Of a stretch of 34,062 bases of DNA, positions 1-34,062 are shown in pieces. The position numbers were made by a program, and so were the translations under genes. Location of the stretch: assembly GCA_012800855.1 (NCBI GenBank), contig JAAZIN010000091.1:1-34062 (forward strand), in the 5' to 3' direction. A model generated the notes under the pieces. That model ran no database searches. It saw nothing but the letters and a program-made list of their open reading frames with translations, and had not been told where the DNA came from. The DNA comes from Bacillota bacterium (lineage in GTDB: Bacteria > Bacillota > Dethiobacteria > DTU022). Position 1 is the stretch's first letter, and every line of letters begins with the position of its first letter.

Positions 1-83
1 AAGGTTTGAGGTTAGACATTATTAGCATTCAAGAGAATCTATGGGATAAACAGGTGAATTTTTGATAAACCGAAGGCCCAATA

Positions 84-121
84 GGGCATGGAGCATGCTA
101 TTTCGAGCATGCTCCATGCCC
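84..121. repeat. Perfect 16-bp inverted repeat downstream of hydA
   Basis: Two perfectly complementary 16-base arms (84-99 and 106-121) flank a 6-base loop, about 70 bases beyond the hydA stop codon. On the minus strand it lies where the hydCBA transcript should end, but no T-run follows the stem, so it is not a textbook intrinsic terminator. It may act as an RNA 3'-end stabiliser, a weak terminator or a dispersed palindromic repeat. Nothing else recognisable is seen in 1-188 apart from a pyrimidine-rich tract at about 150-184. Confidence 0.6.
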
Positions 122-188
122 GGCCCGAATTTGTTCTGGTCCGGCGATACACCTTCTGATTTCCGACCTCTGACCTCCGGCCTCCAAA

Positions 189-1982
189 CTACATGGGCTG
201 GACCTTCTGCTTGTGCTCTTTCTTGAGCAGCGGTTCGGGGGCGTAAAGGCGCCGGGCCACGTAACCGGTGTGGAGCAGGCGGTGGGCCAGCTCGCTGCCC
301 GGGTGGCCGAGGAAGTCCCGGTAAAGCTTCTGCACTGCCGGGTTGGCATGGGCCTTGCGGCACTCCATCCGCCGGTCCAGCTCGTAAAGGCCGCCGCTTC
401 GGCGGGAGCGGTGGGCCACCTGCTCGTTCCAGTCGTTGGTCTCAATGTAGATGGGCTGCCCCCCTCCCCCCACGCAGCCGGCCGGGCAGGCCATGACCTC
501 GACGAAGTGATACTCCTTCTCCCCTTTCTTGAGAGCCTCGATGAGACGGCGCGCCTCCCCGGTGCCTCGGGCCACGGCCACCTTCAAGCGCAGGTCTCCC
601 ACCTGGATCTCGGCGTCCTTGTACTTGTCCGAGCGGACCTGGGGGAATTCCACGTTCTCCAGCTCCCTCCCGGTAAGCCACTCGCAGGCCGTGCGCAGGG
701 CCGCCTCCATCACTCCGCCGGTGGAGCCGAAAATGATCCCCGCGCCGCTGGCATGGCCCAGCGGCTCGTCAAAGTCTTCCTCGGGCAGCTTGCGCAGGTC
801 GATGCCCGCCTGGAAGAGCATCTGCACGAATTCGCGGGTACTCAGCTCGGCGTCCACGTCGCGGTAGCCGCTGGCGTTCATCTCGGGGCGCAGCAGTTCG
901 TATTTCTTGGAGACGCAGGGCATGATGGAGACGACAAAGATGCGCGAGGGGTCGATCCCCGCCTCGCGGGCGTAGTAGGTCTTGGCCAGGGCCCCGAAGA
1001 TCTGCTGCGGCGATTTGACCTCGGAGAGGTTTTTAATATACTCCGGGTAGAAGAGCTCGCAGAAGCGGACCCAGCTGGGGCAGCAGGAGGTGAACTGGGG
1101 AAAGGGGCCGCCGCGCTCCAGCCGCTCCAGGAACTCGGTGGCCTCCTCCATGACGGTGACATCGGCGCCGAAGCAATCGTCGAAGACGCGGTCGAAGCCG
1201 AGCCGCCTCAGCGCCGCCGCCATCTGCCCCGGCAGCGGCGTCCCCACGGGGTAGCCGAACTCCTCCCCGATGGAGGTGCGGATGGAGGGAGCGGTCTGGA
1301 CGACCACGTGCAGGTTGGGATCGCGCAGCGCCTCCCAGACGCGGGCGGTGGAATCATGCTCCCGCAGCGCCCCCGTGGGGCAGACGGTGACGCACTGGCC
1401 GCAGTAAATGCAGGGGGTCTCCATGAGCGAACCGTTGAACGCCGGCCCCACGACGGCATTGAAGGAGCGCTCCACCATGCGGTAGATCCCCACCGCCTGG
1501 TAGTACTCGCATACGGCGAGGCAGCGCCGGCAGCGGATGCACTTGTCCGGCTCGCGCACCACCGAGGGTGAGAGGTCGTCAACGGGGAAATGGTTGCGGC
1601 TGCCCTCGATGTGCAGGTCCCTGATGCCGTAGCGCTTGGCCAGCCGCTGCAGCTCGCAGTTGAGGCTGCGCTCGCAGGTGAGGCACTCGAAGGGGTGATC
1701 GGAGAGCAGCAGCTCGAGCATCTGCTTGCGCGCCGCGATTACCTCCGGGGTATGGGTGTAGACCCGCATCCCCGCGGCGGCCGGGAGCACGCAGGAGGCG
1801 TCCAGGGTCGGCCTTCCCTCCACCTGCACCAGGCAGATGCGGCAGGCGGCGGGGGCGTTGAGATCCTTCAGGTAGCAGAGGGTGGGGATGTCGATGCCGG
1901 CCTGGCGCGCGGCCTCTAGTACGGAGGTCCCCTCCTCCACCTCCACCTCCCGGTCATCGATCCATAGCTTCAGCTTCGGCAA
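189..1982 (-). CDS. hydA: [FeFe] hydrogenase catalytic subunit HydA (bifurcating type)
   Basis: Catalytic subunit of a trimeric cytoplasmic [FeFe] hydrogenase that couples H2 formation or uptake to NAD(P)H and ferredoxin. From the chosen start the protein has 597 residues. It contains an N-terminal [2Fe-2S] domain (C36, C47, C50, C64), a His-Cys [4Fe-4S] site (H96, C100, C103, C109) and two [4Fe-4S] motifs (C148-C158 and C191-C201). The H-cluster domain has TSCCPSW at 298-304, MPCVSKKYE at 354-362 and MACPAGCVGGGGQP at 497-510. A small-subunit-like tail (about 543-575) ends it. All H-cluster cysteines are present. It is the last gene of hydC-hydB-hydA and its start overlaps hydB by 29 bases. 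I chose the TTG at 1982 because GGGGAGGGAGG lies just upstream; a TTG at 2012 is possible. The multi-cluster architecture with HydB and HydC is that of electron-bifurcating group A3 enzymes; bifurcation itself is inferred. Confidence 0.95.
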   Translation of the reverse strand: MPKLKLWIDDREVEVEEGTSVLEAARQAGIDIPTLCYLKDLNAPAACRICLVQVEGRPTLDASCVLPAAAGMRVYTHTPEVIAARKQMLELLLSDHPFECLTCERSLNCELQRLAKRYGIRDLHIEGSRNHFPVDDLSPSVVREPDKCIRCRRCLAVCEYYQAVGIYRMVERSFNAVVGPAFNGSLMETPCIYCGQCVTVCPTGALREHDSTARVWEALRDPNLHVVVQTAPSIRTSIGEEFGYPVGTPLPGQMAAALRRLGFDRVFDDCFGADVTVMEEATEFLERLERGGPFPQFTSCCPSWVRFCELFYPEYIKNLSEVKSPQQIFGALAKTYYAREAGIDPSRIFVVSIMPCVSKKYELLRPEMNASGYRDVDAELSTREFVQMLFQAGIDLRKLPEEDFDEPLGHASGAGIIFGSTGGVMEAALRTACEWLTGRELENVEFPQVRSDKYKDAEIQVGDLRLKVAVARGTGEARRLIEALKKGEKEYHFVEVMACPAGCVGGGGQPIYIETNDWNEQVAHRSRRSGGLYELDRRMECRKAHANPAVQKLYRDFLGHPGSELAHRLLHTGYVARRLYAPEPLLKKEHKQKVQPM

Positions 1983-3819
1983 GGCGCCTCCCTCCCCTGG
2001 TAATGGCGTCAAAGGGGCATTCTTCGAGGCAGCGCAGGCAGTCGCTGCATTTTTCGAGATCGATCTTGTAAGGGGTTCCCCTCGCCCCGGTAATGGCCTG
2101 CGACGGGCAGATGCGGGAGCAGATGCCGCAGGCCTTGCAGATCTCGGGGTTGATCCGCGGCCGCATCAGGCTGCGGCAGACCCCGGCGGGGCAGCGGCGC
2201 TCCCTGATATGGGCCAGGTATTCCTCCCGGAAGAGGCGCAGGGTGTTCAGGAGCGGATTGGGCGCGGCGCGGCCCAGGCCGCAGAGGGAGCTGTTTTTCA
2301 TCAGCAGGGCCAGCTGCTCCAGCGTCTCCAGGTCCCGCTCCTCCCCCTTCCCCTCCGTTATTTTCTGCAGAATCTCCAGCAGGCGCTTGCTGCCGACGCG
2401 GCAGGGGGTGCACTTGCCGCAGGATTCATCCTGGCTGAAGTCGAGGTAGAAGCGGGCCAGGTCCACCATGCAAGTATCCTCGTCCAGGATAATCAGCCCC
2501 CCCGAGCCCACCATGGATCCGGCTTCCTGCAGGCTGTCGTAATCCATGGGGATGTCCAGCGCCTCTTCGCCGAGGCAGCCTCCCGAGGGGCCGCCGGTTT
2601 GCGCAGCCTTGAATTTTTTGTTGCCGGGAATGCCGCCGCCGATGTCAAAAATGATCCGGCGCAGCGTTGTCCCCAGGGGCACTTCCACCAGGCCGGTATG
2701 CCTCACCTTGCCGGCGAGGGCGAAGACCTTCGTCCCGGGGCTCCTCTCCGTGCCCAGCTCGGTGAAGCGATGGCTGCCGTGAAGGATGATGAGGGGAATG
2801 TTGGCCAGAGTCTCCACGTTGTTGATTAAAGTCGGCTTTCCCCAGAGTCCCTTTTGGGCGGGAAAGGGCGGCTTCGGTTCGGGGTCGCCGCGGGTGCCGT
2901 GAAGCGACGAGATCAGGGCCGTCTCTTCGCCGCAGACGAAGGCCCCGGCGCCGGTGCGAATTTCTATATCAAAGGAGAAGCCTTTCTCGAGGATGTTCCC
3001 GCCCAGGAATTTTTTCTCGCGGGCCTGCGCGATGGCCTCGCGGCAGCGGCGCAGCGCCACCGGGTATTCCGCCCGCACGTAGATGTAGCCGCGGGATGCG
3101 CCCACGGCGTAGCCGGCGATGATCATCCCTTCCAAGACGCTGTGCGGGTCCCCCTCCAGGATGCTGCGGTCCATGAAGGCCCCGGGGTCCCCTTCGTCGG
3201 CATTGCAGATGACGTACTTCTCGTCGCCATGCGCCTGGTGGACCAACTCCCACTTGCGCCCGGTGGGAAAGCCTCCCCCGCCGCGGCCGCGCAGCCCCGA
3301 TTTTTTTATTTCATCGATCACTTCCTCCGGGGTCATCTCGGCCAGGGCCCGGGCCAGGGCGGCGTAGCCGCGGTATTTCAGGTAGTCGTCGATGTGGGGG
3401 GAGATGACCCCGCAGTTGCGCAGCACCAGCCTGGTCTGCTCGCGGTAAAAGGGCATCTCCTCGCGCTTGCGGATGATTTCCTCGCTGTGCGGGTCGCGGT
3501 GCAGCAGCTCTTCCACAACCCGCCCGCCGATAATGTGCTCCCTTACGATGGTCCGCGCATCGTCGGGGCCCAGCTTCTGGTAGACAATGCCCTCCGGGTA
3601 GACGATAATGGAAGGCCCCTGGCTGCAGTCGCCGATGCAGCCGATAACATCGACGGGGATCTGCCCGGCCAGGCCCTTTTGCTGCAGCTCTTCATCGAGG
3701 GCTTCCTGCACTTTGCGGCAGCCCAGCGAGCGGCAGGGGATGCCGCCGCAAATGAGAATGCGATGCTCCGTTTCCGGCCTGACCCTCTCCTGCATGAGCT
3801 CCTCCAGCAGGGTGCTCAT
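1954..3819 (-). CDS. hydB: NADH-binding, NuoF-like hydrogenase subunit HydB
   Basis: Flavin- and NAD(P)H-binding subunit of the hydrogenase complex, homologous to complex I NuoF. The 621-residue protein has an N-terminal thioredoxin-like [2Fe-2S] region (C24, C29, C34, C61, C65) and the FMN/NADH fold with the glycine-rich GRGGGGFPTGRKWE at 178-191 and GDPGAFMDRS at 210-219. It then has a [4Fe-4S] site (C467, C470, C473, C513) and a C-terminal two-cluster ferredoxin domain (C561-C571 and C591-C601). The extra N- and C-terminal Fe-S domains distinguish HydB from plain NuoF. A longer open frame runs to 4050, but the ATG at 3819 forms an ATGA overlap with the hydC stop and the family fold begins soon after it, so translational coupling is likely. 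Confidence 0.94.
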   Translation of the reverse strand: MSTLLEELMQERVRPETEHRILICGGIPCRSLGCRKVQEALDEELQQKGLAGQIPVDVIGCIGDCSQGPSIIVYPEGIVYQKLGPDDARTIVREHIIGGRVVEELLHRDPHSEEIIRKREEMPFYREQTRLVLRNCGVISPHIDDYLKYRGYAALARALAEMTPEEVIDEIKKSGLRGRGGGGFPTGRKWELVHQAHGDEKYVICNADEGDPGAFMDRSILEGDPHSVLEGMIIAGYAVGASRGYIYVRAEYPVALRRCREAIAQAREKKFLGGNILEKGFSFDIEIRTGAGAFVCGEETALISSLHGTRGDPEPKPPFPAQKGLWGKPTLINNVETLANIPLIILHGSHRFTELGTERSPGTKVFALAGKVRHTGLVEVPLGTTLRRIIFDIGGGIPGNKKFKAAQTGGPSGGCLGEEALDIPMDYDSLQEAGSMVGSGGLIILDEDTCMVDLARFYLDFSQDESCGKCTPCRVGSKRLLEILQKITEGKGEERDLETLEQLALLMKNSSLCGLGRAAPNPLLNTLRLFREEYLAHIRERRCPAGVCRSLMRPRINPEICKACGICSRICPSQAITGARGTPYKIDLEKCSDCLRCLEECPFDAITRGGRRLAEAEAMDR

Positions 3820-4358
3820 ATTTTCGTTAACTCCTCCAGGAGCGCCGGCAGCTTTTCCGGGCTCATCTCGCCGTGCAGCTCCTCCCCTATTTTGATTACC
3901 GGGGCGGCGCTGCAGGCGCCGACGCAGCGTGTTGTGGCCACGCTGAAGCGCCCTTCTGAAGTGAATTTTCCCGGGCTGCCGCCGCACTGCTTCTGCAGTT
4001 CCTGCAGCAGCTTCTCCGCCCCCTTGACGTAGCAGGCCGTTCCCATGCACACCTCCAGGCGTGTCTTTCCCGCGGGGACGGTGGAGAAGAGGGAGTAGAA
4101 GCTGGCCACGCTGTAGACCTCGGCGAGGGGAATGGTTAGCTCGTTGGCCACGTGGATCATGGCCTTGCGCGGCAGGTAGCCGAATATCTCCTGCGCCTCC
4201 TGCAGGGCGGCAATGAGCACGCCGGGCTTTCCCTTGTATTTTTCCAGGGCCTGGGTCAGCCGTTCATACAGCTTCTTCTCTTGGACACCTGTTGTCGGCA
4301 CGGGATTTCCCTTCTTGCCTGCGCCCGGCATGATGCCGGGCTGATCCTGTGGAAGCAT
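3816..4358 (-). CDS. hydC: NuoE-like [2Fe-2S] hydrogenase subunit HydC
   Basis: Small electron-transfer subunit of the HydABC complex, related to the 24-kDa subunit of complex I. The C-terminal thioredoxin-like domain carries the four [2Fe-2S] ligands C104, C109, C145 and C149; the N-terminal part is the usual helical bundle (EAQEIFGYLP at 54-63). It is the first gene of the operon and overlaps hydB by four bases. The start is uncertain. The ATG at 4358 has no ribosome-binding site, and the next bases contain a 9-bp palindrome (4323-4341) that would be odd inside a coding start. A GTG at 4301, preceded by AAGAAGGG, would give a 161-residue protein closer to the usual family length. Confidence 0.9.
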   Translation of the reverse strand: MLPQDQPGIMPGAGKKGNPVPTTGVQEKKLYERLTQALEKYKGKPGVLIAALQEAQEIFGYLPRKAMIHVANELTIPLAEVYSVASFYSLFSTVPAGKTRLEVCMGTACYVKGAEKLLQELQKQCGGSPGKFTSEGRFSVATTRCVGACSAAPVIKIGEELHGEMSPEKLPALLEELTKI

Positions 4359-4394
4359 GCACCGCTGCTTTTATTTTGATGCATTATTCCCCTC

Positions 4395-4414
4395 TTTACT
4401 CATAAGAATGTAAA
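4395..4414. promoter_or_regulatory. Possible operator between hydC and the ECF gene
   Basis: A dyad with arms TTTAC (4395-4399) and GTAAA (4410-4414) separated by ten bases lies in the 93-base divergent spacer. Its position would suit a regulator of one or both transcription units. The sequence does not match the Rex consensus well, and no strong -35/-10 pair is seen for hydC. This is only a symmetry observation. Confidence 0.2.
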
Positions 4415-4451
4415 CAACAGGGGAACATGCTGGCAAAGGAGGCCTTATGCC

Positions 4452-4976
4452 ATGAAGGCGCGGGCGCGATTTTCGGTGCAGCAGCTGGCGCGGGTGGCGC
4501 TGCTGCTGGCGCTTACTCTCTCCGTGCAGTACCTGCGCTTGCCCACTCCGGTGACCGGGCCGCTGGTAAATCTCATGCTCATACTCTCCACCGCCTTGAC
4601 CGGGGCCGCCGGCGGCGCGGCCATTGGCCTGCTCACACCCTGGGCCGCGCTCATGCTGGGAATTATCCCTCCCGTTCTCGCCCCGGCCATTCCCTTCATC
4701 ATGGCCGGCAATGCCATTTACTGCTTCTGCTACGGGGTACTGGCTGGACGGATAAGAGGCGGCCCCTTCATTGGAGTTGTCCTGGGATCTCTTTTGAAGT
4801 TTGCTGTTATTGCCGGGGCTGCCCGCTACCTGCTGGCGCTGCCCTCCCCGGCGGCGGAGGCGCTCCTGCTGCCCCAGTTGATCAATGCCCTCATCGGCGG
4901 CGCCGCCGCGCTGCCCCTGGCCCATTACCTGAAGCGCCTTCTCAGTGAGCCAGGTGGACGGTCGTCGCCAAGGTAA
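4452..4976 (+). CDS. ECF-type transporter S component (substrate unknown)
   Basis: A small, very hydrophobic protein of 174 residues with about five or six membrane segments. It resembles the substrate-binding S components of energy-coupling-factor vitamin transporters, which dock on a shared EcfA-EcfT energising module. The N-terminal basic segment followed by LARVALLLALTLSVQYLRLP and a glycine/alanine-rich second helix fits that group. No EcfA or EcfT lies nearby, as is normal for group II ECF systems. AAAGGAGG at 4435-4442 sets the ATG at 4452. The substrate cannot be told from sequence. Divergence from the hydrogenase operon suggests at most shared regulation. Confidence 0.7.
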   Translation: MKARARFSVQQLARVALLLALTLSVQYLRLPTPVTGPLVNLMLILSTALTGAAGGAAIGLLTPWAALMLGIIPPVLAPAIPFIMAGNAIYCFCYGVLAGRIRGGPFIGVVLGSLLKFAVIAGAARYLLALPSPAAEALLLPQLINALIGGAAALPLAHYLKRLLSEPGGRSSPR

Positions 4977-4998
4977 TGATCCGCCCTGCTTGAGAAAA

Positions 4999-5083
4999 GT
5001 GGGACAAAAAGGTACGTCCCTAGTGTCCCGCATTTGTTTGGTTAACGGTGTAGGGGGCTGTCCCAAAAAGGGCAGCCCCCTAC
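4999..5083. repeat. Clustered inverted repeats (GGGAC/GTCCC and a 14-bp stem)
   Basis: Two hairpin-forming units follow the ECF gene. The first has GGGAC at 5001-5005 and GTCCC at 5016-5020, with another GTCCC-like copy at 5024-5029. The second, 5050-5083, pairs GTAGGGGGCTG with CAGCCCCCTAC and extends through CCC/GGG around an AAAAA loop with one bulged T. The second unit is a strong stem between two convergent genes, so it may work as a bidirectional terminator, but no T-run follows on either strand. The make-up looks like a dispersed intergenic repeat. Confidence 0.5.
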
Positions 5084-5132
5084 ATATTGGCTCCATACCT
5101 TTATCAGTATAACGCCTGCTCGTAGTAAAACA

Positions 5133-5168
5133 GCTTCTTGCTTCTATCTTCTTGCCTCTTGCTTCTTG
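5133..5168. repeat. Pyrimidine-rich low-complexity tract
   Basis: Degenerate repetition of CTTCTTG/CTTCTATC units directly after the stop codon of the minus-strand deacetylase gene. A similar degenerate pyrimidine tract lies at about 150-184, directly after hydA. No coding function is seen. Confidence 0.45.
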
Positions 5169-6269
5169 CTAGAGGTTGTTGGCCTCGATGAGCTGCTGCA
5201 CGGTGACGCCGAAGCGGCGGGCGATGCTGTAGAGGGTGTCGCCGCTTTTTACCGTATAGGTGGTCTGCCCGCCTGAACTCGGCGGCGGGAGCATCTTGTC
5301 TACCGTGGTGAAGCTGTAGCCCTGGCTGAGCAGTCCCTCGATGATTCGGGGCAGCGCCTGCACCGTGGCGGGGCCGCCTACGTGCATGAGGACGATGCCG
5401 TTGTTTGAGGCCTTGTCTAAAGTCCGCTTGACGATGAAATCCACATCAATAAGAGTGTCCTTCCCGTCCACCTTTCTCGTGTTTCCGGCATCCCAGTCCA
5501 GGGTGTCTATGGTCCACATGATCGTGTAGGGGTAGCCTTCCTCGGCCAGGATTTTTCGAAGCTCATCGTTGTAGGCCCCGTAAGGAGGACGGAAAAGATA
5601 GGGCCGGACACCGCAGATCTCCTCGATGATCCGCGTCGATTCGCGCAACTCTTCGCGGATTTCGGCGGCGCTCATCTTGGTCATATCGCCATGCGTCAAG
5701 GAGTGGTTGCCTATGGTATGGCCCCGCCGGGCGATCTCCTGGCCGAGTCCGCGATCCTTATTTTCGGTTAACCACAATGCCCGGGGGAAGAAGGTCGCCT
5801 TGATGCCGTACTGGTCGAGCACGTTTAGAAGAGGAATGGTCTGATCGTAAAGCCATCCCGAATCGAAGGTGAGGGCAATCTGCTTCTGGTCCGAAGAAAG
5901 GGTGCCGCTGGTGATCACCTTGGAAAGGGAGCTGCTCTCCCCGCCGCTGCTGCCGGGAATGATCAAAACCTGCCCCACGTAGATCACCGGGTCCTTGCCC
6001 GGATCTTCCTCATTGGGCTCTTGACTCGGCGGATCTTCATTGGCCCCTCCGGGTTTGGAGGGGGCGTCAACAGGACCGGGTTTTTCCCCGGGTTCTTCGC
6101 CGCCGGGCTCCTCATGTTCATCCTTGCCGTTCGGGGCCGTGATTTCGCCCATGCCGAGCCAGTGGAGCAGATTCCCGGAGGCGATAACATAGCCCGCTGC
6201 AACCACCAGGGCCGCCAGCAGCAGGATGAAAACGGTCCGGCCGAAATTCCTTCTCTTCCTTTTTGGCAA
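5169..6269 (-). CDS. Membrane-anchored NodB polysaccharide deacetylase with LysM
   Basis: Probable extracytoplasmic deacetylase acting on peptidoglycan or another N-acetylated glycan. After a basic start comes one membrane segment (FILLLAALVVAAGYVIA), a long Pro/Glu/Gly-rich linker, a NodB domain and a C-terminal LysM peptidoglycan-binding domain (YTVKSGDTLYSIARRFGVTV). NodB motifs seen are TFDSGW, HSLTHGD (the HxxxH metal site) and RPPYGAYN. The usual TFDDG aspartate pair is TFDSG here, so the second aspartate, normally a metal ligand, is serine. I chose the TTG at 6269 because AAGGAGGTGG precedes it at good spacing; the open frame upstream to 6419 is AT-rich intergenic sequence. It is transcribed alone from an extended -10 promoter. 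A role in spore or vegetative wall remodelling is inferred. Confidence 0.85.
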   Translation of the reverse strand: MPKRKRRNFGRTVFILLLAALVVAAGYVIASGNLLHWLGMGEITAPNGKDEHEEPGGEEPGEKPGPVDAPSKPGGANEDPPSQEPNEEDPGKDPVIYVGQVLIIPGSSGGESSSLSKVITSGTLSSDQKQIALTFDSGWLYDQTIPLLNVLDQYGIKATFFPRALWLTENKDRGLGQEIARRGHTIGNHSLTHGDMTKMSAAEIREELRESTRIIEEICGVRPYLFRPPYGAYNDELRKILAEEGYPYTIMWTIDTLDWDAGNTRKVDGKDTLIDVDFIVKRTLDKASNNGIVLMHVGGPATVQALPRIIEGLLSQGYSFTTVDKMLPPPSSGGQTTYTVKSGDTLYSIARRFGVTVQQLIEANNL

Positions 6270-6293
6270 GAGCGCCACCTCCTTGTTGGGCCG

Positions 6294-6302
6294 ATTATAA
6301 CA
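6294..6302 (-). promoter_or_regulatory. Extended -10 promoter of the deacetylase gene
   Basis: On the minus strand TGTTATAAT (an extended -10, TGnTATAAT) ends 25 bases before the TTG start. No clear -35 box is visible at 17 bases, which is common for extended -10 promoters. Confidence 0.55.
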
Positions 6303-6429
6303 CATACATATTAACAATATGTTTTTTGTGCACATTTTTTTGTTAAAATATTTGTTACCCGCGAAATAATAACAGTCTATCAAATTGATTAAAACATTGT
6401 TTCGCGCAGTGGTAAACAAAAATTATTGT

Positions 6430-6438
6430 TGCTATAAT
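6430..6438 (+). promoter_or_regulatory. Extended -10 promoter of the TtcA-like gene
   Basis: TGCTATAAT fits the extended -10 consensus and lies 53 bases before the TTG start at 6492. The -35 region is poor. Between the box and the gene there is a short GC-rich leader. Confidence 0.55.
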
Positions 6439-6491
6439 CAGTTCTGCGGCGGGCTCATGAGGCCCCCTGAGTTTTCCTGGGAGGCAGTCTC

Positions 6492-7220
6492 TTGCAAAAA
6501 AGCGACGGCAAGTGGTTCTTAACCAGGGTCAAGCAGACCATTTTTAACTACCGGATGATCGAAGCGGGGGACAATGTGGCCGTGGCCCTCTCGGGGGGCA
6601 AGGACAGCGGCGCCCTCCTCTACATCCTCGACCTTTTCCGGCGCCATGCCCCCTTCTCCTTTACACTCCAGGCCATCTACGTGGACCTGGGCTGGCCGGT
6701 GGACATGGGGCCCCTCTTTCAATACGCGGAAAGCTTGCAAGTTCCCCTCCATGTGGAGAAGACCGCCATCGCCAAGGTGGTTTTCGAGATTCGCCGGGAG
6801 AAGAACCCCTGCTCCTTGTGCGCCAAAATGCGCCGCGGCGCGCTTCACCAGGCTGCCCGGCAACTGGGTTCCAACAAGGTGGCCCTGGGGCATCACCTTG
6901 ACGACGCCATTGAAACCTTCCTGCTAAACCTGGTCTTTACGGGGAGTTTTGACACCTTCAAGCCCAATACTTACCTTGATCGCTCCAACCTCTACCAGAT
7001 CCGGCCGCTGATCCAGATCCCCGGGCGGACCCTCGCCGCCCTCGCCCGCCGCGAAAAGATCCCCGTCATTGAAAACCCCTGCCCGGTAAGCGGCAAAACA
7101 AAGCGGCACGAGATGGCCGCCCTGGTGGAAGAGTTGACCTCTCGCTATCCCGACCTGCGCCAGAAATTCCGCAGCGCCTTCCTGGGCAGCCCCCTGTGGC
7201 CGCCGCCCGAAGAGCGCTAA
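6492..7220 (+). CDS. TtcA-family PP-loop ATPase with Fe-S cysteines
   Basis: ATP-dependent sulfur-transfer enzyme related to TtcA, which makes 2-thiocytidine in tRNA using a [4Fe-4S] cluster. The 242-residue protein has the PP-loop SGGKDS at 34-39, the paired cysteines C107 and C110 in NPCSLCAKMRRG, a third cysteine C197, and the TtcA-like GHHLDDAIETFLLNL block at 133-147. These are the three cysteines expected for the cluster. The TTG at 6492 is preceded by GGGAGG. It lies upstream of the acyl-CoA synthetase with a 79-base gap containing GC hairpins, so co-transcription is uncertain. Many Clostridia carry several such paralogues of unproven specificity, so I give the family and not a gene name. 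It lacks LarE features, although larB and larC are nearby. Confidence 0.8.
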   Translation: MQKSDGKWFLTRVKQTIFNYRMIEAGDNVAVALSGGKDSGALLYILDLFRRHAPFSFTLQAIYVDLGWPVDMGPLFQYAESLQVPLHVEKTAIAKVVFEIRREKNPCSLCAKMRRGALHQAARQLGSNKVALGHHLDDAIETFLLNLVFTGSFDTFKPNTYLDRSNLYQIRPLIQIPGRTLAALARREKIPVIENPCPVSGKTKRHEMAALVEELTSRYPDLRQKFRSAFLGSPLWPPPEER

Positions 7221-7299
7221 ACGCCTCCGCCGCCCGGAGGAAGGATCGGGGCGCCTTCCGGCGAAATTTTCTAACAAAAATACGCGGAGGGGTGAGGCC

Positions 7300-9444
7300 T
7301 TGGCTGATGACTGCCTGGAGAAGGAAGCGGCCAGGTTGAGGAGCCTCTTCTGGCCGCAATCCATTGCCGTGGTGGGTGCCTCCGCCGATCCGGCCAAGCC
7401 CGGCGGCAAGGTGGTGGAGCTGCTGCAAAGCTACCGCTATCCCGGCCGCATTTTCCCCATCAACCCGGGTCGGCGAGAGGTGCAGGGGCTGCCCGCCTGC
7501 AGCAGCCTGGCCGAGCTCAAGGAGAAGCCTGACCTGGTCATCGTTGCCGTGGAGGCGGCGGCCGTTCCCGCCATTGCCCGGCAGTGCGCCGCCCTGCAGA
7601 TGAAAAACCTGGTGGTGATCAGCGGCGGCTTTGCCGAGACCGGCACGGCGGGTGCGGCGCTGCAGGAAGAGCTGGCCGCGCTGGCGGCGGCGCATGATCT
7701 GGCCATCCTCGGGCCCAACTGCATCGGCTTCATCAACGCGCTGCAGCCGGCAGCAGCCTCCTTTTCCCTCACCCTGGAAAGCGGCGCGCTGCGCCCCGGC
7801 CCCGCGGCCCTGGTCGTCCAGAGCGGCGGGCTGGGCATCCTGGCCCTTTACCTGGCCGACCTGGAAAAGTTCGGCTTCTCCTACATGATCAGCACCGGCA
7901 ACGAGGCTGGCCTAGATTTTGCGGCGGTGATTAATTTCCTCGTTCACGAGCCCCGGGTGAAGGTCATTGGGGGATACCTGGAGGGGGCCCGGGACGGGGA
8001 GAGGCTTCGCCGTGCCTGCCGGGCGGCGGCGGAGGCGGGGAAGCCGGTGATTCTTCTCAAGGCCGGCGCCTCGCCCGAAGCGGCTGCGGCGATCCGGTCC
8101 CATACCGGGGCCCTGGCCGGATCCCGGGAAGCATACCGGGCATTTTTCCTACGGGAGGGGGTCCTGGAGGTGGAAACCCTCACCGGCCTGCTCTCGCTGC
8201 TCAAGGCCTTCGCCCCCGGCCGCCTGCCCCGCGGCAATCGCGCCGCCGTTTTCTCCCTCTCCGGGGGCATGGGAGTCCTGGCCACCGACCTCTGCGCCGC
8301 GGCGGGGCTGGAGCTGGCCCGCTTTTCTCCGGGAACGGTCCGCGAGCTGAAAAAGCTCATGCCCGCCATTGCCACGGTGGGCAACCCCCTAGACCCCACG
8401 GCGGCCATGCTGACGCGGCTGGCGGAGGTCCGCGCCATCATCGAGACGGTCCTGGCCGATCCGGGAGTGGATCTGTTCATCTTTGCCACGGCCCTCTGGC
8501 GTGCTCCTGGCGCCGCGGCGGGGGAGATGATGGTACAGCTTTTCCGGCAGACGGATAAGCCCTTCTTTGTCATCTGGCCTGGCTGCCTCCCCGAGGCCCG
8601 GGAGATCATCTGCGAAGGCGGCATTCCCTTCTTCAGCGAGCTCAAGGAGGGAGTCGCCGCCGCCGCGGCCACGTGGCGCTATGCCCTAATTCAGCAAAAG
8701 CGCAGGAAAAAGAGAAGGGGCATGCCTTTCTTTTCTTCGGAAGCCCGTCGGCAGGCGGAAATCCTGCGGTCAAAAAGATCCGCCCGCGGCGGGCTGAAGC
8801 TCACCGAGCCGGAGGCGAAGCAAGTCCTGGCCGGGCTGGGGATTGCCGTGCCGCGCGGCGAGCTGGTCGGCTCGCTGGAGGAGGCCCTTGCTGCCGCCGA
8901 AAGGATTGGCTACCCCGTGGTGCTGAAAGCCGTTTCGGCGGAGCTGCTCCATAAAACGGAGGCCGGCGCCGTCAGGCTGGGAATAGGCGACACCGCCATG
9001 CTGCGCCAAGCCTGGGAGGAGATGGAGCGCGAGCTGGCCCGCAGGGCCCCCGGGATTGAACTCTCCGGTTGGCTGGTGGAGGAGATGCTCCCCGTGCGCC
9101 TGGAGATGATTGCCGGGGCCAGGAGGGATCCCCTGCTGGGCTCAATGGTGCTGCTTGGCCTGGGCGGCATTTACGTGGAGCTCTTTCGCGACCTGGCCAT
9201 GCGCCCGGCGCCGCTGGAGCCGGAGGAGGTGCTGGAGATGCTCGGCGAGCTGAAGAGCGCTCCCCTGCTGCAGGGCTGGCGCGGGGCGCCGCCGGTGGAC
9301 ACCTCCTCCCTGGCGGAGGCGGTATCGCGCTTCTCCTATTTTGCTGTCGCCCTTGGCGAGAGCTACCGCGAAATGGAGATCAACCCCCTCGTCATTTGCT
9401 CCGACGGACGCGCCGTGGCTGCCGACGCGGTGATTCTTTTCTGA
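7300..9444 (+). CDS. ADP-forming acetate/acyl-CoA ligase, fused alpha-beta
   Basis: NDP-forming acyl-CoA synthetase that interconverts acyl-CoA, ADP and phosphate with the free acid, CoA and ATP. It can thus harvest ATP from fermentation products. The 714-residue fusion has an N-terminal CoA-binding Rossmann domain (SIAVVGAS at 21-28), succinyl-CoA-ligase-like domains (NCIGFIN at 140-146; QSGGLG at 174-179) and the loop SHTGALAGS with probable phosphohistidine H268. The C-terminal half, from about residue 490, is an ATP-grasp domain (LGLGGIYVELFRD, EMEINPL). Start: TTG at 7300 with GGAGGGG upstream; a lysine/arginine-rich linker near 465-475 joins the halves. Substrate range (acetate, branched-chain or aryl acids) cannot be read from sequence. 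It is compatible with the amino-acid fermentation suggested by the kam operon. Confidence 0.87.
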   Translation: MADDCLEKEAARLRSLFWPQSIAVVGASADPAKPGGKVVELLQSYRYPGRIFPINPGRREVQGLPACSSLAELKEKPDLVIVAVEAAAVPAIARQCAALQMKNLVVISGGFAETGTAGAALQEELAALAAAHDLAILGPNCIGFINALQPAAASFSLTLESGALRPGPAALVVQSGGLGILALYLADLEKFGFSYMISTGNEAGLDFAAVINFLVHEPRVKVIGGYLEGARDGERLRRACRAAAEAGKPVILLKAGASPEAAAAIRSHTGALAGSREAYRAFFLREGVLEVETLTGLLSLLKAFAPGRLPRGNRAAVFSLSGGMGVLATDLCAAAGLELARFSPGTVRELKKLMPAIATVGNPLDPTAAMLTRLAEVRAIIETVLADPGVDLFIFATALWRAPGAAAGEMMVQLFRQTDKPFFVIWPGCLPEAREIICEGGIPFFSELKEGVAAAAATWRYALIQQKRRKKRRGMPFFSSEARRQAEILRSKRSARGGLKLTEPEAKQVLAGLGIAVPRGELVGSLEEALAAAERIGYPVVLKAVSAELLHKTEAGAVRLGIGDTAMLRQAWEEMERELARRAPGIELSGWLVEEMLPVRLEMIAGARRDPLLGSMVLLGLGGIYVELFRDLAMRPAPLEPEEVLEMLGELKSAPLLQGWRGAPPVDTSSLAEAVSRFSYFAVALGESYREMEINPLVICSDGRAVAADAVILF

Positions 9445-9524
9445 TGCCCGGCCCTCGTTCAGGCCGGAACGGGCATGGCCCTCCCCTGGCGCCTCAAAAG
9501 GGGCGGGTGGTCTTCACATACCGG

Positions 9525-10064
9525 CTAGGCGGAAGGGGGCTGGGGCCTGCCCAGGCCCTGCTGCAGATAGCTCTGCGCCAGCCGGCGGTAGGAGGCGGCG
9601 CTGCTTGACACCCACATAAGCGAGGTGCCGGCGACCTCTTTCTTGATTTTAGCTGGCGCCCCCGCGGCCAGGTGGCGGGGCGGGATGACCGTGCGGTCGG
9701 TGACCACGCTGCCGGCGGCGATCATGGCCTCCTCGCCGATCTCGCAGAAATCCTGCACCACGGCCCGCATCCCGATGATCGCCCCTCGCCCGATGCGGCA
9801 GCCGTGCAGCACGGCGCTGTGCGCCACGGTGACATTTTCCCCGATAACCGTTTCGCAGTCGGGCATGACGTGGATGACGGCGTTGTCCTGGATGCTGCTG
9901 CCGCGGCCGATTCGGATCCGCCCGAAATCGCCGCGGATGACCGCGCCAAACCAGATGCTGGCTTCGTCCTCCACGATGACATCGCCAATAATCGCCGCGC
10001 CGGGGGCGATGAACACGTTTTTGCCGATCTGGGGTTTCTTCCCGCCGTACTCCAGGATGATCAT
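9525..10064 (-). CDS. Gamma-carbonic anhydrase family protein
   Basis: Left-handed beta-helix hexapeptide-repeat protein of the gamma-carbonic anhydrase/YrdA-PaaY group. From the ATG at 10064 it has 179 residues. The metal-site histidines of the family are present as H65 (AVIHV), H82 and H87 (VAHSAVLHGC), and the IRGD turn with R44 and D46 is intact. Repeats of the type IGxxxxI run to about residue 140, then a helical tail follows. AAAGGAG sits eight bases before the chosen ATG; ATG at 10070 and GTG at 10082 are less well spaced. It stands alone, convergent to the acyl-CoA ligase and divergent from larB. Carbonic anhydrase activity is plausible but many family members lack it. Confidence 0.88.
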   Translation of the reverse strand: MIILEYGGKKPQIGKNVFIAPGAAIIGDVIVEDEASIWFGAVIRGDFGRIRIGRGSSIQDNAVIHVMPDCETVIGENVTVAHSAVLHGCRIGRGAIIGMRAVVQDFCEIGEEAMIAAGSVVTDRTVIPPRHLAAGAPAKIKKEVAGTSLMWVSSSAASYRRLAQSYLQQGLGRPQPPSA

Positions 10065-10268
10065 GGCCATCTCTCCTTTCACCTGCCCTTAATTCCCTTT
10101 CTGTCGCGGCAATTCCTGTTATATTCTGAATTGTTGTGCCGTTTGTTCCAACATGGCTTTTGACCTGCGCTTCGTCTATGCTCTTGCTTCCTGTCTCTTG
10201 CATTTGGGGACGCCGCTGAGGCGCGGCTTTTGGTGCCCTTTCCACCCGCAGGAAAGGACCGGGCTTTG

Positions 10269-10277
10269 TGGTATAAT
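10269..10277 (+). promoter_or_regulatory. Extended -10 promoter of larBC
   Basis: TGGTATAAT matches the extended -10 consensus. A transcript starting near 10284 would begin almost at the ATG at 10286, which has no room for a ribosome-binding site. This supports the GTG at 10310 as the larB start. A GCCGC/GCGGC hairpin followed by TTTT (10212-10231) lies upstream with no plus-strand gene before it. Confidence 0.55.
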
Positions 10278-10309
10278 GTGCAATAATGGCAGAGCGGGGA
10301 GGTGCCGCG

Positions 10310-11074
10310 GTGCAGGACAGCTACCGCAGGCTTTTGGAGCAGATCCGCGAGGGCCGGCTCAGCGTGGAGCAGGCGCTGCAGAAGCTGCGCGCCCTGCCGT
10401 ACGAGGATCTCGGCTACGCCAAGGTCGATCACCGGCGCCTTCTCCAGAAGGGCTTTCCCGAGGTCATCTACGCCCCCGGCAAGACCGTGGCCCAGATTAA
10501 GGAGATTGCGCGCCGCCTCTACGACAGGGCGGTGCCCGTGCTGGTCACCCGCGCCGAACCTCCCGTTTATGAAGCCCTGCGCGAGGAGTTTTCCGGCGCG
10601 GAGTACCACCCCGAAGCCCGCGCCGTGGTCATCAGGACCGCCGAAAAGGCGGCGCCGAAGGGCTGCGTGGGGGTGGTCACCGCCGGGACGGCCGATCTCC
10701 CTGTGGCCGAGGAGGCCGCCTTGACGGCGGAGCTCATGGGCTGCCGCGTCTTCCGCCTCTACGACGTGGGAGTGGCCGGGCTGCACCGCCTCTTTGACCG
10801 CCTGGATCTCCTGTTCCAGGCGCGCGCCCTCGTTGTTGTCGCCGGGATGGAGGGGGCCCTGCCCAGCGTTGTGGGCGGCCTCGTCGCCTGCCCCGTCATT
10901 GCCGTGCCCACCAGCGTGGGCTACGGGGCTCATTTCAACGGCCTGGCCCCGCTCCTGGCCATGCTGAGCAGCTGCGCCCCCGGCGTCGCCGTGGTCAATA
11001 TAGACAACGGCTTTGGGGCCGGCTACATGGCCGCGCTGATCAATCTCTCCGGGGAAGGTGGCGGCGCAGATTGA
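10310..11074 (+). CDS. larB: Nickel-pincer cofactor biosynthesis protein LarB
   Basis: LarB carboxylates and hydrolyses nicotinic acid adenine dinucleotide to the pyridinium-3,5-biscarboxylate mononucleotide, the first step to the nickel-pincer cofactor of lactate racemase. The 254-residue protein shows the AIR-carboxylase-like region with GTADLPVAEEAALTAELMG and DVGVAGLHRL, and the C-terminal GLVACPVIAVPTSVGYGA segment typical of the family. The GTG at 10310 is chosen because GGGGAGG lies seven bases upstream; the in-frame ATG at 10286 has no such site. Its stop overlaps the larC start, so the two are translationally coupled. larA and larE are not in the window, so the client enzyme (lactate racemase or another LarA-like isomerase) must be elsewhere. 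Confidence 0.92.
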   Translation: MQDSYRRLLEQIREGRLSVEQALQKLRALPYEDLGYAKVDHRRLLQKGFPEVIYAPGKTVAQIKEIARRLYDRAVPVLVTRAEPPVYEALREEFSGAEYHPEARAVVIRTAEKAAPKGCVGVVTAGTADLPVAEEAALTAELMGCRVFRLYDVGVAGLHRLFDRLDLLFQARALVVVAGMEGALPSVVGGLVACPVIAVPTSVGYGAHFNGLAPLLAMLSSCAPGVAVVNIDNGFGAGYMAALINLSGEGGGAD

Positions 11075-12300
11075 GCGGGGCCCTCAGTGGAAGCAAAATT
11101 GCCTATTTCGACTGCTACAGCGGCATCAGCGGCGACATGATCCTGGGCGCGCTAATAGACTGCGGCCTGGAGCTGAGGCAGCTGCAGGAGCTGCTCTCCG
11201 GCCTCAAGCTGCCCGGCTATCGCCTGGAGGCGAAAAAGGTTGTCCGCCATGGGCTGGCCGGCACCGACGTGCAGGTCCTTACCGACCCTGCCGCCCACCG
11301 GCACCGCCGGCTGCCCGAAATCAAAGAGCTGCTTCGGCAAAGCGATCTTCCCGCACCGGTAAAGGAAAACAGCATCGCCGTTTTCGAAAGCCTGGCTGCC
11401 GCCGAGGCCGCGGTGCACGGCGTATCCATCGACGAGGTTCACTTCCACGAGGTCGGCGCCGTGGATGCCATTGTGGACGTTGTCGGCAGCGCCGGCGGGC
11501 TCTACCTGCTGCAGATCGGGCGGCTCTACTGCTCTCCCCTGCCCCTGGGCGGCGGCATGGTCAGATCTGCCCACGGCCTGCTGCCCCTGCCGGCGCCGGC
11601 GGTCATGGAGCTGCTCCGCAAGCGTCGCGTCCCGGTGTACGGCTGCGACACCCGCCACGAACTGGTCACTCCCACGGGGGCGGCCATCGTCACCACCCTG
11701 GCCGAAGCTTTCGGGCCGCCGCCGCCCTTTGAGCTCGAGGCGGTGGGCTGCGGGTCGGGGAAGCTGGATCCCGGCTATGCCAACTACCTGCGAATCTTTA
11801 CCGGGCCCAGCGCCGCCCCTGTCCCCTTCAACCGGGAGCCGCTCTTCATCATTGAAGCCAACATCGACGACCTCAATCCCGAAATATACGGCTATCTCAT
11901 GGAGCGTCTTTTTGCCGAGGGCGCCTGGGATGTCTACTACACGCCCCTCCAGATGAAGAAGAACCGCCCGGCGGTGAAGTTGACCGTGCTGGCGCCGCCG
12001 CAGCGCCTCCACTGCCTAGTGGAGACGGTGTTCCGCGAAACGTCCACCCTGGGGCTGCGCGTCTTGGAGGCGCAAAAATTTGTCTGCCGGCGCGCCACGG
12101 AAATTGTGGACACCGAGTGGGGTCCCGTGCGAGTCAAGCTGGTGCCCGCCGAGGGATCCGGCGCCCCGCTTCACTATGCCCCCGAATACGAGGACTGCTG
12201 CGCCATCGCCCGGCGCACCGGCCTCCCCCTGAAGGAGATCTACCGCCGGGTGGAACTCTCCTTCAGGATGAAGCGCCGGCAGGACGCAGAAACAGAGTAG
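11071..12300 (+). CDS. larC: Nickel insertion protein LarC
   Basis: LarC is the CTP-dependent cyclometallase that inserts nickel into the bisthiocarboxylate pincer nucleotide. The 409-residue protein has the family's N-terminal DCYSGISGDM, the FHEVGAVDAIVD block, HELVTPTGAA, and the C-terminal half with ANIDDLNPEIYGYLMERLF and KKNRP. LarC is split by a programmed frameshift in some lactobacilli; here it is one uninterrupted frame. It starts at a TTG whose TGA overlap with larB (TTGA) indicates coupling. GGGGAAGGTGG upstream supplies the ribosome-binding site. CodY follows after 154 bases but has its own promoter. Confidence 0.92.
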   Translation: MSGALSGSKIAYFDCYSGISGDMILGALIDCGLELRQLQELLSGLKLPGYRLEAKKVVRHGLAGTDVQVLTDPAAHRHRRLPEIKELLRQSDLPAPVKENSIAVFESLAAAEAAVHGVSIDEVHFHEVGAVDAIVDVVGSAGGLYLLQIGRLYCSPLPLGGGMVRSAHGLLPLPAPAVMELLRKRRVPVYGCDTRHELVTPTGAAIVTTLAEAFGPPPPFELEAVGCGSGKLDPGYANYLRIFTGPSAAPVPFNREPLFIIEANIDDLNPEIYGYLMERLFAEGAWDVYYTPLQMKKNRPAVKLTVLAPPQRLHCLVETVFRETSTLGLRVLEAQKFVCRRATEIVDTEWGPVRVKLVPAEGSGAPLHYAPEYEDCCAIARRTGLPLKEIYRRVELSFRMKRRQDAETE

Positions 12301-12402
12301 CCTCCTTCCCATCCCCGGCCAAAGCTCAGGCAAGAAACACTTTGTCCTTTCCCTGGACAATGAAGGCAAAGAGGTATTTTACCATGATCTGTGGGAATAT
12401 TA

Positions 12403-12431
12403 TTGACATATTAAATATTGTGTAATATAAA
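12403..12431 (+). promoter_or_regulatory. Strong sigma-A promoter of codY
   Basis: TTGACA (12403-12408) and TATAAA (12426-12431) are separated by exactly 17 bases, close to consensus, in an AT-rich island about 24 bases before the GTG start. No clear CodY box (AATTTTCNGAAAATT) is visible here, so autoregulation is not supported. Confidence 0.8.
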
Positions 12432-12454
12432 TTAAACATGGGGGTGATTGGCAA

Positions 12455-13279
12455 GTGTTAGAAAAATCACTACTGGAAAGGGTCAGAATGGTCAACCGGA
12501 TCATCCTGCACTGCGCCAGGCAGGGACCGGACATAAATTACGCCGCCGGCATCCTGGCCCATGTCTTTAGCGGCAGCGTTTTCCTGGTGGATGAGACGGG
12601 TAGGCTGCTCAGCGATCTTTCAGGCCAGGAGATGGCCTGCACGCAGCTGAAGGAGTACCTGGCGGCAAAAAGGGCCCTGCCGGCTTATTATAACCTCTCA
12701 GCGCTGCTCGGGGACGGCGGGCCGCGGGTTAACGAGAGCTACCGCCTTTCAGCCTGCCCCCTGTCAGGCAAAGAAAAAACCCCCTGTCCCTACGGCGATA
12801 TCTACATTCTCCTCTTTCCCCTTTACGGCGGGGTGGAGCAACCGGCTTCGCTCCTGGTGCGCCGGCATGAAAAACCCTTTACCGATGACGATCTCCTCCT
12901 GGCCGAAATTGGCGCGGCGGTTGCCGCTATGATATTGATGCGCCTTGCCAAGGCGAAACTGGAAGAAGAGAAGTGGTATCGCACCATGGCTGGGGTGGCC
13001 TTTGAAAGCCTCTCCTTCTCCGAAGTGGAAGCCATTGAGGAGATATTCAAGAAGCTTACCGAGAATGAAAATATCGTTGTGGCCAGCAAAATTGCCGACG
13101 ATCTGGGCATTACCCGCTCCGTCATTGTGAACGCCCTGCGGAAATTTGAAAGCGCCGGGATCATTGAGTCAAGATCGCTGGGCATGAAGGGAACCTATAT
13201 CCAGCTGAAAAACCCCTGCGTCCTGGAAGAGATTGCCGGGCGCTCAGCCAAGTTGAAGGCGGCCTTTGAAAGGCAGTAA
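12455..13279 (+). CDS. codY: Global transcription repressor CodY
   Basis: GTP- and branched-chain-amino-acid-sensing regulator that represses nutrient-scavenging and stationary-phase genes in Firmicutes. The 274-residue protein has the N-terminal GAF-type sensor domain (about 1-150), a helical linker and the C-terminal winged helix-turn-helix. The block from about 207 to 250 (VASKIADDLGITRSVIVNAL followed by the ESRSLGMKGTY wing) is nearly diagnostic. It starts at GTG 12455 with GGGGGTGAT upstream. In many Firmicutes codY follows xerC-hslV-hslU; here it is monocistronic between larC and a convergent DUF1287 gene. The sensor half is divergent and contains extra cysteines (C101, C111), so ligand preference could differ. 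Confidence 0.95.
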   Translation: MLEKSLLERVRMVNRIILHCARQGPDINYAAGILAHVFSGSVFLVDETGRLLSDLSGQEMACTQLKEYLAAKRALPAYYNLSALLGDGGPRVNESYRLSACPLSGKEKTPCPYGDIYILLFPLYGGVEQPASLLVRRHEKPFTDDDLLLAEIGAAVAAMILMRLAKAKLEEEKWYRTMAGVAFESLSFSEVEAIEEIFKKLTENENIVVASKIADDLGITRSVIVNALRKFESAGIIESRSLGMKGTYIQLKNPCVLEEIAGRSAKLKAAFERQ

Positions 13280-13303
13280 GCCCTGCCTTGCAGCTGTCTG
13301 GGC

Positions 13304-13999
13304 CTACTCCTCCTTGGGGAAGCGGTAATGGCCGATGATCTCCCAGCGCAGCAGGCAGTCTTCTTCCCGGGCGATGCCGATGTTGTGAATGACCAGGGGG
13401 ATGCCGCGTGCATTGGTGCGGTCCGAGATTATTCCCGTATGCTGCTCTCCGCCGGGGAAGCGCCAGTAGACTATATCACCGTGCCGCCACTGATCCAGGG
13501 TGGCCTCCGTAACCTCCAGGGTCAGCTTCTCTCCAAAGCGCTCAAAAAAGAACATCTGGTTTTGCGTTCGCCGGTGATCAATATTGGGGTCGGGGCCGTC
13601 AAGGCCCCAGAGCTGCGGGTAAAGCTCAAAATTGCGGCGCATATCCTCATGGATCAGCTCCTGCAGATCAAAGCCCGCCGCCCGCAGCGCCCGGATGACC
13701 ACATCCGTGCAGGCGCCTACCGACGGATCGACGTCGCCTCCGGGATAGCTTATGGCCTGGTAGGAGGCGTCGTAGCGAGTCCCCTTTTCCACTTCTTTTC
13801 TTGCACCCAGGAGAATAAGATCGTAAACGGTGCGCTCCGCCGGAGGAATTTTTTCCACCGGCGAGGGTTCCTTGAAACCGGGGGCGGCGCCCGGCGGGAA
13901 AAACGGCTCCAGCCGGAGCAGAGCCGCGGCGGCCAGGAGAATTAGCGCGGCGGCGGGGAGAAGTAGCCACAGGATTGGTTTTGCCGGTCGCCCTTCCAT
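13304..13999 (-). CDS. DUF1287 family exported protein
   Basis: A 231-residue protein with one N-terminal membrane segment or uncleaved signal (ILWLLLPAAALILLAAAALL), a Pro-rich spacer and a DUF1287 domain. Family landmarks are YPGGDVDPSVGACTDVVIRA, a HEDM turn, PNIDHRR and GGEQHTGIISD. C97 and H187 are candidate catalytic residues in an NlpC/P60-like arrangement, suggesting a cell-wall or peptide hydrolase; no activity is proven for the family that I can cite. The ATG at 13999 is preceded by AAGGAG at rather short spacing. It is monocistronic and convergent with codY, only 24 bases apart. Confidence 0.82.
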   Translation of the reverse strand: MEGRPAKPILWLLLPAAALILLAAAALLRLEPFFPPGAAPGFKEPSPVEKIPPAERTVYDLILLGARKEVEKGTRYDASYQAISYPGGDVDPSVGACTDVVIRALRAAGFDLQELIHEDMRRNFELYPQLWGLDGPDPNIDHRRTQNQMFFFERFGEKLTLEVTEATLDQWRHGDIVYWRFPGGEQHTGIISDRTNARGIPLVIHNIGIAREEDCLLRWEIIGHYRFPKEE

Positions 14000-14081
14000 G
14001 TCTCCTTAATTCGCGCTTTCAAGCCTTTATCCTGCAGCACTGTGTAAAGAGATGATGAACTTAAATAAAAGCTGTTTTTTG

Positions 14082-14110
14082 TTGACAGTACTAAGAGCAG
14101 TTGCTAAAAT
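14082..14110 (+). promoter_or_regulatory. Sigma-A promoter for the UPF0316-murI unit
   Basis: TTGACA (14082-14087), a 17-base spacer and TAAAAT (14105-14110) preceded by TGC give a near-consensus promoter 34 bases before the start of the first gene. It probably drives the UPF0316 gene and murI, and perhaps gerM. Confidence 0.78.
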
Positions 14111-14144
14111 CTCTCGGTACAGTTGAGAAACAGGAGGGTTGGCC

Positions 14145-14672
14145 TTGCACTTGCCCTTGCACCTGAGTTGCTTGATTATTTTTACCTGCAGGGTAGTGGA
14201 TGTGAGCCTGGGCACGGTGCGCATTATCTACCTTACCCGGGGGCAGAGTAAGCTCGCCGCGGCAATCGGCTTCGTGGAGATGATCATCTACATGATCGCC
14301 CTGAGCACGGTCATGGGGAACCTGGACCATCCCGTCAACGTGGTTTTCTATGCCCTGGGCTTTGCCGTGGGCAGCTACGTGGGCAGCAAGATTGAAGAGA
14401 TGATTGCGGTGGGCTATGTCAACGTGCAGGTAATTACCAAGGAGCGCTGCAACGGCATGGAAGAGGAGCTGCGGCAGGCCGGCTTTGGGGTCACCGCCGT
14501 GGATTGCAGCGGCATGGAGGGGCCCCACCGCATTCTCTACGTCATGCTCAAGAGGCGCGACCTCCCCTCCTTTCTCAAAACGATCCGGCAACTGGACAAG
14601 GATGCCTTTATCTCCATCTCGGACACCCGCAAAATAGTGGGCGGCTACTTCAGCCAGGTTAAGGCCAAGTAA
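14145..14672 (+). CDS. UPF0316/DUF2179-type membrane protein
   Basis: Small integral membrane protein with three predicted membrane segments in its first ~80 residues and a soluble C-terminal DUF2179-like domain. The CRVVDVSLGTVRIIYLTRG start, the ALGFAVGSYVGSKIEEMIAVG segment and the ending SDTRKIVGGYF are typical of UPF0316 proteins. Function is unknown; the domain is thought to bind a small ligand. It has 175 residues from the TTG at 14145, spaced seven bases after AGGAGG. The TTG at 14139 used by a longer frame touches the ribosome-binding site and is rejected. It is 21 bases upstream of murI and probably co-transcribed with it. Confidence 0.82.
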   Translation: MHLPLHLSCLIIFTCRVVDVSLGTVRIIYLTRGQSKLAAAIGFVEMIIYMIALSTVMGNLDHPVNVVFYALGFAVGSYVGSKIEEMIAVGYVNVQVITKERCNGMEEELRQAGFGVTAVDCSGMEGPHRILYVMLKRRDLPSFLKTIRQLDKDAFISISDTRKIVGGYFSQVKAK

Positions 14673-14693
14673 TCGCTTTCTGGGGGCTTGCAT

Positions 14694-15500
14694 ATGACGG
14701 CTTCTGCGTACAAAGCCATCGGCATTCTCGATTCCGGCGTGGGCGGGTTGACCGTGTTCCAGGAGATAATTCGCCAGCTGCCCCACGAGAAGATCATCTA
14801 TTTTGGCGACACCGCTCGCATGCCCTACGGGCCCCGCCCCGATGAAGAGGTGCGCCGCTTTGCCCTTCAGATCATCGATTTTTTGCGGAACCAGGAGGTC
14901 AAGATGGTCGTCGTGGCCTGCAACACGGCCACGGCGGCGGGGCTTTCCCACTACCGGGCCCATTGCGACATTCCCGTCGTGGGCGTGATCGAACCGGGGG
15001 TGCGCGCCGCCCTGACCTATACCCGTAGCGGGCGCATCGGTGTCATCGGCACCGCGGGCACAATCCGCAGTTCGGCCTACCAGAAGGCGCTACAGGAAGC
15101 CCGGCCGGATGTGCACATCATCGCCAAGGCTTGCCCCCTTTTTGTCCTGCTGGTGGAAAACGACCTCGTCCATACCCCCGAAGCGGAGCAGGTGGCCGAG
15201 GTCTACCTCGCTCCCTTCAGGGAGGCGGCCGTTGATACCCTCATTCTCGGCTGCACCCACTACCCGCTCATGTCAGACCTGATCCAGAGCACGGTGGGGC
15301 CGCAGGTCCAGCTGGTCAATTCCGCCGAGGAGATCGCCCGTGAAGTGAAGGACATTCTTGATAAGCAGGGGCTGCATAATCCCCTGAAATGCTCCGACCC
15401 GGGCTACCGCTTCTTTGTCAGCGGGAACCCCCATTCCTTTAAGGAAATCGCCTCCAAGATGCTTCGCCGCCACATTGAGGCATACCAGGTCCTCCTGTAA
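14694..15500 (+). CDS. murI: Glutamate racemase MurI
   Basis: Cofactor-independent racemase that makes D-glutamate for peptidoglycan. The 268-residue protein carries DSGVGGLTV (12-20), GDTARMPYG and the two catalytic cysteines C76 (ACNTAT) and C187 (GCTHYPL). The ATG at 14694 follows GGGGG by seven bases; a TTG at 14688 is less likely. The neighbour downstream is gerM, as in the Bacillus racE-gerM-rph-rdgB group. Confidence 0.96.
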   Translation: MTASAYKAIGILDSGVGGLTVFQEIIRQLPHEKIIYFGDTARMPYGPRPDEEVRRFALQIIDFLRNQEVKMVVVACNTATAAGLSHYRAHCDIPVVGVIEPGVRAALTYTRSGRIGVIGTAGTIRSSAYQKALQEARPDVHIIAKACPLFVLLVENDLVHTPEAEQVAEVYLAPFREAAVDTLILGCTHYPLMSDLIQSTVGPQVQLVNSAEEIAREVKDILDKQGLHNPLKCSDPGYRFFVSGNPHSFKEIASKMLRRHIEAYQVLL

Positions 15501-15603
15501 AGCCGCACCGGCCGGCGCAGGCCTTTCCCGCAGGGGCATATTTGCCGCTTCTTATTTATATATATTACTGATATGGTACAACCCCGGGCGGGAGAGGAGA
15601 GCA

Positions 15604-16632
15604 ATGAAGAAGCAGGCTGCCTCAATCCCTACGCCGGCGGCGCCGCTTCTCTTGCTGGCGGCGCTGCTGGTCCTCCTCGTTTTTGCCGGCTGCGCCCTGG
15701 AGCCGGAGGCCGGCGAAGATTTTCCGCTGCCCGAGCCCCCTCCGCCGGCGCCTGAACCGGGGGAGGTGCGCACAGGGCTGCTCTACTATCCCGACGCGGA
15801 GTGGCGCTTTCTCGTGCCGCTGCACCGGGAGATTCCCGAGACGGAAACAATTGTCCGCCACACCCTGGAGAAGCTCCGCGATACGTCGCAGCTGCGGCAG
15901 GAGCTTGACACGCTGGGCCTGGTGCCCCTTCTCCCCGGGGATGCTGACATACTGGGGATTAACATTGACGCCTCCGGCTTGGCCAGAGTGGACTTCAGCG
16001 GCGCCTTCCTCCAATACGATCCCTCCCGGGAGCGCCACGTCCTGGGAGGCCTTTTATGCACCCTGCGCCAGTTTCCGGAGATCGAACGGCTGGAAATTAT
16101 GATCGACGGCGCCAGCCCGGAAAAATTCCCCGGCGGCACCCCGGGGCGGATGCCGCTGGGCCCGGAATGCCTCATCAACCCCGAGGTCGACGATGCCCTG
16201 GAAGACTACCGTCATTACACTGCCGTAAAGGTATACTTCTGCTTTATGACCCCGCACAGGCGTATTCTCTATGTGCCGGTAACGCGAATCCTGCCGCCGT
16301 CAGATGATGCCGCCTCCGCCGCCGTTAAAGAGCTGCTGGCCGGTCCGCGCCGGGGAAGCGGCCTTTTCAGCGATATTCCCCCGGACACGGTTCTGCGCAG
16401 TTTGCAGCTGGAAGATGGGCTGGTGGTCATAGACTTATCCAAGGATCTGCTGGACTACGAAGGGGGCCGCACCGGCGCGGAAAACGTGGTCAACCAGATC
16501 CTGCTCACCCTGGCCCAGCTGGAAGGGGTAAACGAGATTCAGATCCTGGTGGAAGGTGAAAAAGTAAGCCTCCCCGAGGAGATCGACCTCACCGTCCCCC
16601 TGAAACCTCCAGCAGTTTATAATTTTTTCTAG
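15604..16632 (+). CDS. gerM: GerM-like sporulation/germination lipoprotein (two GerMN domains)
   Basis: A 342-residue lipoprotein with a hydrophobic signal ending in FAGC (lipidated C30), a Pro/Glu-rich linker and two tandem GerMN domains (about 60-180 and 200-335). Each repeat contains the family pattern of a short-strand start (LLYYPDAEWRFLVP; VKVYFCFMTPHRRILYVP), a repeated ETIVRHTLEKL or ASAAVKELLAG helix and a closing acidic strand. In Bacillus, GerM is a lipoprotein needed for sporulation and germination, associated with the mother cell-forespore channel. The ATG at 15604 has GGAGAGGAG upstream; a longer frame from 15415 overlaps murI and is not used. Position directly after murI supports the name. 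The gene meets the Yip1 gene tail to tail, 16 bases apart. Confidence 0.88.
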   Translation: MKKQAASIPTPAAPLLLLAALLVLLVFAGCALEPEAGEDFPLPEPPPPAPEPGEVRTGLLYYPDAEWRFLVPLHREIPETETIVRHTLEKLRDTSQLRQELDTLGLVPLLPGDADILGINIDASGLARVDFSGAFLQYDPSRERHVLGGLLCTLRQFPEIERLEIMIDGASPEKFPGGTPGRMPLGPECLINPEVDDALEDYRHYTAVKVYFCFMTPHRRILYVPVTRILPPSDDAASAAVKELLAGPRRGSGLFSDIPPDTVLRSLQLEDGLVVIDLSKDLLDYEGGRTGAENVVNQILLTLAQLEGVNEIQILVEGEKVSLPEEIDLTVPLKPPAVYNFF

Positions 16633-16648
16633 GCAAAGTTCCCTGGAG

Positions 16649-17335
16649 CTAAAACATGCTTCCGATAAATGCCTCGGTCAGCATGGCCAGGCCCACGTTA
16701 ATCAGGATTACCACGGCCTGGTAGCCGGCGGCGCAGGCGAAGGCCTTCGCCCTGGAGATGGCAGCGGCCGAGCTGAAGCCTATTGCCAGGAGCAGCAGGT
16801 TCCAGAGGACAAAGATGTTCAGGTGCGAGACGAGAGCGGCGGCGACACCGGTAAACTGCGGCAGCTGCCAGTTCAGCAGGTAGGCCGCACCCATGAGCAG
16901 GTGTTGGAAAAAGAAGGGCATCCATGAGACGCCTACCACGGCGACGCTGTCTGTCCATTCCATCTTTCCGCCCGCCAGGCCAATGGCGCCGAAAAGGAGA
17001 CTGCTTTTAACCAGCCAGCTTATGCCGAAGCCGAACAGCCCGCCGAATATGGAGCCGGCCGCTATGCCGAAGGAGAGCGCGGGCGAAGAGAAGAGTATTT
17101 CTTCGATGGCCTCATCTTCCATCTCCCCCGCTTCACCCGGCTCCGGCGATATGGATACTTCAATCTCGGCGCTCATACTGACGGAAGCGGCTATTGAACT
17201 AAAAATAATGCCCACGGCGGCCATGATGATAACCAGCCATACGGCGGTGCGCAAGGTCAGCCCCTGGAAAGCGCTTCCTGGCCGGACGATGAGCTCCCAA
17301 AAGAGCTTTCCCACAGATAACCGCTTTTGCTCCAA
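16649..17335 (-). CDS. Yip1-domain membrane protein
   Basis: Polytopic membrane protein of 228 residues with about five membrane segments and the general look of bacterial YIP1 proteins (short cytoplasmic start FWELIVRPGSAFQGL, then an acidic loop, then closely packed glycine/alanine-rich helices). It is the last gene of the four-gene minus-strand ABC operon and starts 29 bases after the permease stop. AAAGGAGG lies a few bases before the TTG at 17335; a GTG at 17365 overlaps the upstream stop and is less likely. The role is unknown. Co-location suggests an accessory membrane part of the exporter. Confidence 0.75.
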   Translation of the reverse strand: MEQKRLSVGKLFWELIVRPGSAFQGLTLRTAVWLVIIMAAVGIIFSSIAASVSMSAEIEVSISPEPGEAGEMEDEAIEEILFSSPALSFGIAAGSIFGGLFGFGISWLVKSSLLFGAIGLAGGKMEWTDSVAVVGVSWMPFFFQHLLMGAAYLLNWQLPQFTGVAAALVSHLNIFVLWNLLLLAIGFSSAAAISRAKAFACAAGYQAVVILINVGLAMLTEAFIGSMF

Positions 17336-17364
17336 GCCTGTCTCCTCCTTTACCGGAATTTGCA

Positions 17365-18708
17365 CTATTCGTAGCGAATAGCTTCAATGGCGCTGAGGTT
17401 GGCCGCCCTGAGGGCGGGGTAGAGGCCGGCGGCCAGCCCCACAGCTGCCGAGAAGAAAATGGTAAAGATGGCCACGGGAAGCGGCAGATAGACCAGCCTT
17501 ATATCAGCGGCCCCGCCCTGCGAAAGGTAAGCGGCGGCGGCGAAGTTGAGCAGCAGCCCGCCCAGCCAGCCAAAGAACACCCCAATGATCCCGCCCATGA
17601 AGCCGATGAAGCCGGCTTCGAGTAGAAAGAGGTTGCGGATGTCGGGGATGGTGGCGCCGATCACCTTGATGATCCCGATCTCCTTGGTTCGCTCGTAGAT
17701 GGACATGACCAGGGTGTTGGCAATGCCTACGGCGGCGATGAGCAGGGCTACGCCGCCGATGCCGCCCATAAGGAATTGCAGGATTTTGAAAACGCTGGCC
17801 GTCGCTTCGATCATCTCTTTAAGCGAGAAGGCGAGGAAGCCCATCTCCTGGATCTCCCCCGCCACGCGGTTTACCTCCTCGATATTGGAAACAAAAACCC
17901 TCACTTCATCATAGCCGTTTTTTTGGAAGTAAGCGCGCTCGCGGTAGTACCACTCGCACATCTCCTCGGCTATTTCCAGGGGTAAAATCAGGCTGTAGTC
18001 TTCCCAGGAGTTCATCTCCTCCAAAATCCCGGCCACGCGAAGGCGGTATATTTTCTCCTCTCCCGCCTTCTCTGGCGACGGCACCGGTTCGTGATTATAA
18101 GGAAACTGGCCGTCGACCCACTCGGGTTCGCGCCGGCAGACGATCTCCAGCCGCCGTCCGGCCAGCTCAACCCCTTTGACTTCTTCGCCTCCATCCGGGA
18201 AGGAGTATCCTTCTCCGGCGGCCGCTTCCTCCGGGACACGGCAGCCCGCCAGGACGATGTTCCCTCCCCTGGGGAGGGGGCGCCCTCCTTCAAGGGCATA
18301 GCCGTAATGCTCCAACTGGCCAAGGTCCATCCCGATGATGCTTGCCCAGAAAGTATTCCGGCGCAGACGTATCTCCCCTGCGGGAACATGTACCACCGGC
18401 GTCACGGCATCAACGCCGTCAATCTCGGCCATCTCCTGAACCGCCCGCCGGTTGAGCACCCTGGAATCACGGCCTTGCCTTTCACCGGGCATCCCAGGCA
18501 TGCTGTAGCCGCCATGCACGGCAACCTGGTTCAGTTGGAAGGCTCCCGACAGCTCGCCGGTAACGGTCCGCTCCAGCCCAACGCCAATGGATACCATGAT
18601 CACCGTGAAAGTGATCCCGATGACCACGCCGCCCGTTGTAAGAATGGTCCGCACCTTGATGCGCCAGAGATTGCCCCAGCTCAGGCGCAGCAGATCCCGG
18701 AAGCGCAT
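17365..18708 (-). CDS. MacB/FtsX-type ABC transporter permease
   Basis: A 447-residue permease with the MacB layout: one N-terminal membrane helix (TILTTGGVVIGITFTVIMVS), a large extracytoplasmic MacB-PCD-like domain (about 45-295) and three C-terminal FtsX helices. The cytoplasmic loop ANTLVMSIYERTKEIGIIKV, typical of FtsX/MacB, is seen, and the protein ends PALRAANLSAIEAIRYE. Such proteins work with a MacB/LolD-type ATPase by mechanotransmission and not by classical solute channelling. The ATG at 18708 is three bases after the stop of the CARDB-like gene, with GGGAGGCG upstream. The large external domain and the secreted partner next door suggest they act together on an envelope substrate. 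Confidence 0.9.
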   Translation of the reverse strand: MRFRDLLRLSWGNLWRIKVRTILTTGGVVIGITFTVIMVSIGVGLERTVTGELSGAFQLNQVAVHGGYSMPGMPGERQGRDSRVLNRRAVQEMAEIDGVDAVTPVVHVPAGEIRLRRNTFWASIIGMDLGQLEHYGYALEGGRPLPRGGNIVLAGCRVPEEAAAGEGYSFPDGGEEVKGVELAGRRLEIVCRREPEWVDGQFPYNHEPVPSPEKAGEEKIYRLRVAGILEEMNSWEDYSLILPLEIAEEMCEWYYRERAYFQKNGYDEVRVFVSNIEEVNRVAGEIQEMGFLAFSLKEMIEATASVFKILQFLMGGIGGVALLIAAVGIANTLVMSIYERTKEIGIIKVIGATIPDIRNLFLLEAGFIGFMGGIIGVFFGWLGGLLLNFAAAAYLSQGGAADIRLVYLPLPVAIFTIFFSAAVGLAAGLYPALRAANLSAIEAIRYE

Positions 18709-18711
18709 TGT

Positions 18712-19704
18712 TTAGGCGCCTCCCAGGCCCAAAAGGGCGCTTAGAAAAACTTTAAGCCTGGACCAAAAGCCGCCGTTGTTCTCTTCCGCTGCCGGAGGCA
18801 GCCCGCTGCTGGGCGCGGCAGCTTCTTCAATCCCCGCCACTTCAATGGGCAGCTCCTTCTCCACCACCTGTTTCCGGTTCATGGCGTCGCGATAGTAGAG
18901 CACCAGCACCAGGCTGCCGCTGCCCGGCTGCAGGGCGGTGATGGAGAAATCAAAAGCATCGACATCTCCTTCGTTAAAGGTGCCGAAAAAAGTCTCCCCT
19001 TGCTCGGCAAGAAATTTTTTATCCTCGCGGACAGCTACGCCCACTCCCCGCACCGGGACGCCGCCGTTGTTGACCACGTATCCGCTGGCGGTAAAGGTTT
19101 CGCCTTCTGTCACCGAGCGGGGATATTTCACCTCCACGAGATCGAGAGTGCACTGCGGTTCAACGATGAGACCCGTTACCGCCGTTGCTTCATAGGGGTC
19201 GCCGTCGGAGTTGATATAGGAGAAATGAAGAACGAGATTATAAATGCCCCCGGAGAGGTCGGGCCCGGCGATGAGCTTGCATTGCAACCAATTTTCCGCT
19301 CCTACCGGCAGCCGGTCCAGGTAGAGGGTGTTGCTTTGCCCGAGCGGCGAGAAATGTTTCAGCGTGGTTTCGCCTTCCAGTGACTGCAGGGTGAGAACGA
19401 TGCGGCGGGCCTGCCGGCTGCCGTAATTCTTCACTTTCAGCCTTAAGATGAAGGGCTCTCCCGGGGAAACGGGCTCTGGTTCCGTGGCCACCTCCGCGAT
19501 CAGCACCAGTGGCCGCTCCGGCTGCTTCACCGGTGCCGGCAACGGCACCGGTGTCGGTTCTTCCCCGGCGGCCAGCCCGGGTATAGGCAGATTCTGCGCG
19601 CCGGCCTGTGCCGCCGCGGCAAGGAGAACACATGCCAAAAGCGCTGCGCCGAACAGGGCAGCCGCTCTTCTCGTAGCGGCAGGAATGCTTCTTTTTAGCC
19701 GCAT
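18712..19704 (-). CDS. Secreted CARDB/COG1361-like protein with C-terminal anchor
   Basis: A 330-residue exported protein: signal peptide (ALFGAALLACVLLAAAAQAG), Pro-rich spacer, two immunoglobulin-like CARDB/NEW3-type domains (about 65-185 and 190-290), a low-complexity stretch and a short hydrophobic tail (VFLSALLGLGG). The repeated pattern VSPGEPFILRLKVKNYGS and VTEGETFTASGYVVNNGG, followed by a conserved arginine or valine strand, is characteristic of these adhesion-like folds. It lies between the ATPase and permease of one operon, an arrangement in which it probably forms the external arm of the transporter. The ATG at 19704 follows GGAGG at 11 bases. No catalytic motif is seen. Confidence 0.75.
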   Translation of the reverse strand: MRLKRSIPAATRRAAALFGAALLACVLLAAAAQAGAQNLPIPGLAAGEEPTPVPLPAPVKQPERPLVLIAEVATEPEPVSPGEPFILRLKVKNYGSRQARRIVLTLQSLEGETTLKHFSPLGQSNTLYLDRLPVGAENWLQCKLIAGPDLSGGIYNLVLHFSYINSDGDPYEATAVTGLIVEPQCTLDLVEVKYPRSVTEGETFTASGYVVNNGGVPVRGVGVAVREDKKFLAEQGETFFGTFNEGDVDAFDFSITALQPGSGSLVLVLYYRDAMNRKQVVEKELPIEVAGIEEAAAPSSGLPPAAEENNGGFWSRLKVFLSALLGLGGA

Positions 19705-19783
19705 TGGTTGCTCCACCTCCGTTCTTTTTATTCAAACCGGTATCTTGCCGGGGGCCGCTGCCGGCCGGGAATGATTTTCACGC

Positions 19784-20473
19784 TTAAAGTTCCTCGATGC
19801 GCACCACGGCCCCATCCCGCAGCACAACAATGCGGTGGGCATAAGCGGCCACCTCGCGGTCATGCGTGGCGATGATGCAGGTAATTCCCTCTTCATTCAA
19901 GCTTTTAATCAGGGCCATGATCTCGCCTCCTGAAGCTGTATCCAGGTTACCCGTGGGCTCGTCGGCGAGAAGGATGGCCGGCCGGTTGACCAGGGCCCGG
20001 GCGATGGCCACACGCTGCTGCTGCCCCCCGCTGAGCTCGGTGGGCCGGTGCAAGAGGCGCTCTCCCAATCCGACTCGTTCCAGCAGTTCGCGGGCCAGCC
20101 GCAGCCGCTCCTGCCGCTCCATTCCGGCAAAGATGAGTGGCAGCTCTACGTTTTCAAGGGCGGTAAACTGTGGCAGCAGGTTGAAAGACTGGAAGACGAA
20201 GCCGATCTGCCGGCGGCGGTAAAGGCAGAGCTCGTTTTCGCCAAGCCTGGTTATGTCGGTGCCGCCGACAAGGATGTTTCCCCTGGTGGGACGATCCAGG
20301 CCGCCGATCAGATTGAGCAGGGTGGATTTGCCGCATCCGGAGGGGCCCACCAGGCAGAGGAGTTCGCCCTTCTCCACGGTGAGGCTGAAATTGCGGACGG
20401 CAGGGACAGGATTTTTACCCAAGAAAAATGTTTTTTCCACTTCTTTCAAGGCAATAAACCCGGCGGTTTCCAT
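19784..20473 (-). CDS. LolD/MacB-type ABC transporter ATPase
   Basis: ATPase of the exporter operon, 229 residues, complete. Walker A GPSGCGKST is at 43-51, Q-loop Q95, signature LSGGQQQR at 148-155, Walker B ILLADEP at 167-173 and switch histidine H204. The GENELCLYRRRQIGFVFQSFNLLP segment is typical of the MacB/LolD/FtsE class that pairs with FtsX-type permeases. It is the first gene of the operon; an 80-base GC-rich gap separates it from the CARDB-like gene. The ATG at 20473 has GGGGGGAGGG upstream; the ATG at 20497 has none. Confidence 0.93.
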   Translation of the reverse strand: METAGFIALKEVEKTFFLGKNPVPAVRNFSLTVEKGELLCLVGPSGCGKSTLLNLIGGLDRPTRGNILVGGTDITRLGENELCLYRRRQIGFVFQSFNLLPQFTALENVELPLIFAGMERQERLRLARELLERVGLGERLLHRPTELSGGQQQRVAIARALVNRPAILLADEPTGNLDTASGGEIMALIKSLNEEGITCIIATHDREVAAYAHRIVVLRDGAVVRIEEL

Positions 20474-20666
20474 GCCCTCCCCCCTGGGAAGCCGCATGAT
20501 CGCGCTTTTTCTATTGAATTCTTGCCTGAAGTCGTTTTACCTGCTTTTTCCGCAGGGCCGCAAAATAATAGGTGCCAGGCAACAAATTAAAGGGAAGTTG
20601 TGCCGCACCGGGGCAAGTATATCTTCATTACCGATGGCAGATAAATATAACAGCGGGAGGTGCGAC

Positions 20667-21704
20667 ATGGCCGAAAAAATAAGGGAAAAAAGAAAAGGCT
20701 TGAGCCTTCGCCTCTGGCAGCGCGACCTGGCCATCGACCTGGGGACGACCAATACCATCATTTACATGCCCCAGAAAGGCATTGTCCTGGAAGAGCCTTC
20801 GGTGGTGGCCGTGCGCAACGGCAGCGTGGTCGCCGTGGGGAAGAAGGCTTACCGCATGCTGGGGCGAACCCCGCCCGGGGTCACCGCCGTGAAGCCGGTG
20901 CGGAGCGGGGTGATCGCCGACTTTGAGCTGACCCGCAAGATGCTGGATCATTTCATCTCCCGGGTTCTGCGCCGCTATCCCTTTTTGCGCATAAGAATGG
21001 TGATTACCGTGCCCTACGGGATTACCCAGGTGGAGCGGCGCGCCGTTTTTGCCGCGGGAAAGCGCGCCGGTGTGAAGGAGACCTACCTCATTGAAGAGCC
21101 CGTGGCCGCGGCCATCGGGAGTGGGCTGCCCGTGGCCGAGCCGCGGGGCAGCTTCATCGTCAACTGCGGCGGCGGGGTCACGGAGATCGCGGTAATCTCG
21201 CTCGGCGGCATTGTCCTCGGCAGTTCGCTGCCCCAGGGGGGCGAGACCATTGACGAGGCCATCCAGCGCTACATTTACCGCAAGTACCGCCTGGAGATCG
21301 GGCTCTCCACGGTCGAAGAAGCCAAGAAAGAGGCCCTGTACGCGGCCGATCCTCCCGCCGATTTAACCTACACCTTCCGCGGGATCAACCTTTACCGCCG
21401 CACCCCCGATTCCCTTGAAGTAAGCGCCGCCGAGCTGCATGAGGTAATCGGCCCCCAGTTATCCGCCCTGGCCGGCGCGGTGCGCTCCATATTTGAGCGG
21501 ATGCCTCCCCAGCTGGCCGCCGATGTAATTCAGGACGGGATTGTCCTCTGCGGCGGGGGTTCGCTCCTGCACAACCTCGACATCTACCTCAGCCGCGAAA
21601 TCAACCTCCCCGTCCGACGGGTGGAAGATCCCTTTACCTGCGTGGTGCGGGGAGCCAGCGAATCCCTCAAGTTTCTCCACGCTCTCTCCTTGCCGGACCG
21701 CTAA
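20667..21704 (+). CDS. MreB/Mbl-like actin homologue with altered ATP site
   Basis: Actin-fold protein of the MreB family, 345 residues, normally a membrane-associated filament directing wall synthesis. Phosphate-1 loop DLGTTNT (24-30), the EEPVAAAIGSGLPV block (143-156) and the adenosine-site CGGGSLL (295-301) are clear. The phosphate-2 loop, normally DIGGGTTE, reads NCGGGVTE here (N166, C167, V171). The following VGGDKFDEAI is QGGETIDEAI. The N-terminus has about 20 extra basic and aromatic residues, which could bind the membrane. The ATG at 20667 has GGGAGGTG upstream; the longer frame starts in the ABC operon leader and is rejected. It stands alone, divergent from the ABC operon and upstream of rph. 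A shape-determining role is uncertain because no mreC or mreD follows. Confidence 0.87.
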   Translation: MAEKIREKRKGLSLRLWQRDLAIDLGTTNTIIYMPQKGIVLEEPSVVAVRNGSVVAVGKKAYRMLGRTPPGVTAVKPVRSGVIADFELTRKMLDHFISRVLRRYPFLRIRMVITVPYGITQVERRAVFAAGKRAGVKETYLIEEPVAAAIGSGLPVAEPRGSFIVNCGGGVTEIAVISLGGIVLGSSLPQGGETIDEAIQRYIYRKYRLEIGLSTVEEAKKEALYAADPPADLTYTFRGINLYRRTPDSLEVSAAELHEVIGPQLSALAGAVRSIFERMPPQLAADVIQDGIVLCGGGSLLHNLDIYLSREINLPVRRVEDPFTCVVRGASESLKFLHALSLPDR

Positions 21705-21762
21705 GCGCCCCTCTCCGGCAGGCCTGGCCTGTCAATAAACTCCAGTAAAACGGCTGAAAAAA

Positions 21763-21771
21763 TGCTATAAT
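21763..21771 (+). promoter_or_regulatory. Extended -10 promoter of rph-rdgB
   Basis: TGCTATAAT fits the extended -10 consensus 33 bases before the TTG start of rph; no good -35 box is present. This suggests rph and rdgB are transcribed independently of the upstream MreB-like gene. Confidence 0.55.
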
Positions 21772-21804
21772 AATGGCGCGACAACGTGCACGGAGGTTGG
21801 ATCA

Positions 21805-22578
21805 TTGCGTCCTGACGGAAGAGAAGCCGGCGAACTGCGGCCGGTTCAAATTATCCGCTCCTACCTGAAGTATCCCGAAGGCTCCGCCCTTATCACCATG
21901 GGCGATACCATGGTCCTCTGCACCGCCACCCTGGAAGAGAACGTACCTCCTTTCCGCAAGGGCTGCGGCGAAGGCTGGGTGACCGCCGAATACGCCATGC
22001 TGCCCCGCTCCACCGAGGTCCGCTCCGCCAGGGAGTCGCGGAGCCGGGTCAACGCCCGCAACCTCGAAATCCAGCGCCTCATCGGGCGCTCCCTGCGCAG
22101 CGTGGTGGATTTTGCGGCCATGGGTGAGCGTACCATCTGGCTGGACTGCGACGTCATCCAGGCGGACGGGGGCACGCGCACGGCGGCGGTGACGGGCTCC
22201 TTTGTGGCCCTGGCCGAAGCCTTCCTCCGCATGATAGAGCAGGGCCTGGTGGAGCGGCTGCCCCTGAAAGATTACCTTGCCGCGGTAAGCGTGGGCCTGG
22301 TGAACGGGGAATCGCTGCTCGATCTCTCCTACCAGGAAGATGCCGCCGCCTCCGTTGATTTAAACGTGGTCATGAACGGATCGGGCGGCATCGTGGAAAT
22401 CCAGGGCACCGCCGAAAGAGGCTCCTTCAGCCGGGAGCAGCTCCACCACTGGCTTGACCTGGCCGCCGGGGGTATTGAGCAGCTCATTGCCAAGCAGCGC
22501 CAGGCGCTGGGCGAAGAGGCGGTGCGCCTCATTGATCGTGCCCGGGAAGAGGCCGCCTCCTGGGGGAGGAACGGCTGA
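21805..22578 (+). CDS. rph: Ribonuclease PH
   Basis: Phosphorolytic 3'-5' exoribonuclease that trims tRNA 3' ends. The 257-residue protein has the full family pattern: [13 protein letters not shown] start, [43 protein letters not shown] and the C-terminal [16 protein letters not shown]. Residues for phosphate binding (RSLR region and GTRTA) are intact. TTG at 21805 has CGGAGG eight bases upstream. The stop overlaps the rdgB start by one base (TGATG). Confidence 0.96.
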
Positions 22579-23192
22579 TGCAGCAGCTGCTCCTGGCCAC
22601 CCGCAACCCGCACAAGGTGGACGAGATAAAAGCCCTCCTGAAGGGCCTTCCCCTGGAGGTACTTTCCCTGCACGACCTGCCCGATGCCCCTCCGCCCGTG
22701 AAGGAAGACAAAGGCACGCTGGCCGGCAACGCCCTCCAGAAGGCTGCGGCTGCGGCGGCCGTGGCCGGTAAAGAAATGATCATCATGGCCGATGATTCCG
22801 GCCTCGAGGTGGAGGCCCTGGGTGGGCAGCCGGGGGTTTACGCGGCGCGCTTCGCCGGCCCCGGCGCCGACGATGCGGCGAACAACCGCCTGCTCCTGGA
22901 GAAGCTGCGCGGGGTCCCACCCGAGCGGCGTGGAGCCACCTTCAGGTGCGCCATTGCCCTCCTCTTTCCCGATGGCGATACCTTCCTCATCGAGGAGAGC
23001 TGCCGCGGGCGCATCGCCGAATCGCCGCGCGGCAGCGCCGGTTTCGGCTACGATCCTATCTTCATCTATGAACCGGCGGGGCTCACCTTTGCTGAAATGG
23101 GCGAAGAGGCCAAGAACAGGGTCAGCCACCGGGGCAAGGCCCTCCACAGGGCGCGCCGCTTGCTGGAGCGCCGCCTGGAGCAGCAGCCCTGA
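22578..23192 (+). CDS. rdgB: XTP/dITP diphosphatase (RdgB/HAM1 family)
   Basis: House-cleaning nucleotide pyrophosphatase that removes deaminated purine nucleotides (XTP, dITP, ITP). The 204-residue protein has the typical start LLLATRNPHKVDEIKALL, ADDSGLEVEALGGQPGVYAAR, GFGYDPIF and SHRGKALHRA. These carry the usual nucleotide and Mg-binding residues. It is coupled to rph, as in Bacillus. No ysnB-like phosphodiesterase gene follows; instead tRNA-Pro begins 90 bases downstream. Confidence 0.96.
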   Translation: MQQLLLATRNPHKVDEIKALLKGLPLEVLSLHDLPDAPPPVKEDKGTLAGNALQKAAAAAAVAGKEMIIMADDSGLEVEALGGQPGVYAARFAGPGADDAANNRLLLEKLRGVPPERRGATFRCAIALLFPDGDTFLIEESCRGRIAESPRGSAGFGYDPIFIYEPAGLTFAEMGEEAKNRVSHRGKALHRARRLLERRLEQQP

Positions 23193-23282
23193 GCGAAGCG
23201 CAGGATCTCCTTTAAAGCTATCCGCGTTTAGTGTATAATAACCTCTGGGGCAGGGCTTCTTTGTCCTTGCCCGCTGCCTTGG

Positions 23283-23359
<77 letters not shown>

Positions 23360-23380
23360 AAATGAGAAGTGAGAGCTGGG

Positions 23381-23412
23381 AAAGCCCGGCCTGCAGAGGG
23401 GCCGGGCTTTTT
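23381..23412 (+). terminator. Intrinsic terminator after tRNA-Pro
   Basis: An 11-bp perfect stem, AAAGCCCGGCC with GGCCGGGCTTT, an 8-base loop and a T-rich tail (TTTTT). It closes the rph-rdgB/tRNA-Pro transcripts. Confidence 0.9.
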
Positions 23413-23576
23413 CACTTGCAGCCGGTTATACCGGCTGCGGCTTTATGAGTTGTTGACCTTCATGCTTAAGAGCCCCGAGTCCATGGCCAGGCGGCGCAAC
23501 GGCGGGTAGTAGATAAAGGGGGCCTTCATGTTTTTCAGAAGGATGTTCCGCCTGAGCAGCGCCGCCAGCTTGCTTT

Positions 23577-23774
23577 TTACTGGTCTTCCTGGGGCATTAT
23601 GATTGCGGCAATAATGTAGAGGAGCAGGCCCGGGAAGGCCGCCGAAAACAGGGTCAGGATGACGTAGATGAGCCGCACCACGGTGGGGTCCAGGTTCAGG
23701 TACTCGGCGAGGCCGCCGCAGACCCCGGCGATCATGCAATTGCGCCGGGAGCGATAAAGTCTTTTCGGTTCCAT
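23577..23774 (-). CDS. PspC-domain mini-protein
   Basis: A 65-residue single-domain PspC protein. It shows RLYRSRRNCMIAGVCGGLAEYL, then NLDPTVVRLIYVILTLFSAAF and a hydrophobic segment ending in IIMPQED, the standard pattern. PspC domains sit in the membrane and in other bacteria link to phage-shock or envelope-stress signalling; stand-alone copies in Firmicutes are common and poorly characterised. The ATG at 23774 has GGAGG ten bases upstream. It is monocistronic, opposite in strand to the flanking tRNAs. Confidence 0.87.
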   Translation of the reverse strand: MEPKRLYRSRRNCMIAGVCGGLAEYLNLDPTVVRLIYVILTLFSAAFPGLLLYIIAAIIMPQEDQ

Positions 23775-23987
23775 GTCCCCGCTTCCTCCAGCTGTTTCTC
23801 CATTAACATTCAGGGATCGAGGCTGAGCGTCCCTGAGATGACTATAGCAGTATCCTTGCCGCCATGTCAATTGAAAGGGGCGCTGTAAAAATGAAATCTT
23901 TCCTGCCGGCTGGGGCCGAAGTTGCTGCGACGCCGGTCCCCGCGCGCCGGCAGCAGCGAAAAAACTATAGAAAAAAGAGCCCACATG

Positions 23988-23996
23988 TGCTATATT
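23988..23996 (+). promoter_or_regulatory. Likely -10 element for tRNA-Gly
   Basis: TGCTATATT resembles an extended -10 and lies about 60 bases before tRNA-Gly. The transcribed spacer would contain a 16-base perfect GC palindrome (24015-24030). The -35 region is weak. Confidence 0.4.
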
Positions 23997-24054
23997 TATA
24001 TTGCCCGGGGGAGCGCCGCCGGCCGGCGGCTGTTGTCTCCCATGCGGCGGACGA

Positions 24055-24128
24055 GCGGGTGTAGCTCAATGGTAGAGCACTGGCCTTCCAAGCCAGCAGC
24101 GTGGGTTCGATTCCCATCACCCGCTCCA
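24055..24128 (+). tRNA. tRNA-Gly, anticodon TCC
   Basis: Cloverleaf with acceptor GCGGGTG/CACCCGC, anticodon stem CTGGC/GCCAG around CTTCCAA with anticodon TCC (24085-24087), T-arm GTGGG-TTCGATT-CCCAT, discriminator T and encoded CCA. A short T-run follows directly, and a stronger terminator is at 24217-24255. Confidence 0.97.
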
Positions 24129-24216
24129 TTTTTTTAGAAGTGTGAGGCCGGAGCCGCAAGTCGGAAGTGGCCAGGAAACAACTCCTGCCGCCCGCATTTT
24201 AATTCAGGCACTAAAG

Positions 24217-24255
24217 AAGGTACCCGGGTGTGTTCCAGGCGGGTACCTTGTTTTT
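24217..24255 (+). terminator. Intrinsic terminator after tRNA-Gly
   Basis: Perfect 10-bp stem AAGGTACCCG (24217-24226) with CGGGTACCTT (24240-24249), a 13-base loop, then G and TTTTT. It lies just before the end of the convergent carbohydrate-binding protein gene. Confidence 0.82.
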
Positions 24256-24289
24256 CCAAGCTTCAATCCAGCCAGTTATGGAGAAGCCT

Positions 24290-24583
24290 TTACCTTATGG
24301 GGACGTTCCAGTTTTGGCCGCTGTTGTTGTCCCAGTTGTTGGCACTGTCCTTGAAGCAGAAGTTCATCTCCCTGCTGCCTTTGACTTCAGCCACGCAGCT
24401 GAAGCTGTTGTGGGGCGTCCTGGTCATGTAAATGTCTTCGACCTTCTCCCACCCGTCGAAGCCGCAGTGCATCCAGATCTGGTCGGCGCCGCTTTGAGCC
24501 AGCAAGCCGCGGTATTCCACGCGCACGCTTTGCCCCCTCATGGGAGACCCGGGTTCCAGGGAAATGCGGTCGTCCAGGTGCAT
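24290..24583 (-). CDS. Stand-alone CBM25/CBM53-type carbohydrate-binding protein
   Basis: A 97-residue protein consisting of a single starch-binding-type module. Visible landmarks are SVRVEYRGLLAQSGADQIWM, a GFDGWEKVEDI strand, MTRTPHNSFSCVAEV and the very characteristic FCFKDSANNWDNNSGQNW near the end. Aromatic residues W and Y at sugar-binding positions are present. There is no signal peptide and no attached enzyme, so it is probably cytoplasmic. A role in binding glycogen or another alpha-glucan is inferred. The ATG at 24583 is preceded by AAGGAGGTGA, a near-perfect ribosome-binding site; the longer frame to 24892 is not needed. Confidence 0.8.
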   Translation of the reverse strand: MHLDDRISLEPGSPMRGQSVRVEYRGLLAQSGADQIWMHCGFDGWEKVEDIYMTRTPHNSFSCVAEVKGSREMNFCFKDSANNWDNNSGQNWNVPIR

Positions 24584-24722
24584 CCTCCGTTCACCTCCTT
24601 GCGCTGTTTTTTTTATTTTCTCCCCTTCTGCAGATTTCTTACCTTCCGGGAGCGAGAGGATTTTTCTCCAGGCATGCCGAAAAGTGATTCCGAAATACCA
24701 CCCCCGAAAGGATGATGATGCC

Positions 24723-25844
24723 GTGGACGAACAGGTAGCCTGGATCCCCTTTGTGACGATGGAAAGGTTCATGATTGATGTTTTTAAAGGGGTGGGCGTC
24801 CCTGAAGAAGATGCCCGCGTTTGCGCCGACGTGCTCATCACTGCCGACAAGTGGGGCATTGATTCGCACGGCATCGGCCGGCTGAAGACCATCTACTACG
24901 ACCGGATCAAGGATGGCATCCAGTTCCCGGTGACCAAGTTCGAGGTGGTTCGCGAGGGCCCGACCACGGCGGTTGTGGACGGGCATCACGGCATGGGCCA
25001 GGTCATCGCCAAAAAGTCGATGGAGATGGCCATTGAAAAGGCTCGCCGCTACGGCATGGGCATGGTGGTGGTGCGCAACTCCACCCATTTCGGCATCTGC
25101 GGCTACTACCTGAAGATGGCCGTTGACGCGGGCATGATTGGCATGGTAGGCACCAACGCCCGGCCCTCCATAGCTCCCACCTTCGGGGTGGAAAACATGC
25201 TGGGCACCAACCCGCTTACCTTCGGCTTCCCTACCGACGAAGAGTTTCCCTTCCTCCTGGACTGCGCCACCTCCGTGAGCCAGCGGGGCAAGATTGAAGT
25301 CTACGCCCGCGCCGGTAAGCCGCTTCCCCCTGGCTGGGTCATCGACGAGCAGGGCAACAGCATGACCGATGCCGAAGAGGTGCTTGCCGCCCTGGTCAAG
25401 GGAACGGCGGCGCTGGCTCCGCTGGGGGGCCTGGGGGAAGAAACCGCCGGCTACAAGGGCTACGGCTACGCCACGGTGGTGGAAGTGCTGTCGGCGGCCC
25501 TGCAGGGCGGGGCTTTTCTCAAGCAGCTAACGGGTTTTGATGAGGAGGGGCGAAAGGTGCCCTACCGCCTCGGCCATTTTTTCATGGCCATTAACATCGA
25601 GGCTTTCACTGAACTGGAGGCCTTTAAGAAGTGCGCCGGCGAGATCATGCGCCAGCTGCGCGCCTCGAAGAAGGCGCCCGGCCAGGAGAGGATCTACACC
25701 GCCGGGGAGAAGGAGTACCTGGCCTGGCTGGAGCTTAAGGATAAAGGAGTTCCCGTGGGCAAAAGGCTCCAGGAAGAGATGCTGGCCATGCGCGATGATC
25801 TGGGCCTCACCCAGTACCGCTTTTCCTTTGAGGAAGGCGCCTAG
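24723..25844 (+). CDS. Ldh2/MDH2-family NAD(P)-dependent 2-hydroxyacid dehydrogenase
   Basis: A 373-residue oxidoreductase of the malate/L-lactate/ureidoglycolate dehydrogenase family (Pfam Ldh_2), which is unrelated to the Rossmann-type lactate dehydrogenases. Key blocks seen are DSHGIGRLKTIYYDRI with the conserved histidine, NSTHFGICGYY, TNARPSIAPTFG, LGTNPLTFGFP and GYKGYGYATVVEVLS. Substrate (malate, lactate, sulfolactate or similar) cannot be assigned. GTG at 24723 follows AAAGGATGAT; no ATG in frame is better placed. It diverges from the carbohydrate-binding gene and converges with the PucR-type regulator. The nearby larBC genes make a lactate role thinkable but not supported by linkage. 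Confidence 0.85.
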   Translation: MDEQVAWIPFVTMERFMIDVFKGVGVPEEDARVCADVLITADKWGIDSHGIGRLKTIYYDRIKDGIQFPVTKFEVVREGPTTAVVDGHHGMGQVIAKKSMEMAIEKARRYGMGMVVVRNSTHFGICGYYLKMAVDAGMIGMVGTNARPSIAPTFGVENMLGTNPLTFGFPTDEEFPFLLDCATSVSQRGKIEVYARAGKPLPPGWVIDEQGNSMTDAEEVLAALVKGTAALAPLGGLGEETAGYKGYGYATVVEVLSAALQGGAFLKQLTGFDEEGRKVPYRLGHFFMAINIEAFTELEAFKKCAGEIMRQLRASKKAPGQERIYTAGEKEYLAWLELKDKGVPVGKRLQEEMLAMRDDLGLTQYRFSFEEGA

Positions 25845-25865
25845 GCAGCCTGCCGAGGGGGCGCT

Positions 25866-27122
25866 TCACACCGATCCCCGGGCGTGCAGGTAGTCATAGA
25901 TGAGCAGCCCCAGGTGAAGCTTGAAAATGTTCCCTGGGACGTGAAGGGGCAGTTTGGTGATCTCCTCGATCTGGTTGAGGCGGTATTTCATCGTGTGGCG
26001 GTGAATGTACAGCTCCCGGGAAGCCCGGCTGATATTGAGGCTGTTCAAGTACTTGCGCAGTGTTTCCATTAGTTCCCCGCCGGTCCGCCGGTCGTAGTCC
26101 AGCAGCGGGGCCACGGTTTCCCGGTAGAGGGATATTAGCGGCTCGCTGCTCTGAACTTCGGTTAAAATCTTGTAGGGCCCCAGGTCGTCGTAGGCCAGCG
26201 GCGCCTCGCCTGTAATCAGGTTCAGCTCGGCGATATGCGCCGCTTTCCTTGCTTCTTCCAGGGCGCTGCCCGTTTCCGCGAGCTTGTGCCGCACGCTGCT
26301 GGCGCCAGCCACGAATTTAAATTGGGGGAAAAAGAGCTTTAACTCGCTCAGCACCCGCCGGGCAACGGGCAGGAGCTGCTCCGGGGGCTGCTTGCCCGCC
26401 TGCAGCAGCAGGACGTAACTCTCACCCAGGGGGCCGGCCAGGAAGGGGAGCTTGTGCTGAGCGGCAATGTGGACCAAGGTAAGCTCCATCAGCAAAGGAT
26501 CATCCTGCTTTGCTGCCCCTGCCTCCGCCGGCTCCAGCGGAAGAGCCTTGATGGCTATGGCCAAGAAGGCATCTTCCGGTACGATCTGCATCTGGGACAA
26601 TTCCTCTTTAAGATCGGCAGGGTTTTCGCCTCGCGTGAGGCGCCCGAGGAGCTCGTGGCTCCGGCGCAGCATGGCTCTCAGGCGGGTGCTTTCCTCGTCG
26701 GCGCCGCCGTTTTCCCAGAGGCCGTTGCGGCGCATCAACTCCCCCAGCAGGCCCCTGGTTAATTTTTTAAAGCTGGTCTCAGGGGGGATCTCAATTACGG
26801 GGATGCCGTGCGCGGCGGCCAGCTCCACGAAGTGGGGTGGTATTTCCTTGACGTAATGGCCGGTTTGGATGGCCAGCGCCGCCAGGCCCTTGTTTTTAAA
26901 GTAAGCGATTAGCTCCCTCTGGCGGGCTTCGTTCTCCATGTTCAGATCGTAAGCCGTGGTGATGAGGAACTCGCCGGCTTCAATGTGGCTGAGATCATCA
27001 AGGATTTCGAGGATATTTACCCAGCGGATTTCGTTTTGCAGCCCGGCGGAGCCCGTCAGCACCCTGCAGGGCTGCAGCACCTCCAGCTTTAAGGCGTCAC
27101 CCACGGTTAGAGGCATTGGCAT
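25866..27122 (-). CDS. PucR-family transcriptional regulator
   Basis: A 418-residue regulator with an N-terminal PucR domain (about 5-125; TVGDALKLEVLQPCRVLTG, WVNILEILDDLSHIEAGEFL), a central GGDEF-like/CdaR-type region and a C-terminal helix-turn-helix of the HTH_30 type. The last shows as LRKYLNSLNISRASRELYIHRHTMKYRLNQIEEIT, read here in parts, near 350-395. Members usually activate catabolic genes for purines, amino acids or other nitrogen compounds. It diverges from the kam operon across 376 bases that contain a palindrome and a folded region, so it is the obvious candidate regulator of that operon. ATG at 27122 has GGGGAG upstream; 27116 is an alternative. Confidence 0.9.
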   Translation of the reverse strand: MPMPLTVGDALKLEVLQPCRVLTGSAGLQNEIRWVNILEILDDLSHIEAGEFLITTAYDLNMENEARQRELIAYFKNKGLAALAIQTGHYVKEIPPHFVELAAAHGIPVIEIPPETSFKKLTRGLLGELMRRNGLWENGGADEESTRLRAMLRRSHELLGRLTRGENPADLKEELSQMQIVPEDAFLAIAIKALPLEPAEAGAAKQDDPLLMELTLVHIAAQHKLPFLAGPLGESYVLLLQAGKQPPEQLLPVARRVLSELKLFFPQFKFVAGASSVRHKLAETGSALEEARKAAHIAELNLITGEAPLAYDDLGPYKILTEVQSSEPLISLYRETVAPLLDYDRRTGGELMETLRKYLNSLNISRASRELYIHRHTMKYRLNQIEEITKLPLHVPGNIFKLHLGLLIYDYLHARGSV

Positions 27123-27183
27123 CCTCTCTCCCCTGCGAGGCTGCATAAGTACTTTCGCGCCGGGCGCCTTTTTTCCTCCTCTT

Positions 27184-27203
27184 CCTTATACAAAATGTAT
27201 AGG
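27184..27203. promoter_or_regulatory. Palindrome, possible PucR operator
   Basis: A 20-base near-perfect palindrome, CCTTATACAAAATGTATAGG, lies 61 bases upstream of the regulator start and 56 bases upstream of the putative -10 of the kam leader. Two AGACCT direct repeats (27207-27212 and 27221-27226) follow it. Position and symmetry suit an operator for the divergent regulator; binding is not shown. Confidence 0.4.
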
Positions 27204-27258
27204 ACCAGACCTTTATTTTTAGACCTATCTGATGATGATTAGCTGCATTAATATTCTA

Positions 27259-27414
27259 TATAATCAAGCTGGCTCCACTGGGGCGCGGTGGCGAAACCCA
27301 ATGCAGCAATGTTTGCCGCACCAGCAGTTGCTTTCGGAAAAGCTTGTGTCCATTAACGGTTAATGCGTTTTACAACCAGGGCGCTGAAATTAAGGGTTTC
27401 ACCACCGTTTTTTT
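27259..27414 (+). promoter_or_regulatory. Putative promoter and structured leader of the kam operon
   Basis: A TATAAT at 27259-27264 is followed by a region with unusual complementarity. The arm 27286-27299 (CGGTGGCGAAACCC) pairs with 27394-27407 (GGGTTTCACCACCG) at 13 of 14 positions, and seven T follow directly (27408-27414). The same arm can instead pair locally with GTTTGCCGCACC (27311-27322). Between the long-range arms lie two perfect small hairpins: GCTTT/AAAGC (27330-27343) and CATTAA/TTAATG (27351-27365). This looks like an attenuator or riboswitch, or a small inverted-repeat element. I see no B12 box and no lysine-riboswitch core. No gene is seen in 27123-27498. Confidence 0.4.
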
Positions 27415-27498
27415 ATCTTCCCTCTTCCCGGTCCTCTGCTGCGGTCATTTAATACATTGAAAGAAGAACCGGGGAAAGCCAGGCAAAAGGTGGAGAGC

Positions 27499-28554
27499 AT
27501 GCCCGATCTCTTTCATCTGGTACGCAGCTCCGGTGCCGCCGGGCTGGCCATAGTGGGGATGACCAAGAACGTGGGGAAGACGGTAACCCTGAATTACCTT
27601 ATCGACCGCTTTTCCCACAGCGGCAACACCCTGGGGCTCCTTTCGGCCGGCTATGACGGGGAGCGCGTTGACCGGCTAACCCTGCGGGAGAAGCCGCGCA
27701 TCCTCGCGCCCGCGGGGGCACTGGTGGCCACCGCCGAAGCCTGCTTTGAGGCGGCGGAGGCGGACCTGGAGCCGCTTGCCGCGAGCTCCTTCTCCACCCC
27801 CTTGGGCGAAGTTTTCATCGGCCGGGTGAAGCGGGCAGGCCTGGTGGAGCTGGCCGGGCCGGGCAGCGCCGCGGCTCTGCAGGTGCTCATCGAGCGGATA
27901 AAGCAATACGGCGCCGTGCAGATCCTCGTTGATGGCGCCATTAACCGGCTCGCCTCGGCTTCTCCCTCCGTTACCGACGCCACCGTCCTGGCCACCGGGG
28001 CCGCCGTGGCCCCCCTGCTTGACGATATCATCCACAAGACCCTATTCCGCTGCCACATCCTTGAAGCCCCGGCTGTGGACGACCCGGCGCTGCTGGAAGC
28101 GGCCCGTGAAGGACTGGAGCGGGGCGAAGCGGCCTTGCTCCTGTGCCGGAACGGTTCCTGGGAGGCGGAGGCGCTCCATGCCCCCATTCCTCTCCTGGCG
28201 CGGGCGCAGCTGCGCCGGAAATTCCGCGAAGGGGTAGAGGCGGTAGTACTGGGCGGCGCCCTCATTGACCAGATGCTCCTGGAGATAAGCAGGCTCTCTT
28301 CCCCCCCGCCGGCGGTGATTATCCGGGACGCCACGAAAAATTTCATCAGCCCGGAGGCTCACGCCCGCTACCTGCAGAGCGGCGGCAAAATCATGGTCCT
28401 GCAGGCGATAAGGCTGCTGGCGGTGACCGTCAACCCCACCGACCCGGCGGGAAAGGACTACGATCCCGGTTATTTCTTGCAAAAACTTGCCGCGGCGCTG
28501 GCTCCAAGGCCTGTTTTTGACCTTGTCTTTGAAGAGGGCGCCGTGGCCAGGTAA
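27499..28554 (+). CDS. kamB: KamB-like lysine 5,6-aminomutase accessory (reactivase) protein
   Basis: A 351-residue protein with a BioD/MinD-type P-loop near its start (GMTKNVGKT at 20-28), followed by an alpha/beta domain with many short strands. It ends with a conserved-looking VNPTDPAGKDYDPGYFLQKL segment. It directly precedes kamD and kamE, the place of the KamB accessory protein in lysine-fermenting bacteria, which is thought to help reactivate the B12 enzyme together with the MutS-like KamC. KamC is absent here. I base the name on position and on general resemblance, so it is less certain than kamD/kamE. ATG at 27499 follows AAGGTGGAG; the TTG at 27457 has no ribosome-binding site. Confidence 0.7.
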   Translation: MPDLFHLVRSSGAAGLAIVGMTKNVGKTVTLNYLIDRFSHSGNTLGLLSAGYDGERVDRLTLREKPRILAPAGALVATAEACFEAAEADLEPLAASSFSTPLGEVFIGRVKRAGLVELAGPGSAAALQVLIERIKQYGAVQILVDGAINRLASASPSVTDATVLATGAAVAPLLDDIIHKTLFRCHILEAPAVDDPALLEAAREGLERGEAALLLCRNGSWEAEALHAPIPLLARAQLRRKFREGVEAVVLGGALIDQMLLEISRLSSPPPAVIIRDATKNFISPEAHARYLQSGGKIMVLQAIRLLAVTVNPTDPAGKDYDPGYFLQKLAAALAPRPVFDLVFEEGAVAR

Positions 28555-28598
28555 GCTCTTTTCCCACGGGCACTTTATTCTGAAGGAGGACTGGACTC

Positions 28599-30182
28599 AT
28601 GGAGAACAAGCTGAACCTGGATCAAGCAATTATTGATGGAGCCCGGGCCGCAGCGTCGCGCATTGCCGACGCGCTGCACAGCTGGATCAGCCTCTATACC
28701 ACCACCACCATTGAGCGCGCCGTGGCGCGGCTGGTGGGCATAGACGGCGTGGACGCCGCCGGCGTGCCGCTGCCCAATGTCCTCGTCGACAGGCTGCATG
28801 AAAAGGGGCTGCTCGGGCACGGCCTCCTCTCCTGGCTGGCCCGGGCCATGATCTCCACCGGCCAGGGCCCGCAGGAGATTGCCGAAGCGGTCGCCGGGGG
28901 CAAGCTCGACGTCTCCGCCGTTCCCGCGCTGCCCGAGGAGAAATGGCGCGACCTGGGCGATGGCCTGGCGGCGGAGGCGGCGGCAAAGATCACCGCCCGC
29001 CGCCTTGAGCGGGAGCAGATGATGGCCACCGCCGCCCCGGAGCGGAAGCCGCTGCTTTATGTCATTGTGGCCACCGGCAATATTTACGAGGATGCCGTGC
29101 AGGCCAAGGCAGCGGCGCTGCAGGGCGCCGACATCATCGCCGTCATCCGCCACACCGGGCAGAGCCTGCTCGACTATGTTCCCTACGGCCCCACCACGGA
29201 AGGTTATGGCGGGACCTACGCCACGCAGGAGAATTTCCGCATTGTCCGCCGCGCGCTTGACGAGGCCATCAAGGAAACGGGCCGCTACATCCGCCTGGTG
29301 AATTACTGCTCCGGCCTCTGCATGCCCGAGATTGCGGCCATGGGGGCGCTGGAGCGGCTGGACATGATGCTCAACGATGCCATGTACGGCATCCTCTTCC
29401 GCGATATCAACATGCGCCGCACCCTCATCGACCAGCATTTTTCGCGCATGATCAACGCCTTTGCCGGCATCATCATCAACACCGGCGAAGACAACTACCT
29501 CACTACGGCCGATGCCTACGAGAAAGGCTATACCGTCATCGCCTCGCAGTTTATCAACGAGCAGCTGGCGCTCCGCTCGGGGCTGCGGGAGGAGCAGATG
29601 GGGCTGGGGCATGCCTTTGAGATCAACCCGGCGATGGAAGACGGGCTGCTCATGGAGATTGCCCAGGCCCAGCTCTGCCGCGAGCTCTTCCCCCGCTCGC
29701 CCTTGAAATACATGCCCCCGACGAAGCACGTGACCGGGGACATCTTCAGCACCTACCTCATCAACGGAATGTTCAACCTCGTGTCCATACTGACGGGGCA
29801 GGAGATCCAGCTGCTGGGGATGCTCACCGAGGCCATTCATACGCCCTTCTTAAGCGACCGCTACCTGGCGATCAAAAATGCCAGGTATGTCTTCAACAAT
29901 GCCCGCCACCTTGGGGAGGAGATCATCTTCAAGGAGCAGGGGCGCATCCAGGCCCGGGCCGTGGAGCTGCTCAACCGGGCCTACGCCTTGCTGAAGGAGA
30001 TTGAGAAGATTGGTCTTGAAGAAGCCCTGGAGCGGGGATTCTTTGCCGATATCAAGCGCAGCCGGGATGGCGGCAAGGGCAAAGAGGGAGTGGTGCTCAA
30101 GGAGAAGGACTACTACAATCCCTTCCCCGAAATTTTCCTGCAGCGCTCCGCGGCAAAAGACGATGATGGGAGGGCATGCTGA
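28599..30182 (+). CDS. kamD: Lysine 5,6-aminomutase alpha subunit KamD
   Basis: Large subunit of the adenosylcobalamin- and PLP-dependent lysine 5,6-aminomutase, which moves the terminal amino group of beta-lysine (or D-lysine) to the next carbon. The 527-residue protein contains the family blocks DYVPYGPTTEGYGGTYATQENF, FSRMINAFAGIIINTGEDNY, EEQMGLGHAFEINP and PLKYMPPTKHVTGDIFSTYL, quoted in part, consistent with its TIM-barrel fold. ATG at 28599 has GAAGGAGG upstream. It is 44 bases after kamB and its stop overlaps the kamE start (TGATG), so equal expression of both subunits is expected. Confidence 0.93.
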   Translation: MENKLNLDQAIIDGARAAASRIADALHSWISLYTTTTIERAVARLVGIDGVDAAGVPLPNVLVDRLHEKGLLGHGLLSWLARAMISTGQGPQEIAEAVAGGKLDVSAVPALPEEKWRDLGDGLAAEAAAKITARRLEREQMMATAAPERKPLLYVIVATGNIYEDAVQAKAAALQGADIIAVIRHTGQSLLDYVPYGPTTEGYGGTYATQENFRIVRRALDEAIKETGRYIRLVNYCSGLCMPEIAAMGALERLDMMLNDAMYGILFRDINMRRTLIDQHFSRMINAFAGIIINTGEDNYLTTADAYEKGYTVIASQFINEQLALRSGLREEQMGLGHAFEINPAMEDGLLMEIAQAQLCRELFPRSPLKYMPPTKHVTGDIFSTYLINGMFNLVSILTGQEIQLLGMLTEAIHTPFLSDRYLAIKNARYVFNNARHLGEEIIFKEQGRIQARAVELLNRAYALLKEIEKIGLEEALERGFFADIKRSRDGGKGKEGVVLKEKDYYNPFPEIFLQRSAAKDDDGRAC

Positions 30183-30928
30183 TGCAAGTTGATCTCACCA
30201 AGGTAAAAGCGTACGGGGATACCCTGAACGACGGCGCCGTTCAGCTCAGCTTTACTCTGCCCGTTCCGGCGGGAGAAGAGGCCCGCGAAGCGGCCCGCCA
30301 GCTCGCCTTGAAGATGGGGCTGGAGTCGCCGGCGGTTACCGAGATGGCCGACCTAGGCGCCGGCTTCAGCTTCTTTGTCGTTTACGGCCGCTGCCCGCAC
30401 AGCGTTGACTACACCGCCATCAAGATTCCCAAGCGGGAGCACGAGATAATGAGCTTTGACGAGGTCAACGAATTTGTCAGGAGAGAGCTGAAAAAGAAAG
30501 TGGTGGTCGTCGCCGCCTGCACCGGCACCGATGCGCACACCGTGGGCATAGACGCCATTGTGAACATGAAAGGCTATGCCGGAGAATACGGGCTGGAGCG
30601 CTATCCTGAATTTGAAGCCTACAACCTGGGCAGCCAGGTTCCCAACGCCGAGCTGCTGGCCAAGGCGGTGGAGCACGGGGCCGATGCCGTGCTCGTCTCG
30701 CAGGTGGTGACCCAGAAAAATATCCACCTGGAAAACCTCACCGAGCTCATCGAGCTGGCCGAGGCCGAAGGAATCCGCGACCGCATGCTTTTCATCTGCG
30801 GGGGGCCGCGCATCTCCCATGAGCTGGCCATTGAGCTGGGCTACGATGCCGGCTTTGGGCCGGGAACCCTGCCCAATCACGTGGCTTCCTTCATTGTGAA
30901 GGAACTGGCCCGCAGAAAGAAGCAATAA
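30182..30928 (+). CDS. kamE: Lysine 5,6-aminomutase beta subunit KamE
   Basis: Small B12-binding subunit of lysine 5,6-aminomutase, 248 residues. The cobalamin-binding motif DAHTVG gives the lower-ligand histidine H119, and K130 in NMKGYAGEYGLERY aligns with the lysine that holds PLP in the characterised Clostridium enzyme. The spacing H to K of 11 is the same as in that enzyme. The B12-binding Rossmann domain continues with QVPNAELLAKAVEHGADAVL and FICGGPRISHELAIELGYDAGFGPGT, in part. ATG at 30182 has GGGAGGG seven bases upstream; the ATG at 30176 is too close to it. A strong hairpin follows the stop. Confidence 0.94.
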   Translation: MQVDLTKVKAYGDTLNDGAVQLSFTLPVPAGEEAREAARQLALKMGLESPAVTEMADLGAGFSFFVVYGRCPHSVDYTAIKIPKREHEIMSFDEVNEFVRRELKKKVVVVAACTGTDAHTVGIDAIVNMKGYAGEYGLERYPEFEAYNLGSQVPNAELLAKAVEHGADAVLVSQVVTQKNIHLENLTELIELAEAEGIRDRMLFICGGPRISHELAIELGYDAGFGPGTLPNHVASFIVKELARRKKQ

Positions 30929-30931
30929 AAA

Positions 30932-30956
30932 GCCGGTGCAGTGAAGCTGCACCGGC
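30932..30956. repeat. Perfect 10-bp hairpin after kamE
   Basis: GCCGGTGCAG (30932-30941) and CTGCACCGGC (30947-30956) with a 5-base loop, four bases after the kamE stop. The A-run precedes it on the plus strand, so the T-run belongs to the minus strand; as a plus-strand terminator it is incomplete. It could lower expression of the downstream genes or protect the kam mRNA 3' end. Confidence 0.6.
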
Positions 30957-31015
30957 CGAATGCAGGGAGTACACGCCGGGGAAAGCCGTGGCCCCGGGAA
31001 AGGATCGCTTGCGTT

Positions 31016-31957
31016 ATGGAGCGGGTGAGTACAAAAAAAATGATCATCTCCGACGTGGCCCTCTTCTTCGTGGCCATGTTCTGGGGCTCCAATTTTGCCA
31101 TTACCAAAGATGCACTTAACCTGATCACGCCGTTTGCTTACCTGGGAATAAGGTTCACCATGTCAGGGCTGATCATGGCTGCCATCAACTGGAAAAGAAT
31201 GGCGCAGCTTAAGAGGGGAGAGCTCATGTCTGGTGCCCTGTTGGGCTTTCTCCTCTTTGCCGGCTTTGGGGTTCAGACCATTGGACTTCTTTTCACTACC
31301 CCGGCCAAGTCCGGTTTTATTACCGGAACCAGCGTGGTTATTGTCCCATTTTTATATATCCTGGTAAGCAAGGCCTGGCCCAAGTGGTCTGTGTTTGTCG
31401 GGGCCTTTCTAGCCCTGGGGGGACTCTTTCTGCTTTCCTTTGAAGGAAGCGGCGAGGGGGCCTGGCTGCCGGCGAAGGGCGATGTTCTCACCTTCATTGC
31501 CGCGGTTTGTTTTGCAGCGCACATTGTTTTGCTGGGCATTTATGCACCGCGCAGCGATCCCCTGGTCCTGGCCACCTGGCAATTGCTTTCCGCCGGAGTA
31601 TTTAATTTCGTGGTGGCTTTCTTAACCGAGCCGCTGCAGGGCATGTTCATCTACCCCCTTTGGATCTGGGCGGCCATACTGTACGCGGTCATCTTCTGTA
31701 CCATTGGTGCTTTTGTAACCCAGACCGTGGCGCAGCGTTTTACGCCGGCCACCCATGCGGGCCTGATTTTGAGCCTGGAGTCGGTATTTGCCGGCCTCTT
31801 TTCGTACCTCTTTTGGAATGAGCTGTTTACGGCGAGGAAGCTCTGCGGCGCCGGCCTTATCTTTCTCGGGATCTTGATTACCGAGCTCCAGCCCCTGCTC
31901 GAAGCGCGGACACAAAAGGCCGGTGCGCCGGCCTTGCCTGTGAAGGAGAAAGATTGA
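31016..31957 (+). CDS. EamA/DMT-family transporter
   Basis: A 313-residue polytopic membrane protein with ten predicted helices in two EamA repeats. Typical signs are FFVAMFWGSNFAITKDAL in the first helix, TTPAKSGFITGTSVVIVPFL in repeat one and VTQTVAQRFTPATHAGLILS with ESVFAGLFSYLFWNE in repeat two. EamA proteins export or import amino acids, nucleosides and other small metabolites. Placement between kamE and the CoA-transferase genes suggests an amino acid or fermentation intermediate, but substrate is unknown. ATG at 31016 follows AAAGGAT; GTG at 31025 is possible. The gap of 87 bases to kamE contains the hairpin described above. Confidence 0.87.
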   Translation: MERVSTKKMIISDVALFFVAMFWGSNFAITKDALNLITPFAYLGIRFTMSGLIMAAINWKRMAQLKRGELMSGALLGFLLFAGFGVQTIGLLFTTPAKSGFITGTSVVIVPFLYILVSKAWPKWSVFVGAFLALGGLFLLSFEGSGEGAWLPAKGDVLTFIAAVCFAAHIVLLGIYAPRSDPLVLATWQLLSAGVFNFVVAFLTEPLQGMFIYPLWIWAAILYAVIFCTIGAFVTQTVAQRFTPATHAGLILSLESVFAGLFSYLFWNELFTARKLCGAGLIFLGILITELQPLLEARTQKAGAPALPVKEKD

Positions 31958-32071
31958 CTTTTCCGCGGTTGATGGGAGGTGACGCCGCCTTTCCAGCTTG
32001 CACGAGGCCTGTCAAAATACCCCGCGTTTACGACAAGGAAAAGGAATATGAACATGGAGGAGGTTGACGCC

Positions 32072-33094
32072 ATGGAACATCCCGATTACGGCTTAAAAGA
32101 AGAGCGCCAGGTCGTCTACAGGCCGGTCGGGCACAGGAAGCTGTTCATGAATCCCGACGCCGACGCAGCCCGGGAGCATTTTCGCCAGAAATCCCGCAAG
32201 CTCGTGGAAAAAGTGACCACCCTCGCCGATGCCATATCGCGTTTTGTGCACGACGGGGATTACATTGCCTGCGGCGGCTTTGGAACGAGCCGCATCTCCA
32301 CCGCGGCCATTCATGAAATCATGCGCCAGCGCAAGAAGAACCTCGGCTTCTCCGCACACGCGGCCACGCATGACTTTCAGCTGCTGGTCAACGGCGGCTG
32401 CATCAACCGCTGCGACGTGGCCTACATCGTGGGGCTGGAGGCGCGGGGGCTGTCCAAGCGCGCCCGCCAGGCCGTGGAAAGCGGCGAAGTGGAGCTTACC
32501 GAGTGGACCAACGCCGCCCTCTCCTGGCGCTACCGCGCCGCCGCCATGGGGCTGTCCTTCATCCCGGCCCGCTGCATGATGGGCACGGACACCATTGCCT
32601 ATAGCGCCGCCGTGGAGATGGAATGCCCCTACACGGGGAAAAAATACGTGGCCCTGCCGGCGCTTTACCCCGACGTGGGCATAATCCACGTGCACCGCGC
32701 CGACGTATACGGCAACTGCCAGATTGACGGTCCCATTGTATCAGACTGGGATATGGCCCGGGCGGCGAAGCGGCTGATCATCACCACCGAGAGGCTGGTC
32801 CCCAACGCGGAGATCCGCCGTGAGCCCCATCGCACGGTGATCCCCTACTACCTCGTTGACGCCGTGGTGGAGGTGCCCTACGGCTCCTACCCGGCGAACA
32901 TGCCTTACGAGTATTACAGCGACGAGGAGCACCTGCAGGAGTGGCTGCGAGCGGAGCAGGATCCCGAGACGCTGGCCCAGTTCCTGGAGCGCAACATATA
33001 CGGGGTCAAGGACTTCTGGGAGTATCTCAACCTCAACGGCGGCCCGGCCCGGCTGGCGGAGCTGCGCCGCATGGAGAACCTCATCGAAAAGTAG
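32072..33094 (+). CDS. CoA-transferase subunit A (glutaconate/IpdA-like)
   Basis: Alpha subunit of a class I CoA-transferase, 340 residues, resembling GctA/IpdA. It shows VTTLADAISRFVHDGDYIACGGFGTSRI (quoted in part), a central region with NAALSWRYRAAAMGLSFIP and PDVGIIHVHRADVYGNCQI, then a segment ending IPYYLVDAVVEVPYGSYP. Its partner follows 54 bases downstream. Two-subunit enzymes of this type transfer CoA between carboxylic acids such as glutaconate, acetate or ring-cleavage products; in lysine fermentation a CoA-transferase releases acetoacetate or butyrate. The exact substrate is open. ATG at 32072 has GGAGGAGG eight bases upstream; the frame to 31979 overlaps spacer DNA and is rejected. 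Confidence 0.85.
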   Translation: MEHPDYGLKEERQVVYRPVGHRKLFMNPDADAAREHFRQKSRKLVEKVTTLADAISRFVHDGDYIACGGFGTSRISTAAIHEIMRQRKKNLGFSAHAATHDFQLLVNGGCINRCDVAYIVGLEARGLSKRARQAVESGEVELTEWTNAALSWRYRAAAMGLSFIPARCMMGTDTIAYSAAVEMECPYTGKKYVALPALYPDVGIIHVHRADVYGNCQIDGPIVSDWDMARAAKRLIITTERLVPNAEIRREPHRTVIPYYLVDAVVEVPYGSYPANMPYEYYSDEEHLQEWLRAEQDPETLAQFLERNIYGVKDFWEYLNLNGGPARLAELRRMENLIEK

Positions 33095-33148
33095 CCGGCG
33101 GCGGATGCCACCCGGCTGGTTGAATTTTAACTCGAAGGAGGATTGTCC

Positions 33149-33919
33149 ATGGAATACAACCGCATGGAGTTAATGATCTGCCTTGCTTCTCGTTTCCTGG
33201 AGAACAACAGCACCGTTGTCGTTGGCACCGGTGCTCCATGCGCCGCCGCCATGCTCGCACAGCACCTGCACGCGCCCGACCTCATGATCATGTTCGAAGC
33301 CGGCGGCATCGGGCCCATCCTGCCCTCCATGCCCATTTCCGTTGGCGACTCGCGCACCTTTTACAAGGCGCTGGTGGCAGGCAGCATGCCCGAAATCATG
33401 GAAACCTGCCAGCGGGGCATGGTGGACTACACCTTTCTGGGCGGGGCCCAGATCGACATGTACGGCAACATCAACTCCACCATGATCGGCAAGGATTTTG
33501 ATCGCCCCCAGGTGCGCTTCCCCGGCAGCGGGGGAGCCAACGATCTCGCTTCCTTCTGCTGGCGGGTCATGGTCATCACCCCCCAGGACAAGCGCCGCTT
33601 TACCAATGACATCGACTTTATTACCACTCCCGGCTACCTCACCGGGAAAGGTGCCCGCGAAGCTGCGGGGCTGCCTCCGGGATGCGGGCCGTACAAGGTC
33701 ATCACCGACCTCTGCGTTCTCGGCTTTGACGAAGAGACCAAGCGGATGCAGGTGGAGAGCATCCATCCCGGCGTGACCAGGGAGCAGATCATTGAAAATA
33801 CCGGCTTTGAGCTGCTCTGGTCCCCCAGCCTCACCACCAGCGAACCGCCCACCGCGGAGGAACTGCGCATCCTGCGGGAGAAGGTGGACCCCTACCGCTA
33901 CATCATCGGCCGCAGCTAA
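33149..33919 (+). CDS. CoA-transferase subunit B (glutaconate/IpdB-like)
   Basis: Beta subunit of the same CoA-transferase, 256 residues. In class I enzymes a glutamate of this subunit forms the covalent CoA thioester; E50 in MIMFEAGGIGP sits at the expected place. Further landmarks are TFLGGAQIDMYGNINSTMIG and GSGGANDLAS, and the ending SIHPGVTREQIIENTGFELL, each as in GctB-like proteins. Whether E50 is catalytic as in GctB or this is an IpdB-like hydrolase (which lacks that glutamate role) needs alignment. ATG at 33149 has AAGGAGG seven bases upstream. Confidence 0.87.
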   Translation: MEYNRMELMICLASRFLENNSTVVVGTGAPCAAAMLAQHLHAPDLMIMFEAGGIGPILPSMPISVGDSRTFYKALVAGSMPEIMETCQRGMVDYTFLGGAQIDMYGNINSTMIGKDFDRPQVRFPGSGGANDLASFCWRVMVITPQDKRRFTNDIDFITTPGYLTGKGAREAAGLPPGCGPYKVITDLCVLGFDEETKRMQVESIHPGVTREQIIENTGFELLWSPSLTTSEPPTAEELRILREKVDPYRYIIGRS

Positions 33920-33972
33920 GAAATTGTAGAGTTCGGGAATGCCCCTCGGATTTGTTTGTAGACATAATGGTA

Positions 33973-34049
33973 GTGCTGGCCTCGCTTTGCAATGACGTGG
34001 GTTATAATGGGAAAACCATTAAAGAGCCACATACAAAGGAGGCCAGTAC
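33973..34049 (+). promoter_or_regulatory. Folded leader hiding the next gene's ribosome-binding site
   Basis: GTGCTGGCCTC (33973-33983) pairs over all 11 positions (one G-U) with GAGGCCAGTAC (34039-34049), which contains the ribosome-binding site (AAAGGAGG 34035-34042). Inside, TAATGG (34005-34010) and CCATTA (34016-34021) form a second hairpin. A TATAAT at 34003-34008 lies downstream of the first arm, so transcripts starting there would not fold the big stem, while read-through transcripts would. This is a familiar device in insertion sequences. Confidence 0.5.
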
Positions 34050-34050
34050 A

Positions 34051-34062
34051 ATGGATTATACC
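34051..34062 (+). CDS. Start of a further gene, possibly an IS110-type transposase
   Basis: ATG at 34051 after AAAGGAGG at nine bases opens a frame cut by the window edge after four codons (M-D-Y-T). Several IS110-family transposases of Firmicutes begin with similar residues, and the folded leader suits an insertion element, but four codons cannot identify a protein. Confidence 0.35.

Follow-up and report, generated by a model that had tools for sequence, protein, structure and literature searches.

A candidate attenuator leader RNA upstream of the lysine 5,6-aminomutase genes kamBDE in a family of Bacillota

The region between a divergent PucR-type regulator gene and kamB was analyzed in a 34,062-nt stretch of Bacillota DNA (the window), in its relatives and in other genomes of the phylum. 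The sequence comparisons suggest, with a probability of roughly 60%, that this region encodes a leader acting as a conditional transcription terminator (attenuator) that controls kamBDE. A promoter between the two genes would give an RNA with the 5' arm of an intrinsic terminator at its beginning; this arm would lie exactly at the RNA 5' end in most relatives, and just after a 5' hairpin in the window. The 3' arm and a U-run would follow some 105-140 nt further on. Left to itself, the RNA would close end to end and transcription would stop before kamB, and kamBDE could be expressed only if some factor that acts on the conserved stretch between the arms kept the RNA from closing. The arms, the T-run, the fixed distance to operator and -10 box, the conservation, and the replacement of both arms without loss of pairing were seen directly; that the RNA starts as predicted, that transcription terminates in vivo, that kamBDE are controlled in this way and that a trigger of some kind exists are what we infer from them. 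The features of the window are as follows.

25866..27119, minus strand: divergent PucR-type regulator gene (Pfam PucR, GGDEF_2 and HTH_30); orthologues adjoin the element in relatives
27187..27201, no strand assigned: palindrome TATACA-AAA-TGTATA, likely regulator-binding site, 84 bases before 27271
27259..27264, plus strand: TATAAT, likely -10 box, identical in the sister species
27271, plus strand: likely RNA 5' end, predicted from the spacing to operator and -10 box in 20 relatives
27272..27284, plus strand: 5' hairpin GCTCC-ACT-GGGGC in the predicted fold, where relatives have the first arm
27286..27299, plus strand: terminator 5' arm CGGTGGCGAAACCC (inverted repeat, predicted fold), 14/14 identical in the sister
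27300..27314, plus strand: conserved non-stem block, 14/15 identical in the sister
27358..27393, plus strand: conserved non-stem block, 34/36 identical in the sister
27394..27407, plus strand: terminator 3' arm GGGTTTCACCACCG (inverted repeat, predicted fold), 14/14 identical in the sister
27408..27414, plus strand: seven-T run TTTTTTT, 7/7 identical in the sister
27499..28554, plus strand: kamB, lysine 5,6-aminomutase reactivase subunit (NCBIfam NF052386)
28599..30182, plus strand: kamD, lysine 5,6-aminomutase alpha subunit (NCBIfam NF052384)
30176..30928, plus strand: kamE, lysine 5,6-aminomutase beta subunit (NCBIfam NF052385)

The KamB, KamD and KamE matches all exceeded the curated NCBIfam cut-offs. 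The start of the PucR-type gene (27119) was set by comparison with relatives; the list of open reading frames gives 27146. A preliminary description of this DNA had placed a TATAAT 21 bases before the first arm, and it is found at 27259-27264. A -35 consensus was looked for upstream of this TATAAT and was not found, so the window promoter is probably activator-dependent. Two tRNA genes (window 23283-23356 and 24055-24125) lie upstream of the Ldh_2 dehydrogenase gene that adjoins the PucR-type gene.

The terminator hairpin was examined first in the window. The arms CGGTGGCGAAACCC and GGGTTTCACCACCG pair at 13 of 14 positions across 94 bases and the T-run follows directly, as the preliminary description had reported. 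An inverted repeat of 14 bases at least as good was found in 8 of 1000 dinucleotide shuffles of 27259-27498. In the predicted fold of the plus strand (-49.8 kcal/mol, z -1.97), the 5' hairpin sits just upstream of the long stem. The antisense strand folded somewhat better than the sense strand (z -2.79), so that folding energy alone cannot pick the strand, which is given by the T-run and the promoter. The window thus has a stem with a direct T-run between the promoter and the first gene, the arrangement of an attenuator with an intrinsic terminator.

The leader was compared with that of the sister (G001), the sole other genome of the window's genus compared, and the two were 85% identical. Both arms were unchanged, and 13 of 14 bases were identical in 27271-27284. 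The stretch from the terminator to kamB (61/84) and, above all, the apical part (23/43, 53%) had diverged. The conserved non-stem bases were identical at 48 of 51 positions, which was above background (binomial tail 2e-6, for blocks picked after the alignment had been seen), and this conservation indicates that selection probably acts on more than a bare terminator. The preliminary description had read the region as a two-way switch, in which 27286-27299 could also pair locally with 27311-27322. However, the duplex energy of this local pairing (-11.8) was no better than the shuffle mean (-12.1, p=0.53); the sister's first arm had its best local partner elsewhere. Two perfect hairpins described between the arms (by eye near 27331-27344 and 27352-27366) lay within the apical part or at its border and were broken in the sister. 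Of the proposed attenuation logic, the promoter, the long-range terminator, the T-run and kamB were conserved in the family, but the switch was not, its local alternative being at chance level.

Next to the window and its sister, the other members of the family were analyzed. Of the 71 genomes of the order, 21 had kamB, and these all belong to the window's family, which consists of uncultured bacteria; 20 of the 21 loci shared a common leader anatomy between the PucR-divergent promoter and kamB. The element GATTCTACTGC...GCAGTAGAATC, 108-117 nt overall, was found upstream of kamB in 18 of the 21 loci. The two loci of the window's genus have arms of their own at the same position, both arms having been exchanged; in the window, GGCTCCACTG stands where relatives have the first arm. 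If the proposed reading is right, the terminator stem retained its function through the replacement of both arms. In each of the 20 loci where the distance was measured, a palindrome TATACA-N3-TGTATA is found 82-84 bases upstream of the first arm base, and a -10-like box stands just upstream of the first arm in relatives, where this arm is the presumed RNA start. Relatives have a conserved 5' segment, TGANNNAATAAYTGCGG. The second arm is followed by a T-run in most family loci; in L025, L034 and L042 the T-run is poor or absent, a point against the attenuator reading, and the gap to kamB is long. In relatives kamB mostly starts 31-45 nt past the stem end, so that a second promoter would hardly fit in between and transcription of kamB must pass through the terminator. 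In the kamB leader of L041, the 3' half including the terminator was apparently deleted between GCGG-like repeats, and the promoter and the 5' segment remain.

Pairing was also assessed in an alignment of 29 elements, 24 from the family and five from genus g58 (described below). The 11-bp closing stem was paired in 319 of 319 cells and two pairs were changed on both sides, both double changes coming from g58; since the members had been gathered by patterns that favour pairing, this is supporting rather than independent evidence. Stronger evidence for pairing came from the joint exchange of both arms in the window's genus and from the family arms, which vary solely by G.U-type changes, each a wobble on the sense strand. 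These same changes bear on a reading at the DNA level, in which the arms would be protein-binding sites joined by a loop of about ten helical turns. The nearly invariant arm sequence of relatives, the almost constant total length (108-117) and the persistence of arms in the three loci with a poor T-run would fit such sites. However, all arm changes are tolerated by sense-strand RNA pairing, both arms changed together in the window's genus, and T-runs occur solely after the second arm, which makes this reading very improbable.

Inside the closing stem, a three-pair extension past a 3-nt bulge was present in part of the aligned set. A TGCGG/CCGCA inner helix was found in most kam-bearing main-group relatives and, by eye, was absent from most g4 members. 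In 14 of the 24 family members the 3' arm had its best alternative partner in a segment resembling ACTGCGG, at about element positions 21-28, which would be a candidate antiterminator. A permutation analysis, with two rows out of register, gave no significant covariation for it (p 0.73 for the whole segment and 0.31 for its variable part). The preliminary description had called for a covariation analysis of homologous leaders; a conserved, covarying antiterminator was found in neither the window, the sister nor the relatives.

Known RNA families were searched with Rfam at gathering and relaxed thresholds. No match was found at the element in the window or its relatives, and no covariance model of a lysine, cobalamin, T-box or other Rfam riboswitch matched it. 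The kam loci of 14 other genomes had no Rfam riboswitch either; a RAGATH-18 RNA was noted near the Thermotalea metallivorans kam operon (L051, 7499-7560, minus strand). The lack of an Rfam aptamer speaks against a riboswitch, an unlikely reading in which an aptamer between the arms would bind a metabolite or cofactor of lysine degradation and so decide terminator formation. Such a role would suit the position before a B12/PLP-dependent catabolic operon, the conserved non-stem blocks of the window's genus and the TGANNNAATAAYTGCGG segment of relatives. However, the interior has little conserved structure beyond the closing stem, the partial extension and the partly kept TGCGG/CCGCA helix, and the window and its relatives have no recognisable core in common.

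Leader attenuators with an intrinsic terminator are known from Bacillota as riboswitch, T-box and protein-controlled types. The kam leader resembles them in its promoter, structured leader, terminator with T-run and operon, but its terminator 5' arm lies at or next to the RNA 5' end, so that the whole leader is enclosed, and no known aptamer or protein site is present. Some small RNAs pair their 5' end with the terminator, as in 6S-like closing stems, and the kam element shares this end-to-end closing stem. 6S RNA itself was rejected: the element had no RF00013 match and the genome has its own 6S RNA on contig C118. A Na+/c-di-AMP tandem riboswitch precedes the lysine-2,3-aminomutase gene of Dehalobacter, which serves the synthesis of the osmolyte beta-lysine (PMC9337991). 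This is likewise RNA control of a lysine aminomutase gene, but the enzyme and its role differ, and the kam element did not match that Rfam family. In the open-licence papers searched, neither an RNA leader for kamB nor kamD together with PucR was reported. If the attenuator reading is true, KamBDE lysine fermentation in the family is under two controls, one exerted by a PucR-type regulator and the other by an RNA terminator; the terminator uses the very start of the transcript, and the leader RNA would be an undescribed one.

The copy number of the element was determined because the preliminary description had offered a MITE as the alternative and a genome search for further copies as its check. 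The window's genome has a single copy. A covariance model (R1) built from 14 of the family's elements found one element per genome and, within the class, was convincing solely in the window's family; a pattern search with a spacing of 100-128 matched no element because the true gap is shorter. A MITE that happens to sit before kamB is therefore rejected as scarcely credible: the copies are single and orthologous across genera, always at the same locus and at a fixed operator distance, no target-site duplication was seen by eye at the family's elements, and the arms of the window differ. What could speak for it are MITE-like elements in several other families of the phylum (L194 and L199-L205), with inverted GATTCYACTGC ends similar to the arms of the kam leader and with what appear to be target duplications of 6-7 bp. 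GATTCTACTGC also occurs as solitary sites at other places in the family, where inspection by eye recognised no insertion-sequence ends. A coding or leader-peptide reading (GAT TCT ACT GCT ... in relatives) was rejected by eye, since third codon positions are equally conserved and frames are not kept open.

Elements were also found where kamB was not. Six g4 species without a recognised kamB have kept PucR, operator, promoter, element and T-run; downstream of the element they have another terminator-like hairpin and the gene of an M20 peptidase. This second hairpin, between the element and the M20 gene, is AGGGCAGGCAAA...TTTGCCTGCCCTTT (L138-L143), and in L141 a Group II intron fragment (RF02003, 1193-1312, minus strand) lies in the same interval. 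The gene order in G039 and G010 is PucR, element, kamB, kamD, kamE, M20, which indicates that the six species probably lost kamBDE. The element thus seems to be useful in the absence of kamB, be it to M20 or as an RNA in its own right, and an attenuator of kamBDE alone leaves its retention in these species unexplained. A possible, though unlikely, explanation is a small RNA gene, whose clamped, terminated RNA of 115-143 nt would act in trans, kamB being expressed by leakage or as a secondary user. The six species with promoter, element and T-run ahead of the second hairpin and M20, the near invariance of both element ends, and the similar RNA that g58 has at its mobA-secA locus would agree with this. 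However, kamB in the family starts so close downstream that the transcript must be shared, and M20, which formerly followed kamE in the operon, may remain the target in the kam-less species. Under the attenuator reading, these species offer a test case for an attenuator living on as a small RNA.

The RNA of genus g58 was found when R1 was run across 399 genomes of the phylum, as weak matches with E values of 0.007-0.009 per genome. Five g58 species have GATTCCACTGT...ACAGTGGAATC-T8 directly after a -10-like box, one of them with a G.U closing pair.

L156, 546..687, minus strand: g58 RNA
L157, about 1508..1650, minus strand: g58 RNA
L195, L196 and L198: g58 RNA

Where the flanks are known, this RNA lies between mobA and secA, and a hemerythrin gene comes next in two cases. 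The g58 element looks like a genuine terminator RNA; its homology to the kam leader is suggestive only, because of the large number of genomes searched. We give little credence to the broader proposal of a new RNA class, in which a kam leader that senses a metabolite or cofactor of lysine degradation would also function as a separate small RNA and would have homologues in a second bacterial family, in genus g58 at the mobA-secA locus. The 3' arm of the g58 RNA can alternatively pair locally, as ACACTGTTCTGG/CCAGCTACAGTG.
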